A DNA stretch of 64,000 bases from an uncultured Candidatus Saccharibacteria bacterium (GTDB lineage Bacteria > Patescibacteriota > Saccharimonadia > Saccharimonadales > Saccharimonadaceae). The stretch spans positions 62,001 to 126,000 of the forward strand of contig CAMNAK010000002.1 of the NCBI GenBank assembly GCA_946530965.1. Direction: 5' to 3'. The number at the start of each line of letters is the position of its first letter. The stretch's first letter is position 1. The notes below the pieces were generated by a model. That model made no database searches, was not told where the DNA came from, and worked only from the letters and a program-made list of their open reading frames with translations. Made by a program: the position numbers and the translations under genes. This document shows, one piece after another, positions 1 to 64,000 of this stretch.

Positions 1-450
1 AACACGAAAGTTCTCGACGGTCTTCTTGTTCATGTTGCGCTTATAGAAAACATATTCGCAGACCGCTTTATTCTTCGTCAGACAGAACTGGTAATACTTG
101 GTCGCAAGCTCCAAAGCTTCATAGAGCCTCTCTTTATGCTTCGCAAAAGCCTTGTCTCCGCCAGAATAACGCTTTAACTCAACGCCAGCCTGCTCCGCCA
201 ACTTTTCAAGAGCTTCACGAAAAGTAAGTCCTTCCATCTCCATGATAAAGGCAAAGATATCGCCGCCCTTGTTGCTCGAAAAATCATGCCAGATGCCCTT
301 CTCTGGCGAAACCATAAAACTCGGCGTTCTATCCGTTCCCCACGGCGAATGCCCCTTAAGACTACGCCCAGCACGCTTCAACTCAATATATTGCCCGATA
401 ACATCTTCGACGGGCAAACGTGCACGAATCTCTTCTTTGGCGTCCTCCAT
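1..450 (-). CDS. dnaG: DNA primase DnaG, N-terminal 150 aa (gene runs off the left edge)
   Basis: Manual translation from ATG at 450: MEDAKEEIRARLPVEDVIGQYIELKRAGRSLKGHSPWGTDRTPSFMVSPEKGIWHDFSSNKGGDIFAFIMEMEGLTFREALEKLAEQAGVELKR; DnaG N-terminal pattern (TPSF.VSPEK, GGD.F.F.ME.EG). Missing from the ORF track because the stop lies outside the window. Confidence 0.9.
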   Translation of the reverse strand, partial: MEDAKEEIRARLPVEDVIGQYIELKRAGRSLKGHSPWGTDRTPSFMVSPEKGIWHDFSSNKGGDIFAFIMEMEGLTFREALEKLAEQAGVELKRYSGGDKAFAKHKERLYEALELATKYYQFCLTKNKAVCEYVFYKRNMNKKTVENFRV

Positions 451-464
451 AAGTTAATTATACC

Positions 465-604
465 CTAAAAGATTGGTTTGTGTCGGGGTTACTCTGAGAA
501 GCAGCACTATTCAGCCCGTCGTTACGGGTGAATAGCGCTTCCTACTCGCTCGTAAGCTTCGTACGTTCTCAGAGTAACCACCAACTCAAATCCATATCTT
601 TTAG
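465..604. repeat. Nested palindromic element 1 (outer imperfect stem, inner hairpin with core cccgtcgttacggg)
   Basis: Arms ggttactctgagaa (487-500) / ttctcagagtaacc (566-579) perfect 14 bp; base ctaaaagat / atcttttag; inner ctattca...tgaatag (507-535). Confidence 0.75.
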
Positions 605-615
605 AGCATTATTAT

Positions 616-766
616 CATATGCGATTAATTATTTGCGTTTTATGAAATCTTTTTAGAAGATTACGAGGTTACGACCGAGTATAAGATGCGAAGTACCCGT
701 AACGACGGGATACTTCGTATCGGCTTCTAAAAAGATTTCAGAAAATGCTTAATCAACTCGCATATG
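616..766. repeat. Nested palindromic element 2 (outer imperfect stem, inner hairpin with core cccgtaacgacggg, the reverse complement of element 1's core)
   Basis: tgaaatctttttagaag / cttctaaaaagatttca perfect 17 bp; base catatgcga / tcgcatatg; inner cgaagta...tacttcg (689-717). Confidence 0.75.
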
Positions 767-779
767 TTAAAATGTATTT

Positions 780-1397
780 ATGGACAACAAAGCTTATCTT
801 GACCAAATCGCAACTAAGGGTCAACAACAGAAGAGTATTTCTTCTTTTATCTCGCCAGCTATTATCAAGCTACTTCTAGGCGCAGTTATTCTTATCGTTT
901 TGATCGTTGTATTAACAGCTGTCATTAACTCTTCAAACAGAGGCCGTTACGATAGTTACTCTGAGCTATATTCGAGACTTTCTCAGCTCACCGCCGAAGA
1001 TGGCCCTATTGATTCTAATCAAGAAAAACTTCGATCTTCAAAACTCCGCTCTAACACCGCCAACTTCATGACAATCGAAAACAGCTTCCTACAGAAATAC
1101 AGCAGCATGGCTTCACAAGTTGGCTTTAGTACTGTTCCAAACAACAAGGTTTCGAGCGCAGTTAACTCAGATATCGGTTCTTATACATCCAGCCTCGACG
1201 ATGCATACATGAACGGTCACCTTGATCATACCTTCGCATCCGAGACAAACTACCAGGTTGCAATCCTAATCCAACTCGAAACCACCGTTTATAACGACAC
1301 GGACAACACGACTTTGAAGGATCTCCTCAGTGCAAATCTAGAGAACCTCAAGAGCTACCAAGCAATCTACAAAGAATACATCAATAACAACGAATAG
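780..1397 (+). CDS. Hypothetical membrane-anchored protein
   Basis: 205 aa ORF with one N-terminal TM segment (IIKLLLGAVILIVLIVVLTAVI); TAAAAT 768-773 just upstream of ATG. Confidence 0.75.
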   Translation: MDNKAYLDQIATKGQQQKSISSFISPAIIKLLLGAVILIVLIVVLTAVINSSNRGRYDSYSELYSRLSQLTAEDGPIDSNQEKLRSSKLRSNTANFMTIENSFLQKYSSMASQVGFSTVPNNKVSSAVNSDIGSYTSSLDDAYMNGHLDHTFASETNYQVAILIQLETTVYNDTDNTTLKDLLSANLENLKSYQAIYKEYINNNE

Positions 1398-1405
1398 TTG
1401 CAAAC

Positions 1406-1438
1406 AAAAAATATCCCCCGAAAGGGATATTTTTTTAT
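1406..1438. terminator. Rho-independent terminator between convergent genes
   Basis: aaaaatatccc-ccgaaa-gggatattttttt. Confidence 0.75.
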
Positions 1439-1758
1439 TCACTTACTTTTTCGTATGCGTGACGGACCAAATCTAAAATTTCATCCGATTCGAGCTGGCC
1501 ACTACAAATGATTTCAATACCATTGCGCCCGAGCGCCTTGCTCTCCATTACGCTTTCATACTTCTCTTGCAAATTCTTGCTAAGCTTCAAATCGCAACGA
1601 GTTTCAATACGAAGCGGCTTTGTATCATTGTGAATGACGAGCATAATCTTGTCATTCTTTTTGAAAATCGTAAATGTCTTGCGCTCGTCTTTGCGCTCTT
1701 CGCTAGAAATATCTTCAAAACGCTCCAAGTATTCTAAAATATCTTTTTCGGAAATCAC
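1435..1758 (-). CDS. Hypothetical protein, 107 aa (GTG start)
   Basis: ORF overlaps the end of orn by one base; compact minus-strand operon. Confidence 0.65.
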   Translation of the reverse strand: MISEKDILEYLERFEDISSEERKDERKTFTIFKKNDKIMLVIHNDTKPLRIETRCDLKLSKNLQEKYESVMESKALGRNGIEIICSGQLESDEILDLVRHAYEKVSE

Positions 1759-2291
1759 TATTTCTTAATCCTTTCTAGATAAGCTTTTAGTTCCTCGATA
1801 CTTCCGCGAATATCATCAAGCGCGCGATGATTCTCCGCCTTTGTAACATGCATATCCAGTGCATTCTCGAAATAAATCTTCCAAGCGCTCACGTCAAGCA
1901 TCCTATAATGAAGCTTTTCGTTTAGCTCTGGCCATTCATGCTCAATAAACTTCTGATCTTGATGAATCGAATTGCCAGCAAGATAAACTGTCTTACCAAA
2001 GTTTCTATCTACAAACTCCAAGAGTTCCTGCTCGATAACCTTTGCCGGCTTACCATCTTTGTTCTGAGAAACCAAGCTATCATAAGATGCCTTATTTCTC
2101 TCCCAGAACTCGCCAACCATCCTCTCCTGGATTAGCTTGTCGCTAACTTTTACAATACCTGTATAAGTTCCAAACTCATTAAAATCCCAGTCAGTAGCAA
2201 TCGCCGCGACTTCCATAATGCGATCTTTGACCGGCGACAAACCGGTCATTTCAAGATCGACCCAGAGTAATGTAGCTTTTTTCTTGGACAT
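1758..2291 (-). CDS. orn: Oligoribonuclease (DEDDh 3'-5' exonuclease)
   Basis: LLWVDLEMTGL..., NSIHQDQKFIEHEWP, HRALDDIRGSI motifs. Confidence 0.9.
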   Translation of the reverse strand: MSKKKATLLWVDLEMTGLSPVKDRIMEVAAIATDWDFNEFGTYTGIVKVSDKLIQERMVGEFWERNKASYDSLVSQNKDGKPAKVIEQELLEFVDRNFGKTVYLAGNSIHQDQKFIEHEWPELNEKLHYRMLDVSAWKIYFENALDMHVTKAENHRALDDIRGSIEELKAYLERIKK

Positions 2292-2791
2292 TATTTCTTG
2301 ATGTCAAGCTTCAAAAGTTTAATAACGAAGTAAACACAGAATGCAAGAACGATAAAGTTGATGAGATCGTTTGCAAATTCACCGTATCTTAGGACTGCAA
2401 CTTCACCAGCTGGAGTTGTACCCATGTTTAGTTCTAGGCCTTTAAGACCATCTGCAGAACCAAGCAAGAATCCTAGTGGTGGCATAATAACATTGTTAAT
2501 CAAAGAGTTAACAAGACCGCTAGCAGCAGTACCAAGTACCAAACCTACTGCAAGACCAACGACGTTCTGTTCACGAATGAACTTCATGAAACCGCTTGCT
2601 CCGCCCTTTAGCTTGTCTGCACCAGCCTTTGCCAAAGCTAATGAACGTTCACGTGCCTTATCTGCACGATCTTCGCGGCGACTTTCAGCCTCGAGCTCTT
2701 CCTGGAGCTCATCCTGAAGTTCGTCGATACGATCTAGGCGCTTATCTTCTTCCTTTGCGGAAACTTTTTTGATATTTTTCTTAGCCATCAC
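2291..2791 (-). CDS. mscL: Large-conductance mechanosensitive channel with charged N-terminal extension
   Basis: MKFIREQNVVGLAVGLVLGTAASGLVNSLINNVIMPPLGFLLG and FANDLINFIVLAFCVYFVIK. Confidence 0.85.
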   Translation of the reverse strand: MMAKKNIKKVSAKEEDKRLDRIDELQDELQEELEAESRREDRADKARERSLALAKAGADKLKGGASGFMKFIREQNVVGLAVGLVLGTAASGLVNSLINNVIMPPLGFLLGSADGLKGLELNMGTTPAGEVAVLRYGEFANDLINFIVLAFCVYFVIKLLKLDIKK

Positions 2792-2861
2792 TACTCTCCC
2801 GTAAAGCTATTAATTATATCTGTAATTATACCATATTTTGTGCAAAGCACAAACGCGTTCC

Positions 2862-3503
2862 CTATTCCGTACTTTTTACGTACTCAAGCAGCTCCATTTC
2901 GAGCAGCTGCTTAAACGGAACGATTTCCCTGGACGACGCACTAATATCGCAATCTTCCATCCAAATTGGCGGATCAAAGGAAATCGCCGCATCAAGACCA
3001 ACGCGACCGCTTAGCTCACGCCACTTTTCCCAGCGCACATCTTCATAGAAGCTATCAATATCATCATGAGTTGCCCAGATCAAAAATTCCGAATAGCCCA
3101 TTTCGGCATTTGTCCACTCAAGAAACTCTGGCTCAAAATACATAATGTCGCCATATTCTTCGGCGTCTTTATCCCTACAAATCGCGAACAAACCGCCAAG
3201 CACGTCTACGGCAACAACCAGAGCATCCTTCATAATATCGCCCTCTGGCAAGTTCTCTAATACAAATACAGACAAGCCATTGTCGCCGCTACCATGACCT
3301 AGAATATGAATCCAGTCATCAACAATAATGCCGTCCGAATTCATAATTACTTCGTACAAATCTTCGTTCTGGCTGCGCTCTATTTTTGCCCATTTAATAA
3401 TAGTTTCCGAGCGCGGATTCTCGTTCTCGTAAAAGTTTACCTTGCGACCGCTTTCGTTCATGCTGCGCTTAATCGCAATCCAGTCTTCATTGTTCTCATT
3501 CAT
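2862..3503 (-). CDS. DUF2625-like protein
   Basis: Remembered DUF2625 pattern: DDWIHILGHGSG, VVAVDVLGGLFA, MYFEPEFLEWTNAEMGYSEFLIWATHDDIDSFYEDVRWEKW. Confidence 0.6.
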   Translation of the reverse strand: MNENNEDWIAIKRSMNESGRKVNFYENENPRSETIIKWAKIERSQNEDLYEVIMNSDGIIVDDWIHILGHGSGDNGLSVFVLENLPEGDIMKDALVVAVDVLGGLFAICRDKDAEEYGDIMYFEPEFLEWTNAEMGYSEFLIWATHDDIDSFYEDVRWEKWRELSGRVGLDAAISFDPPIWMEDCDISASSREIVPFKQLLEMELLEYVKSTE

Positions 3504-3523
3504 CTTATTTTTAGTTTAACAAA

Positions 3524-3546
3524 AAAGCGGAGCTTTCGCCCCGCTT
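3524..3546 (-). terminator. argS terminator
   Basis: Minus strand aagcggggcgaaagctccgcttttttg. Confidence 0.7.
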
Positions 3547-3552
3547 ATGTCT

Positions 3553-5235
3553 TTACATCTTTTCTGGAATCTCTACGCCTAGAAGATCGAGTGCCTTGGC
3601 AAGTACATAATCTGCTTTCTCGACTAACCACAAACGCGCAGAACGTTCCTTATCATCCGCCTGGATAATTGGCGTCTTTTCGTAATAGCGGTTAAGAATC
3701 TGAGCAAGCTCAAAGCAGTAGCCAGCAATCTTGTGAAGTTCTAGCTTCTCTACGATACTCGAAACTAGTTCTGGGAATTTATTTAGACAAATCAGCAATT
3801 CCTTTTCTGCCTCGAAATCATAATCAGAAAAGTCAACTCGTACAAAATCTTTATTCTTTTCAAGAATCCTTCTTAGGCGCACATCGGCGTACTGGCAGAA
3901 TGGGCCAGAAAAACCAGTGAGAGCAAAAATCTTGTTTGGATCATAAAGAATGCCAGTCTTTCTATCGGCCACAAAGTCACTAAACTTAATTGCGCCAGTA
4001 GCAATCTTTCTAATATCTTCGTCGCTTAGCTCACTACCAGAAAAATTCTCGCGTACTCTTGCTTCTGCATCGTCAAGCATCGCCTCGAGTAGTACTACGC
4101 CCTTACGGCTAGACATCTTCTCGCGCTTACCTTCTTCGGTAACCTGATCAATCGTGCCAAACCATAGATGGAAGTTTTCCTGTGGCACGCCAAGCTTCTT
4201 GCCCATAGCAAATAATTGTTCAAAGTAAAACTTCTGTTCTGCACCAACACAATAGACAACCAAATCTGGCTTGTATTTTTCTGCCCTATAGAACATACAA
4301 GCAAGATCCGTCGTTGCATAAAGCGCCGTACCATTACTCTTTAGAACAAGCATTGGAACATCAATACCAAACTCATCCAAGCGGCAAATCACCGAACCAT
4401 CATCGTTCTGCTCGAACTTACCCTCTGCCAAATATTTTTGAACAAGCGCTTTGCCTGGCTCTGCATAAAAACTTTCACCAAGCTCCAAATCGGTACTGAT
4501 AGCCATGCGCTTCATGACATCATGAATATGATTCAAAGAAATCGTATTAAAACGCTCAGAATATTTAACAGCCTCAGGATCTTTCGCTTCTAGCTTCTTG
4601 AGCCATTCCTGAACTTCATCAGCAAGCTCGTGCTTCTCTTCGGCAGCTTCGTCCTTCAAAGCCTTCTTGGTATCAATATAAATCTGACCAAGATCATAAA
4701 TCGTAACATCATCGAGGCTCTTACCACTTCTTAGGAAACCAACAACCCAAACACCAAAAGGCGTACCGGTATCGCCAAGATGGTTATCCGTTACGACTTT
4801 CCAGCCATTAGCTTCGAGCAGCTTCTTTGTTGCCCAACCCTGAGTACCCGGGCGCAAGTGGCCAACCGAATAAGGTTTTGCCATGTTCGTGCTTGGGAAT
4901 TCTACGATAGCAGTCTTTCCCTTACCACTTTCATTGCAGCCATAATTCTCATTAAATTCGTTCGCAAGTTTCTCTTGTAGCTTCTTTGAAGAGATTTCTA
5001 CATTAATAAAGCCAGGGCCAGCCACGGTGAAAGTGTAGTCGTCGCCAAGCTTTGCAATAATTTCCTCGGCGATTTGACGCGGATTTTTCTGAGCACGCTT
5101 AGCAATACGCATTGCTACGTTCGTGGAATAATCACCTGCAATATCCGCAGGAACCTCTGAAAACTCAACGGCAGTTTCGTCGATATCATACAGAGATTTA
5201 ATTGCTTCTGTAATCTGCGTCTTTAGTTTATCCAT
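3553..5235 (-). CDS. argS: Arginyl-tRNA synthetase
   Basis: FPSTNMAKPYSVGHLRPG, KMSSRKGVVLL, long class I synthetase ORF with DALR-type C-terminus. Confidence 0.95.
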   Translation of the reverse strand: MDKLKTQITEAIKSLYDIDETAVEFSEVPADIAGDYSTNVAMRIAKRAQKNPRQIAEEIIAKLGDDYTFTVAGPGFINVEISSKKLQEKLANEFNENYGCNESGKGKTAIVEFPSTNMAKPYSVGHLRPGTQGWATKKLLEANGWKVVTDNHLGDTGTPFGVWVVGFLRSGKSLDDVTIYDLGQIYIDTKKALKDEAAEEKHELADEVQEWLKKLEAKDPEAVKYSERFNTISLNHIHDVMKRMAISTDLELGESFYAEPGKALVQKYLAEGKFEQNDDGSVICRLDEFGIDVPMLVLKSNGTALYATTDLACMFYRAEKYKPDLVVYCVGAEQKFYFEQLFAMGKKLGVPQENFHLWFGTIDQVTEEGKREKMSSRKGVVLLEAMLDDAEARVRENFSGSELSDEDIRKIATGAIKFSDFVADRKTGILYDPNKIFALTGFSGPFCQYADVRLRRILEKNKDFVRVDFSDYDFEAEKELLICLNKFPELVSSIVEKLELHKIAGYCFELAQILNRYYEKTPIIQADDKERSARLWLVEKADYVLAKALDLLGVEIPEKM

Positions 5236-5275
5236 AAAATAATTTTATCATATCTGTTCTAGATAAGACCATCAT

Positions 5276-5304
5276 TTGCAAAATTATCAAACTTATGATA
5301 TAAA
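5276..5304 (+). promoter_or_regulatory. Promoter of candidate RNA1 (TTGCAA-17-TATAAA)
   Basis: TTGCAA 5276-5281, 17-nt spacer, TATAAA 5299-5304. Confidence 0.6.
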
Positions 5305-5310
5305 TATATT

Positions 5311-5429
5311 GTCGCCTGTTCACGGGTGTCTACATTTCTAGACACTAGGCGACGTTGTCTCCTTTCTTTTGTTCTAGACATGCTCTTTTGTTTTTGTTTT
5401 GGGACGGCAGATCTGCCGTCCATTTTTTA
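5311..5429 (+). ncRNA. Candidate small RNA 1 (about 118 nt)
   Basis: Own promoter; 5' stem-loop tcgcct...tgtcta...tagaca...aggcga; CU-rich single-stranded middle; terminator ggacggcagatctgccgtcc + T6. Confidence 0.6.
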
Positions 5430-5443
5430 TCTCCTGCTTCGTC

Positions 5444-5472
5444 TTGCAATAATCTTATTTTTCTGATATAAT
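5444..5472 (+). promoter_or_regulatory. Promoter of candidate RNA2 (TTGCAA-17-TATAAT)
   Basis: TTGCAA 5444-5449, 17-nt spacer, TATAAT 5467-5472. Confidence 0.65.
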
Positions 5473-5478
5473 ATAGCG

Positions 5479-5659
5479 AACGTTTGCACGGTTACCCATT
5501 ACCACGCAAACGAATTTGTTCCTTTGCCATTGGGAACATATGCGGCGGGTCCCCCGCCATTCTCCAATCATTGTTGCCTGAGGCGACTTCTCTCTTCCGC
5601 CTCAGGCGGCAACGTTCTACTATCTATCGGGCAGCCCAAACGGACTGCCCACTTTTTTA
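5479..5659 (+). ncRNA. Candidate structured RNA 2 (about 180 nt, 4 hairpins plus terminator)
   Basis: cgtttgc/gcaaacg; gttcc/ggaac; ggcggg/cccgcc; gttgcctgaggcg/cgcctcaggcggcaac; terminator gggcag..ctgccc + T6. Confidence 0.65.
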
Positions 5660-5665
5660 CCCAAC

Positions 5666-5697
5666 AAAATACCGCCCAGATAGGCGGTATTTATTAG
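5666..5697. terminator. pyrG-side terminator
   Basis: aaataccgcccagataggcggtattt hairpin. Confidence 0.7.
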
Positions 5698-5699
5698 TC

Positions 5700-7292
5700 T
5701 TATTTCTTTGCAGCTTTAATCAAACCTTCGAATAGCGGATGAGCGCGATATGGCCTGCTTCTATATTCTGGATGACCTTGAGTTGCTACAAAGTAATCGC
5801 ATTTTGGAGCTTCAATAAACTCTACCAAAGAACCGTCTGGGCTTGTACCGGAAATCTTCAAACCACCTTTTTCAATCTCCTTAGTGAAAGCCTGATTCAC
5901 TTCATAACGGTGGCGATGACGTTCTACGACATCAGTTGCACCATAGATCTCTGCCATCTTTGAGCCCTTAACAAGCTTAGCAGGATAGTTGCCTAGGCGC
6001 ATTGTACCACCAGTACTTTCCTTGCCCTCTTGGCCTTCCATAATATATACAACATTTTCGCCTTCTTCGGCGCCGAACTCTTCAGAATTTGCCTTCTTGA
6101 TACCACCAATACGGGCAGCCGCAATGACAGCACACTGCATGCCAAGGCAAAGACCAAGATATGGCTTGTTATTCTTCAAACAATATGTAGCTGCAGCAAT
6201 CTTGCCCTCTACGCCACGAACACCAAAACCACCAGGAACAACAATACCATCGACAGCTTCAAAGTCGGATTCTTTTGCTTCTTCAGCATTAATCCAAACC
6301 GTCTTTAGCCTTACGCCAACCTTCCAAGCAGCGGCCTTTAGAGCCTCAGTAACAGATAGATAAGTATCGGTATTGTCTACATACTTTGCAACAAGACCAA
6401 TCTTTACCTCTTCTTTTGGATCGGATTCAATAGCCGCGACGAGCTTTTCCCACTTGCTCATATCCGGCTCGCCATGATCGATAAAGCGTTCTAGTGGAGC
6501 AAGCACGCCACCACGAACAGCATTTAGAGGAACTTCGTAAACGCTCTTTGCGTCTGGCATTAGAACTACTGCATCTTCGCTAACACCGCAGAAAGTAGCT
6601 AGCTTTGCTGCGATATGTGGAGCATCAGGCGTCTCACTAACATCCATACGAGCAACTACCATATCCGGCACAATACCGAATTCGCGAAGATCGCGAAGCG
6701 AATTCTGAGCTGGCTTTGTCTTAAACTCCTGAGAAGTTGCAAGCCAAGGCACAAAACAAACATGAACATAGAGGCAATTCTCGCGGCCGACCTTTGTCGA
6801 AAATTCACGGATAGCTTCAATAAAATGCAAACCCTCGATATCGCCAACGGTGCCGCCGATCTCTACGATATGAACATCAGAATCAAAATGCTCTGTGTTA
6901 TCAATGAAAGTCTTCTGAATCAAGCTAGTGACATGAGGAACAAGCTGAACGGTTTTGCCGCCAAATTTACCAGAACGCTCAGCATCAATAAGAGTTTTGT
7001 AAAGCTTACCGGAGGTCCAGATAGAATCACCGGTCATTTCTTCGTCTAGGAAGCGTTCATAGTGGCCAAGATCCAAATCCGTCTCAGCACCATCCTGCGT
7101 AACGTAGCATTCGCCATGCTCACGTGGGTTAAGAAGACCTGCATCAACGTTAAAATAAGGATCACATTTCTGCATCGACACCTTAAGACCCTTGGCCTTT
7201 AAAATAGCGCCGATACTTGCGGCCATGATGCCTTTACCGACGCCTGAGATAACTCCACCAGTTACAAAGATATACTTAGTTTTGTTTTTCAT
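5700..7292 (-). CDS. pyrG: CTP synthase (start reassigned to MKNKTKYIFVTGG)
   Basis: KYIFVTGGVISGVGKGI, GTVGDIEG, YLGLCLGMQ glutaminase motif; GGAGG upstream of ATG at 7292. Confidence 0.95.
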   Translation of the reverse strand: MKNKTKYIFVTGGVISGVGKGIMAASIGAILKAKGLKVSMQKCDPYFNVDAGLLNPREHGECYVTQDGAETDLDLGHYERFLDEEMTGDSIWTSGKLYKTLIDAERSGKFGGKTVQLVPHVTSLIQKTFIDNTEHFDSDVHIVEIGGTVGDIEGLHFIEAIREFSTKVGRENCLYVHVCFVPWLATSQEFKTKPAQNSLRDLREFGIVPDMVVARMDVSETPDAPHIAAKLATFCGVSEDAVVLMPDAKSVYEVPLNAVRGGVLAPLERFIDHGEPDMSKWEKLVAAIESDPKEEVKIGLVAKYVDNTDTYLSVTEALKAAAWKVGVRLKTVWINAEEAKESDFEAVDGIVVPGGFGVRGVEGKIAAATYCLKNNKPYLGLCLGMQCAVIAAARIGGIKKANSEEFGAEEGENVVYIMEGQEGKESTGGTMRLGNYPAKLVKGSKMAEIYGATDVVERHRHRYEVNQAFTKEIEKGGLKISGTSPDGSLVEFIEAPKCDYFVATQGHPEYRSRPYRAHPLFEGLIKAAKK

Positions 7293-7412
7293 GGCGCCCT
7301 CTTTTCCTCCTCGATGCACTGAAATTTTAATCAATAATACTCTTTAAGGATAAAGCATTTTATCTATAAGCGCAAATCAAAAAGACGATTTTATCATGCT
7401 AAAATGAACTTA

Positions 7413-8378
7413 ATGAAACTCTTTTACCAAACCAGTTATCGCCTCTATAATGAGCGCATTAAAAATCCGCTCAGCTTCTTTATTTTCAGCGATATTCACT
7501 ACTCTGCCGCCATGCCAGAAGAGCGTTTGCAGCTTTGCGCGACCGAAGCAAAACGTCAAAAACCAGATTACATTCTTATTCCTGGCGACTTGTTGGATTT
7601 TCAGGATGATATCGACAATTCTGCAAATATGGCTCGCCTTTGCGGCTGGCTCGAACAGCTTGGAAGAGTTGCTCCAACGATTATTAGCCTCGGCAATCAC
7701 GATTTCTACCGCCTTCCACCAAAGAATCACAAAGGTTGGCTAACCCAGTTTCCGTCTCAGCTTATCAATGCAATCCATCCTATCGAGAATGTTCATATAT
7801 TAAACAATGCCGCTTTTGAGGACGATAAAGTATATGTTTACGGATTCACCGCAAGCATAGACTATTATCAAATGGATACAGACAATAAGAGGAATAGTGT
7901 TTTTCGCCCAGGAAACGAAAGCAAAGCAGTACTACTACGCGACATAAATAGCCTAACTCAAGAAGAATTGCATAAACTACCCGTCAAGAAAGCTAGAATC
8001 GCGCTTGTTCACTCCCCTGTATATATGCAAGACGAAGACGTATTGGAAGCGTTCAAAGATTTTGATCTTACGATTTCTGGGCACATGCATAATGGCGCCG
8101 TTCCACCAGTTCTTCAAGATTTTTGGCGCAGCGATAAAGGTCTTGTCGCACCAGGCAAAGCCCTCTTCCCAAAACGCGCCAGAAACTCACTTAAAAATGC
8201 AAACGATAAGAATATTATCTGCGGCGCAGTCACAACCATTCATGATAGCAGCTCGGTCAAATTCCTAAACAAAGCCTTCCCTATCTTTACGACCCGTATC
8301 GATATGACGAAGAATATCATCTACAAACGCAAACCAAATATCAAGAACCAATACATTAATCCCAGAAAAACCAAATAA
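7413..8378 (+). CDS. Calcineurin-like metallophosphoesterase
   Basis: FIFSDIHYS, PGDLLD, GNHDFY, SGHMHNG motifs; start moved to 7413 because ATG 7404 overlaps the -10 box. Confidence 0.85.
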   Translation: MKLFYQTSYRLYNERIKNPLSFFIFSDIHYSAAMPEERLQLCATEAKRQKPDYILIPGDLLDFQDDIDNSANMARLCGWLEQLGRVAPTIISLGNHDFYRLPPKNHKGWLTQFPSQLINAIHPIENVHILNNAAFEDDKVYVYGFTASIDYYQMDTDNKRNSVFRPGNESKAVLLRDINSLTQEELHKLPVKKARIALVHSPVYMQDEDVLEAFKDFDLTISGHMHNGAVPPVLQDFWRSDKGLVAPGKALFPKRARNSLKNANDKNIICGAVTTIHDSSSVKFLNKAFPIFTTRIDMTKNIIYKRKPNIKNQYINPRKTK

Positions 8379-8392
8379 AATCCAGCAAAAGC

Positions 8393-8426
8393 GTAAAAGT
8401 TAACTAAGTTAACTTTTACACTTTTT
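8393..8426. terminator. Terminator, perfect 12-bp stem
   Basis: gtaaaagttaac-taa-gttaacttttac + acttttt. Confidence 0.75.
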
Positions 8427-8482
8427 CAAAACCCAAAATATCTATAGAAAATTCCCCGATCCTAAATCGACCGGGGGTATTT

Positions 8483-11356
8483 TTAGCGTTCGCCTAAAGC
8501 CCTTTTTGCAATTACGCATCCGCTAAGAGAGCCAATGAAGACAATTACGCAAATCGCAATCTTGTCGCTGGTATCTACTGGCTTTTCTTCCTTGGCGACA
8601 CGATGATTAATAATCAAATTTGCACCAGCAAATGGCTCACTTTGTTCTTCGGTGGTAGCCGGGACATAGTCTTCTTTATTTAATGCAAAAGTATTAGGCC
8701 TATTCATATCCCATGTAGGCTCCGCAGTAAAGATATCATCCCTCGTGACTGGCTCATATGTAAGATGACCAAAAGTATCCTCGTAAGAACTACTATCTAA
8801 CTCACTTTCGCTATAATTCGTAGTCAACGAATCTCTACCGCCCCTAACTACCGAGCCGGTACATCTAGCAAGCGGAGAGATTAGAATCTTATAATTACTA
8901 GATTCCGCACTGAGCCTTGTAATATTGCTATCCGCTAAGCCAAAATATCTCATATAGACCGTTCCAGATTCTTCATCGGTAACATCTGCAACTACACCCA
9001 AAAAGCCATCATCTGAACCACCTAACAATTCACAATTAAATTCCAGAATATCGATGTCGTCTTCGTCCTCTAATGTCGCATAACTCGTCTCGTATCCAGT
9101 AAGCGTATCCTCAACAACTACATATTCGGCAACCGAACCATCAGAATTAAGAGACGGCAATTCTTCAAAGACTCCGCGCCAAATATTAGCATCGTTTTCG
9201 TCGGCATTATCCGCCGTTAAGGTTACTTCCCTCACAGCCTTACTCATATCGCTCTGCTCGTATAGTTTGAAGCTAACGCTCTCTGGACGCTCAGATTCAA
9301 ATCCAGCATCATCCCATTGTTTCTTGAATGAATAATCATTCTTAGCACCAGTGTATCTATTAGCCACTATTACGGAATCACTGACAATTGGGATAACAGA
9401 AGGCGTCGACGAATCATCCATCTGGTAAGTCGTAGCGTAGTTAACCAAACTCTCCTCAACAACCTTATACGAATTGACATAGCCATCAGCGTCATAGCGA
9501 TTCATGACTCTGAAGGCACCTTCCCAGTCGCCGAGCGAATTCACATCCGCCTGACTGAGCGTAATCTCATCCACCTTCTCGTTGTTACGTACATTATATA
9601 GTTCAAATTTGATCGTTTCTGGTCGGAAGTTCTCCATGCCCGAGTCATCCCAGATCTTTCTAACCTTAACCAAATCAGGCTCGTCAGCAATTACAATTGA
9701 AGGATCGCAAGAAAGCTCGCCATCTTCAGAAACACTAAATTGCACTGGCTCCGCCAATTTGTAGCCCGCAGGAGGTTCAAGCTCTACGATTTCATAGTCA
9801 TGGCCATATGGTAAATCGCTAAAATGTTTTGTTTCGTCAGTCGTATCCCAAGAATACATAATCGAGCCATCCATCTTCAAACCAAGTGTCGCGCCAGACA
9901 ACGGCTCGCCATTTTCATCGACCTTCCGGATATCAATCGACGCTTTCTTGCGATTAACGAATTCCATATTTTCGACACCCAAAGTTACATAAGTGCCGCA
10001 ATATTCTTTATTGTCTTCATATCGATTGTTAACAACCGTCTCGCCCGTGTTAATATTAAGCATCGTCCCATCCTCGACAAAGAAATCAGTCCTATGACCA
10101 GTCGGAGTAACACAAAGCTTTAATACCCTTAGGTTCGTCTCGCCGAACCTAAGATTAAGCTCTTCGCTATATGGATCGCCAAGATTTGTTATATCGAGAT
10201 AGTCGCCTTTTTCAAACCGCCCCAAAATGCCACCCGTGTAATACCCGTTTTTGCTGCCATTCGCAGTAGGGACATCGCTTCTACGCCAACTTGAAAAATC
10301 CGCCCTCTTCAAAGGATTCACATAAGAGGAAGACCTATTAAAAAACTGATCTACACTAGTGAGATTCTGAGTATTAAGACGAGAAAAATCAAAATATTCG
10401 ACACCAGAAGCATCAAACATGTATCGAGCATCTTCAAGCAAAGGAGTATCAGACACGCTCCAAATCATCGTTCTGAGCTTCGGCGTCTCAAAGAACATAT
10501 AACTCATATCAGTTACATTGCTCAAATCGAAACTGCTAACATTCAAAGTCGTCACTTCGTTTAAGTAGTAACCAAACATTCCGTACATATTCGTCATTCG
10601 AGAAGTATCAAGTTTCCTTACGTCAAAACTACGACAGTTACGAAAACTTCCAAAATCAATTCCATTCGGTCTTACTGGATCCTTAAACCTAACCGAAGTA
10701 ACATTGTCATAATACTGATCCCAAACTTCATCTCCAGATTCCGGAACAATCATATAATGCCTATAAGACCTATAGGACGCATCGCCGTCTATATACTCAA
10801 AAGAATTATTCTCATACGCTCCATCCTCAGCACGGAAGAAAGTCAACGACCCATCACGCGAATCCCAAACCGAATACGCCGTCCCCCACAATTCGTCTTC
10901 ACTCGCATGATAAGTAGGATATTCAAATTCCTCATAACTTATCTCTTCAGAAGTCGGCTTCGCATAAGTTACAATCTCTGCTTCGCCTTCATTTATCTCA
11001 AGCACAACATAGCCAACATTATTATCGTAAACAATCGTATCGTCATCCCCTTGAACCTCAGTTACTTCATAGACGATATACTTATCACCAATAATGTCTT
11101 CGTCAGAATAAGGGACATTCTCAAAAACAATCTTACCATCGGCACGATTTGTCGTTGTTGCCAAAACAGTATCGGAACCAGATTTACGCAGCTCAAAAGT
11201 AAACTCCCCGGCCGTAGCGCTAGCACCCTTCATGTCGAGGTGACCTTCAATATTAGTTGTACCAGAAATCGCACTAGCCGTTCCGCTAGCTGCGCAAATT
11301 CCTAGTCCTAAAGCTACCGCTGCGCATACCAAGCGCTTCAGCCTTAAAAGCCTCAT
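8483..11356 (-). CDS. Large surface protein A (signal peptide, pilin-type isopeptide domain, BspA/DUF285-like repeats, SpaA/Cna-B domains, C-terminal sorting-like signal)
   Basis: GEFTFELRKSGSDTVLATTTNRADGKIVFENVPYSDED; LDTSRMTNMYGMF / SNVTDMSYMF repeats; ASIDIRKVDENGEPLSGATLGL; two VRKIWDD-like Cna-B units; PVDTSDKIAICVIVFIGSLSG...KRALGER. Confidence 0.85.
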   Translation of the reverse strand: MRLLRLKRLVCAAVALGLGICAASGTASAISGTTNIEGHLDMKGASATAGEFTFELRKSGSDTVLATTTNRADGKIVFENVPYSDEDIIGDKYIVYEVTEVQGDDDTIVYDNNVGYVVLEINEGEAEIVTYAKPTSEEISYEEFEYPTYHASEDELWGTAYSVWDSRDGSLTFFRAEDGAYENNSFEYIDGDASYRSYRHYMIVPESGDEVWDQYYDNVTSVRFKDPVRPNGIDFGSFRNCRSFDVRKLDTSRMTNMYGMFGYYLNEVTTLNVSSFDLSNVTDMSYMFFETPKLRTMIWSVSDTPLLEDARYMFDASGVEYFDFSRLNTQNLTSVDQFFNRSSSYVNPLKRADFSSWRRSDVPTANGSKNGYYTGGILGRFEKGDYLDITNLGDPYSEELNLRFGETNLRVLKLCVTPTGHRTDFFVEDGTMLNINTGETVVNNRYEDNKEYCGTYVTLGVENMEFVNRKKASIDIRKVDENGEPLSGATLGLKMDGSIMYSWDTTDETKHFSDLPYGHDYEIVELEPPAGYKLAEPVQFSVSEDGELSCDPSIVIADEPDLVKVRKIWDDSGMENFRPETIKFELYNVRNNEKVDEITLSQADVNSLGDWEGAFRVMNRYDADGYVNSYKVVEESLVNYATTYQMDDSSTPSVIPIVSDSVIVANRYTGAKNDYSFKKQWDDAGFESERPESVSFKLYEQSDMSKAVREVTLTADNADENDANIWRGVFEELPSLNSDGSVAEYVVVEDTLTGYETSYATLEDEDDIDILEFNCELLGGSDDGFLGVVADVTDEESGTVYMRYFGLADSNITRLSAESSNYKILISPLARCTGSVVRGGRDSLTTNYSESELDSSSYEDTFGHLTYEPVTRDDIFTAEPTWDMNRPNTFALNKEDYVPATTEEQSEPFAGANLIINHRVAKEEKPVDTSDKIAICVIVFIGSLSGCVIAKRALGER

Positions 11357-11471
11357 ACTTTTTCTCCCTTTTTCGTTTTTATATTCGAACGTCTCTCAAA
11401 CGCCTATACAACTCTATTATTAGCATAAGCATCAAAGAATTTCAATACTCGGGCGCATCAACAAAAAAAAC

Positions 11472-11493
11472 GAAGCGCCAAGCGCTTCTTTTT
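11472..11493 (-). terminator. Terminator downstream of tRNA-Arg(TCG)
   Basis: Minus strand gaagcgcttggcgcttcg followed by T-run. Confidence 0.7.
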
Positions 11494-11495
11494 GG

Positions 11496-11569
11496 TACCT
11501 CCGATAGGACTCGAACCTACGACCCTCTGTTCCGAAGACAGATGCTCTAATCCACTGAGCTACGGAGGC
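11496..11569 (-). tRNA. tRNA-Arg (anticodon TCG), CCA encoded
   Basis: gcctccgtagctcagtggattagagcatctgtcttcggaacagagggtcgtaggttcgagtcctatcggaggta; cloverleaf folds, TGG (CCA) at 11493-11495. Confidence 0.93.
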
Positions 11570-11592
11570 AAACAGATATTAAAACCGCCAAT

Positions 11593-11662
11593 AATATCCT
11601 GGTCTTTATTATTGTAACACAAGAATACCCCCCCCTAGAGACCCCCGTACTACTCGTTTCAT
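11593..11662. repeat. ~70-bp direct repeat copy 1 (8-C tract)
   Basis: aatatcctggtctttattattgtaacacaagaatacccccccctagagacccccgtactactcgtttcat, otherwise identical to 14500-14567. Confidence 0.9.
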
Positions 11663-11671
11663 TATATACTA

Positions 11672-14206
11672 CTAGCGTTTCTTTGTTGCGCTAAACGCAA
11701 ATGCACCGCCAAGCGACACCGCAAAAGTAATCGCACAAATCACAATCTTGTCGCGCGTATCTGGAGATTCCGTCTCTTCTGGCGTAATCTCAGATTCTTC
11801 TTCCTCAGGAATAACAGCGTTTGTTATTATGGTTGCCCCCACAAACGGCGCATCTTCTTCGTCAACGCCATCGGCGGCATAGCTAGTTTCGTAACCATCT
11901 ATCGCAGTTTCAACAATTACATATCGAATCGTTTCACCCGCATTATCCTTCTCTAGCAATCCTTCAAACTTGCCATGCCATGCATTATCGCCATCACCAT
12001 CATCCACTACCTGGATGCTTGCAATCGCATTTTCCATGTCACCACTTTCGAATATACTCACCTCGATAGATCCCGGTCTTTGCGACTCATATCCTTCATC
12101 GAGCCACTCTTTCGTAAACTCATAATCAATCAAAGAACCGTTGAATTCATTTTTGACCGTAATCCTATCACCGGCAATCGGATCCGCACTTCCGCCTTCC
12201 CTACCGTCCAACTGATAAACCGGCGAATAGTTAACAAAATCGTCTTTCTCGATTACTACAAGGTTATGATTACGATCATCCAAGCCATACTCACTATAAT
12301 CCTTAAACTCGCCAACCCAAGCACCATCCGCATTCGCATCGTCAGCCGTCACGGTAATCTCATCAATCGTTTCATCAGCATCAGCATCAAACAGCTCAAA
12401 AGTAACGCTCTCTGGACGATATTGTTCTTTGCCTTCATCGTCCCATACTTTCTTAACTCTCACGGCATTCAGCTCATCCTCAATTTCTATAGAAGAAATC
12501 TCTTCGTCATTGCTAGTCACCACACCATCAGCTGACACATTAAAGCTTACCGGTGACGCCACTCTATAACCTTCCGGTGCTTCGTACTCAATAATTTCAT
12601 AATCATGACCAAAAGCTAAATTGCTGAAAAATACCGCATCATCACCTGTCTCCCATGAATAAATCACCGATCCATCCATCTTTAGCGCCATTTCTGCGCC
12701 CGCCAAAGCCTCGCCATCCTCATTTACCTTCTTAACCTCAAGCTGCGCTTTTTTCTGATTCACGAAGGTCATTTCGGTATCACTCATTGTCGCATAAGTA
12801 CCACAAAGGCCCTCGGTAATATAGCCGTAATTGCTTTGCGTCACCACGCCAGTCATTACATTGATCATCGGTCTATGCGCAATAAGCGGAGATGGGTAGC
12901 TAGCGCCGTGCTCAATACATAGCTTTACGACTTTTACCCCGTAAAGACTCGAAAACTCTGCACTATAAACTGCACCCAAATTGGTAATATCTAGGAAATC
13001 GCCATCATATCTATAGAACATATTCGATGTTCCATAAACCTTTTGAACACGGCCATTAACATACTCGCCATTCCGCTTCCAGTTCGACATATCAATCCGC
13101 CTCATAGCTACTGGTACTTGCGAGCTCGTGCTAAACATATAATCAGCATACTCAAGACTATCAGTCTCAAATTTAGAAAAATCAAAATACTCTAATCTCG
13201 TATTCCTCATCATATCGGCCATATCGGTCACCTCCGTGGTATCTGGATCACCCCAAATAACTCTTTCCAAATTAACATCACCCTCAAACATACCTTCCAT
13301 TTTCGTCACATTTGACGTGTCGAAATTGCTAATATTTATTGACTTAAAAGCGCCTTGATTTCGGTTGTATTTAAACATATCGCGCATGGTTGTCAGCCTT
13401 GATGTATCTAGCTTGCGCAAATCATAGCTCTCACAATTCTCGAACCCAGAAAAACCAATATACTCCGGCCTCACCGCATCTTTAAAACGCACCGATTTGA
13501 CCTTTGAGCTTTCAGCATAATACGGCGTACTGCCGTTATTGTAGTTGAAGCCAGAGTTCCCAGTCTCCTGCACAACGGTATAGTACAAATACCAACCATC
13601 GTTATAAACATATTTTCTATCCTCATAAGCGCCCTCTTCATCGCGGAAAAACGTTAACGAACCATCGCGAGAATCAAAAACCGAATAAGCTACGCCTTGT
13701 AAATCCTCATCAGTAGCATGAAAAACATTATATTCTAGACCATCATAGCGAATTTCCATTGAAACCGGCTTCGCATAAGTAATAGTTATCTCTTCAGCAT
13801 CTGGCGAACCACCTTCCTCGAATTGCAAAACAGCATAACCGACATTACTATCATAAATAATCGTATCGTCATCGCCCGGAACCTCAGTGACCTCGTAAAT
13901 AATATACTTTTCATTCAAGATATCGGCATCAGAATACGGCACATCCTTAAAAACAATATTGCCGTCAGCGTCATTAGTAGTAGTCATAATGACAGTATCA
14001 GAACCAGGCTTACGCAACTCAAAACTAAACTCGCCTTCAGATATCTCGCTAGCGCCATTTACAACTTTCTGCCCAGTAATATCTACAGTGCCAGAAATCG
14101 CATAACTTGCACCGCAAGCCAACAAAACATTCACTGTTGCCGCCAATACTACAGCCAAAATGCGCTTTGAGCTAAAAAACATTTTTATCTCCCTTTTTTG
14201 TTTCAA
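11672..14206 (-). CDS. Large surface protein B, paralog of protein A
   Basis: Same architecture (isopeptide pilin domain, DUF285-like repeats, SpaA, Cna-B); C-term SPDTRDKIVICAITFAVSLGGAFAFSATKKR. Confidence 0.85.
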   Translation of the reverse strand: MKQKREIKMFFSSKRILAVVLAATVNVLLACGASYAISGTVDITGQKVVNGASEISEGEFSFELRKPGSDTVIMTTTNDADGNIVFKDVPYSDADILNEKYIIYEVTEVPGDDDTIIYDSNVGYAVLQFEEGGSPDAEEITITYAKPVSMEIRYDGLEYNVFHATDEDLQGVAYSVFDSRDGSLTFFRDEEGAYEDRKYVYNDGWYLYYTVVQETGNSGFNYNNGSTPYYAESSKVKSVRFKDAVRPEYIGFSGFENCESYDLRKLDTSRLTTMRDMFKYNRNQGAFKSINISNFDTSNVTKMEGMFEGDVNLERVIWGDPDTTEVTDMADMMRNTRLEYFDFSKFETDSLEYADYMFSTSSQVPVAMRRIDMSNWKRNGEYVNGRVQKVYGTSNMFYRYDGDFLDITNLGAVYSAEFSSLYGVKVVKLCIEHGASYPSPLIAHRPMINVMTGVVTQSNYGYITEGLCGTYATMSDTEMTFVNQKKAQLEVKKVNEDGEALAGAEMALKMDGSVIYSWETGDDAVFFSNLAFGHDYEIIEYEAPEGYRVASPVSFNVSADGVVTSNDEEISSIEIEDELNAVRVKKVWDDEGKEQYRPESVTFELFDADADETIDEITVTADDANADGAWVGEFKDYSEYGLDDRNHNLVVIEKDDFVNYSPVYQLDGREGGSADPIAGDRITVKNEFNGSLIDYEFTKEWLDEGYESQRPGSIEVSIFESGDMENAIASIQVVDDGDGDNAWHGKFEGLLEKDNAGETIRYVIVETAIDGYETSYAADGVDEEDAPFVGATIITNAVIPEEEESEITPEETESPDTRDKIVICAITFAVSLGGAFAFSATKKR

Positions 14207-14490
14207 TCCTGGCGTCTCTCAAACACCAATATACAAGCTCATATTAACATAAGCATTTTTAAAAATCAAACAAAAAATGCCGAGATGCGGCATTCTAGCT
14301 CAAATTGGTAGGCCTTATTTACGCGAATTGGAACGACATCTTATGGGATATCCAGAGAATTAAGGGTGTAACCTCAGCTTTAACAGTAGTAAATCCATTC
14401 CCCCTAAGAAAGTAGAACTACTACTCATCTCAGTTATTGTCTATACCAATACCGCACCGGTACATTAGTAATCCAGCAACACAAGAGTAT

Positions 14491-14513
14491 TCGGGCCGGA
14501 ATATCCTGGTCTT
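14491..14513 (+). repeat. Dyad motif copy B
   Basis: tcgggccggaatatcctggtctt. Confidence 0.7.
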
Positions 14514-14567
14514 TATTATTGTAACACAAGAATACCCCCCTAGAGACCCCCGTACTACTCGTTTCAT
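14500..14567. repeat. ~70-bp direct repeat copy 2 (6-C tract)
   Basis: Same as 11593-11662 except two fewer C. Confidence 0.9.
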
Positions 14568-14586
14568 CCAGATTTAGGCAGTATAA

Positions 14587-14609
14587 TCGGGCCTAATATC
14601 TTGGTCTTC
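14587..14609 (+). repeat. Dyad motif copy C
   Basis: tcgggcctaatatcttggtcttc. Confidence 0.7.
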
Positions 14610-14675
14610 TCTCTATAGTATCAATCGCAAGGAGGTTACACATTATGTAGTTCTTTACTCCTACGTATATTAGAA

Positions 14676-14695
14676 GCCAGAATATCCGGCCCGAT
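14676..14695 (-). repeat. Dyad motif copy D (inverted)
   Basis: gccagaatatccggcccgat; reverse complement atcgggccggatattctggc. Confidence 0.7.
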
Positions 14696-14870
14696 TTTTA
14701 AAAGTTATCATTAACATAAGCAGATGCATTAGTTAGTCTTCTTAGTTTCTCACTGATGTCCTGCTCTGGTGATAGTGATAGCTCGAGTGTCTCGCATTCA
14801 AATATTAGATTACCTCTCTGATGCCTAGAATGCCTCACGAGGGCTCTCAGAGCCCCACAACCGCACTTCT

Positions 14871-15662
14871 CTATCCAGTAACTAAACCACCCGTGACATC
14901 GTTCAGAAGTCTAGTCTGAAGAGGAGCAACACCTCTACCTCTCTGGAACATATCCATAATTTCAGAGAACCTCAAATACTCCTCAATAAAGGCAATTACA
15001 GACATATGTGTTAGGAGTGTGTTACTTCGTCCAATTAGGCCATCCCAATTCTCTTCCTTTTCATATTTCGCACGATAGTAATACTTGCAATCCTCATTTT
15101 GCGCTAGATAGTCGTTATAGGCTAAGTATGGTAGCAAGGAACAGCCTCTCAGAATATCAGGAGAAATGTCTAGACGCTCGAGCAAGCTTTCGTCGGGAGC
15201 GTACTCAAACCATTCAAACTCCATCTCCCCACTATTAACGACCTCGCCATCACTATTGATGTCTTCATATTTCAAAACTCTTGATGTTTTTCTACTATCG
15301 AGCATGAATGCTATTCGGAAAAACACCATCGCTATGTAATTCATATCTACATTGATGTCTTTGAGCTCATACAAATCATTCCAGACATCCTTGAAGCTTA
15401 AGTCTTTTAGCCACTCTCCATTGGCAAGCTGCATCTTTGGCCGAAAATCCCAAGGCCTTGGATTCTTATCTCTGGCGCTCTCTTTGCCTGGGAATTGAAT
15501 GTAAAGTTTCTCTCCAGTTGGATACTCATTCATCAATATCCTACGCTCAGTCTCTTGGAATTTAAGCCCACTACGGTCCAATCCAGCAAAGTGCTCAACA
15601 TTGAACAACTTCTTCTCTTTACTCTTTACCTTCAGTTCATACGTAAGCTCGATTGGCTCCAT
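14871..15662 (-). CDS. Unknown 263 aa protein divergent from the methyltransferase; candidate restriction partner
   Basis: ORF position only; no nuclease motif recognised by eye. Confidence 0.6.
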   Translation of the reverse strand: MEPIELTYELKVKSKEKKLFNVEHFAGLDRSGLKFQETERRILMNEYPTGEKLYIQFPGKESARDKNPRPWDFRPKMQLANGEWLKDLSFKDVWNDLYELKDINVDMNYIAMVFFRIAFMLDSRKTSRVLKYEDINSDGEVVNSGEMEFEWFEYAPDESLLERLDISPDILRGCSLLPYLAYNDYLAQNEDCKYYYRAKYEKEENWDGLIGRSNTLLTHMSVIAFIEEYLRFSEIMDMFQRGRGVAPLQTRLLNDVTGGLVTG

Positions 15663-15699
15663 TCCGTCTTTTCTCCTTGTGCTTATGTTCGTTAGTACA

Positions 15700-15790
15700 A
15701 CTATAGTTCGATCAATAACTAAAATCTACAAACAAACGGTTATGTTAGGGTTGATCGACAAAAGTCTTCTTGCTATAATTGATCATAGAT
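15700..15790. promoter_or_regulatory. Divergent promoter/operator region
   Basis: Inverted TCGATCAA / TTGATCGA plus TTGATCAT near tgctataat between the two divergent genes. Confidence 0.5.
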
Positions 15791-15811
15791 TAGAGGTAGA
15801 AAAGAGGTAAT

Positions 15812-17029
15812 ATGAAGAAAACAGTCTGTGAGTTATTTGCTGGTGTTGGTGGCTTTAGAGTTGGCCTAGAACGCCTTAATAGTGGTTGGTCTACTGTCTG
15901 GTTCAGCCAATGGGAGCCAGGAGCTAAGAACCAATGGGCTCACGACTGCTATGTGTCTCACTTTGGAGATGTAAAAGATTTGGCTGGAGAATACACTACC
16001 GGCATCGATATCTCACTAGTAGACAAAAACAACATCCCCGATCACACGCTAGTAGTTGGCGGTTTTCCTTGCCAGGACTATTCGGTCGCACATACTCTAG
16101 CCTCCTCAAAAGGCATTCAAGGCAAAAAAGGCGTACTCTGGTGGCAGATTTTTGAATTACTAAAAACAAAGCATACTCCATTCTGCTTGTTTGAAAATGT
16201 AGATAGACTATTGAAGTCTCCCGCCAAGCAGCGTGGTAGAGATTTCGGCATCATGCTCTCATGTCTACACTCCCTAGGCTATAGTGTGGAGTGGCGTGTA
16301 GTTAATGCTGCAGAATATGGTGCCGCTCAACGCAGAAGAAGGACCTTCATTTTTGCCTATAGTGATAAAACCAAATATTCTCAGATTGTTAAGGAATTTG
16401 ACCTTAAAAATATTCTTCTAAATTGCGGCTTCTTCGCTACGACCTTCCCTATTGCCGAAAACGACACTCCAAGAGAAGGCGAAGTCTCTACGGATATCGA
16501 AGCCGTCTCAAATGACTTCAAATTCGACTTCGGAAATGCTGGCATCATGAGGGATGGTAAAATTCTCACTACAAAAGTAAAGCCAGTCATAGAAAAAGCT
16601 ACTACTCTGGGCGAAATCCTCGAAAACAAAGAGGTCGATGAAAGCTACTTCATCTCCGAAGAAAAGATGCCAAAATGGACTTACCTAAAAGGCGCCAAAA
16701 AGATTGAAAGGACTAGTGCCACTGGCTACAAATATACCTTCTCTGAGGGGCCAATCGCCTTCCCTGATCCATGGGATAGACCAAGCCGCACAATGCTTAC
16801 AAGTGAATCTACACTCAATCGTAGCACTCATGTTGTAGAGGATATAACTACCAAAAACTTACGCCTTATCACTCCTGTTGAAGCTGAGCGCCTGCAAGGC
16901 TTTGATGATAACTGGACTAATACCGGCATGCCTCAAAAAATGCGTTATTTCTGCATGGGAAATGCGCTTGTAACCCACATGATTACTAGAATGGGCAGAA
17001 CTCTCGACACTATTATTGAAGCCGAGTAG
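15812..17029 (+). CDS. DNA (cytosine-5-)-methyltransferase
   Basis: ELFAGVGGFRVGLE, VVGGFPCQDYSV, LFENVDRLL, QRRRRTFIFAY, RLITPVEAERLQGFDDNWT. Confidence 0.92.
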   Translation: MKKTVCELFAGVGGFRVGLERLNSGWSTVWFSQWEPGAKNQWAHDCYVSHFGDVKDLAGEYTTGIDISLVDKNNIPDHTLVVGGFPCQDYSVAHTLASSKGIQGKKGVLWWQIFELLKTKHTPFCLFENVDRLLKSPAKQRGRDFGIMLSCLHSLGYSVEWRVVNAAEYGAAQRRRRTFIFAYSDKTKYSQIVKEFDLKNILLNCGFFATTFPIAENDTPREGEVSTDIEAVSNDFKFDFGNAGIMRDGKILTTKVKPVIEKATTLGEILENKEVDESYFISEEKMPKWTYLKGAKKIERTSATGYKYTFSEGPIAFPDPWDRPSRTMLTSESTLNRSTHVVEDITTKNLRLITPVEAERLQGFDDNWTNTGMPQKMRYFCMGNALVTHMITRMGRTLDTIIEAE

Positions 17030-17035
17030 AGCCAA

Positions 17036-17066
17036 AAGAGCCAATGCAATATATTGGCTCTTTTTA
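17036..17066 (+). terminator. Methyltransferase terminator
   Basis: aagagccaat-gcaat-atattggctcttttt. Confidence 0.75.
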
Positions 17067-17093
17067 TAACTCATGTTTACTGCAAGCCTAGCT

Positions 17094-17116
17094 ATTCGGG
17101 CAGAATTATTCTGGCC
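17094..17116 (+). repeat. Dyad motif copy E
   Basis: attcgggcagaattattctggcc. Confidence 0.6.
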
Positions 17117-17520
17117 ATATCTCATTAATGCTTACACGATGATAGTTATGAAAGATGGCTTTTGCTCGAATGCTACTAGTTATTATCCCGTATAGTAAAG
17201 CGCTCTCAGAGAGGCTCTCACGGCCTCACAGAGGGTGTTTTATTGTGGGTCGTCATACTCTGGTCTTCTCTGATGTTTCTCTTCTGGTGTTGTGCTAATG
17301 CTTGCACACGGCTTAGCCTAGTGTTATGCTCTCAGACAAGCAGCTATTAACAATGTGTTTTTAGAATAAAGGGTTGAGATTGCCATGCTTCCTTCTCGAC
17401 CTCTTGTTGTCTACGCTTATCCTCTTTTCGTAGATTATCGGCAAGGAATTATACATAACACGCAAAACTCTAGAAAGAAGAGTTTTTGGTGTTATTTTTT
17501 ACGCCAATAAATCAGTAACT

Positions 17521-17730
17521 ATGCCAGAAAAGCATAACAATCCGGCCGTAAATATTTTGGCCTCAGACACAACAATACTAACAATCAAGCAAGCTAGAAG
17601 ACTACTTGGCAAGCAAATCTCAGATCGCATCGATGATACAGACCTTTCACTAATACTGATGGGACTTACGTATCTAGCCAGCTCGCTGACTAGCGCTTAT
17701 GTTGTTCCAAAAACTGGGAAGGTAGAGTAA
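17521..17730 (+). CDS. Small protein upstream of and coupled to the recombinase
   Basis: IKQARRLLGKQISDRIDDTDLSLILMGLTYLASSLTSAYVV; stop one base before the recombinase ATG. Confidence 0.6.
   Translation: MPEKHNNPAVNILASDTTILTIKQARRLLGKQISDRIDDTDLSLILMGLTYLASSLTSAYVVPKTGKVE
17540..17562 (+). repeat. Dyad motif copy F (overlaps 5' end of small ORF)
   Basis: atccggccgtaaatattttggcc. Confidence 0.55.
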
Positions 17731-17731
17731 T

Positions 17732-19333
17732 ATGGACAGTATGAATGACGGTCTAAAAAGAGTTGCGTTTGGCTATACTCGGGTTTCCTCTGAGGAGCAA
17801 GTCGCTGGTGCTTCTCTCGAAAACCAAACTCGAGCTATCCAAAGATATGCTGACGAAAACAATATCGAGATTATTGGCTGGTATAGCGATGATGGTATTT
17901 CCGGCAAAGACTCTCATCGCCCAAGCCTACAACAGATGCTAAAAGACATCGCAGCACAAAAAGGCCACATTGATCATGTAATCGTCTACAATCTTAGCCG
18001 CATCTCTAGGAACCTAAACTCCTTTTGTAAGGATATTGGAGACAAAATGGCTAGATGCGGAGTTACTCTCCGATCTACACAAGAAGTCATTGATGAGACT
18101 CCAACCGGCAAGCTCCTCCTAAATCTAGCAATCGCTATTCATCAGTACGACAACGACATTAAATCACAAACCGTAAAAGACAATATGCGATTACTAGCAA
18201 AACAAGGCTGGTGGATGTCTCAAGCACCTCTAGGCCTAAGGCTCAAACATGTTCTCGTAGATGGCATCACTACAAAAGACGGAAAGAAAAAGTATCACAA
18301 CACGCTCGAGATTGATACTAGAGATGATATTGGCAACAAAATCACTCTTCTCCTTAATCGCTTCTCTGAAGGTGGACTTAATGTTGCTGGACTACTCCAG
18401 ATAGCTCATAAGTTGAATGTAAAGACTAGGAATGGCGAGCTAATCAAATTCTCTGCACTTTACGAACTACTCAAGCAGCCCGCATATGCTGGCTATAATG
18501 CCTCAAAAAAGCTACTAGATGGCGAGATGACAAAGCTTATAGATTTCGATGGGATTATTAACCTCGATACCTATAATCAGAATCAAAGGCTTCTTAAAGG
18601 CGATGCTCGAGTATTAATGCCAAGCATTCGCGATCAATATCCGCTCAAACATACCCTGCTCTGCTCAAAATGCGGGAAGCCTATTCGCGCCAGTGCACCA
18701 ACATCAGGAAGTGGCAAAAGCTCGCCACGATATCACTGCTGCGAAAAAGGCCATGGGTCAATTAGCGTCAAAAGCATGCATCAGCTCTTTGCAAATTACT
18801 TGCGACAAATCACACCTGCAGAAAGCACCGTAAAGATGTTCAAGGTGATAGTTAAACGCACATACTCTCAAAAGCTAAGCTGCACCAATAACGAACTGGC
18901 AAAATGCCGCGAAGAAATATCAAAGATAGACGCCAAACTAAATGAGGTTCTTGATGCTCTCCTAGATGGCAGGATTAGTCGAGCCGAAAAAGAAAGATAT
19001 TCTGATGCTCAAATGCGAAAGCGCGATGAACTCGACAAGAGAATCCTAAAGCTCGAGCAAGACCAACGCATTAGCGAATCTACAATTGATTATGTATGTA
19101 GTTTCATCACTAAGCCAGCCAAGCTATGGGCAGATGCTAACCTGGAATCTCGCCAAGCATTCCAAGCCACGATGTTCCCCAATGGTTTACACTTCGACAT
19201 CGGAGAGCAAAAGTTTGGAACGGAAGATTTAAGCCCTCTCTTCTCTGTTATTAGCAACAAAAAAGAGCCATCTTCTGACTCTGATTCCGAAATGGTAGGC
19301 CCGGCTGGAATCGAACCAGCATTGTATCCTTAG
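17732..19333 (+). CDS. Large serine recombinase (resolvase + recombinase + zinc ribbon)
   Basis: FGYTRVSSEEQVAGASLENQ, YSDDGISGKD, YNLSRISRN, CSKCGKPIRAS...CCEKGHG, coiled coil. Confidence 0.93.
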   Translation: MDSMNDGLKRVAFGYTRVSSEEQVAGASLENQTRAIQRYADENNIEIIGWYSDDGISGKDSHRPSLQQMLKDIAAQKGHIDHVIVYNLSRISRNLNSFCKDIGDKMARCGVTLRSTQEVIDETPTGKLLLNLAIAIHQYDNDIKSQTVKDNMRLLAKQGWWMSQAPLGLRLKHVLVDGITTKDGKKKYHNTLEIDTRDDIGNKITLLLNRFSEGGLNVAGLLQIAHKLNVKTRNGELIKFSALYELLKQPAYAGYNASKKLLDGEMTKLIDFDGIINLDTYNQNQRLLKGDARVLMPSIRDQYPLKHTLLCSKCGKPIRASAPTSGSGKSSPRYHCCEKGHGSISVKSMHQLFANYLRQITPAESTVKMFKVIVKRTYSQKLSCTNNELAKCREEISKIDAKLNEVLDALLDGRISRAEKERYSDAQMRKRDELDKRILKLEQDQRISESTIDYVCSFITKPAKLWADANLESRQAFQATMFPNGLHFDIGEQKFGTEDLSPLFSVISNKKEPSSDSDSEMVGPAGIEPALYP

Positions 19334-19367
19334 AGGGGATATGTCCTATCCGTTAAACGACAGGCCC
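19296..19367 (-). tRNA. tRNA-Arg (anticodon TCT), CCA encoded; unusual C at position 33
   Basis: gggcctgtcgtttaacggataggacatatcccctctaaggatacaatgctggttcgattccagccgggccta + CCA; all arms pair; anticodon loop CCTCTAA. Confidence 0.8.
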
Positions 19368-19493
19368 TAACACTCCTATTCTATCATATTTATTCCTAAG
19401 ACCTCGACTAATCTCCCCCGCCCTTCAAGAAAACATATTTGACAGTCTCAAGAACCAGCGCTTTTTGGTCCCCACTATCACCCCTGTTCTATC

Positions 19494-19522
19494 TTGACTT
19501 TTTAAGCCACTTATGCTATAAT
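19494..19522 (+). promoter_or_regulatory. Promoter TTGACT-17-TATAAT
   Basis: ttgact ttttaagccacttatgc tataat. Confidence 0.75.
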
Positions 19523-19561
19523 ATACAAATATTTTTGTATTGTTCTTTAACGCGTTGTTTT

Positions 19562-19605
19562 GCGTGAGAAGCAGGTACAGTTATCCCTGTTTCTACTTCT
19601 CGCGC
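19562..19605 (+). promoter_or_regulatory. 5' leader stem-loop
   Basis: gcgtgagaagcagg...ccctgtttctacttctcgcgc. Confidence 0.55.
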
Positions 19606-19638
19606 AAAGCGAAGAATTTATGAAGGGAGACATGATAC

Positions 19639-20433
19639 ATGTCTACAAAATCCGTGAAAACTTTAAAGCCTCTCGAAGGCCGCAAGAAGGTCATCCTCCT
19701 CTACAATCTTTGTAATCTTGCAAAGATAGACATCGAGGAAGAGCTCGCGACTATCCTTTCACTCATCAGCAATAAGATTGGCAAAACTGGCAAAAACTTC
19801 ACGACAACCGGTTCTCAGGTGCTCGACCTGTACAAAATCGGCGAGCCTATTCCCTATAACATGCTCGGACATGAAGGTCAGGCCCTTGCTACTCCGTATG
19901 CGCTCTCGGAAGAAGAGCTGAAATGCATGAACGAATGTGCTTATGTCGTTAAAGAGGGCCACAGTCTCATTGGTGATATCGAAGAGATTATCGACGAGCT
20001 CAGCGGGTATGCTCCAAAAAAGGACCACGATCGCTTCGTTCAGATTAAGCTTGGAATTGCCGCTAAGGCTTCCGAAAAGGCAAAGATGGTCATCCCGACA
20101 ACAGAAAAGTCTACTGCAAAGCTTCCGACTAGGGCTTATGCAAATGCGAGCTTTGAGCGCACCACGAACGCTCCGGCTCCATCGACGAAGTCAAAGTCCA
20201 TGCCGACCCCTCCGCCTAAGCCCAACCCGCAGAAAGTGCCAAAGCCACCCAAGATGGATCCTATCCAGCAGGCTATAAGCCTTAGCGAGACAAAGGGCTT
20301 ACCGGTTTATTTTAACCAGATTATCAGCGGCAAGAAGATCAAGAAAGGCATCTATTGCAAATGCACAATTGACATCCACGGCGAACACAAAGTGAGCAAG
20401 AACGCAATCTTCATTGACTGCAAGCTCGCTTAA
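19639..20433 (+). CDS. Orphan protein with Pro/Lys-rich linker
   Basis: 264 aa, helical N-domain, APAPSTKSKSMPTPPPKPNPQKVPKPPK linker, small C-domain; dedicated promoter and terminator. Confidence 0.75.
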   Translation: MSTKSVKTLKPLEGRKKVILLYNLCNLAKIDIEEELATILSLISNKIGKTGKNFTTTGSQVLDLYKIGEPIPYNMLGHEGQALATPYALSEEELKCMNECAYVVKEGHSLIGDIEEIIDELSGYAPKKDHDRFVQIKLGIAAKASEKAKMVIPTTEKSTAKLPTRAYANASFERTTNAPAPSTKSKSMPTPPPKPNPQKVPKPPKMDPIQQAISLSETKGLPVYFNQIISGKKIKKGIYCKCTIDIHGEHKVSKNAIFIDCKLA

Positions 20434-20453
20434 GACAGAATTCTAACAACGCG

Positions 20454-20485
20454 AAATCCCTGTTCGATAAGGACAGGGATTTTTC
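20454..20485 (+). terminator. Terminator of the 19639 gene
   Basis: aaatccctgt-tcgataagg-acagggattttt. Confidence 0.8.
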
Positions 20486-20536
20486 ATGTCTCAAATTCTG
20501 TGGCAAAATAGAATAAATAAGGAAAAGCACAATATT

Positions 20537-20884
20537 ATGGGATTATTAGGCAAACTATTCGGCAACAACAATCTAATCCAAGAGCAAGAAGAACCAGTCA
20601 TGATACCAGAAGGCCCTGGGTTTATGATAATTAACGACACCTTCTCTATATCTGGTCGCGGCACGGTTGTAACCGGCAAAATCGAGAGCGGTAGTTTCCG
20701 CGTAGGACAAACCGTCATAATCGAAACCGGCAACGGCACAATCGAAACCACCATAAGTGGCGTCGAAGCCTTTCATAAAACTATGGACGTCGCTGTCGCT
20801 GGCCAAAATGTCGGCCTCTTTCTTGCCAATGTTACTCGCGACCAAATCCATCAAGGATCCACAATATCTGGAATCGAAAACTAA
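20537..20884 (+). CDS. Stand-alone EF-Tu domain II-like (translation-factor beta-barrel) protein
   Basis: DTFSISGRGTVVTGKIESGSFRVGQTVIIETGNGTIETTISGVEAFHKTMDVAVAGQNVGLFL matches EF-Tu domain 2; no G domain. Confidence 0.75.
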   Translation: MGLLGKLFGNNNLIQEQEEPVMIPEGPGFMIINDTFSISGRGTVVTGKIESGSFRVGQTVIIETGNGTIETTISGVEAFHKTMDVAVAGQNVGLFLANVTRDQIHQGSTISGIEN

Positions 20885-20907
20885 AAAGAGCCTTAATGGC
20901 TCTTTTC
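20884..20907. terminator. Convergent terminator
   Basis: aaaaagagccttaatggctcttttc. Confidence 0.7.
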
Positions 20908-20908
20908 T

Positions 20909-22024
20909 TTATGCACTCTGTTGTCCACTACTCAAGTTATTCGCCATACGAGTAGCCTCTTCACTAATCTTCTTAGCATACTCTTCGGCAGACATGCCTT
21001 CAGGTCGCTCAACATTCCCTAGGGCATTAGATAACTCTCTAGAATGTTGCTGGAATTCTCGACCATTTCTTGAACCAACTCCTGCATGTGACTCCGCCAT
21101 AGCAATCCTGCCTACTCCAGCATTGATTGCTTCGTTAATCAACTCATCATCCTGTTTCTGTTGCTTAACCGCCTCTGCCTCGCTTAATTTCTGAGCTACA
21201 TAGTTGTCCAACATAGCGTTAAACTCTTCCTCGGAAAGACCTTCTGGCTGGTTTGCTAGAAAATCGCTAATTTCCGCCCCAACTTCATTCGAAGCTCTGC
21301 CATTTCCTTCGATCAGGCCAGCATTTCTACGCGCCTCAAAAATCGCCCTTTGTGCTCTTCCTACCGCATCGTAAGCCCTATCTGCACGTTCGCCTTCAGC
21401 AACAACGCCCTGAATCTCGCCTAGTTGTCTCTCGGTTTCATCTTCAATGCCCTGAACATCACCAGCCTCGCGTAGAGACCCATCAATTCTATTCAATGCT
21501 CTCTGTCTCGAACGACCATCTGGAGCAATCAGATTATTCTGAGTTTGGGCTTTCCAAATCTCAGCCGTGCCTTGACTAAGCGCCGAGTTTATCTCAGCGG
21601 CTTCAGCCTGAGTCTGCGCTTGTTCTTCGCGCCAATCTTTCACCATCTCATCATGAACAAAGGTTGCAAAATCGGCCTTTTCCTCATCCGTCAAAGTATC
21701 ATAGCCCTCTAGCCCAACACCCCACTCTTCGCTCTGCCAACTAGAAAAATCTTCACGCCATTTTTCGTTAGAAGCATAACCAGGATGCGTATTCTTATAC
21801 ACATCCACTGCTAAACCTGGTTCTACGTCCGCCAATGGATGGCGTTCCTGCTGCTCATGAGCCTCCACGGCGTTATCAGCTTGTTCCTCAATACCGCCGT
21901 CAGTCTTCTCATTAGTGCCATCTTCCGGAGTCTCAAAAGCTTTTGCCCACTCATTTTCTACAGCATCAGAGTTTTCTTCGTTGTTGCTGAGTTTGTCGTA
22001 ATTCACTTTTTGCTCTCCGGGCAT
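20909..22024 (-). CDS. Hypothetical acidic, helical protein (371 aa)
   Basis: Long charged coiled-coil-like ORF with no TM or signal. Confidence 0.7.
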   Translation of the reverse strand: MPGEQKVNYDKLSNNEENSDAVENEWAKAFETPEDGTNEKTDGGIEEQADNAVEAHEQQERHPLADVEPGLAVDVYKNTHPGYASNEKWREDFSSWQSEEWGVGLEGYDTLTDEEKADFATFVHDEMVKDWREEQAQTQAEAAEINSALSQGTAEIWKAQTQNNLIAPDGRSRQRALNRIDGSLREAGDVQGIEDETERQLGEIQGVVAEGERADRAYDAVGRAQRAIFEARRNAGLIEGNGRASNEVGAEISDFLANQPEGLSEEEFNAMLDNYVAQKLSEAEAVKQQKQDDELINEAINAGVGRIAMAESHAGVGSRNGREFQQHSRELSNALGNVERPEGMSAEEYAKKISEEATRMANNLSSGQQSA

Positions 22025-22128
22025 TTAATCTTTACTCTACTATACCATAAGCACTATCAATTCGTGATTCGCCACCCCTTTAAAAAGATGGTATAATAAT
22101 GAAGTTAATAAAAATTTAAGGAGTACAA

Positions 22129-23346
22129 ATGAAATTATCCGAAGAGCTCCAGTGGCGTGGCTTCTATGCAGAAAACACCCTGGAAGATATCACTGACCTA
22201 GACAAAGCTCCGCGCAATTTCTATTGGGGCACCGATCCAAGTGCCGATTCGTTGCATATTGGCCACCTTGCCGCCCTCATGATGTGCGCTTGTTTTGTTC
22301 GCCACGGATATACTCCTTATTATCTTGTTGGCGGCGCAACTGGTCAGATTGGCGACCCAAAGGACACCGTCGAACGCGATCTTAAAGGTCTCGACGAAAT
22401 CGCAAAGAACAAAGTCGCCCTTGCAAAACAGATCGTCAAGGTTACCCACTCCCCAGAAAATACCGAGATTTTGGATAACTACGATTGGTTTAGCGAAGTC
22501 AAATTCCTTCCATTCCTACGCGAAATCGGCAAGGCTTTCAGCATGACTCAGCTTCTTGATCGCCAGTTCGTTCAGAACCGTATCGGCGAAGGTGGCTCTG
22601 GTATCTCTTATGCCGAATTTAGCTACACCCTTATCCAAGGCTACGATTTCCTACACCTATTCCGTACACACAACGTAGACCTTCAGCTCTGTGGCGCCGA
22701 CCAGTATGGCAACTGCACCTCTGGTATCCATCTAATCAAGCGCCTAGAAGACGCTAAAGCAGACGCTTACTCTTGCCCTCTTGTTATTGATAAAGTTACT
22801 GGTCGCAAGTTCGGCAAGTCCGAAGGCAACGCCGTCTGGCTAGATAGCACCAAGACCAGCGTCTTCGACTTCTATCAGTTCTGGCTCAACCAGTCTGACG
22901 ATGATCTAGACCGTTTCTTCAAGATGTATACTCTTGTAACCCCAGAAGAACTCGAGCAAATCCTTGCCAAACACAACGAGAATCCATCTGCTCGCTTTGG
23001 CCAAAAAGAACTCGGTCGCCGCATTACTGCCGTTGTTCATGGCGAAGAAGCTGCAAACAGTGCCGCCAAGCTCAGCGAATTCCTCTTTGCTAAGGATCAG
23101 GATTTCACTCAGCTAGACGACAATGACCGCAAGCTCCTAGCCGAAAGCTTCCCTACTGCAGATAAGGGTCAAAAGCTATCCGAAATCCTCGTCGCTACCG
23201 AACTCGCAAGCAGCAAAGGCGAAGCCCGCAAATTCCTAAGCGGCAACGCTATCTCTGTAAATGGTCAAAAAGTCACCGAAGATATCGATATTACCGAGCC
23301 AAGCCTTATCAAGCGCGGCAAAAACAAGTTTGCTTACGTAAAATAA
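22129..23346 (+). CDS. tyrS: Tyrosyl-tRNA synthetase
   Basis: GTDPSADSLHIGHLAALM, GRKFGKSEGNAVWLD, C-terminal S4-like domain; aaggag SD. Confidence 0.95.
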   Translation: MKLSEELQWRGFYAENTLEDITDLDKAPRNFYWGTDPSADSLHIGHLAALMMCACFVRHGYTPYYLVGGATGQIGDPKDTVERDLKGLDEIAKNKVALAKQIVKVTHSPENTEILDNYDWFSEVKFLPFLREIGKAFSMTQLLDRQFVQNRIGEGGSGISYAEFSYTLIQGYDFLHLFRTHNVDLQLCGADQYGNCTSGIHLIKRLEDAKADAYSCPLVIDKVTGRKFGKSEGNAVWLDSTKTSVFDFYQFWLNQSDDDLDRFFKMYTLVTPEELEQILAKHNENPSARFGQKELGRRITAVVHGEEAANSAAKLSEFLFAKDQDFTQLDDNDRKLLAESFPTADKGQKLSEILVATELASSKGEARKFLSGNAISVNGQKVTEDIDITEPSLIKRGKNKFAYVK

Positions 23347-23404
23347 GCCTCAAGACGAGCCAAAAGCTCGTCTTTTTTGTTCCCGAAAAAACCATAAGCC
23401 CTAA

Positions 23405-23433
23405 TTGACTTTTTAGACATTTTATGGTAAAAT
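23405..23433 (+). promoter_or_regulatory. Promoter TTGACT-17-TAAAAT
   Basis: ttgact ttttagacattttatgg taaaat. Confidence 0.7.
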
Positions 23434-23472
23434 ATATAAGACTTTCACAGAGATACTTTAGGAGGTGTTAGT

Positions 23473-24084
23473 ATGCTGAAAGTAGTATTCGTTTTGGCTA
23501 TTCTGGCCATCATCGCGTTTATCGTATACTGGTTTATCATTCTTTCTCAAACTGTTTGGCACATCACCTATGCAGGCATAATCGCCAAAGAGAAAAAGAG
23601 ACAGAAAAAGGACAAAATCATGGTCATCCGTGAATGTCCTGGAAACGACCGCATGGACGGACAGGAATTCAACCTGAGCGCAGATGAGTTCTTTACAGGG
23701 TGGAAAATCGTAGAAATTCGGACAAAATCCCAAATCTTGATCGAAACCCCTAGAGGACAAACCATCACTCCAGCTCAGGCAGAAAGCCTACTTAAAAAAC
23801 TTGACGAAATCGTCCCTACTGCTAAAAGCGGTGGCGCTTCCCTGACTATCCGAACCGATACCAATTCTAACGGCAAAGTGTTCGTTGTAGTTAATTATCC
23901 AGTTGGTGCAAGAAAATTCTCTGAAGAATCTACCAAGAAACTTCGGAAGACAGTCAAAAAACTGTTTGTTTTCTGGCATGCTCCTGGATGGCCAACCAAA
24001 AGCAGCGAGATCAATAAGATGCTCGTCAAGCAAGGCATCACCCCTAATCCGGTGAGGCCGTCAAAGTACAAAAGGCGAAAATAA
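23473..24084 (+). CDS. Orphan membrane-anchored protein
   Basis: 203 aa, N-terminal TM VVFVLAILAIIAFIVYWFIIL; GGAGGT SD; basic C-terminus. Confidence 0.7.
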   Translation: MLKVVFVLAILAIIAFIVYWFIILSQTVWHITYAGIIAKEKKRQKKDKIMVIRECPGNDRMDGQEFNLSADEFFTGWKIVEIRTKSQILIETPRGQTITPAQAESLLKKLDEIVPTAKSGGASLTIRTDTNSNGKVFVVVNYPVGARKFSEESTKKLRKTVKKLFVFWHAPGWPTKSSEINKMLVKQGITPNPVRPSKYKRRK

Positions 24085-24157
24085 CCTCTGAAAGGCTGCA
24101 GAAATGCAGCCTTTTTCCTGTTTTAAGCCATTTTACCTATAAAATGTGGCATATGTA

Positions 24158-24186
24158 TTGACATTTTTAACCATTTATGCTAAAAT
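24158..24186 (+). promoter_or_regulatory. Promoter TTGACA-17-TAAAAT
   Basis: ttgaca tttttaaccatttatgc taaaat. Confidence 0.75.
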
Positions 24187-24189
24187 AAA

Positions 24190-24355
24190 GTCATGTTTAG
24201 GGAGGAACTCTAAACATAGCATCTTAACGGGGTTTACCTCCGAAAGATTGCCTATTGGGCGCCAGGCGTATAAATTTTACACGTCTAGCGTCCAATAGGA
24301 CCTTATATCGCACTCGCGAATAAGAAATCTTTTATCTACTTCAGGAGGTAGTACC
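24190..24355 (+). promoter_or_regulatory. Long structured 5' leader with SD/anti-SD segments
   Basis: tgtttagGGAGGaactctaaaca hairpin, ACCTCC 24236-24241, 49-nt stem-loop 24251-24299, SD AGGAGGT 24343-24349. Confidence 0.5.
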
Positions 24356-24985
24356 ATGAGCGAAAAGTTAATCAACAAGGCCAACGGCCTCAGCGCAACC
24401 ATCACCCGTGACGACAGCACCAAGGAACTCGAGACAATCGTGATCGAGTACAACCCTGATCTGGCTGGCGTCCTCGACGACGACAAGTTCGCAGATCTCC
24501 TCAGAGATCCTGTGTACAACGCCCTCACTGCTGACGAGGTGCATGGCTTCTATACCATGACCTATCGCAACGAGCTCGGCACTTTCGTCTTCGAGATCGT
24601 GCCCGACGAAACCAGCACAACCGACTACGCCGCACTCTGGGATGACCTCTATCACATTCTGGTAGAGTCTATCGATGGCGATGACGGCGATGACGAGACC
24701 GCAGATGATGACGAGACCCCGGACGACGAGGACGAGGACGAGGACAAGGACAAGGACAAGAAGGGTGAGCCTAAGAAGGGCGAACCCACAAAGTCTAAGA
24801 CCCCTGAACCCAAGAAGTCCGAGCCCAAGAAGTCCGAACCCAAGAAGTCCGAGCCCAAGAAGCAGCCGTTCAAGTCCAAGAACGGAATGACTTACGACGG
24901 TGACCGCTATCACTCTGACGATGATGACACTGAAGAGGCTCTTGACGAGTTCTACTCTGTCTTCAACGCTGGCCTCAACGGCTAA
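24356..24985 (+). CDS. Orphan acidic/lysine-rich repeat protein
   Basis: DDDETPDDEDEDEDKDKDKKGEPKKGEP...KKSEPKKSEPKKSEPKK; GC-richer codons than neighbours. Confidence 0.75.
   Translation: MSEKLINKANGLSATITRDDSTKELETIVIEYNPDLAGVLDDDKFADLLRDPVYNALTADEVHGFYTMTYRNELGTFVFEIVPDETSTTDYAALWDDLYHILVESIDGDDGDDETADDDETPDDEDEDEDKDKDKKGEPKKGEPTKSKTPEPKKSEPKKSEPKKSEPKKQPFKSKNGMTYDGDRYHSDDDDTEEALDEFYSVFNAGLNG
24806..24862 (+). repeat. 15-bp tandem repeats encoding (PKKSE)n
   Basis: gaacccaagaagtcc / gagcccaagaagtcc / gaacccaagaagtcc / gagcccaagaag. Confidence 0.85.
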
Positions 24986-25011
24986 TCGTCAACGCTCCAA
25001 CCCCGCACCCC

Positions 25012-25042
25012 GCCCCCGCACATCCAGTGCGGGGGTATTTTC
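25012..25042 (+). terminator. Terminator
   Basis: cccccgcacatccagtgcgggggtatttt. Confidence 0.75.
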
Positions 25043-25099
25043 ACCCCTTGATAATTATGAAACTCTTCAATAAAATACAACCATAAACAAGGACAAAAT

Positions 25100-25870
25100 A
25101 TGAAAAAAGTCTTATCTTTCGATATTGACCAAACTTTAAATATCGCAAAAACTCCAATCCCTGACGAGATTGCAGACCTCCTTACCAAGTGTCTCGATCA
25201 CTTCGAAATCTGCCCAATCTCTGGTCAGAAGTTCGATCAATTCCTTATTCAGATCGTAAACCGCCTTACCAATGCTACCCCAGAACAGCTCAGCCATCTT
25301 CATCTCTTTGTAGCACAAGGCACACAGTACTACCGCTACAATATCGAGAAGAAGGATTGGGATCAGGTCTATAACTACCCACTTACCGATGAACAGGTCG
25401 CCGAAATTACTAAGGCAATCCAGACCGCAGCCGAAGAACTTGGTTACTGGGAAGAAGATAAGCTTCAGGAAGGCGACGAGATTATCGAAAACCGCCTATC
25501 TCAGGTCACCTTCTCTGCTCTTGGCCAGAAAGCTGGCACCGATGTTAAGTATGCTTGGGATCCAGATCACAAGAAACGCGATGCTATCGTCAAGCGCGCC
25601 AAAGAACTCGCCCCAGATTTCGAATACGAGGTTGGCGGCACCACCTCTATTAATGCCTTCATTCCTGGCATGAACAAGGTCTTTGGTATGACCCACCTCA
25701 TGGAAGAGCTAAAGGTCGAAAAGAAAGACATTCTATACTTCGGCGATATGACCCAGCCAGGCGGCAACGATTACCCAGTCGTTCAGATGGGCATCGACAC
25801 TATTACCGTCCGCTCGCACGAAGACACTGCTTATGCACTTCGCGGCATCCTTGGTCTAGTAAGCGAATAA
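25100..25870 (+). CDS. HAD-superfamily hydrolase, eukaryotic-type phosphomannomutase-like
   Basis: SFDIDQTLN, ICPISGQ, SQVTFSALGQKAGTDVKYAWDPDHKKR, YFGDMTQPGGNDYPV. Confidence 0.8.
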   Translation: MKKVLSFDIDQTLNIAKTPIPDEIADLLTKCLDHFEICPISGQKFDQFLIQIVNRLTNATPEQLSHLHLFVAQGTQYYRYNIEKKDWDQVYNYPLTDEQVAEITKAIQTAAEELGYWEEDKLQEGDEIIENRLSQVTFSALGQKAGTDVKYAWDPDHKKRDAIVKRAKELAPDFEYEVGGTTSINAFIPGMNKVFGMTHLMEELKVEKKDILYFGDMTQPGGNDYPVVQMGIDTITVRSHEDTAYALRGILGLVSE

Positions 25871-25951
25871 ACAACTCAAAGCTACGCTTCCACTCGGGGC
25901 GTAGCTTTTTGCTGCCTACTGAATTCTTGCCGCTTATGCTAAAATAGATAT

Positions 25952-26740
25952 ATGATAAGCGCTAGAAAAACCTATATTATTGCAAACTGGAAAATGAATT
26001 TTACCCCTGGTGAGGCCAGTCTATATTTGCATCGCCTCAGCAATCGCATTCCAGCCATGCGAAACGTTCAGGTTGTTCTATCACCTTCCCTTGTTTCTTT
26101 GCAACCATTATCTTTGCAGATTAATCGCCGCCAGTTCAAGCTAGCTGCACAGAATTTTTACTGGCAAGATTATGGCGCATTCACCGGCGAAGTATCAATT
26201 TCTCAGATTCGTAGCTTTGTAGATTATGCCATCGTTGGCCATTCCGAGCGCCGCTATCTATTCAACGAAAGCGACAAAGATATCGCACAAAAGGTTGCTG
26301 CCGCTATTCGCAACGGTCTAACCCCAGTTCTCTGCATTGGTGAAACTGCCGAAGAGCGCAAAAATGGCGAAACTAGCGCTGCCATTTACGATCAGCTTAT
26401 CGGTGGCTTGTCTCAGGTTAGCGAAGAAGATATCAGTAAGGTTATTATCGCCTACGAACCAGTTTGGGCAATTTCTAGCAATAAGAACGCTCGCCCGGCA
26501 AAACCGGAAGATATCAAAGAAGCCCAGCTTCTAATCCGTCGCCACATCAGCAAGCTCTATGGCGACGAAACTGCAATGGATCTTCCAATTCTCTATGGCG
26601 GCTCAGTCAATCCAAGCACCGCACCTGGATATTTGAACATCCCTGGCATCGATGGCCTACTTGTCGGCAACGCCAGTTTGATAGCAGATTCTTTTTGTGC
26701 TATCGTAGAGTCAGCAAAAGGTAAATACGATGAGCGATAA
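25952..26740 (+). CDS. tpiA: Triosephosphate isomerase
   Basis: IANWKMN, AIVGHSERR, VIIAYEPVWAI, YGGSVNPSTA, VGNASL. Confidence 0.95.
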   Translation: MISARKTYIIANWKMNFTPGEASLYLHRLSNRIPAMRNVQVVLSPSLVSLQPLSLQINRRQFKLAAQNFYWQDYGAFTGEVSISQIRSFVDYAIVGHSERRYLFNESDKDIAQKVAAAIRNGLTPVLCIGETAEERKNGETSAAIYDQLIGGLSQVSEEDISKVIIAYEPVWAISSNKNARPAKPEDIKEAQLLIRRHISKLYGDETAMDLPILYGGSVNPSTAPGYLNIPGIDGLLVGNASLIADSFCAIVESAKGKYDER

Positions 26741-27617
26741 TATAGACTACAACGAACTAGATAGAGCCGTAAAGGAAGCTTCGCGTGCTAAATCTAAGAG
26801 TAGTTCAGCTCCAAAGACCGCTTCTTCTAATTCGGTTCCAGTAAAAACTACTCCAAAAGCTACCGTTCAGCAACCAAGGCGCCGCACATACATGGATTTT
26901 GTTGGCGGAATTTCTCGCCGCAAAGCCCCAGCAGTTGCCAAAAAAGCCGAAGCAGAACCAGAAAAGCCAAAGCGCGTAGCACATTTTGCTACCGCTACTC
27001 CTTCTATGCCAGCTTATCGCACTGCTTCTCATCAGGCTTTGCGCCCTGCTCCAGTAAAGCAAATTGCTACTCCTGCTGCGCCAAAAGCAGCTCCAGTAAA
27101 GCGCGTTGCAAAACCTGTCGCTCCAGTTCGCCCAACCGTTTCTAAAGCTGCACCAGCCAAACCAGTTGCGCAGCCTGCAGCCGTAAAAGTTACAGCAAAA
27201 CCAAAGCCAACTCCAGAAGTTGCCCCAGAACAGGCCAAAGAAACTGCAGTAGCAGCAAAGAATGCCGTCGCGACCCTTACAAAGAGTCCAAGCGAAAAAT
27301 CCGCACCAAACGCCAATAACTATTCCCTTGGCGTTCGTTCTCCATTCCTTCGTCCAGACGCAAGTGCAAAGGTTGCAAAACGCCCACTTGGCGTAGGTCC
27401 TAATTCTTCAGAATTTGTTCAAGAAGACGAAATTCCTCAAGAAAACGAATATACTAAAGTTGCTACCAAGAAAGATAAGAAAGCCAAGAAAACCAAGGTC
27501 GTCAAAGATGGCAAAGAAAAACCAGGATGGTTCTGGGCAATTATTATCGTCCTTATTCTTGCAGCTGGTGCTGGCCTAGGCTATCTTGCCTATCTAATTC
27601 TATCTCCAGCCCTATAA
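26730..27617 (+). CDS. Ala/Pro/Lys-rich protein with C-terminal TM anchor
   Basis: Basic low-complexity region then KPGWFWAIIIVLILAAGAGLGYLAYLILSPAL; overlaps the tpiA 3' end. Confidence 0.75.
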   Translation: MSDNIDYNELDRAVKEASRAKSKSSSAPKTASSNSVPVKTTPKATVQQPRRRTYMDFVGGISRRKAPAVAKKAEAEPEKPKRVAHFATATPSMPAYRTASHQALRPAPVKQIATPAAPKAAPVKRVAKPVAPVRPTVSKAAPAKPVAQPAAVKVTAKPKPTPEVAPEQAKETAVAAKNAVATLTKSPSEKSAPNANNYSLGVRSPFLRPDASAKVAKRPLGVGPNSSEFVQEDEIPQENEYTKVATKKDKKAKKTKVVKDGKEKPGWFWAIIIVLILAAGAGLGYLAYLILSPAL

Positions 27618-27669
27618 TCATAACGATTGAAAAAGCATTGTCTATCTGATATAATACTTCCATATATAT

Positions 27670-27747
27670 GGTGGGTATAGCTCAGCTGGTTAGAGCGTCG
27701 GTTTGTGGCACCGAAGGTCGAAGGTTCGAACCCTTTTACCCACCCCA
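27670..27747 (+). tRNA. tRNA-His (GTG) with encoded G-1 and CCA
   Basis: ggtgggtatagctcagctggttagagcgtcggtttgtggcaccgaaggtcgaaggttcgaacccttttacccaccCCA. Confidence 0.95.
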
Positions 27748-27765
27748 TATATAAAGTGAAGCCGT

Positions 27766-27840
27766 GCGGGTTTCATATAACGGTTATTATGTGAGTTTTC
27801 CAAACTCAACATGAGAGTTCGACTCTCTCAACCCGCACCA
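27766..27840 (+). tRNA. tRNA-Gly (TCC), CCA encoded
   Basis: gcgggtttcatataacggttattatgtgagttttccaaactcaacatgagagttcgactctctcaacccgcaCCA. Confidence 0.9.
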
Positions 27841-28023
27841 GAAAATAAAAGAACGACCATTAGGTCGTTATTTTATTTTCTGCTACTGGGTTAGAGAGAT
27901 GCGAACGTAGTTCGCGCTTTGGAGGAGCCGAGAGAAAACGAAGAAATGCCACGCATTTCGGCTTTTCCGAGGCGACGATCAATGCAAGCATCGCGAAGCG
28001 ATGCGCTCTCTCTCAACCCGCAC
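27823..28023. repeat. 16-bp duplication of the tRNA-Gly 3' end (27823-27838 and 28008-28023) bounding a hairpin-rich segment
   Basis: ctctctcaacccgcac present twice, 185 bp apart. Confidence 0.75.
27841..27881 (+). terminator. Terminator after the tRNAs
   Basis: gaaaataaaagaacgacc-atta-ggtcgttattttattttc. Confidence 0.8.
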
Positions 28024-28054
28024 TTTTTTGACCTCCCTCAATCACTCCTCCTTC

Positions 28055-28082
28055 TTGACAAATCTCCATTTTCTTATATAAT
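28055..28082 (+). promoter_or_regulatory. Promoter TTGACA-16-TATAAT
   Basis: ttgaca aatctccattttctta tataat. Confidence 0.7.
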
Positions 28083-28150
28083 ACAGCTTAACGACATCCT
28101 TTTGCGCAAGAAGGCTGTTAGTTCTTTGTCTTAGAAAGGAAGTGTTTTTT

Positions 28151-28738
28151 ATGTTACTTGCGTATGGACCTAACCTCGGCCGAAGCATTAGTCCGCATCT
28201 CAACCGAGATGCAAACAATTCTTTCTCGGACAATGCGTCCGTGATTTCGTGGAGAAACCCCGGCAATTCGGAACTACCCCGCGACGACTATATTCTTGCC
28301 GATTCTGCATTTGTCAAAGCGGCCCAAGAAGCAAAAGCCATGGCCTTCTTCCCTGATCTAAAACTCACTAAATGCTCGAACAATAGTTTTAGAATCATCA
28401 AAGCACCGCCAACAGATTTTAGCATCGACATTCTCGAAACAGAATCTCGCTACGGAATCTCAACCTTCGAAGCTTCGATGCGAGCCGCAGGCACAAAATG
28501 CTGCGGACGTGGACTCTATCTGAGCTTCGTTCATCCTGCACAGACCAGAAATATCGCCATTTGCATTCAGCGCTACCTCGGTAACAATTATGCAGATTAT
28601 TACTGGTTTGCCATCGGAGATACCGACGATAATCTAGCAAACGAAGCTTATCTCAATCTCCAACATGACTACTCGGGACGCACCGATACAGATCTTAGTC
28701 TCAGAGATTCCGGCCATTACAGAAACGTAATATACTAA
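28151..28738 (+). CDS. Orphan protein
   Basis: ORF from ATG 28151 with aaaggaag SD; own promoter. Confidence 0.65.
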   Translation: MLLAYGPNLGRSISPHLNRDANNSFSDNASVISWRNPGNSELPRDDYILADSAFVKAAQEAKAMAFFPDLKLTKCSNNSFRIIKAPPTDFSIDILETESRYGISTFEASMRAAGTKCCGRGLYLSFVHPAQTRNIAICIQRYLGNNYADYYWFAIGDTDDNLANEAYLNLQHDYSGRTDTDLSLRDSGHYRNVIY

Positions 28739-28788
28739 ACATCCGCAAAAAATAAACCCTCGGTAATATCTCCGAGGGTTTATCCTTT

Positions 28789-30546
28789 TTACGCCAAATC
28801 ACTTGCCACGCGGTTAACTTCGTCTAGCGTCGTAACACCACTCAAAGCTTTCAAGAAACCATCTTGGCGCATCGTTACGGTGCCCTTCATCTTTGCAACA
28901 TTCATGATGTCTGCAGATGTAGCATGAGCAATAATTAACTTCTGAATATCTTCATCAACCGTAATCGTCTCATAAATACCAGCACGACCCTTGAAACCAC
29001 CAGGAGCCTCATCGGAATCTACGCCCTTCACGAGCGTATAACCCTGATTATTAGCAATTGGCAAATTTGTATAACCAAGATCATCGCTAACCGGACCGAC
29101 CGCTGCAGCCGAATTTGGAAGCAACTGACCAATAGCACTGTTAATTTCCTGAGTCTGCATCTCGCTTGAGCGATAGCTATCATGGCGTTCCGCGACACGG
29201 CGGACAAGACGCTGACCAATAACCGTATTCAAAGTCGAAGCAATAAGGAATGGCTCGATACCCATATCTAGAAGACGAGGCAAGATACCTGCTGCAGAGT
29301 TCGTGTGTAGTGTTGAGAACACCAAGTGACCAGTCAAAGCTGCCTGAACAGCAAGACCAGCAGTTTCGGCATCGCGAATCTCACCTACGAGAACAACGTC
29401 AGGGTCCTGACGCAAGATAGAACGTAGACCTGAAGCAAACGTCAAACCAGCATCAAGATTCACCTGAATCTGGTTTACACCGTCCATCTTGTACTCTACT
29501 GGATCCTCAAGCGTAACAATATTAATTGCTTCATTCTTAATCTTCTGAACCAAAGCATAAAGCGTCGTAGACTTACCAGAACCTGTAGGACCAGAAGTCA
29601 AAATCATACCATTTGGCTTGGAAATACCTTCAAGAACGTCACGAAGCGCACGCCCCGTCATACCCATCTTCTCCACTTCCATAGCCGTACCCGTCTTATC
29701 CAAAAGACGAATAACAACTTGCTCACCCCAAACAACTGGAGAGATAGCAATACGAAGGTCGATTTCGTTATCATTCACAATAACAGTAAACTGACCGTCC
29801 TGAGGCGTACGGTGTTCGTCAATCTTTAGACGAGCCATAATCTTAATACGGCTGACTAGAGCTGGCTCGATAGATTTCGGAAGCTCCATAACCTTACGAA
29901 GAACACCATCAATACGACAACGAATAACCAATGATTTTTCTAGAGGCTCAATATGAATATCTGAAGCCTTAGATTTTGCAGCATAATCCAAAATCGAAGA
30001 AAGCGCCTTAGAAATTGGCGAGTCCTGAGTAATCGTCTGAGCATCACCACTATGGCTCTTCGCTTCCTTTTCCTCGTTCGCAGCCGCACGATTAACATCC
30101 TTAAGGTCGGCTACATATTGCAACAACGCATTATCAATGCCAGCATCAGAGGTCATAACAACCTTAACCGGCATCTTTACAAGCGTAGTAATGTAATCAA
30201 TGCGCTGAATGTTTGAAGGATCAAGAACAGCAACATAAAGCTGCCCATCCTTAACATTTAGAGGTACTACACGAGATTGCTGAGCGATATTCTGAGGAAT
30301 TCTCAAGAGCGAATCTTTGTCAAAGCGAAGGTTTCTAAGATCAACATAAGGAGAATCAATGACAATTGCCGTAGCATGTTGAATACAGTCATCGGTTGCA
30401 ACGCCCTTAGCTTTCAAAGCTGCCAAAATTGGCTGACCGCTTTTAATTACTTCAGCATAAACCTTCTTGGCAGCATTAATATCTACCAAGCCATAATCAA
30501 TCAGTATATCGACAATTTTGTCTTGTTGTTCCTTAGTCAGTAACAT
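28789..30546 (-). CDS. pilB: Type IV pilus assembly ATPase (PilB/GspE family)
   Basis: GPTGSGKSTTLYAL, LEDPVEYKMDGVNQIQVN, RQDPDVVLVGEIRDAETA, STLHTN. Confidence 0.92.
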   Translation of the reverse strand: MLLTKEQQDKIVDILIDYGLVDINAAKKVYAEVIKSGQPILAALKAKGVATDDCIQHATAIVIDSPYVDLRNLRFDKDSLLRIPQNIAQQSRVVPLNVKDGQLYVAVLDPSNIQRIDYITTLVKMPVKVVMTSDAGIDNALLQYVADLKDVNRAAANEEKEAKSHSGDAQTITQDSPISKALSSILDYAAKSKASDIHIEPLEKSLVIRCRIDGVLRKVMELPKSIEPALVSRIKIMARLKIDEHRTPQDGQFTVIVNDNEIDLRIAISPVVWGEQVVIRLLDKTGTAMEVEKMGMTGRALRDVLEGISKPNGMILTSGPTGSGKSTTLYALVQKIKNEAINIVTLEDPVEYKMDGVNQIQVNLDAGLTFASGLRSILRQDPDVVLVGEIRDAETAGLAVQAALTGHLVFSTLHTNSAAGILPRLLDMGIEPFLIASTLNTVIGQRLVRRVAERHDSYRSSEMQTQEINSAIGQLLPNSAAAVGPVSDDLGYTNLPIANNQGYTLVKGVDSDEAPGGFKGRAGIYETITVDEDIQKLIIAHATSADIMNVAKMKGTVTMRQDGFLKALSGVTTLDEVNRVASDLA

Positions 30547-30588
30547 ATTTTTCTTTTGGATTATTTCGAGCTATAAAGCCCGCGGAAA

Positions 30589-30999
30589 CTAAAAGCCCTC
30601 GTTAATATTTTCTTCTTCTGGATTTTCTGGAGTTTCTGGATTCTCTTCTGGAGTTTTTTCTTCTTCCTTTGGAGCATTTGGATCATAGTTAGCATTCGTT
30701 GCATCAGCATCGATGTTACCATTCTTGTCATAGATAATCTTATCGTTATCAACGCAGCGAATAGAAACCCAAGTCTGACCTGCATCACAACCAACAACAA
30801 CATCTGTTGTTGGGTTCAACGCAAAGGTATTAAAGGTTTCTGGATCCGGATCAGCAACAATGCCACCGATGTCGTCAATATAACTGACTTCGGCAACAGA
30901 TTCTGCTGGGTCACCAAGAACAGCGTTAGTAACCCAGAAAGAAATGCCAATTGAAATTGCAGCGATTAGGATAATCAATGCTATATCTGTACTCTTCAT
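30589..30999 (-). CDS. Small membrane-anchored protein of the pilus cluster
   Basis: N-terminal TM, acidic Pro/Glu-rich C-term, in operon. Confidence 0.65.
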   Translation of the reverse strand: MKSTDIALIILIAAISIGISFWVTNAVLGDPAESVAEVSYIDDIGGIVADPDPETFNTFALNPTTDVVVGCDAGQTWVSIRCVDNDKIIYDKNGNIDADATNANYDPNAPKEEEKTPEENPETPENPEEENINEGF

Positions 31000-31017
31000 T
31001 TATTTCCTTTCTTATCG

Positions 31018-31899
31018 CTATTTACTCTTTAGGCTCTTGTCGCCACCCTTTTTCTTACAAGCATCACTAGACTTGTCTGCGCAAATTACACGTTTCTTAA
31101 CTTCAAGAGTTACAGGATTTGTGTAATAGGTATAGTAGCTACCAGAAAACTTCATCGAATCACCAAGCTCAAGAGTTGCACTCTGGAGATCGAAATTGCG
31201 AATTGAACGGTCGATCGTCTCCATGAAACTATAAATCTGAGCAGAACCGTCTTCAAGATTTACACTTGCTTCGAGAGTACTTACTGGCTTAACAGTAACA
31301 CCCTGCTTAGCAGTATCTGTAAAGTCACTTGTACCGGACTCATCAACACTCATGATGCCATCATCGTCGGTAGTATTACCACGAACATTTGCTACATCAA
31401 GAATTTTCTCTAGCTGTGCATAAGTCGCAATTGCGATATCCTGGCTCGAAACGTTCGAAGAAACCGTTGGCATAGCCTCAGCGATAACACGGAGCGAAGA
31501 ACAAGCGTTCATCTTTTCAATATCTTCAGCGCTGATCTCTTCGCCATCACTAAAGGACTTCTTATCTACATAGTCGGAACAGTTATAAAGTTCGTTCTTT
31601 CTTTCCTTCGCGACGACTTCGAGATACTCGTTTTCCGAAAGATTATCGATGGATGTAGCAAGCTGGCTAAGATTATTTTGATCTTTCTTCAATGCATCAA
31701 TAACCATACCCTTCTGACTATCAACCTTAGCATTGAAAGAAATTGTTCTAATCAAATAAATACTTAGGACTAAAGTGACGCCAAAGATAATGGAAGCACC
31801 ACACACGAAACCAAACATGATCTTTTGTGCGCGTGTGATTTTGATGCGCTTCAATACGGATGCGCCTTCACTATCCGCAGAACTATGTGGTTTTGCCAT
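31018..31899 (-). CDS. PilO-like inner-membrane pilus protein
   Basis: Short cytoplasmic N-term, one TM, coiled/periplasmic domain, position after pilM-pilN. Confidence 0.6.
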   Translation of the reverse strand: MAKPHSSADSEGASVLKRIKITRAQKIMFGFVCGASIIFGVTLVLSIYLIRTISFNAKVDSQKGMVIDALKKDQNNLSQLATSIDNLSENEYLEVVAKERKNELYNCSDYVDKKSFSDGEEISAEDIEKMNACSSLRVIAEAMPTVSSNVSSQDIAIATYAQLEKILDVANVRGNTTDDDGIMSVDESGTSDFTDTAKQGVTVKPVSTLEASVNLEDGSAQIYSFMETIDRSIRNFDLQSATLELGDSMKFSGSYYTYYTNPVTLEVKKRVICADKSSDACKKKGGDKSLKSK

Positions 31900-33110
31900 T
31901 ATTTGTCCTCCTTCACGACATCTTTAGCCGGTTTTGCGAACATATCATCAAACTGTTTGTAGCTTGGAGTTACGTTCTTGCGTGTTGGGCCATTGAATAC
32001 AACATGATGGCTCGACTGAGCGAAAATCTCTTTCGAGTATGGAATCGTAACTGAGAAGCTAAATACTGGATTATTTGCTTCATCGCGACCATAACCGAAG
32101 TCAGATGCTTCAATACCAGCTGGTGAAATTGGGCACTGATTGCGAGTAGCTTCCTCGCTAAAGTCGCCATCAGCATCGTACTGGACACAGCTACTCGAGA
32201 AGTAGAAGCCAGTTGGAGCTGCTTCAATATCAGCAGAGATCAAACCCTGAGTCTTAGCAACTTCATTAGCCTTGGCAAGAAGTTTATTCTCATCTTCTTT
32301 CTTATTACCGTTCTTGTAATCGCTCATATCATCGACAGACTTGTATGTACGGCGAATAAATACATCCTTAGGAGAATGGACAACTTTCTTTTCGGTTTCG
32401 TCTGTAGTAGAGCCATCGCCTTCGTCCTTCTTGTCGTCTTCCTTGCTTATCATATCTGCTTCACAGCCTGGAGTATAGCGATGATAGATACCATAGAGAT
32501 AACCATTAACCGCACTCTTTAGCTCTGTAATACAGAAGCTAGGAATCGTAAACTCGTTCTGGTTTTCATCAACACCGATATAATCACCATAATCAAAGTA
32601 AGATGTATTAGCACTAGCCTTGAAAGCGGCTAGAGAGTTCGAGTAGACACGGCTTTCGGAATAACCGACAGCATCGAAGGTGATTGTCTGACTTGCGAAG
32701 TCTAGATTTACCTCAGAAGCCTTAATCGAATAACCGTTATTATTAATCAAAAGAACACTTAGCATTGGGAAAATGCGAGAGAACTTAACCTTGTTCGCAT
32801 TCAATGTGCCGATGTTGTTCATCTGGTTTTGAACTGAAAGCATTTCGTCAAGGTTATCAGTCTTCATGATAGCCGTACCGAACTTCGAGCAGTTCTTGTC
32901 TTGTGCGCTACCATCGCCAATACGGCAAGCAATTTCATGATCCTTAGCATTAAGAGCGATGCCCTGACCGCTAATAATGCCCGTCAAAATCAATAGAATT
33001 GCACCACAGCCAATTGCCACGAAGATACACAAAATAATAACTAGATTGCGTATTTTTTCTTGGCGAAGCAATTTCGCTTTTACTTCAGGAACTAAACTAA
33101 TTTCAAACAT
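31899..33110 (-). CDS. PilN-like inner-membrane pilus protein
   Basis: MFEISLVPEVKAKLLRQEKIRNLVIILCIFVAIGCGAILL start typical of PilN; directly follows pilM. Confidence 0.65.
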   Translation of the reverse strand: MFEISLVPEVKAKLLRQEKIRNLVIILCIFVAIGCGAILLILTGIISGQGIALNAKDHEIACRIGDGSAQDKNCSKFGTAIMKTDNLDEMLSVQNQMNNIGTLNANKVKFSRIFPMLSVLLINNNGYSIKASEVNLDFASQTITFDAVGYSESRVYSNSLAAFKASANTSYFDYGDYIGVDENQNEFTIPSFCITELKSAVNGYLYGIYHRYTPGCEADMISKEDDKKDEGDGSTTDETEKKVVHSPKDVFIRRTYKSVDDMSDYKNGNKKEDENKLLAKANEVAKTQGLISADIEAAPTGFYFSSSCVQYDADGDFSEEATRNQCPISPAGIEASDFGYGRDEANNPVFSFSVTIPYSKEIFAQSSHHVVFNGPTRKNVTPSYKQFDDMFAKPAKDVVKEDK

Positions 33111-33111
33111 A

Positions 33112-34161
33112 TTATCTACTATTTGTCCTTTCCGCTAAGCCAATCGCTACTGCGAACTCAGCTGCAACCTGAGACAATGCCTGCTGTTGCTGTTGCGTTA
33201 CACGGACCATCTGCCATGGAGTACCTTCAGATGTTGCAATTCCAGTCTTAGCTTCAATATATTCGCCTAGGAATGGAATAATACCTGCAAATCCAGAAAG
33301 AAGGATCCCACCAACATTGATATTTGGATACTTTGCGCGGAAGAAGTTTACAGACTTCGTAAGCTCACCAGCAAAGTTTTCTAGTGGCTGATCAAGGGCT
33401 TTAAATACCTGACCATCAAGTTTGTCTTGTGCAAGACCAAACTTCAAGATAAACTGTCTAGCTTGACTCTCTTTTACGTTGAGAGAACCTGCTACGGTGC
33501 GGGTTAGAATAGACAAGCCGCCAGGAAGCGAGCGAACCAAACGAGGAGCGCCGTTATATACGACTGTCAAATCTGTTGAGTCTTCACCATAGTCAATAAT
33601 CAACCTAGCATCAGTGATGCCTGGAGGCGTCAAAGCACGAGACATTGCTATAGAATCTGGTTCCATTGCAATCAAATCAAAACCAAAGGCCTCTACGCCT
33701 TCCATTCTCTCCTCTGCGTACTTTGTTGCCGTCGACGAAAGCAAAACTTCAGTTACCTGAGGATCATTTGGGCTTGGCCCCAAAATTACATAATCCACTG
33801 TAGCCTCATCAATAGGCATTGGAATATATTGATCCGCATGATAGCGAATAATCTTATCCATCGACTTATTGTCCTGAGTAGGAATCTCAATAATAGTCGT
33901 AAATGTTTTGCTAGATGGTAAACCTAGAGCAATTTTCTTTGTTTTAATTCCGGCTTGCTCGGCTGCGCTTGCAATCGTTTCACCGAGGCGACGCTTACCA
34001 GCGTCACTGCTATCCTGCAAAATCTGACGGCTCACAGGAACATACGCAAAGTGCGACAAAGACCAGCCCTGCTTTCCAGTGCTTGTCAATTCGACCATAC
34101 GTAATGCATCTGTGCCCACATCTAGTGCAAAGAAGCTACCCACACCATAACTTAGACTCAT
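33112..34161 (-). CDS. pilM: Type IV pilus assembly protein PilM (actin-like ATPase)
   Basis: FFALDVGTDALRMVEL, IGLPSSKTFTTIIEIP, LIIDYGEDSTDLTVVYNG, ILLSGFAG. Confidence 0.88.
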   Translation of the reverse strand: MSLSYGVGSFFALDVGTDALRMVELTSTGKQGWSLSHFAYVPVSRQILQDSSDAGKRRLGETIASAAEQAGIKTKKIALGLPSSKTFTTIIEIPTQDNKSMDKIIRYHADQYIPMPIDEATVDYVILGPSPNDPQVTEVLLSSTATKYAEERMEGVEAFGFDLIAMEPDSIAMSRALTPPGITDARLIIDYGEDSTDLTVVYNGAPRLVRSLPGGLSILTRTVAGSLNVKESQARQFILKFGLAQDKLDGQVFKALDQPLENFAGELTKSVNFFRAKYPNINVGGILLSGFAGIIPFLGEYIEAKTGIATSEGTPWQMVRVTQQQQQALSQVAAEFAVAIGLAERTNSR

Positions 34162-34254
34162 ACTATTATATTAGCATAAACGTAAAGGCTAGCACAAACA
34201 TTTTATACAAAAAATCGCGCCCTTCTTCCTTGGACGCGACCTTTTATTTATATA

Positions 34255-35319
34255 TTATTTAGAAACGTTAAACTTAAACTCTACGACGTCGCCGTCTTGC
34301 ATAACGTAATCTTTGCCTTCTGTACGCATGAGACCGGCTTCTTTAACTGCCTTCTCCGAACCGAGCTTTACAAGATCATCGTATTTGCAAATATTTGCAG
34401 CGATGAAACCACGTTCAAAATCCGTATGAATTACGCCTGCAGCCTGCGGAGCTGTTGCGCCCTTTGGAATTGTCCATGCACGGCATTCTTTATCACCAGC
34501 AGTAAGATAGCTCTGAAGGCCAAGTGTATCGTAAGCAACATGAACTAGCTGAGTTAGACCATCTTCCTTGATTCCATAAGAGTCTAGGAATACCTGTTTA
34601 TCTTCTGCGGACATGTCTGCCATTTCGGCCTCAAGCTTAGCGTTTACAAACACACATTTCTGTGGAGCAACCATATCGGCAAGCTCTTTCTTCTTTGCTT
34701 CATCTACAAGCTCATCTTCGTCCATATTGAACATATAGAACACTGGCTTTGCGCTAAGGAGTTCCAAACCTTCAACTGGAGCAACGTGAGTTTTGCCAGA
34801 CTTTAATTCATCCAAAACTTTCTGAGCGTTTGCTTCGCGCTTGATAGCATCCTTATCACCACTCTTTGTGTCTTTGTGCATTTTTGGAATTGCCTTCTCT
34901 AGCGTCTCGATATCAGCAAGAGCAAGTTCTAGCTCTACTGTTTCAATATCGCGCTTTGGATCTGGTCCGCCCGCAACGTGCGTAACGTTGCCATCCTTAA
35001 ACACGCGAACAACATGGCAAATAACCTTGCACTCGCGAATATTGGCAAGGAACTTGTTACCAAGACCTTCACCCTTTGATGCACCAGCAATTAGCCCAGC
35101 AATATCTACGAATTCTACCGTCGCGGGAACAACTTTTGCCGCTCCATACATTTTTGCTAAGACATTCAATCTTTCGTCTGGCACGCCAACAATACCAGTG
35201 TTTGGCTCAATCGTTGCAAAAGGATAGTTCGCGGACAATGCGCCAGCATTTGTCAAAGCATTAAAAAGCGAGCTTTTACCAACGTTTGCAAGACCAACAA
35301 TTCCAATTTGTAAACTCAA
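34255..35319 (-). CDS. ychF: Redox-regulated ATPase/GTPase YchF
   Basis: IGIVGLANVGKSSLFNALTNAGA, ANYPFATIEPN, MEDYVMQDGDVVEFKFNV-like C-term. Confidence 0.95.
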   Translation of the reverse strand: MSLQIGIVGLANVGKSSLFNALTNAGALSANYPFATIEPNTGIVGVPDERLNVLAKMYGAAKVVPATVEFVDIAGLIAGASKGEGLGNKFLANIRECKVICHVVRVFKDGNVTHVAGGPDPKRDIETVELELALADIETLEKAIPKMHKDTKSGDKDAIKREANAQKVLDELKSGKTHVAPVEGLELLSAKPVFYMFNMDEDELVDEAKKKELADMVAPQKCVFVNAKLEAEMADMSAEDKQVFLDSYGIKEDGLTQLVHVAYDTLGLQSYLTAGDKECRAWTIPKGATAPQAAGVIHTDFERGFIAANICKYDDLVKLGSEKAVKEAGLMRTEGKDYVMQDGDVVEFKFNVSK

Positions 35320-35372
35320 AATAAGACCTTTCTATAATTCTTATCTGTTATTATACCATCTTTCGGCCTAAT

Positions 35373-36062
35373 CTACAAAAGCCCTACTCCGTATTTTATC
35401 AGGGCCTCAAAATCGTGATTCCTTTTCCAATGCTCATGCAGCTTGTCCCTCAAATCCTTAAACTCCGGATAACTGCAATCCGGCAAGGTTATTATCGGTT
35501 TTAATTCCTCATCCAAAATTACCGTCAGCGATTCTTTTAGCTTGAAATAATCGTCCTCGGATAGTTTCGAAACTGGCGATTCGGGATCCTGACGCCAATA
35601 TTTGTCCGTCTGAAAATGCAGCAACTCATGCATGAAGCCATCCATCGGCATTCCCCAAAGCTCGTTATCTATTCTCGTATACAAGAAGACAATTCCCTCG
35701 TCATAAAAAACAATCATCCTCGGAAAAGTCGTAACGTAAAAAGTAAACTCTTCGTTCGTAATCGGATGTTTTGTAATATTTTCCATCGCCGCACAAGCCT
35801 TATCGAAAAGCTCCTCAAATTGCGACGTAGCCGTCTTCAAAAACACATTTAATTCGCTCTCTGGATTATCAATCTTTCCCTGCAAGAAAGAGCGCAAAAT
35901 TGGCTCTGCTTCCTCAAGCGTTTTAAGACCCTTAATCTTCTTCAAAATCTCAAGATCATCATTGGCCTTAAAATTATTCTCCCCATTCTCAGAATAATTC
36001 ACGCCGTAATACCAGTTCCAAGTATCTCTATCGAGATTATATTCAAGCTTATATTTAGTCAT
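35373..36062 (-). CDS. Uncharacterised protein with HExxH motif
   Basis: GFMHELLHFQTDKYW; downstream acidic helix ESLTVILDEE. Confidence 0.6.
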   Translation of the reverse strand: MTKYKLEYNLDRDTWNWYYGVNYSENGENNFKANDDLEILKKIKGLKTLEEAEPILRSFLQGKIDNPESELNVFLKTATSQFEELFDKACAAMENITKHPITNEEFTFYVTTFPRMIVFYDEGIVFLYTRIDNELWGMPMDGFMHELLHFQTDKYWRQDPESPVSKLSEDDYFKLKESLTVILDEELKPIITLPDCSYPEFKDLRDKLHEHWKRNHDFEALIKYGVGLL

Positions 36063-36555
36063 TGCGCAAAACTACCTGCTGGAACTCGCCCGTTTCCAAA
36101 TACTTTTTGTATGCTTTCCAAATCGCATCTGCATATACAGATTTCTCTAGCCCATCAATCTCATCAAATTCAAACCAATGCTTCTCTGCGATTTCTTCCT
36201 CGTCTTCAATATCATGTTCGTCAAACTTTTCACAAACAAAACTTAACGAGAAAAGATTAACCGGATCATTATATCCATAAGTAATCGTATATCCAGAAAT
36301 ACTTGCAAAAGGCTTCATATCTTCATCTTTTGCGACCAAACCAGCCTCTTCTACTAACTCTTTTCTTGCAGCTTCCCGCCAAGAAAGGCCTAGCTCTGCA
36401 TGACCACCAGGAAAACACCAGAAACGATGCTCCCTATTTAGAACCATGCAAATTTTACCGTCACGAATCGGTATCACGTCAGTAGTCGCAGACATAACCG
36501 TGTCGTGCTCAAATTTCTGACGCATTTTCCATAAATAACTTCCTACGTATCCCAT
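36055..36555 (-). CDS. NUDIX hydrolase
   Basis: FPGGHAELGLSWREAARKELVEEAGL (NUDIX box). Confidence 0.85.
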   Translation of the reverse strand: MGYVGSYLWKMRQKFEHDTVMSATTDVIPIRDGKICMVLNREHRFWCFPGGHAELGLSWREAARKELVEEAGLVAKDEDMKPFASISGYTITYGYNDPVNLFSLSFVCEKFDEHDIEDEEEIAEKHWFEFDEIDGLEKSVYADAIWKAYKKYLETGEFQQVVLRND

Positions 36556-36585
36556 ATCTATATATTATACCTTTACATTACCGCA

Positions 36586-36614
36586 TTGACTTTTATCCTA
36601 AAAAATGGTATAAA
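36586..36614 (+). promoter_or_regulatory. Promoter TTGACT-17-TATAAA
   Basis: ttgact tttatcctaaaaaatgg tataaa. Confidence 0.65.
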
Positions 36615-36681
36615 CTCTACATCAGACGCATGTCCGCGAACCTTTCGGTTCTCCACCACTTTAGAGAGGAGGTGAATTCAC

Positions 36682-36969
36682 ATGGCCGAGAGATTTCTTA
36701 TGCTCGAGCAATTGCTTACTGCCGATGGCTACGAGTGCTCCTACGAGCAACATCCCGAGATGAGCTCATTCTTCCTGCTTCATTCGAAGCATGGCAATGT
36801 TCTCTTTGGTGTTGGTATCCATAATGGCAGAATCGCCGTCGTCCGCTTTAGCCATCTTGATGGCAAGAACGGCACAATTGCGATTGTTTCCGAGCTGGCA
36901 GATGCAGTAGCGGTTAGTACTGCAATTGAGCTGCTCGCTCACGGCGCTGTGAAAATCAATGCTGCATAA
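36682..36969 (+). CDS. Orphan 95 aa protein
   Basis: GGAGGTG SD; leader hairpin gaacctttcggttc; own promoter. Confidence 0.65.
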   Translation: MAERFLMLEQLLTADGYECSYEQHPEMSSFFLLHSKHGNVLFGVGIHNGRIAVVRFSHLDGKNGTIAIVSELADAVAVSTAIELLAHGAVKINAA

Positions 36970-37015
36970 TCTGCCACACAATTAATCCCCCAGGCGAATC
37001 GCTTGGGGGATTTTA

Positions 37016-37549
37016 CTAATCTACGATTCCTTTCGTAGAAATCTTCTTTCCAGTCTCAAGATGCCTATAAAACTCATCTGAGCTTAAATTCATGAGTGGC
37101 TCTGGATAGTCATAAATCGCAATTCTATCCTTGTCATAATCATCTGGTAGAGGAAAATCTTTTATCCAATCCTTCATAGCCGCCTTCAGCAATTCTTCTA
37201 GACTACCGAACTTATAAACCCCTGCCTTGCGTCCCCAAGCATGCTCTAGCCAGAACCAATCATTATCTTCATGTACAACAATAAAAGTATGCGATGGCAT
37301 TTCTTTTTCGCCATAATACACAAATGCAATACGTTTAAACTCGCAAGTATCACCAAGCACCCAAGCCTCGTATTCTACCTGATCCCAGCAAACACCTAGC
37401 TTCGTCGAAAGAAGATCGGACTTTAATTGCAAACGATATTCTTCGGCGAATTTCTTCCCTATTCTTTCGTGTTTTTCGCCATCATAGCCAACCCAACCAT
37501 ATTTAATTGTTTTCATTAGCTTCAATAATCGTTCCAAATCTTCTTGCAT
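37016..37549 (-). CDS. Transglutaminase-like-fold protein
   Basis: GVCWDQVEYEAWVL, HTFIVVHEDNDWFWLEHAWG (Cys-His-Asp-like arrangement). Confidence 0.55.
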   Translation of the reverse strand: MQEDLERLLKLMKTIKYGWVGYDGEKHERIGKKFAEEYRLQLKSDLLSTKLGVCWDQVEYEAWVLGDTCEFKRIAFVYYGEKEMPSHTFIVVHEDNDWFWLEHAWGRKAGVYKFGSLEELLKAAMKDWIKDFPLPDDYDKDRIAIYDYPEPLMNLSSDEFYRHLETGKKISTKGIVD

Positions 37550-37588
37550 ACTTGTTAGCTATATTAACACTCTTGATATAATTACTGC

Positions 37589-38218
37589 ATGAAACAATCA
37601 AAACTAATTCTTTTCGACTGGGGCGGCATTGTAGATAGCCATAAAACCGGCTATTCCTTCTTTAAGGCCTATCAAGACGTCTTTTCTAAACTCGGTTACA
37701 CAGGCGAGGATATTCTAGAATCAAAAATCCTAGACAAATACGACATCACTTCCGCAAGAACCCTAGAAGAACTTGAGACAAAATACAATCAAATCAAAGC
37801 CGACTTGAGATTATCTGGAAACTTCGAAGATTTTAAACAAAACTTCCTAGAACATCTTTCAAAAACCGATTATTATCCAGAAGTTTCAAGCTACGAAACC
37901 AGCCTAAAAGATCGTTGTAGTATCGGTATCCTGTCCAACCTCATCGTTCTCGACAAAGAGCGCATTTCGAAACAGCTCAACCTCGAAGATTATGATTATC
38001 TATTCTTCTCTTTCGATCTTGGCTTATCAAAACCAAATCCACAAATCTATAGTCGCATTAACGAGCAAGTTTCAATCTCGCCAGAAAATATCCTCTTCCT
38101 AGACGATACGGAAGCTAACGTTACTGCAGCCAAAAACGCTGGTTGGAGATCTGCCCGTGTCAGCGGCCTAGAACTGCCAAAAATCAAAGAATACTGTGAA
38201 GCTTTCCTGCAAAACTAA
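37589..38218 (+). CDS. HAD-family hydrolase
   Basis: LILFDWGGIVD, ILSNL, GLSKPNPQIY, FLDDTEANVTAAKNAGW. Confidence 0.85.
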   Translation: MKQSKLILFDWGGIVDSHKTGYSFFKAYQDVFSKLGYTGEDILESKILDKYDITSARTLEELETKYNQIKADLRLSGNFEDFKQNFLEHLSKTDYYPEVSSYETSLKDRCSIGILSNLIVLDKERISKQLNLEDYDYLFFSFDLGLSKPNPQIYSRINEQVSISPENILFLDDTEANVTAAKNAGWRSARVSGLELPKIKEYCEAFLQN

Positions 38219-38257
38219 TCATCAAAAAACCACCAGCAAAACTGGTGGTTTTTTTGT

Positions 38258-39112
38258 TTAGCGAATGTCTATATTACCAACGTCTGCTTTAACAGTAAGA
38301 TTAACATCGGCCTTTGGATTGCCGCCATTAACACTACTATTGCCAACACTCTTGTCTACATCTACGCGTACGTCGCCAACGTTATTAATTTTGATATTGC
38401 CAACATCGACGATAACCGTAGAATCTTCCTTAATGCTCAGATTATCAATTTCGACATTTCCCGTATCATTCTTTACGTAAAGCTTGTTTGTACATTCGTT
38501 AATGCGAAGATCGCCAGCATCAATTTCAACATTAATGTTTTCTGCGCCCTTGATTTCTACTTTGCCAGTATCGACATTTGCCGCAATAGCTTTTAGTTTG
38601 CCAATTTTATTATTGCCAGCATCGGCATCAAGTTCTAGGCTAGCTTTCTCAAAATCATCGATATCAATGTCGCCCGCATCGGATTTGATTTTAAAATCGC
38701 CCTCATAATTTTCAGGCAAGACAATATCAATCGTGCTCTTCTTTTGGCCAAAGCAAATAAAGTGGCATTCTTCCTTAGCATAAATATCAATCGAGCTATC
38801 ATTCTTCTCGGCAGAAACCTTTACTTTCTCTTCCGCTAAGATATGTACCTTAACTTTTTCTGCGCCGTCAGTGCTCTTTGAAATATGAATATTTGCAGTA
38901 TCACTATCCGAGCTAATCAAATTAACATTATCTAGCTCAAATTCTTTCTCGAGCGCCAAGTGATCGCTTTCGCCCAAGCTAAAGCCACCAAAGTTGAAAC
39001 CACCAAAATGACCAATAGCAAAGACAAGAAATACACCAAGACTAGCAGCGATAAGAAATAAAACAATGATTCCTGCAATCAAGCCTCCACGATTATTCTT
39101 CGTCATCGTCAA
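38258..39112 (-). CDS. DUF4097-like putative adhesin with N-terminal TM
   Basis: Repetitive beta pattern (DAGDIDIDDF, DTGKVEIKGA, DVGNIKINNV). Confidence 0.65.
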   Translation of the reverse strand: MTMTKNNRGGLIAGIIVLFLIAASLGVFLVFAIGHFGGFNFGGFSLGESDHLALEKEFELDNVNLISSDSDTANIHISKSTDGAEKVKVHILAEEKVKVSAEKNDSSIDIYAKEECHFICFGQKKSTIDIVLPENYEGDFKIKSDAGDIDIDDFEKASLELDADAGNNKIGKLKAIAANVDTGKVEIKGAENINVEIDAGDLRINECTNKLYVKNDTGNVEIDNLSIKEDSTVIVDVGNIKINNVGDVRVDVDKSVGNSSVNGGNPKADVNLTVKADVGNIDIR

Positions 39113-39767
39113 CGTCCTTTCCTGTAGTTAACATAATAATTAGTTTTGCGGCCTGGCTAAGTACGGCATAGATGATCCAAATAATCCAAGTAATATGCCA
39201 TGCCATAGTCATGAAGCTTACAAGCAGATAGACAGCCAAAGTCGAAAATGCCAAAACACTATCAATAGTCTTATATAGCTTTTTCTCTTTTGTATCAGCT
39301 ATCTTTTTATGAGATTTCTTCTTATAAATAATTGAAGAATAAATAATAATGAGCGTTGCAACTGCGAATAATAGAATAAAGATCGCACTAGCAACTACTG
39401 GACTAATCTGCATAACTGGAATCGCAATCATGATAAATGCAATTGCGACGAAGTATAGTAGGACACCGCCAAGAATACCTGTTAGTTTCTTCTTTGCCAT
39501 AATCCTTTCATCTTGTTCCTCTGAACGGGCAAAGTTATTCTCGGCGATTTCTTTTTCTGCTCCTTCGGTTCCACCATCATGTAACAATTCATCAGGTGTT
39601 ACATTATATAGTCCACAAAGTGGTAATACCTTATCTAGATCTGGACTAGATTGGCCGGTTTCCCACTTCGAAACTGTTTGCCTTGTTACTTCGAGCTTTT
39701 CTGCAACCTCTTCTTGCGAAAGGCCAGCAAGCTTGCGAAGCTTTGTTAATCTTTCTGGTAATGTCAT
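39093..39767 (-). CDS. XRE-family HTH regulator with membrane domain
   Basis: LTKLRKLAGLSQEEVAEKLEVTRQTVSKWETGQSSPDLDKVL, four TM segments; overlaps the DUF4097 gene. Confidence 0.85.
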   Translation of the reverse strand: MTLPERLTKLRKLAGLSQEEVAEKLEVTRQTVSKWETGQSSPDLDKVLPLCGLYNVTPDELLHDGGTEGAEKEIAENNFARSEEQDERIMAKKKLTGILGGVLLYFVAIAFIMIAIPVMQISPVVASAIFILLFAVATLIIIYSSIIYKKKSHKKIADTKEKKLYKTIDSVLAFSTLAVYLLVSFMTMAWHITWIIWIIYAVLSQAAKLIIMLTTGKDVDDDEE

Positions 39768-39948
39768 ATAAATGTTCCTTAAATTAAATAATTTATGCCT
39801 TAATTATATGGTTGCGCAACGAAAACTACCACCAACTACGCCTTACATTTCCGCAACAAAAGTTAACATTTGGGACTTTTTTATCGATTTTTTACAAATT
39901 TCAACAAAAAATACCCGCATTTCTGCGGATATTTCCAGCTAATGGAGT

Positions 39949-40383
39949 CTAAGCTGCATAAGCAACGTTTCTAGCGATCGCCTGCTCGGCAAGTCTACTA
40001 GCACGCTCATTATCATCGATACTAGAATTAACAGAATGCTTTACGCGTGCACGCTCTTCTGCTTTCTTACCATCATTCCATCTATCTAGCGTACCGACAA
40101 GATAGCCCGTAATACGACGCAAACGCTCAAACTTACCACCAAAGTATTGGTCATGAGATTCGAAATACTTCTTCGCGATATCTTCGTTGCCATACTTTGC
40201 AAGCAAAGCCGTTCCCAACTCCACGAGAACGCTCACGTGCATATTTTCGTATTGATCAACGCTTTTGAGAGCTTCTTTGATTGCCTTCTCCGGAACATCC
40301 GCAAGAGTTTTGAGCGACTTCGCATAACGCTCAAAGTCGAAGCTCTTTTTATCGCGTGCATCAAAATAAATGATATTCTTCAT
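39949..40383 (-). CDS. Hypothetical 144 aa helical protein
   Basis: Intact ORF, downstream hairpin. Confidence 0.6.
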   Translation of the reverse strand: MKNIIYFDARDKKSFDFERYAKSLKTLADVPEKAIKEALKSVDQYENMHVSVLVELGTALLAKYGNEDIAKKYFESHDQYFGGKFERLRRITGYLVGTLDRWNDGKKAEERARVKHSVNSSIDDNERASRLAEQAIARNVAYAA

Positions 40384-40594
40384 AACCCCATCCTTGTCTT
40401 GGTTTATCGTTTTTGCTTTAGCTTTGCGCTACGCTGCTTTTGCTTATTACTTCTTAGCGTGCGTTGTTGCTTATGCTTTTATTCTAAACCCTAGATATAG
40501 TGTGTGTCAATAGTTTCTTCACACCATATCTAGTTATAGGGGCAATAAAAATCGGCCACATATATAGTGGCCGAACACAAAGTAGGTGAACTTA

Positions 40595-41617
40595 TTAGCT
40601 TGCAAGCATTTCGCTGCCAGGGTCTGAAATTGCAGCATGAGCCATCGAAACTGCATGTTCGAAACTATCTGCAACAGCCATAAAGCCGCTTGCGTGACAG
40701 AACGTACCGCCTTCGACAAAATCATCAAGCTCTTCGTTGCGCTTTCCGCGCCAGTTTGCCGGCATTAGCATTCTGCTCTTGCCAGATTCGTCCCGTGGGG
40801 ACATTACGATATAGCAGCCCTCGTCACGATTGGATGGAAATACTGCCAACATGATTTTTCTTGCCTTGGGATTATCAGAGCTGATTACATACTCTTCCCA
40901 TGGAAGATACTTGGGAAGAATCAGAACTCCGTCTTCAGATTTATTGATTGCTGATTCTACCGTAGAAATCGCCGAAATCTTCGCTGTTTCACAAACCATC
41001 ATTCTATCAAATATTCCACCCGCAAAATCGACCGCCTTAATAAAGCAACGATTCTGAGATTCGATAGTCTGACTGTCTTTCCAAACCGGATTAAACTCTC
41101 CAATCAATTCATCGAGGTTCATTATAGGCATCTCGTTTACAATCTCAGGGAATTGCCCATTATCCCCTGCATCAATGACCTGCACTAATTTTTTATCTAT
41201 CGCAGCCCAAAGACGCTTTGTCAAATCCTCTGATTTTGAAAAGACGTTTTTACAAATCAACATTCCGAACTCTTTCCAAATCAGACCAACAGATGAGTAA
41301 TAGATGCCATTATCTCGTTTTCCGTTTCGCCCTAACTGATGATGATCATAATCACGACCGCCGATATCATAGAGGAATTTACCCTTCGTGTTCATGTCGC
41401 CCATGATTTCAGGAATACGACAAAGCACAAAAGAATCACTCGAAAACTTCCCTGCCAAAGCACCAAGCTCATCATCCTTGATAAGGCCATGCTTATAGGC
41501 GTCACGAAGTTCGAGTAAAATAGCAGTCGCCATAACTTCGTCCGCATGGAACTTTCCACTATGCGTAACGAAAGTAGCATCATCAAAACTAGAAAACTCA
41601 ATCATTGTTCTTATCAC
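40595..41617 (-). CDS. MYG1-family (UPF0160, DHH-like) hydrolase
   Basis: FVTHSGKFHADEVMATAILLEL, YDIGGRDYDHHQLGRNGKRDNGIYYSSVGLIWKEFG. Confidence 0.85.
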   Translation of the reverse strand: MIRTMIEFSSFDDATFVTHSGKFHADEVMATAILLELRDAYKHGLIKDDELGALAGKFSSDSFVLCRIPEIMGDMNTKGKFLYDIGGRDYDHHQLGRNGKRDNGIYYSSVGLIWKEFGMLICKNVFSKSEDLTKRLWAAIDKKLVQVIDAGDNGQFPEIVNEMPIMNLDELIGEFNPVWKDSQTIESQNRCFIKAVDFAGGIFDRMMVCETAKISAISTVESAINKSEDGVLILPKYLPWEEYVISSDNPKARKIMLAVFPSNRDEGCYIVMSPRDESGKSRMLMPANWRGKRNEELDDFVEGGTFCHASGFMAVADSFEHAVSMAHAAISDPGSEMLAS

Positions 41618-41741
41618 CGTACTTTCTTACAAAATGTGCACCCTTTACAACTCGTAAAAAGCTTATATATTATGGCACAGCTTAACCAAAATAACAAGCC
41701 CAGCTTTGCCAAAACAGATAAAAAATTGTATAATATCCCCT

Positions 41742-42764
41742 ATGTTAGTTTCAGATTATAACTATAATCTTCCAGATGAGTGTATTGCTAAAGAACCGCC
41801 AAAAACTCGCGGCACTACTCGCCTTCTTGTCCTAGACAAGAATAATGGCAATATCACAGATTCTCGTTACGCCAAGTTGGCAGATTTTCTTGAGCCGGGC
41901 GATTTGGTCATCCTTAACGATACTCGCGTCATGCGCGCTAGGCTTTTTGCCAAGCTCCCAAACGATCATCCACGCGAACTAGTCGTTCTTGAAAAGCACA
42001 AAAGCGATCTAAACTCCGTCATGTACCATGGCAAGCTTCGTGCTGGCGATATTTTGACTATCCTTGACAAACGCGATGGCGAAAAGACCGAGGATACTGT
42101 TACAATTCGCGAAATCCTCGGTAACGGCACCGCTACTGTCAGCTCTTCCCGCCCGCTAGTAGACATTGTCGAAGATCATGGTTCTGTCCCGTTGCCACCA
42201 TATCTTCACCGCGATGCAACCCCAGAAGATATTAAGCGTTATCAGACCGTCTGGGCCAAACAGCTCGGCTCTGCTGCTGCTCCAACTGCCAGCCTCAATA
42301 TGACCAACCAGCTCATGGACGAGCTCAAAGAAAAAGGTATTGATATTAAATATCTTACCCTTCACGTTGGCCTTGGCACTTTCTTGCCTATCCGTAGCGA
42401 CAAAGTCGAAGAACACCATATGCATTCCGAATGGTTCCATATTCCAGAAGAGACTTTGAAAGCCATCGAAGAAACCAAGAAAGCCGGACATAAAGTCGTT
42501 GCCGTTGGCACTACCGTTACTAGAACCCTAGAATTCTACGCCAAAACTGGCAAAACCGAAGGCGAAGACGATATCTTTATTTACCCTGGCTTCAAGTTCC
42601 AGATTGTTGATGCATTGCTTACGAATTTCCATGCGCCAAAATCTACCGTTCTCATGCTCGCAAGTGCATTCGCTGGCTGGGAAAATCTCAAACCAGCCTA
42701 CAATCACGCTGTCGAATCCGGCTACAAGCTCCTCAGCTACGGTGACTCAATGCTCATCAAATAG
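41742..42764 (+). CDS. queA: S-adenosylmethionine:tRNA ribosyltransferase-isomerase
   Basis: MLVSDYNYNLPDECIAKEPPKTRGTTRLLVLDK, LHVGLGTFLPIRSDKVEEHHMHSEW; start chosen next to the -10 box. Confidence 0.93.
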   Translation: MLVSDYNYNLPDECIAKEPPKTRGTTRLLVLDKNNGNITDSRYAKLADFLEPGDLVILNDTRVMRARLFAKLPNDHPRELVVLEKHKSDLNSVMYHGKLRAGDILTILDKRDGEKTEDTVTIREILGNGTATVSSSRPLVDIVEDHGSVPLPPYLHRDATPEDIKRYQTVWAKQLGSAAAPTASLNMTNQLMDELKEKGIDIKYLTLHVGLGTFLPIRSDKVEEHHMHSEWFHIPEETLKAIEETKKAGHKVVAVGTTVTRTLEFYAKTGKTEGEDDIFIYPGFKFQIVDALLTNFHAPKSTVLMLASAFAGWENLKPAYNHAVESGYKLLSYGDSMLIK

Positions 42765-42785
42765 CTCGTGCTATAATTAGCCCAA

Positions 42786-43523
42786 ATGCCAACCATTTTT
42801 ATTCCGAACCATCCTCATCAGGTCTATGGCCTGCTTATTATTGTTGCGCTTCTAATTGGCGAATTCTTTATCTATATACAACTCAGGAACCAAAAAGCGC
42901 CATCAAGGTTCGCCTTTATCTATTGCCTCTGCTCCATTATCTCTATTTATATCTTTAGCATCCTAGCCAACCTAATTCTTTTCCAGCAAATCGGCCTCGC
43001 CTCTGTTGGCGCCGCAGCTGGAATAATTCTCTGTGCCTTCGTTTTTGAAAGATACCAAAATAATCCAAAATTCTTGAGACTGCTCGGCACCCCAAATATG
43101 CTAAAACTACCAAAACAAGCAATTGTCACTTCAAGCATCATCGCTTTGCCTCTTCTATATTCAATCGCAAAGCTCGCTTGCCTCTCCGCCTCTTGCTGCC
43201 ACGGCATTAATTACAATGGTCCTTTTGCCGTTAACTACGAATGGCTACCAGAAGCTAGCTTCTTCCCGATCCAACTGCTAGAAACCATCGTCTTTCTTGC
43301 AATTTTCCTAAGCCTCACTCGTATCAAAAATCAAACAACCAGAGCCTACGCAACTCTAATCATTTGCATAACTATAAAACTCCTCCTGGATTTCTTGCGC
43401 TACAATCACGAAACCGCAATTATCTCCGCAAACCAGATAGCCTGCCTCGCCGCCCTAATTCTCCTGCTGCTCTATAAAAAGTATTGGCGAAAAATCGAAA
43501 AGATATTATCACATCGTATTTAG
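42786..43523 (+). CDS. Lgt-like (prolipoprotein diacylglyceryl transferase family) membrane protein
   Basis: Multi-TM, LACLSASCCHGINYNGPFAV, FFPIQLLETIVFL. Confidence 0.65.
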   Translation: MPTIFIPNHPHQVYGLLIIVALLIGEFFIYIQLRNQKAPSRFAFIYCLCSIISIYIFSILANLILFQQIGLASVGAAAGIILCAFVFERYQNNPKFLRLLGTPNMLKLPKQAIVTSSIIALPLLYSIAKLACLSASCCHGINYNGPFAVNYEWLPEASFFPIQLLETIVFLAIFLSLTRIKNQTTRAYATLIICITIKLLLDFLRYNHETAIISANQIACLAALILLLLYKKYWRKIEKILSHRI

Positions 43524-43542
43524 AAATCGTCAAATAAGATGA

Positions 43543-44685
<1,143 letters not shown>

Positions 44686-44785
44686 TCAAAAAACGGCTAA
44701 ATAAAAGCCGTTTTTTGTTGAGTAAAAGAAAATCCCCCTGGGAGGTGGAGGGACTTTCATAAGATTTAGGTCATTTTTTTTAGAT

Positions 44786-44824
44786 TATGCCGACCATGGG
44801 AGAGGTGTCGGCATAATCTTTATT
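44786..44824. terminator. Terminator of surface protein C
   Basis: agattatgccgac...gtcggcataatct 13-bp stem. Confidence 0.75.
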
Positions 44825-44833
44825 AATTAGTTT

Positions 44834-47527
44834 TTATTTGCGTCCGAAGAAGCGGCGTGCTGCTACCGACAAAGCTGCAAAGCCTGCGGTTACTGCACCA
44901 GCAACTGTGAATATAGCTGCGCGAGTTTTATCTGCTGTATCTGGGTTACCAGTAATAGTAACTTTCCAGGTATAGACTTTACCATCAAGAGTAAGAGTTA
45001 CATAGCAGGTACCTGCTTTCTTACCAGTGATAGTACCATCGCTTGCGACTGTGCAGACATTTGTATCACTGCTGCTCCATTCGCCATTCTCTGCACCTTC
45101 TGGAAGATCAGTTGGTTTCTTAGATTCACCAACACCGATTTCTAGCGGTTCAGTTGTCTGGACTTCCCAGACTGTAGTGTCGCCAGTTTCTGGGTCGCGA
45201 GCAGTCACCTTACAAGTGCCACCGCCCTTAATTGCGGTAATTGCACCGCTGTCGCTTACTGTACAATAGTCACGACCTTCGATAACCGTCCAATCTAAAT
45301 CTTCTGGATTCTTACCATCGAGATCTTCTGGAGTCTTGGTTTCACCTACTGGGATGCTTAGTGGATCGCCTTCAGTGTAATCCTCAAGATCCGTAACATG
45401 GACATTAAAGACCTGAATATCATTTTCTTTATCAGATGCCTTTACGGTACATTCACCTGCAGAAAGACCCGAAATGACAATTGCGCCATCGATGATTTCT
45501 GCCGTACAGACATCATCACCATCGATAGAAACAATTTCGTAGCCTTCAGGAAGATCGCGTGGATGTGTTTTTTCGCCAACTTCTACGGCAATTTCATATG
45601 TCTCTGCAGGAAGAACTCTTACATCCTTGCGGCCATCATTGTCGTAATCACCATCAAGTTCAACTTCATCATGATTGACTGCCGGGAAGACGCCAGTATC
45701 ACTGTCTTTGTCATAGCCATCCGAGAAGTCGCCGCCATTTACTTCCATATTTGTTAGAGTTGGCTCAATTAGTGTACGAGTAATACCCATTGAACCTGTA
45801 CCCCAGTTACGGTGCTCGTTTCCTTCGCTATCTTTGAAGCGAGCAACTTCACCGATAGATCCTAATCCTTCTGGCAATTTGTCGTATTGATTGAGTAGCT
45901 TATTATCTTCCCAATCTTCTAGCGTATCCCAGACATAGAAGCGATCGGTTGTCTTGAAATCACCACCATTGATCGTCATCTTGCCCTGCCAGTTATTTGA
46001 GAAGGCAGCAATATGCTTTGCTTCGAAGGTACCACCGTTAATCGTATAGTTACCCCTTGGAGTCGTAGCGCTAGTATAATCTTCGCCACTAATAATGGAG
46101 CCATTGCTTATAAATGTACCGCCATCGATAGTAACATCTGCGCCATAAGTATGAATCAAAGCGTAGGTATCATTGTGCCAGATAGCATTATCGCCTTCCG
46201 GAGATGTTACGACATGCTCGAATTTTGTATCGGCGCCAGAGATAGTAATCGAACCATCGCTTTTACCACGAATAATGCTATCATTCCACATTGTCGCAGC
46301 CTTGCCTTCCTGTCTGAACGAGCCGCCCTGAATATCAATATTACCGCCTGCGATCTGGATATTATTGTAAGTACCACCCTTAAACGTTAAGTCGCCTTCG
46401 TTGATGATGTTGCGCATTTCGTCAATGTTCTTATTCTGAGTAGAACCACTCTCAACAGTCAAAGAAGCAACTAGCGGATCTTCTACGAGCGTATTTTTAT
46501 TAATAGTGATATCGTTATTGATATTTCCAGTAAACTTTACATGGCTTCCACCATTAATGCGCAATTCACTATTAAGGCTTCCTAGGTTTAGAGTGAGAGG
46601 ATTATCCTTCGTACCTACAGTAACAGGACTATCAGTACCAGTTTCGCTCATAGCCTCATCCTCTCTAGTACCAATTTCAAGATTAATACGTTCTGATGGT
46701 AGGTTCGTCTCAATATTACCTAGATCCAAAGCTTCTGTGCCAATATAGTGCGCATGGGCAGCAAAGTAATCATCACCGTACCTGTCAGGGTTATTGTAAT
46801 AAATATTGCCTTCAGCGTCTCTATCTTCGATATCTGAAACGTAAATAGTAAAATCACCAATAGTCTGATCGCCTTTTACGTATCTCAATTGAGTATTACC
46901 AACCTTCTGAGGTGTTACCAGGAAGGACATTTTTCCATTTTGATTAAAGATATTGCGGACAGTCAAATGGCTTGATTCACTATCTTCTTCTAGATGTGCT
47001 TCCGGATCAAAATCCAAATCCGTCTTAACTGTAAATATTTCTCCGGAATAAGTTGTATAAATCGAGTTCTGGTAGGCATATCCTGTTTCGGAGTTAAATT
47101 CAATTTCATATGTGCCTAGTTTTCCGGACTTATGAGAATCAGTAACCTGCTCGCAGGCCTGAATCATCTTATCTGCAGCACCATTATAGTTTGTTACGAA
47201 GTTCTGAAATGCCTCTTTATTCTTCAAGAGAACACCTGCGCCTTTAGAACCAGTCCTTCTATCACAGCCGAAATAATCATTTGGCTTAATTTTATGAAGA
47301 CCAGTTTCTTCTTCGGAAACTTCGTAAGTCCAGTAATCGTAGTTTTGACTCCAACCACCTACGACTGCTGGCAACTGACCATCAGCTTCAATGGAAAAAG
47401 TACCAATCTGCATCGTACCAGCAGCGTTAGCTGGAGCAGAATTGAATGCCGCGCCACTAATGGCAGCGGCTGCAGCCAAAGCTACAAGAGCTTTACTTTT
47501 TGCTTTTTGCACACCGAAATGCGCCAT
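44834..47527 (-). CDS. Large surface protein C (signal peptide, beta-helix-like region, three BIG2-like Ig domains, sorting-like C-term)
   Basis: NGGTFEAKHIA / NGGDFKTTDRF repeats; CTV...GTC Ig units; NPDTADKTRAAIFTVAGAVTAGFAALSVAARRFFGRK. Confidence 0.8.
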   Translation of the reverse strand: MAHFGVQKAKSKALVALAAAAAISGAAFNSAPANAAGTMQIGTFSIEADGQLPAVVGGWSQNYDYWTYEVSEEETGLHKIKPNDYFGCDRRTGSKGAGVLLKNKEAFQNFVTNYNGAADKMIQACEQVTDSHKSGKLGTYEIEFNSETGYAYQNSIYTTYSGEIFTVKTDLDFDPEAHLEEDSESSHLTVRNIFNQNGKMSFLVTPQKVGNTQLRYVKGDQTIGDFTIYVSDIEDRDAEGNIYYNNPDRYGDDYFAAHAHYIGTEALDLGNIETNLPSERINLEIGTREDEAMSETGTDSPVTVGTKDNPLTLNLGSLNSELRINGGSHVKFTGNINNDITINKNTLVEDPLVASLTVESGSTQNKNIDEMRNIINEGDLTFKGGTYNNIQIAGGNIDIQGGSFRQEGKAATMWNDSIIRGKSDGSITISGADTKFEHVVTSPEGDNAIWHNDTYALIHTYGADVTIDGGTFISNGSIISGEDYTSATTPRGNYTINGGTFEAKHIAAFSNNWQGKMTINGGDFKTTDRFYVWDTLEDWEDNKLLNQYDKLPEGLGSIGEVARFKDSEGNEHRNWGTGSMGITRTLIEPTLTNMEVNGGDFSDGYDKDSDTGVFPAVNHDEVELDGDYDNDGRKDVRVLPAETYEIAVEVGEKTHPRDLPEGYEIVSIDGDDVCTAEIIDGAIVISGLSAGECTVKASDKENDIQVFNVHVTDLEDYTEGDPLSIPVGETKTPEDLDGKNPEDLDWTVIEGRDYCTVSDSGAITAIKGGGTCKVTARDPETGDTTVWEVQTTEPLEIGVGESKKPTDLPEGAENGEWSSSDTNVCTVASDGTITGKKAGTCYVTLTLDGKVYTWKVTITGNPDTADKTRAAIFTVAGAVTAGFAALSVAARRFFGRK

Positions 47528-47740
47528 ATTTTTACCTCCCGCGAAATAAAGGTACAAATGTTTTTGTGTTTAATAATTGCCAAAAATTGACCTATTTCCG
47601 ACAACTATGTTTTTATTTCGCTTTTTTATTTTGACCTTTTGTAATTTCAATATAGCACAAGCTTTTTAGAAAATGCAAGACCTTTTTTAAATAATTCTCC
47701 CTACCCCAAATCCACATCTATACCATGCTACAATATCCTT

Positions 47741-48886
47741 ATGGACAATACTCATAAACTCGAGATTAGTACCAAAACCTTTATACGGTTCTGGCTAGTT
47801 CTTTTCGGCCTAGCTCTTGCAGGTCTCTTATTATTTAAAGCCGCTGCCGGCTTAATCATTCTTGGCGCTGCCTTATTCTTAGCTCTCGCCATTTCGCCAC
47901 TAGTTAACAAATTAGCAGACATTATTCCAGGCCAAGGACGCAAGCTTCCTATCGCCCTGTCATATATTATTGTCGTTGGCGTAGTTATTGCCTTTGTTGC
48001 TATTGTCGTACCAACCATCGGTAACGAAACCCAGCGTTTCATTACAAACTTGCCGCAAATCTACAACAATTCCAGCATTAATCTAGAATTCTTGAACAAG
48101 TTCGGCAAAAACTTCGGTATAGATAATCTTCAAGGCGAAATCAGTACTGCTCTCGGAGATTTCTCTAGCAACTTCATCAAAGATTTTGGCGCAAACCTCG
48201 CTAACACCGTTGGCGCAATCGGTAGCGCAGTTACGGCAACTATTCTTATCTTGGTTCTTGCCTTCTTTATGCTTATTGAAGGCCCAGATATTATTAGACA
48301 ATTCTGGAGCAACTTCCGTACCAATGAGCACGCTGGCAAAATCCAAACCATTATCACTCGTATGGCTCAAGTCGTAAGCAAATACGTCTCGAACGCCATT
48401 ACTGTCGGCTTAATCAATGCCTGCTTCACTTCCATTTCCGTCTTTGTCCTAAGCCTCATCTTTGGCTTCTCTTCTGGTCTAGCTTTCCCAATGGGTATCA
48501 TTACGGGCGTTCTAAGCCTTATTCCAATGTTTGGCAGCTTCATTGGCGGCGCACTCGTCGCATTACTCCTTGCCTTCAACTCCTGGCCAGCTGGTCTTGC
48601 ATTCTTGATCTATACCATCATCTATCTACAGATCGAAAGCAACTTCATTTCACCAAAGGTTCAAGGCAAAGGTTTGCAGCTTCCAGCTCTCGTCGTTCTC
48701 GCAAGTGTCACAATCGGCGTATATATGTTTGGCCTAATCGGCGCTATCGTCGCTATTCCTATCGCTGGCTGTATCAAGGTCTTGCTCGAAGAGCTCGGCG
48801 ATGGCTTCCTTCCCTCTAGCAAAGAAAAGAAAACCAAACGCGCCAAAGAACAAAATCCAGACAAGAAACTAATCGCAAAGAATTAA
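47741..48886 (+). CDS. AI-2E / PerM family transporter
   Basis: Multi-TM, IYTIIYLQIESNFISPKVQGKGLQLPALVVLASVTIGVYMFGLIGAIVAIPIAG. Confidence 0.85.
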   Translation: MDNTHKLEISTKTFIRFWLVLFGLALAGLLLFKAAAGLIILGAALFLALAISPLVNKLADIIPGQGRKLPIALSYIIVVGVVIAFVAIVVPTIGNETQRFITNLPQIYNNSSINLEFLNKFGKNFGIDNLQGEISTALGDFSSNFIKDFGANLANTVGAIGSAVTATILILVLAFFMLIEGPDIIRQFWSNFRTNEHAGKIQTIITRMAQVVSKYVSNAITVGLINACFTSISVFVLSLIFGFSSGLAFPMGIITGVLSLIPMFGSFIGGALVALLLAFNSWPAGLAFLIYTIIYLQIESNFISPKVQGKGLQLPALVVLASVTIGVYMFGLIGAIVAIPIAGCIKVLLEELGDGFLPSSKEKKTKRAKEQNPDKKLIAKN

Positions 48887-48930
48887 GTCCATAAAAATAC
48901 CGCTCCAGTCATAGAGCGGTATTTTGCTAT

Positions 48931-50286
48931 CTATTTAAAGCGCCAGTAGGTTTTGTCTTTGCCATCCAAAACTTCAATGCCATCACGCGCAAGTTCATCG
49001 CGAATCTTATCCGCCAAAGCATAATCTTTCATCTCTTTAGCCTTTACGCGATCCGCTATCTTTTCCTTGTTCTCATCCGAGATATCTGGCGTAGATTCAA
49101 GAAGACCTAGGCCAAATACTTCATCCAAAAATTTAACAAAATCTTCACTTGGAACAGATTTAGAAACAACTTCATCAAGCTTCGCAAACGCGCCGGCAGA
49201 GTTTAGATTGTTATTGAGCTCGTTCAAGATTTCCTCACGGAGCTCTGGTAAATCTTCGCCCTTTTCCTGCCACCTTAATGCAGCAAAGTTCCTATAGTTC
49301 ATCAAACGCTGATGCGCAGCAAACAAATCCTGGAAAGTAAAGTTGCGCTCGGACTGGTAATGACCTTGCAAAATCCACATCTTGAAATCCATCGGGGTAT
49401 AACCCTTCTCTGCAAGATCGGCAAAGGTATAACCATTACCAAGAGATTTCGAAATCTTCTGGCCGTCACTCGTAATAAAGTTACAATGCACCCAATAGTT
49501 ACTAAACTTCTTACCAAAAGCCGCCTCGCTCTGAGCAATCTCGTTACTATGATGAACCATAATATGATCAATACCACCAGTATGAATATCCAAAGTTTCA
49601 CCAAGCTCTTCGTGGGCAATTACAGAACATTCTAGGTGCCAGCCAGGATAACCATCACGACCGCGATATTTCCAACGCATTGCGTGATCCTCGCCCTCCT
49701 GAATCCACTTCCAGACTGCAAAGTCTGAAGCATTGCGCTTTTCGCTACTAAATTCTACGCGCTTGCCAGCCTGTAAATGCTCAAGATCAAGATGAGCAAA
49801 ATCTGCATAACCTTCAAACTTGCTCGTATCAAAATACAAACCATCTTTCGTGTCATAAAGATAGCCCTTCTCGTCAAGCAAATCTACGAGCTTCATGTCC
49901 TGCTCGATATACTTCGTTGCTGGGCAAATCTTTGCTGGCTCTCGCAAATTAAGAGCATGGAAATTATCTAGGAATGCATCAGAATATTTCTTTGCAATAT
50001 CCCAAACCGTCAAACCTTCACGACGTGCGCCCTTCTCCATTTTATCTTCGCCATCATCAGCATCAGAGGTAAGATGGCCAACATCCGTAAGATTCATAAT
50101 GCGCTTCACCTTCCAGCCATTAAGCTGCAAAGTACGAACGAGCAGATCCCAATAGACATAGCTCGTCATATTGCCGATGTGCGCATAACTATATACCGTT
50201 GGACCACAAGTATAAATCTTAACTTCGTTAGGATTTTGTGGCTTAAATTCTTCGAGCTTTCTACTCGCGGTGTTATATAGTTTCAT
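48931..50286 (-). CDS. cysS: Cysteinyl-tRNA synthetase
   Basis: KIYTCGPTVYSYAHIGN, GYPGWHLECSVIAHEELGETLDIHTGGIDHIMVHHSNE, KISKSLGN. Confidence 0.95.
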   Translation of the reverse strand: MKLYNTASRKLEEFKPQNPNEVKIYTCGPTVYSYAHIGNMTSYVYWDLLVRTLQLNGWKVKRIMNLTDVGHLTSDADDGEDKMEKGARREGLTVWDIAKKYSDAFLDNFHALNLREPAKICPATKYIEQDMKLVDLLDEKGYLYDTKDGLYFDTSKFEGYADFAHLDLEHLQAGKRVEFSSEKRNASDFAVWKWIQEGEDHAMRWKYRGRDGYPGWHLECSVIAHEELGETLDIHTGGIDHIMVHHSNEIAQSEAAFGKKFSNYWVHCNFITSDGQKISKSLGNGYTFADLAEKGYTPMDFKMWILQGHYQSERNFTFQDLFAAHQRLMNYRNFAALRWQEKGEDLPELREEILNELNNNLNSAGAFAKLDEVVSKSVPSEDFVKFLDEVFGLGLLESTPDISDENKEKIADRVKAKEMKDYALADKIRDELARDGIEVLDGKDKTYWRFK

Positions 50287-50351
50287 AATAAGCTCATTAT
50301 ATCAAATAACAGAGATAGCACAAAAAGGACCGCTCCTCGCGGCCCTTCCGA

Positions 50352-51878
50352 TTACTTTCCGTATTTGTCTTTTACTTCCTGCTCAGCCTTAGCGCCAACC
50401 GGAGTACTATTTACTGGAGAATCCGCTGAACGTCCAATTCCTAAGAAGTTCGCCATCTTTTCACCCATCATCTTTTCATTGCTTGTTGCGATCACGCCAG
50501 TCATGCGTGTGCCATTTTCACCCTGAATGCGCGAATTCCTAAGCCTTGTTCTATGCTCAAACAGCGTATCTTTCTTGGCTAAATTCTGCACCTCTGCACG
50601 AGTCTCTTTCTCGTAAGTATGACGCTCGTCCATATTACGATACTTTTTCGTTTTCATCCAATAGAATAAGAAGCCAGGCGTGAAACCTAGTAGGCCCAAC
50701 CAGAACGGATTTTCATCATCGTCAAAATTACGAAGGCACATATAAATCCAAAGAAGACCAAGGATAATACCAATTATCTCAATAATCACCGAGATAACCG
50801 ACAAACGCACTTTGTTGATTGGCACACTACCCATCGTCTCGCCAGTTCTGGCATTTACGGCCACATAATGCAAAATGCCATTACTTTCTTGCCTATAACT
50901 ATAGAGCCAAACTGGAAGATAAGCCGCCTTCCAAGAAGAGCCTTTAATCTCTGTCACTTCCGAGTTCCAAGCTTCGCCACGATCGTAGATAGCCTTCATG
51001 TCCTCGTACATCTTATATCGAGATATATCCTCAACCTGCAGTTTAATTTGATTATCTAGATTACCAACATTAGTATCGCGCCTCTCACTAGCATAGCCAA
51101 TCAAGAAATTCGGATTCCAATCAACACAGTTTTCCGTATCAAACGGCATGATTGCGTTAATGACGTTATTAGTATTTACCTTGACGTTTTGGTTCAACTT
51201 GTCGCTCGAAGCCTCAATCGTCAAATCATCAACCAAAATATCAAAATCGCGCTCAACGTAATAAGCATCCGCATCATAATAAGTCGTTCTAGAATGCTCG
51301 CCTGTTCTTACTGTATATTGACGTATTTTGATTTCCGCCACACCCTTCAGATTTGAATGAGCATTCACATCTACTACCATGTATGGCAAGAACACGCCCA
51401 TGACGTTTTCGGCTTTAAACTCTTTCTTGAACTGAGGATGCGCAAAGAATTGACGCTTATCCACGAAAGCCTTAATTCTAGATTCGGCATCGCCCTTCTC
51501 TAGTTTGAATGGCAAAACCAAATCTGGGACAGCACCATTCGGCATCTTTTCGTTCAAAGCAAAATTATGACGACACCAGTGACAGCGCGCACTAACAGAT
51601 TCTTGCGCATTTATCACAACCTCTGCACCACAAGCAGGACACTTAAAGGTCATAATTACCGACTCATCGGGAATAATGTCTACTGCACCTGCAGCGACAT
51701 TCCTATTCTTCATATTCTTCGAGACGCCGGCCTTGTTGGCCTTTACACCCTCAAATTCTGCACGGCAATACTTACACTTCAGTAAGCCTGTTTTCGCGAT
51801 TGGTACAACCTCTGTCGCACCACAATGCGGACATCGATTTAATCCATTATTCTTATTTTTTACTGCTGCTTCCGCCAT
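50352..51878 (-). CDS. Double zinc-ribbon membrane protein (paralog 1)
   Basis: NRCPHCGATEVVPIAKTGLLKCKYCRAEFEG, KCPACGAEVVINAQESVSARCHWCRHNF, C-terminal TMs. Confidence 0.8.
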   Translation of the reverse strand: MAEAAVKNKNNGLNRCPHCGATEVVPIAKTGLLKCKYCRAEFEGVKANKAGVSKNMKNRNVAAGAVDIIPDESVIMTFKCPACGAEVVINAQESVSARCHWCRHNFALNEKMPNGAVPDLVLPFKLEKGDAESRIKAFVDKRQFFAHPQFKKEFKAENVMGVFLPYMVVDVNAHSNLKGVAEIKIRQYTVRTGEHSRTTYYDADAYYVERDFDILVDDLTIEASSDKLNQNVKVNTNNVINAIMPFDTENCVDWNPNFLIGYASERRDTNVGNLDNQIKLQVEDISRYKMYEDMKAIYDRGEAWNSEVTEIKGSSWKAAYLPVWLYSYRQESNGILHYVAVNARTGETMGSVPINKVRLSVISVIIEIIGIILGLLWIYMCLRNFDDDENPFWLGLLGFTPGFLFYWMKTKKYRNMDERHTYEKETRAEVQNLAKKDTLFEHRTRLRNSRIQGENGTRMTGVIATSNEKMMGEKMANFLGIGRSADSPVNSTPVGAKAEQEVKDKYGK

Positions 51879-51890
51879 TAATAACCCCTT

Positions 51891-53486
51891 TTAGTAATCA
51901 AAGTCATAACTAAAACCATCCGAATCGCCATAGTCATAGTCGTAGTCGTAGTCGTAGTCATAATCATCAAAATCATAATCGTAATCATCGTCCGAATAGC
52001 TACTGCTATAACTACTACTGCCAGCACCAGCCATCGCGCAGCTAGCACAACCTTCGATGAAGATCGAACCGAATATAAAGAGGAACACGACTAGAATAAT
52101 ACCAATCAAGAATCCGGAAGAAGCATTGTTGCCATAGTTCTTTGTATAGTTTGCACCATTCTTGAAGCGACCACGCTCGCTGTTAAGCATCTCGCTACGG
52201 CCAGACGAAGCTGCACCAATAACACGACTATCGTTCCTGCCAGTAATCTCCGAAGAAGTTACGCCAGTTCTTGTATGCAAGTAGCGGTCTTCTTTTACGA
52301 GTTCACGAATCTCGTTTCTGGTTTCAATCTCGTGATGATGCCTTGCCTTATCTCCAACACGATGCTCGGAAATAATCCCCTTCACCGGCAACACGCCATC
52401 CGTCTCTCCAGTACGAGCATTTACGGCAATATAATAAATACGCCCATCATTCGCATTAGTATTCCTAAAGCTATATAGCCAAACAGGAAGATATGCAGCT
52501 TTCCAGTTTACGCCTTTAATGCTTAGATGCTCTTTTTGCCAACGAAGACCACGGTCATACTGCTCGTTCATCTCTTTCATGCGCGCACGGGCAATATCTC
52601 CAGACTGCAAGGCAACTAATTCCTTCAAGTCGTTGATATTCGTATCCCTTCTCTCGCTCGAGAAGCCACGCAAATAGTTAGCATTCCAAGATACAGCATT
52701 CTCTGTATCGAACGGCATAATTGCGTTGATAACGTTGTTCGAGTTTACAGCAACATCCTGATACAAACGTTTCGAAGAAGATTCAATCGTCAAATCATCG
52801 ACATAAAGATCGAACTCACGCGAAACAGAATAAACTTCTACCGTAGCACCAGAAGAATCTTTAGCCTTCGTATGCTCACCCTGACCATAAGCCGTAGAAT
52901 GAGCCTTAACATCCGTAATCATGTACGGGAAATAGACACCAGATAGCTCTTCAAACTTCAAGCTACCAAAGAGTTCCTTAGACATACTGGCCTTGTATGG
53001 CTCTATCCACTCTTTCATCTTCTCAATGGCTTTTGTCTTGCTAATCTTGAATGGCAAAACCAAATCTGGCACTGCGCCATTTGGAATCTTGTGTGAAACC
53101 GTCAAAATATGGCGACACCAGTGACACTTTAGGCTAAGGTTATCAGCCGTATTAACAACAACTTCCGCACCACAAGAAGGACAGCCCAAGGTAACAATAA
53201 TATCTTCGCCAGGAATAATATTGCTCGCACCCGCGGCAACAACGTCGCCCTTGATATTCTCAAAGGTCTCTAGTGTTCCTTGAGCATTTGCGCTTTTCGC
53301 CTCAAATTCACTCCTACAAAAATTGCAGCGAAGCTGACCTGATTTCGCATTGGTCGACACATCGCTTGCCCCACAGTGGGGGCAGCGTTGCGTCGCAATG
53401 GAAACAGTCTTCTCTACTTTCGCTGTTTTTGCCGAAGCTTTTTGCTTCGAAACATCAGCTTTCGTATCTTTTTTCTGTTCCACCAT
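51891..53486 (-). CDS. Double zinc-ribbon membrane protein with Tyr/Asp-repeat C-tail (paralog 2)
   Basis: QRCPHCGASDVSTNAKSGQLRCNFCRSEFEA; C-tail DDDYDYDFDDYDYDYDYDYDYGDSDGFSYDFDY. Confidence 0.8.
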   Translation of the reverse strand: MVEQKKDTKADVSKQKASAKTAKVEKTVSIATQRCPHCGASDVSTNAKSGQLRCNFCRSEFEAKSANAQGTLETFENIKGDVVAAGASNIIPGEDIIVTLGCPSCGAEVVVNTADNLSLKCHWCRHILTVSHKIPNGAVPDLVLPFKISKTKAIEKMKEWIEPYKASMSKELFGSLKFEELSGVYFPYMITDVKAHSTAYGQGEHTKAKDSSGATVEVYSVSREFDLYVDDLTIESSSKRLYQDVAVNSNNVINAIMPFDTENAVSWNANYLRGFSSERRDTNINDLKELVALQSGDIARARMKEMNEQYDRGLRWQKEHLSIKGVNWKAAYLPVWLYSFRNTNANDGRIYYIAVNARTGETDGVLPVKGIISEHRVGDKARHHHEIETRNEIRELVKEDRYLHTRTGVTSSEITGRNDSRVIGAASSGRSEMLNSERGRFKNGANYTKNYGNNASSGFLIGIILVVFLFIFGSIFIEGCASCAMAGAGSSSYSSSYSDDDYDYDFDDYDYDYDYDYDYGDSDGFSYDFDY

Positions 53487-53499
53487 TATCTGAATCTAC

Positions 53500-54633
53500 C
53501 TATTCAGCAGCTGGAGTCTGACCATCAGCAGCATTTGGATCTGCTGGCTGAGCTGGTTGCTGTGGCTGTTGTGGTTGCTGAGGCTGAGCCTGTGGCATTG
53601 GGTTAACACCAGCTGGTGTACCAAAGCCCATACCCATCATGCCTGCGCCCATACCAACGCCCATGATGCCAGCAGCACCGCCGTTGTTACCAGCAGCGTT
53701 GATACCTTCGGCAACCTGAGTCTGATTGTAAGCCGTGCCAACAGTACCCTGCATCATAACACCAGTTCTGAATCTGTCGACGTCTGCCTGAGACTTCTCA
53801 TCGCGCTTGACAGAAGCAACCATAACATCGCTAACCTGGATACCGAACTTGCTACCCCACTGATACTTCTCTTCGAGAACCTCGTTAAGGGCACCAGCAA
53901 AGCCATCCTGATCGGTCTTGATATCGATGTAGCTCTTACCGCCGTTGCAGAACTTTGTCATAGCGTTGGAGAAGGAACCAATGAAGCCATCGAATAGCAT
54001 CTTTGTATTGGTTTCGTCTTCTACGTCTAGACTGAAGCTGCTGCGGCCCTGACCGGAAACAACATCAACAGGAACGAAGTTCTTGATAAATAGAACTGGG
54101 TCAACAATCTTAATGCCATAAGAACCATAGCTTGTAACTGCCATCTCGAGGTTGTTGTAGTTTGCATCAAGATAAGGAACTGGCTCTTGCGTACCATATG
54201 GGAAGCCGCCCATAGTCCTTAGGTTGACATAGAAAGCAACCTGCTGGTTACCTGGCTGACCACCGAACTTGAACTGGTTCCAGCTCTGGCCGAATGTACT
54301 TGCGAAGAAGCCATCCTTTGCAAACAAGCTCTTAGCTTCTGGGATGTTCTGTGCATGATATTCGTAACCACCTGGTTCTGCAATAACTGCTGTGATTGCG
54401 CCGTTTTCTAGAACAACGAGACAAGTGTTTTCTGGAACCAAGAACTTGGAACCGTCAGAAATAACACCAGCGTTTTCTTCGCCGTCATTGTTTTCGCTAC
54501 CAGCAACCTTATTTGGAACTGCCTTTGCAATTGCAACATGATCCGTCATGCTTGCTGGTGGGACCATGTACTCTAGCCACTGATTGGCGAAACTGCTAGT
54601 TAGGCCGCCAGCAAATGCTCTGATAAAACCCAT
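53500..54633 (-). CDS. SPFH-domain protein (YdjI/virion-core-like family)
   Basis: LEYMVPPASMTDHVAIAKAVPN, VPENTCLVVLENGAITAVIAEPGGYEY, SYGSYGIKIVDPVLFIKNF; Gly/Pro/Gln-rich C-term. Confidence 0.78.
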   Translation of the reverse strand: MGFIRAFAGGLTSSFANQWLEYMVPPASMTDHVAIAKAVPNKVAGSENNDGEENAGVISDGSKFLVPENTCLVVLENGAITAVIAEPGGYEYHAQNIPEAKSLFAKDGFFASTFGQSWNQFKFGGQPGNQQVAFYVNLRTMGGFPYGTQEPVPYLDANYNNLEMAVTSYGSYGIKIVDPVLFIKNFVPVDVVSGQGRSSFSLDVEDETNTKMLFDGFIGSFSNAMTKFCNGGKSYIDIKTDQDGFAGALNEVLEEKYQWGSKFGIQVSDVMVASVKRDEKSQADVDRFRTGVMMQGTVGTAYNQTQVAEGINAAGNNGGAAGIMGVGMGAGMMGMGFGTPAGVNPMPQAQPQQPQQPQQPAQPADPNAADGQTPAAE

Positions 54634-54729
54634 AGTAAAGTTTTCTCCATTAAATTTTCTTCTAGTATAGCATACAAGAAATCAGCAAAAAGCGCCCTGC
54701 TCCAGAGCGCTTTTCAAAAGATTTATTGA

Positions 54730-55263
54730 TTATTTAGCGTCATTCCAGCGCTTAATAGCAGCTTCGATAACTTCCTGAGCTTCCTTTGTACCGAAGAAAC
54801 CTTCAACCTTGGTTGTGCCAGGCTTCTTTAGATCCTTGTAGTGATTGAAGTGGAATTCAATCTGTTCAAGAGTGCGCTTTGGAAGATCTTCTAGAGTCTG
54901 ATATGCATCACCGTTATTGCGATCATCATCAGCGACACAAATAATCTTGTCGTCAACTTCGCCGCCATCGACAAACTTCATAACACCAAGGACACGAGCC
55001 TTCATATATACGCCAGTCGTAAGTGGCTGTTCTGTAATGACTAGAGCGTCAAGCTCATCACCATCTTCGTCAATTGTCTGTGGAATAAAACCATAGTTGC
55101 ATGGCTTTGCGAAAGCTACTGGTTCGATACGATCAAGCATAAAGCAAGCATTCTTGCGATCCCATTCGATCTTGTGGTTGCTACCGGTTGGGATTTCGAT
55201 AACGACATTAATGCTATTGTTCTTATAATCTCCTGGCTCAAGAATTTTGTTAAAATCTGCCAT
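54730..55263 (-). CDS. ppa: Inorganic pyrophosphatase
   Basis: VVIEIPTGSNHKIEWD, YGFIPQTIDEDGDELDALVI, EGFFGTKEAQEVIEAA. Confidence 0.92.
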   Translation of the reverse strand: MADFNKILEPGDYKNNSINVVIEIPTGSNHKIEWDRKNACFMLDRIEPVAFAKPCNYGFIPQTIDEDGDELDALVITEQPLTTGVYMKARVLGVMKFVDGGEVDDKIICVADDDRNNGDAYQTLEDLPKRTLEQIEFHFNHYKDLKKPGTTKVEGFFGTKEAQEVIEAAIKRWNDAK

Positions 55264-55412
55264 TGATATAACTCCTTTTATTTTTGTGCCTTTATTATAT
55301 CACGAAATATATTCCCTGATTACACAACTATATCCGTTATTAGCCCTAATAAAAGTACAATGCTTATGGTATAATAAGCATAACTAATATCCAAAAAATA
55401 CAAGGAGTTTTA

Positions 55413-56426
55413 ATGGTTAAAATTGCTATCAACGGTTTTGGACGCATTGGCCGCAACGCCTTCAAAATTGCATTCGACCGCAACGACGTCGAAATCGTCG
55501 CAATTAACGATCTAACAGACAACAAAACACTAGCTCATCTTTTGAAATACGATTCAAACTATGGCACTTATGATCATGATGTCAGCTACGACGATGACGC
55601 TATCATTGTTGATGGTAAGCAAATCAAAGCTTATGCCGAAAAAGACCCAGCTGCCCTTCCATGGAAGGATCTTGGTGTAGATGTCGTTATTGAATCTACT
55701 GGCTTCTTTACCAAACCAGAAGATGCACGCAAGCACATCGAGGCTGGCGCACGCAAGGTTGTTATCTCTGCTCCAGCAAAGGGCGAAGGTGCTCGCACTG
55801 TCGTTCTCGGTGTTAACGAAGAAACCGTTCTCGAAAGCGACGATATTCTTTCCAACGCTTCCTGCACCACAAACTGTATCGCACCTGTCATGAAGGTCCT
55901 CGAAGACAATATTGGTATCGAGAAAGCCATGATGACAACTGTTCACAGTTACACTGCTAGCCAGAAGCTACAGGATGCTCCGTGCAAGGATCTCCGCGAA
56001 GGCCGCAACGCTGCCGAAAACATCGTTCCAACCACAACTGGTGCTTCCAAAGCTGCTGCTTTGACAATCCCAAGCCTGCAGGGCCACTTCAATGGTCTTT
56101 CTGTTCGCGTCCCAACCCCAGTAGTATCCCTCAGCGATATTACTGCTGTTACAAAGCGCCCAACTTCTATCGAAGAAATCAATGATATCTTCAAGAAAGC
56201 TGCTGCTAGCCCATACTTCCAGGGCATTCTTGATGCTACCGAAGAAGAACTCGTTTCTATCGACTACCGTGGTAATAGCCACTCTTCAATCGTTGATTTG
56301 AAGCTCACCGACTGTATCGATGGCACTCTTATCAAGGTTGTCGCTTGGTATGACAATGAATGGGGTTATAGCAACCGCCTAGTAGAATTAAGTGTCGACT
56401 TCGGCAAGATGGGCCAAGCTAACTAA
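55413..56426 (+). CDS. gap: Glyceraldehyde-3-phosphate dehydrogenase
   Basis: INGFGRIGRNAFK, SNASCTTNCIAPVMKVL, WYDNEWGYSNRLVEL. Confidence 0.96.
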   Translation: MVKIAINGFGRIGRNAFKIAFDRNDVEIVAINDLTDNKTLAHLLKYDSNYGTYDHDVSYDDDAIIVDGKQIKAYAEKDPAALPWKDLGVDVVIESTGFFTKPEDARKHIEAGARKVVISAPAKGEGARTVVLGVNEETVLESDDILSNASCTTNCIAPVMKVLEDNIGIEKAMMTTVHSYTASQKLQDAPCKDLREGRNAAENIVPTTTGASKAAALTIPSLQGHFNGLSVRVPTPVVSLSDITAVTKRPTSIEEINDIFKKAAASPYFQGILDATEEELVSIDYRGNSHSSIVDLKLTDCIDGTLIKVVAWYDNEWGYSNRLVELSVDFGKMGQAN

Positions 56427-56435
56427 GGAATAATT

Positions 56436-56876
56436 ATGCAAATCTTTCTCGGCGCCGATCATCGCGGCATGGAACTAAAAGGTCGAATCGCAAACTGGCT
56501 AGCAAGCCAGGAAATAGTTTGCATCGACTGCGGCAATGTCACGTACGACGCCGAGGACGATTACAATGATTTCGCAAAAGCCGTCGTTTCTCAAGTTTAT
56601 TACAGCAAAGACCCTCAGACTTTCGGCATCCTCATCTGCGGCTCTGCCCAGGGCATGGCCATGCAAGCCAACCGTTACAAAGGAATCCGCGCCGCTATCT
56701 GTCATAGCCCGGAGGAGGCCGTCGAAACCCGAGGTCACAACGACGCAAATATTCTCTGTCTAGCAGCAGACGAAAAGCTCAATTTCTACGGAGACATCAT
56801 CGATAAATTCATTCACACTGCCGCCCTACCAGACGAAAAATACTTACGACGTAAACAAAAACTAGACGAAGGATAA
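56436..56876 (+). CDS. rpiB: Ribose-5-phosphate isomerase B
   Basis: GADHRGMELKGRI, CGSAQGMAMQANRYKGIRAAICHSPEEAVETRGHNDANILCL. Confidence 0.88.
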   Translation: MQIFLGADHRGMELKGRIANWLASQEIVCIDCGNVTYDAEDDYNDFAKAVVSQVYYSKDPQTFGILICGSAQGMAMQANRYKGIRAAICHSPEEAVETRGHNDANILCLAADEKLNFYGDIIDKFIHTAALPDEKYLRRKQKLDEG

Positions 56877-56893
56877 ACAACGAAAGATATATT

Positions 56894-57544
56894 ATGGCAA
56901 TTACAACAATCGCTCCAACAATTCTAAGTTCAGATCCAAACGAATTCAAAGATACTGTTCAAAAATATTTCAACTTCGCCAAGCGCGTTCATATCGATAT
57001 TTCTGATGGTACTCTTACAGACAATAAGACTCTAAACGAGACCGCTATCTGGTGGCCAAAAGGCTGGACAGTAGACATCCATATGATGACCACTACTCCT
57101 TCCGCTCATCTAGATAACCTTATTAAACTAAAGCCAAATCTAGTTATTTTTCATGCCGAGGCAAACGAAGATTTGATTCCGATCTTCCAGAAGCTTCAAG
57201 AAAACGATATCAAGGTTGGCGTCGCAATTATCAAACCAGTCTTCCCTGGCAATATCAAGAATATTCTTTCTATTGCTGATCATGCCATGATTTTCTCTGG
57301 CGACCTTGGTCATTATGGTGGCGAAGCAGATTTATTGCTTCTAGAAAAGGTTGCTCTCTGCCGAGATATTAAACCGGCTATTGAAATTGGTTGGGATGGC
57401 GGCGCAAATGCCGAAAACATTCATATTATCACACACGCTGGCGTAGACGTTATCAACGTTGGCAGCGCAATCGCCAAAGCCGAAGACGCCGCTTCTACCT
57501 TTAATACACTCAATAAACTCACTGAGAAAGAGGACGCTATCTAA
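56894..57544 (+). CDS. rpe: Ribulose-phosphate 3-epimerase (divergent)
   Basis: APTILSSDPNEF, VHIDISDGT, VDIHMMTTTP, IGWDGGANAENI, VINVGSAI. Confidence 0.8.
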   Translation: MAITTIAPTILSSDPNEFKDTVQKYFNFAKRVHIDISDGTLTDNKTLNETAIWWPKGWTVDIHMMTTTPSAHLDNLIKLKPNLVIFHAEANEDLIPIFQKLQENDIKVGVAIIKPVFPGNIKNILSIADHAMIFSGDLGHYGGEADLLLLEKVALCRDIKPAIEIGWDGGANAENIHIITHAGVDVINVGSAIAKAEDAASTFNTLNKLTEKEDAI

Positions 57545-58497
57545 TGGCACGCATTGTTAGTATCGGAGCCGCACTTCAAGATGTTTTCTTGATGGACCAT
57601 GACGATTTCGGCACCAACAAAAAAGGTTTCTTCAATCAATTTGAACTCGGTACCAAAATCGACATCGATAAAATCCATTTTAGTACTGGCGGTGGCGCAA
57701 CTAACGCCGCTACAACTTTTGCTCGCTACGGTCACGAAAGTATTTTCCTTGGCTGTATCGCCGAAGATCCAGCCGGCCAAGCCGTTACCGATACTCTAGA
57801 CCGCGAAGGCATCGATCGCTCATTCGTAAAGACACTCAAGGGCGTTCATACAGGCTTCTCTGTCGTTCTTCTTACGCCAGCTGGCGAACGCACAATCCTA
57901 ACCTGCCGTGGCGCAAGCGCAAAATTCGACCAGATCAACCCACGCGACCTCGTTAAAATCAAACCAGATTGGCTCTATGTTACTAATCTTCGTGGCGACA
58001 TGAATAAGCTCGACGATATCTTTACTATCGCTCGCCGTGAACACATCAAAATCATGTTCAATCCAGGCAAACTTGAGCTTGAACATCCAAAACAGCTCAT
58101 CGGCCTATTCGAAGACGTTGATGTCCTACTCGTAAACAAGAAAGAGGCCAAACAGATCGTCAATGGTACCGAACTCAAAGAATTAGCCAGCCGTCTTCAC
58201 GACCTTATTCCGAATGTTATCGTCACCGATGGTTCTCGTGGCGCAATTGCCTACTCTGCTGGTCCAGCTTACAGGATTGGCCTATACGAAGACCCGCCAG
58301 TCAAAGATAGCACTGGCGCAGGCGACGCCTTTGGTAGTGGTTTCCTTGCTGCTTATGCCGCCGGAAAGAGTTTCAAAGATTCGCTTGTCTTTGGTGCAGC
58401 CAACTCGACCTCTGTTATTCAACATGTCGGCAGTAAAACTGGCATCCTTAATAACCGCACAAAACTACACACAATGCCAATGGAGGAAATTATTTAA
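57544..58497 (+). CDS. PfkB-family carbohydrate kinase
   Basis: FSTGGGATNAATTFARYG, DSTGAGDAFGSGFLAAYAAG; start overlaps rpe stop. Confidence 0.88.
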   Translation: MARIVSIGAALQDVFLMDHDDFGTNKKGFFNQFELGTKIDIDKIHFSTGGGATNAATTFARYGHESIFLGCIAEDPAGQAVTDTLDREGIDRSFVKTLKGVHTGFSVVLLTPAGERTILTCRGASAKFDQINPRDLVKIKPDWLYVTNLRGDMNKLDDIFTIARREHIKIMFNPGKLELEHPKQLIGLFEDVDVLLVNKKEAKQIVNGTELKELASRLHDLIPNVIVTDGSRGAIAYSAGPAYRIGLYEDPPVKDSTGAGDAFGSGFLAAYAAGKSFKDSLVFGAANSTSVIQHVGSKTGILNNRTKLHTMPMEEII

Positions 58498-59222
58498 TGG
58501 ACAAAACAATTACCAGCTGGCTTGAGCAAATCGCAAAAGAAGAGCTTGATCCAGGAGACGTCGAACGCTCTTTGCGTTACGCAAAAGACCTCGAGCAAGG
58601 TCTAGCAAAAATCCGCACCTTCGCTCAGGGTGTATCAATCTTTGGCTCTGCTCGCCTTAGCCCTGCAAGTAAATATTGCAAGCTCGCAACCGAACTTGGC
58701 GAAAAGCTTGCTCACAACGGTCACCCAGTAATCACTGGTGGCGGCCCAGGCATCATGGAAGCTGCAAACAAAGGATGTTATGAAGCTGGCGGCCGCAGTA
58801 TCGGTCTTAATATCGAACTAGCTCACGAACAGCACATCAATCCTTACGTTACCGATTCGATGGAATTCCGTTACTTCTTCGCTCGTAAGGTCATGCTTAC
58901 CTTTGCAAGTAAAGTCTACGTCTTCTTCCCTGGTGGCTTCGGCACAATGGATGAGTTTAGCGAAATCCTTATCTTGATGCAGGAAGGCAAAATGCCAAAG
59001 ATGCCGATGTTCCTAATCGGAAAATCTTTCTGGAAAGGTCTAGACAAATGGTATAGCGAAAAGATGGAACACCAGTTACACACTATTGCCAAGGGAGACC
59101 GCAAAATCTATCGCATCACTGACGATATCGACGAAGTCGTTGAAGCCGCGAACAAAGTCGGTCATCCAAAGATTTACGATAATCTATACAACCACTTCTC
59201 GATCAAGCAATCACATATTTAA
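58497..59222 (+). CDS. LOG / TIGR00730-family Rossmann protein
   Basis: SIFGSARL, VITGGGPGIMEAANKG, VFFPGGFGTMDEFSEI. Confidence 0.88.
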   Translation: MDKTITSWLEQIAKEELDPGDVERSLRYAKDLEQGLAKIRTFAQGVSIFGSARLSPASKYCKLATELGEKLAHNGHPVITGGGPGIMEAANKGCYEAGGRSIGLNIELAHEQHINPYVTDSMEFRYFFARKVMLTFASKVYVFFPGGFGTMDEFSEILILMQEGKMPKMPMFLIGKSFWKGLDKWYSEKMEHQLHTIAKGDRKIYRITDDIDEVVEAANKVGHPKIYDNLYNHFSIKQSHI

Positions 59223-59262
59223 TCATCAAAAAGACCCTCGTGCGAGGGTCTTTTTTGTTGTT

Positions 59263-59880
59263 CTATTTCTTGCAACTTAGGATAGCTTCGATATCGTAAT
59301 CCGTTTTGCCGTATGGATCTTTTGGCTTGACTACAATCTTTGTCTCAGTAGAGCTACAACCACCTTCTTGGCCTAGGTTGAACTCCTTAATAATATCGGC
59401 ATTAACCTCTGCGTTATATCTAGAAAGATTATCCAAATCTACCTTGATACCAATATCCTTAAAGCGAGACAAGATATCTGCACGCTTGCTCTCTTCGAAG
59501 CCGTCATAGTAGAAATTCTCGTACCAATCGCGCCCCATCTTGATAAGCGAATTAGATAACTTTTCTTCTTTGTTACCATTTAGCATAAAGAAAGCAACCA
59601 CGATACCTACAACCAAAACAGCTGCTGCGCCAGCAATAATGAATAATTTCTTCTTGGACTGGAAGATGTTTTCACCTCTGTCTAAATCGTCTTTGTTCTG
59701 AGAAGAAGCAACTCTTACGGCCTTTTCTGATTCACCTTCAATCTTCTTAGCTGGTGCTGATCTACGATTCCATCCAGGACGAAATACGGAAGTGCCAGCA
59801 GATTCACTGTCGTTAGCTGCCAATTTTGCCTTTGACTCCACCCCTTTGTCGGAATTGACTTTTTTCCGATTAAACTCCAT
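59263..59880 (-). CDS. Hypothetical membrane-anchored protein
   Basis: Disordered N-term, TM LFIIAGAAAVLVVGIVVAFFML, folded C-domain. Confidence 0.7.
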   Translation of the reverse strand: MEFNRKKVNSDKGVESKAKLAANDSESAGTSVFRPGWNRRSAPAKKIEGESEKAVRVASSQNKDDLDRGENIFQSKKKLFIIAGAAAVLVVGIVVAFFMLNGNKEEKLSNSLIKMGRDWYENFYYDGFEESKRADILSRFKDIGIKVDLDNLSRYNAEVNADIIKEFNLGQEGGCSSTETKIVVKPKDPYGKTDYDIEAILSCKK

Positions 59881-59996
59881 TTAACCTCCTGATTGAGACA
59901 ATTATACCATATCCGTTATAGCAAGCACCATAGGATGCCACTCCCTACGCGCGCGATATGCCATGCTTCAAACGACATTTTTAAGCTATCTAAAAG

Positions 59997-60062
59997 TTTT
60001 CCACAAGTCATAGAGTTTTCCACAGGATTCTGACTTTTCCACAATCCAAAAGCATTTCCACA
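59997..60062 (+). promoter_or_regulatory. Four-copy DnaA-box-like/iteron-like array
   Basis: TTTTCCACA at 59997, 60016, 60035; aTTTCCACA at 60054; exact 19-bp spacing. Confidence 0.75.
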
Positions 60063-60182
60063 ACCAAAATATATCACTGCAAGCATAAATCCTATTCTGC
60101 GCCAATTTGCAATTCGGCAAAAATGTTTCAAAAAACTAACAGATCACAAAGCTACTTTTCACAATCATTTTGCTAGATTACA

Positions 60183-60211
60183 AAAAATATGTCCAAAATA
60201 GACATATTTTT
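60183..60211 (-). terminator. AT-rich terminator of the HTH gene
   Basis: aaaaatatgtc ccaaaat gacatattttt-type inverted repeat next to its stop. Confidence 0.55.
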
Positions 60212-60231
60212 CAGATTAGTCAAAACTGCCC

Positions 60232-60561
60232 CTATTCCGCAATCCGAACCATCGAGAAGCGCTTCATCCTAGAAGCAATCGACTCGCCCCTGAGGCGTCT
60301 ATACACTTCCCTGGCCGTATCGTTATGAATATGCTTCGCAACCAATTCCAAAAGCACACTATGGTAATATTTCTGGCTACAGCCACGAAGACGAATCGTG
60401 TCGCGACTCCACTTATTTTTCTTCACAAAGACCTTATTATAATCTTCATGCTTCTTGAGAATATTACGAATATGAACTGAAATATTTTGCTGACTCGTAC
60501 CAAGAATTCTAGCCATTGCTTTCTGAGTCAGCCATGTATTGAACCCTAAATAATCTTCCAT
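60232..60561 (-). CDS. Small HTH protein resembling RhuM/Fic-associated N-terminal domain
   Basis: WLTQKAMARILGTSQQNISVHIRNILKKHEDYNK. Confidence 0.65.
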   Translation of the reverse strand: MEDYLGFNTWLTQKAMARILGTSQQNISVHIRNILKKHEDYNKVFVKKNKWSRDTIRLRGCSQKYYHSVLLELVAKHIHNDTAREVYRRLRGESIASRMKRFSMVRIAE

Positions 60562-60723
60562 GAACAGAAGTTACGCTATTTACTTTTATTCTTCAAGCAT
60601 AAGCAAAGTCCATCCCTATAACCCTATTTCCAAAACCGACAAAAACCACGCAAAAACCTCCATCAATACTCAGTCATTTACAAATAAAAAGTGACTTGGC
60701 CTAAACCAAGTCACTTAAATTCG

Positions 60724-63700
60724 TTATTTTACAACAACGCCATTCGAACCAAAGATCTTAATTAATCCGCTCACTAACTCTTCGTTCGGCTCACACTTGA
60801 ATGGCATACGCATTGCTTTCTTCTCTGGCCCGATCACGAGAATAACTTCGGACAAACCTGGGCAGTTCTTACAAGCCGCTTTTAGTTTCATCAGAGCGTC
60901 AGTATCCGACGGATCGTTGACCCTAACAAAGACCTTCGTCTGCTTCACTGGCTTATACAAATTCTGACTTTCAGAAGTCCTAAAATGCGTTACTGGCTTA
61001 TCGCCGCCACCACGCCTTGGGCCACCACCGCCACCGCCAGAGCGTTTTGGCGCAGAACCAGAAGGTTTCTTTTCTTTAGAATCGTCAGACTTATTATCCC
61101 CTTCGCCTTCCTTCTTTTCTTTCTTCGGCCAGCGAGGCTCCTGCTTTACGGCCTTTGTTGGGACCTCAAGTTTCGCACCGGTCGACTCGTAGGCATCCAG
61201 CTCTTCATCCGTAACAACCTCAATCTCCGAAGCATTAACCTTCGCCTCGTCCGTCATATTACCATCACGGTCCGTAGCATTAACCTTGCCCGTAACCTTA
61301 ATAACCGTATCAACAGCAAGCAAAGTTCCAACCGATTCATAAGTCCTCGGGAAGACAATAACTTCCATTTCGCCCATCTTATCCTCGATCTTTACGAAGG
61401 CCATCTTGGAGCCACTCTTCGTCACAATCGTACGAAGCGCCGTAATGATGCCACCAACAATCACCGTCGCGCCATCAATCGTCGGCTTGATTTCGGACGT
61501 TGGCATACACTGCTCCTCGAAGTACTTATCATACTTATCCAATGGATGTGCGGAAATATACAAGCCCATAAGCTCACGCTCCCAAAGCAACATTTCCTTA
61601 TCAGTATACTGTGCTGGAGCTTTCTTAATCTCTGGCGTTGGAATCTCGGCTGCATCACCCATCATGCCAAACAAATCTGTCTGGCCGGTGTTTGCATCTT
61701 TCTGACATTTGTTCGCATAACCCTGAATCGCTTCCAAGTTGTAAAGCAAATCCGAGCGCGTATAGCCAAAGCTATCAAACACACCACACTTAATCGAAGA
61801 TTCCCAGCTCTTCTTGTTAAACTTCGTCGCAGGAACACGCTTAGCAAAATCAAAAATCGTTTCGAACTTGCCGTTCGCATCACGCTCGGCGATTACATCT
61901 TCTGCAAGAGCTTTACCCATACCCTTAATCGCGGCAAGACCAAAGCGAATTGTCTTTGTCTGGCCCACAATACCAAAGTCCGCATAAGATTCGTTAATAT
62001 CTGGACCAAGTACCTTCATGCCCATGCGCTTACATTCAGTCATCTCAATCGTAAGACGTTCCGTCCAGCGCATATCTGAAGTCATCAAAGCTGCCATGTA
62101 GGCATCTGGATAGTGAGTCTTTAGCCAAGCTGTCCAATAAGCCACCAAAGCATAGCAAGCCGCGTGAGATTTATTAAAACAGTAGTTAGCGAATTCTAGA
62201 AGCTGATCCCAGAACGTATTCGCAATTTCCTCTGTTGCGCCACCAATCTTAACCGCACCCTCAATAAACTGCGGCTTAACCTTGTTCATAAGGTCGATTT
62301 TCTTCTTACCCACAGCCTTACGCAAAGTATCTGCCTGACCACCGGTAAAGCCACACCATTCCTTCGACGCCTGCATGAACTGTTCCTGGTAAATCAAAAT
62401 ACCATAGGTACTCTTCAACGAGTTCTCAAGACCAGGATGGAGATAAGTAATCGGCTCTTCGCCATGACGACGCTTAATGAAGCTCGGGATAAACTGCATC
62501 GGGCCTGGGCGATAAAGCGCGTTCATAGCAATCAAATCCGCAAACTCAGTTGGCTTGAGCTCACGCAAATATTTCTTCATGCCACCAGATTCAAACTGGA
62601 AGACACCTGTCGTATCGCCACGTTGGAATAATTTGTAAACTTCTGGGTCGTCGGTCTTCAAGTCATTCATCACAATGACTTGCTTATATACCTTCTTGAT
62701 CATACGCAAAGCTTGCTGAATAACAGAAAGGTTAGATAGACCCAAAAAGTCCATCTTAAGAAGGCCGATTTCCTCTACTGTCGGGCCAGGATACTGCGTT
62801 GTTAGCGGACCCTTGGCCGAAACTTCCATCGGCATATACTTCACAATATCGTCAGGCGCAATAACCACACCACAAGCGTGCACACCGTGGCCACGAATTG
62901 TACCCTCTAGACGCATTGCAAGGTCAATCACTTCCTTACAGGTTGGATTATTTTCGTACTCGGTCTTAAGATCGCCTTCTTTAATAGCATCCTTTAGCTT
63001 TACGGCATGGCCCATAATTGGATCCGGTACAAGTTTTGCAATTCTATCCGCCTCGGCATAAGGCACATCAAGCACGCGCGCAACATCACGCACGGCGTTC
63101 TTGGACATCATCTTACCAAATGTAACAATATTGGCCACACGAGGTTTACCATACTTTTCCGTACAGTATTCAATAACCTCATCACGGCGCGTATCCTGAA
63201 TATCGGTATCAATATCCGGCATCGAGATACGATCAGGGTTCAAGAAACGCTCAAAGAGTAGATCATAATCTAGCGGATTCACCTCTGTAATATGAATTGC
63301 ATAAGCTAGCAAAGCACCTGCCGCCGAACCACGCCCTGGACCATAAATAATACCCTGGCGCTTACCCCAGTTAATAAAGTCCTGAACAATCAAGAAGTAA
63401 CCGTTGTAACCCATGTTATCTACAACGCTTAGCTCGTAATCGATACGCTCAATCACTTCTGGTGGAAGCTGTGGACGAATCTCCTCGACACTATGATTCA
63501 ACGCTTCTTCTGGCGTATAGATTTTGTAACGCTCGGCAAGACCGCGGAAAACCATATCATCAAGGTATTCCTTCTCCGTCTGACCAGTATCGATTGGAAA
63601 CTTTGGAATCAAAATACGCCCAAGCTCAAACTTCGCCGTACAGCGCTCAGCAATAATACGCGTATTAATCACAGCCTCTGGACAAGTTTTACCCCAACGA

Positions 63701-64000
63701 GAAATAACATCTTCTGGCGGAATAACATTAAGCTGAAAGTTAGACAAACTCATACGGTTCGTATCAGACAGCTTTGAACCCGTGCCAATACAAAGCAAAG
63801 CCTCGTGCGCCGGTTCGTCCTCTACCTTCAAATAGTGAGCATCGCAAGTAACAACTACCGGAATTTTATACTCTTTCGAAAACTCTAGTAGCTGCTGGTT
63901 TACCTTATTTTGTTCATCCCAATGCGTTGGCGAATCTGGGTGACCATGATCTTGAACCTCCAAGTAGAAACGATCCTGATAAACCGAGTGATACCACTCA
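60724..64000 (-). CDS. dnaE: DNA polymerase III alpha subunit (5' end beyond right edge)
   Basis: YGPGRGSAAGALLAYA, MPDIDTDIQDTRRDEVIEYC, YQEQFMQ, FNKSHAACYALVAYWTAWLK; frame stays open to 64000 (…QDRFYLEVQDHG). Confidence 0.96.
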   Translation of the reverse strand, partial: EWYHSVYQDRFYLEVQDHGHPDSPTHWDEQNKVNQQLLEFSKEYKIPVVVTCDAHYLKVEDEPAHEALLCIGTGSKLSDTNRMSLSNFQLNVIPPEDVISRWGKTCPEAVINTRIIAERCTAKFELGRILIPKFPIDTGQTEKEYLDDMVFRGLAERYKIYTPEEALNHSVEEIRPQLPPEVIERIDYELSVVDNMGYNGYFLIVQDFINWGKRQGIIYGPGRGSAAGALLAYAIHITEVNPLDYDLLFERFLNPDRISMPDIDTDIQDTRRDEVIEYCTEKYGKPRVANIVTFGKMMSKNAVRDVARVLDVPYAEADRIAKLVPDPIMGHAVKLKDAIKEGDLKTEYENNPTCKEVIDLAMRLEGTIRGHGVHACGVVIAPDDIVKYMPMEVSAKGPLTTQYPGPTVEEIGLLKMDFLGLSNLSVIQQALRMIKKVYKQVIVMNDLKTDDPEVYKLFQRGDTTGVFQFESGGMKKYLRELKPTEFADLIAMNALYRPGPMQFIPSFIKRRHGEEPITYLHPGLENSLKSTYGILIYQEQFMQASKEWCGFTGGQADTLRKAVGKKKIDLMNKVKPQFIEGAVKIGGATEEIANTFWDQLLEFANYCFNKSHAACYALVAYWTAWLKTHYPDAYMAALMTSDMRWTERLTIEMTECKRMGMKVLGPDINESYADFGIVGQTKTIRFGLAAIKGMGKALAEDVIAERDANGKFETIFDFAKRVPATKFNKKSWESSIKCGVFDSFGYTRSDLLYNLEAIQGYANKCQKDANTGQTDLFGMMGDAAEIPTPEIKKAPAQYTDKEMLLWERELMGLYISAHPLDKYDKYFEEQCMPTSEIKPTIDGATVIVGGIITALRTIVTKSGSKMAFVKIEDKMGEMEVIVFPRTYESVGTLLAVDTVIKVTGKVNATDRDGNMTDEAKVNASEIEVVTDEELDAYESTGAKLEVPTKAVKQEPRWPKKEKKEGEGDNKSDDSKEKKPSGSAPKRSGGGGGGPRRGGGDKPVTHFRTSESQNLYKPVKQTKVFVRVNDPSDTDALMKLKAACKNCPGLSEVILVIGPEKKAMRMPFKCEPNEELVSGLIKIFGSNGVVVK

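Follow-up and report, generated by a model that had tools for sequence, protein, structure and literature searches.

In low-GC Gram-positive bacteria, the small RNAs (sRNAs) of the RsaE/RoxS, FsrA, and IsrR types are antisense regulators that use C-rich loops. CsrB and RsmZ are protein sponges, characterized by repeated GGA motifs in their hairpin loops. A search of the literature, mostly of papers outside subscription, found none on native small RNAs in Saccharibacteria or Patescibacteria. IsrR is discussed in PMC9410917.

The gene considered here, RNA2, lies between argS and pyrG in a 64,000-nucleotide stretch of an uncultured Candidatus Saccharibacteria genome (contig CAMNAK010000002.1, positions 62,001 to 126,000; "the window"). 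Like the RsaE/RoxS, FsrA, and IsrR types, RNA2 stands alone in an intergenic region with its own promoter and terminator, and it has a pyrimidine-rich motif, predicted to be unpaired, that might pair with a Shine-Dalgarno sequence and be used without Hfq. It differs from them in carrying CUCC instead of UCCC runs and in being confined to three species, and neither Rfam models of RsaE/FsrA-like families nor sequence comparison gave a match. With CsrB/RsmZ, RNA2 shares several consecutive hairpins in a short intergenic RNA, but it lacks repeated GGA in the hairpin loops, and G makes up 3% of its unpaired positions (shuffles: 6.6 ± 1.2%, with none of 100 reaching so low a value). Our leading interpretation, held tentatively and at somewhat below even chances, is that RNA2 is a stand-alone sRNA gene of a three-species lineage, most likely acting by Hfq-independent antisense pairing.

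RNA2 is a predicted transcription unit with a stable fold

The RNA2 unit spans window positions 5444 to 5658 on the plus strand, from promoter through terminator (Table 1). An earlier note on this DNA had proposed a promoter here, and its elements were recovered: TTGCAA (5444-5449) and TATAAT (5467-5472) are separated by 17 nt, with a TG just upstream of the latter forming an extended -10. The promoter is of the sigma-70 type and matches the consensus at 10 of 12 positions. The transcript of about 180 nt described in that note, with four hairpins followed by an intrinsic terminator, was likewise borne out by folding. The minimum free energy was -75.2 kcal/mol (5477-5660), against -44.3 ± 3.7 kcal/mol for dinucleotide shuffles (z = -8.4; 0 of 200 as stable), and the terminator stem was paired at a probability of 0.996. 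This hairpin is missed by a simple terminator scan because of internal mismatches in its stem. As H1 to H4 are enclosed by the P1 helix, the four hairpins may form a single multi-branched domain. The CUCC of the linker between H3 and H4 was unpaired at a probability of 0.95, with 8 of 60 shuffles equally high, so that for RNA2 taken by itself this accessibility is not significant.

Table 1. Features of the RNA2 locus and its surroundings (window coordinates).
Feature	Position	Strand	Description
argS	3553..5235	-	Arginyl-tRNA synthetase (Pfam); left border of the slot
RNA1 gene	5276..5430	+	Promoter 5276-5304, TTGCAA-17-TATAAA; hairpins; terminator 5402-5427
RNA2 promoter	5444..5472	+	TGATATAAT; TTGCAA-17-TATAAT, extended -10; both hexamers invariant in three species
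RNA2 transcript	5478..5658	+	About 180 nt; ends predicted from promoter and terminator; fold z, divergence
RNA2 P1	5478..5481 with 5614..5617	+	Closing helix, 4 bp GAAC/GUUC; pair probability 0.77-0.83; invariant
RNA2 H1	5482..5511	+	Loop UACCCAUU; fold; single G-C to G-U change in G011
RNA2 H2	5517..5538	+	Loop UUGCCAUU; fold; invariant
RNA2 H3	5544..5558	+	Basal 5 bp invariant; variable apex: G-C to A-U (both sides) in G035, A-C mismatch in G011
RNA2 linker	5559..5570	+	AUUCUCCAAUCA; single-stranded, anti-Shine-Dalgarno-like; candidate pairing region
RNA2 H4	5571..5612	+	Loop ACUUCUCUCUUC; 15 bp including two U-G pairs; invariant
RNA2 terminator	5629..5658	+	Intrinsic; stem 5629-5650, then AC, T6 at 5653-5658
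Hairpin	5667..5692		AAATACCGCC/GGCGGTATTT; probably the pyrG terminator (sequence)
pyrG	5700..7334	-	CTP synthase (Pfam); right border of the slot
Slot protein genes in relatives			L041, L045, L046, L047, L054, L055, L058, L062, L090, L091, L097, L100

Further along the window, two large adjacent genes resembling those for surface proteins are encoded on the minus strand (8483-11356 and 11672-14206). The former contains Cna_B, SpaA, and DUF285 domains (Pfam), and the latter looks like its paralogue.

Constraint, strand, and coding status

In BLAST searches of 61 relatives and then of 45 genomes of the genus, the RNA2 region was found only in G035 and G011 besides the window genome, at 95-96% identity, and both copies occupy the same argS-pyrG gap. 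Among these three species, RNA2 diverges by 3.3-4.4%, while the fourfold-degenerate sites show 17-19% (pyrG) and 13-17% (argS), so that RNA2 changes 4 to 5 times more slowly than such sites in its neighbors. Ten positions vary, 7 of which fall within 5541-5560 (the H3 apex and its flanks). The remaining 163 nt contain 3 changes, against about 45 expected by arithmetic from the pyrG fourfold divergence (tree length about 0.275). Outside H3, invariance extends to loops and linkers no less than to stems. Pairing is kept (as G-C, A-U, or G-U) by all changes within stems (Table 1), except for the one A-C at a hairpin tip. A single double compensatory change among three sequences provides no statistical covariation, and a shuffle control on covariation was uninformative, as expected. 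The functional case, made from sequence, rests on constraint and fold and not on covariation.

The same pattern bears on the idea that RNA2 has a structural or protein-binding role, as either a multi-branched scaffold or a protein sponge in which the stems do the work. Nearly all stem pairs of H1, H2, H4, and P1 are invariant, and the closing helix would give a scaffold its single multi-branched domain. For a pure scaffold, however, the invariance of loops and linkers (H3 apart) would be needless, and a sponge of the CsrB/RsmZ kind would be expected to present GGA-type motifs, which the G-poor unpaired regions do not. We regard this explanation as rather unlikely.

The strand is indicated by several features that agree on plus: the promoter, the T run, the U-G pairs of two hairpins (H2 and H4), and the change to G-U within H1. 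The wobble pairs favor this strand because they become A-C mismatches when read on the opposite one.

RNA2 could also be a short coding gene, expressing either the ORF at 5484-5735, whose translation and conservation the earlier note had named as the evidence to look for against an RNA, or a shorter peptide. Its 83-amino-acid frame is open in all three species. However, it begins with TTG, lacks a Shine-Dalgarno sequence, overlaps the terminator, and continues into pyrG in antisense orientation. Most changes in the frame are non-synonymous (C to H, P to S or L, P to L, I to N, Y to C), whereas the changed codons of pyrG comprise 75 synonymous and 2 non-synonymous ones between the window genome and G035. 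Given its start and its mostly amino-acid-changing substitutions, we conclude that this ORF is not a gene; the RNA reading is favored, and a coding role is highly improbable. RNA2 has a predicted promoter and terminator of its own, a non-coding character, and purifying selection, all of them marks of independent bacterial intergenic sRNA genes. The candidate structured RNA of the earlier note stands, on constraint and fold, as a discrete gene: as far as its sequence tells, RNA2 is a bounded, strand-specific, constrained, non-coding small RNA gene.

Distribution and search for known RNA families

Covariance modeling on relatives, which the earlier note had suggested, placed RNA2 once per genome in 3 of the 45 genomes of the genus; the other 42 gave no hit. 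No further copy was detected among 295 genomes of the class with this model, which was built from the three RNA2 sequences and applied with strict filters that may miss remote relatives. Promoter-only matches in G004, G017, and G068 were rejected as homologs, being located in other contexts. Phages and plasmids showed no similarity to RNA2, or only a terminator-like 40 nt, and an exact 25-mer search of viral contigs gave no match.

The previous statement that RNA2 resembles no tmRNA, RNase P, SRP, or 6S RNA agrees with Rfam, in which no family matched the RNA2 region at the gathering threshold. With E-values up to 10, sub-threshold proteobacterial sRNAs and similar families appeared, all far below the gathering score. 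A highly diverged version of one of these universal RNAs would be another explanation. In its favor, the length of about 180 nt fits 6S RNA, for which the window genome yields no hit with the Rfam 6S model. Against this, 6S RNA would be expected genus-wide, whereas only three species carry RNA2, and its fold has no long bulged hairpin of the 6S type and no match to RF00013. RNA2 was also rejected as a tmRNA: it contains no tRNA-like domain with a tag ORF, and the tmRNA of the window genome is located elsewhere (C2:12187-12554). The narrow distribution largely refutes the universal-RNA explanation, to which we give hardly any weight. In the whole assembly G000, neither 16S nor 6S RNA was matched by Rfam models, despite a listed completeness of 99.4%.

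Contents of the argS-pyrG slot across relatives

The genes argS and pyrG are neighbors in 23 genomes. The slot between them is empty in 3 (G014, G022, and G031; gap of 31-47 nt), contains a protein gene in 12, and a predicted non-coding transcript in 8. Among the empty ones, G014 is the sister of the three RNA2 species. The 12 protein genes (Table 1) have about 134-318 codons, point away from argS, and are mostly preceded by a clear Shine-Dalgarno sequence. The products of L041, L058, and L062 are small and highly charged and seem related by eye; L041, the only slot protein compared with Pfam, had no match. A strong hairpin lies near the expected transcript start at several of these genes.

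The 8 transcripts without a convincing ORF fall into three unrelated sequences: those of the three window species, of G064/G068, and of G003/G015/G025. The G064/G068 transcripts (L061/L060) measure 344-371 nt (z of -5.6 and -6.8), and those of G003/G015/G025 about 220-260 nt (z of about -3.6 for the two tested). Conserved motifs were seen in both groups, namely AAUCACCACACA and ACUCCUUUC in G068 and G064, which had no Rfam match, and UAAGUYGAACUGCG with GGCAYCUCC in G015, G003, and G025 (L039, L043, and L098), where a search with L039 and L043 gave no Rfam match either. Both groups are like RNA2 in slot, direction, a similar promoter, structure, and a terminator of their own. Unlike RNA2, they are longer (220-370 nt), and they have no likeness to it in sequence beyond chance: none of ten comparisons was significant, the score with the G068 RNA being borderline (1 of 200 shuffles as good, within these ten comparisons). 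Accessible CUCC exceeded the RNA's own shuffle mean in 6 of 7 slot RNAs.

In the pyrG tree, RNA-bearing genomes are scattered, and the window species form one clade with G014 (empty) and G003/G015. Within that clade, one old RNA might conceivably have diverged past recognition and been lost in G014. RNA2 itself would have been either gained in the three-species lineage or retained only by it. A wider interpretation is that the gap serves the genus as a cargo slot, where small charged proteins and structured non-coding RNAs take each other's place between lineages behind a similarly placed promoter. We consider this unlikely, and the same low estimate applies jointly to its extension, in which RNA1/RNA2 would count as one RNA cargo among three or more that are unrelated and serve a fast-changing function, such as interaction with a host or competitor.

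The arrangement of the slot also raises the question of whether the RNA products matter at all. Two terminator-bounded transcripts could act in cis, insulating or interfering with the divergent argS and the convergent pyrG. RNA1 is indeed divergent from argS and RNA2 convergent on pyrG, and the spacing of 31-47 nt between pyrG and argS in the three relatives with empty slots is compatible with one operon. Transcription alone, however, does not call for some 160 internal nucleotides to be nearly invariant, and in relatives unrelated sequences fill the slot. An effect in cis therefore seems doubtful to us.

RNA1 and the question of co-regulation

RNA1 (about 5309-5430) is a smaller structured unit (fold z = -4.7) with its own promoter and terminator, found in the same three species only. 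Its tail region is rich in U, and the RNA contains UCUCCUUUCUUUUG, which resembles an anti-Shine-Dalgarno sequence. That both promoters have the same -35 hexamer and spacing, as reported earlier, is correct; the RNA1 promoter also carries the TG of an extended -10, and the window has no TTGCAA followed by a spaced -10 other than those of RNA1 and RNA2. The co-regulation deduced from this does not follow. The shared elements are core sigma-70 hexamers, and in relatives a TTGC-type -35 precedes the other RNAs of the slot and also some of its protein genes, so that they are no proof of a common regulator. They would rather reflect that the main sigma factor recognizes both promoters, and perhaps that the slot has a promoter type in common. 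Common regulation of the two RNAs is possible. Pairing between RNA1 and RNA2 was dismissed, the cofold being merely 1.9 kcal/mol below the separate parts.

Proposed mode of action and significance

Under the favored antisense reading, transcription of RNA2 would start at a sigma-70-type promoter of its own and run rightward to its own terminator. Its rigid hairpins would display short, nearly G-free strands (UACCCAUU, UUGCCAUU, AUUCUCCAAUCA, and ACUUCUCUCUUC), one or more of which, being rich in pyrimidines, could pair with mRNAs at purine-rich regions around their translation starts and lower the translation of these targets. Hfq was found neither in the window genome nor in 30 relatives, while 5 control genomes were positive; a mode of action free of Hfq would therefore be needed. 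When the RNA2 loops were compared with the start regions of 57 genes in the window, pairing did not exceed that of composition-shuffled loops. Also counting against the pairing step, RNA2 is lineage-specific and offers no target conservation to check, and a protein-binding role would account equally for the conserved stems.

RNA2 would provide a specific handle on post-transcriptional control in a lineage with small genomes and without Hfq. In addition, the alternation of RNA genes and small protein genes in the argS-pyrG slot makes a tractable example of how sRNA genes may originate or be swapped.
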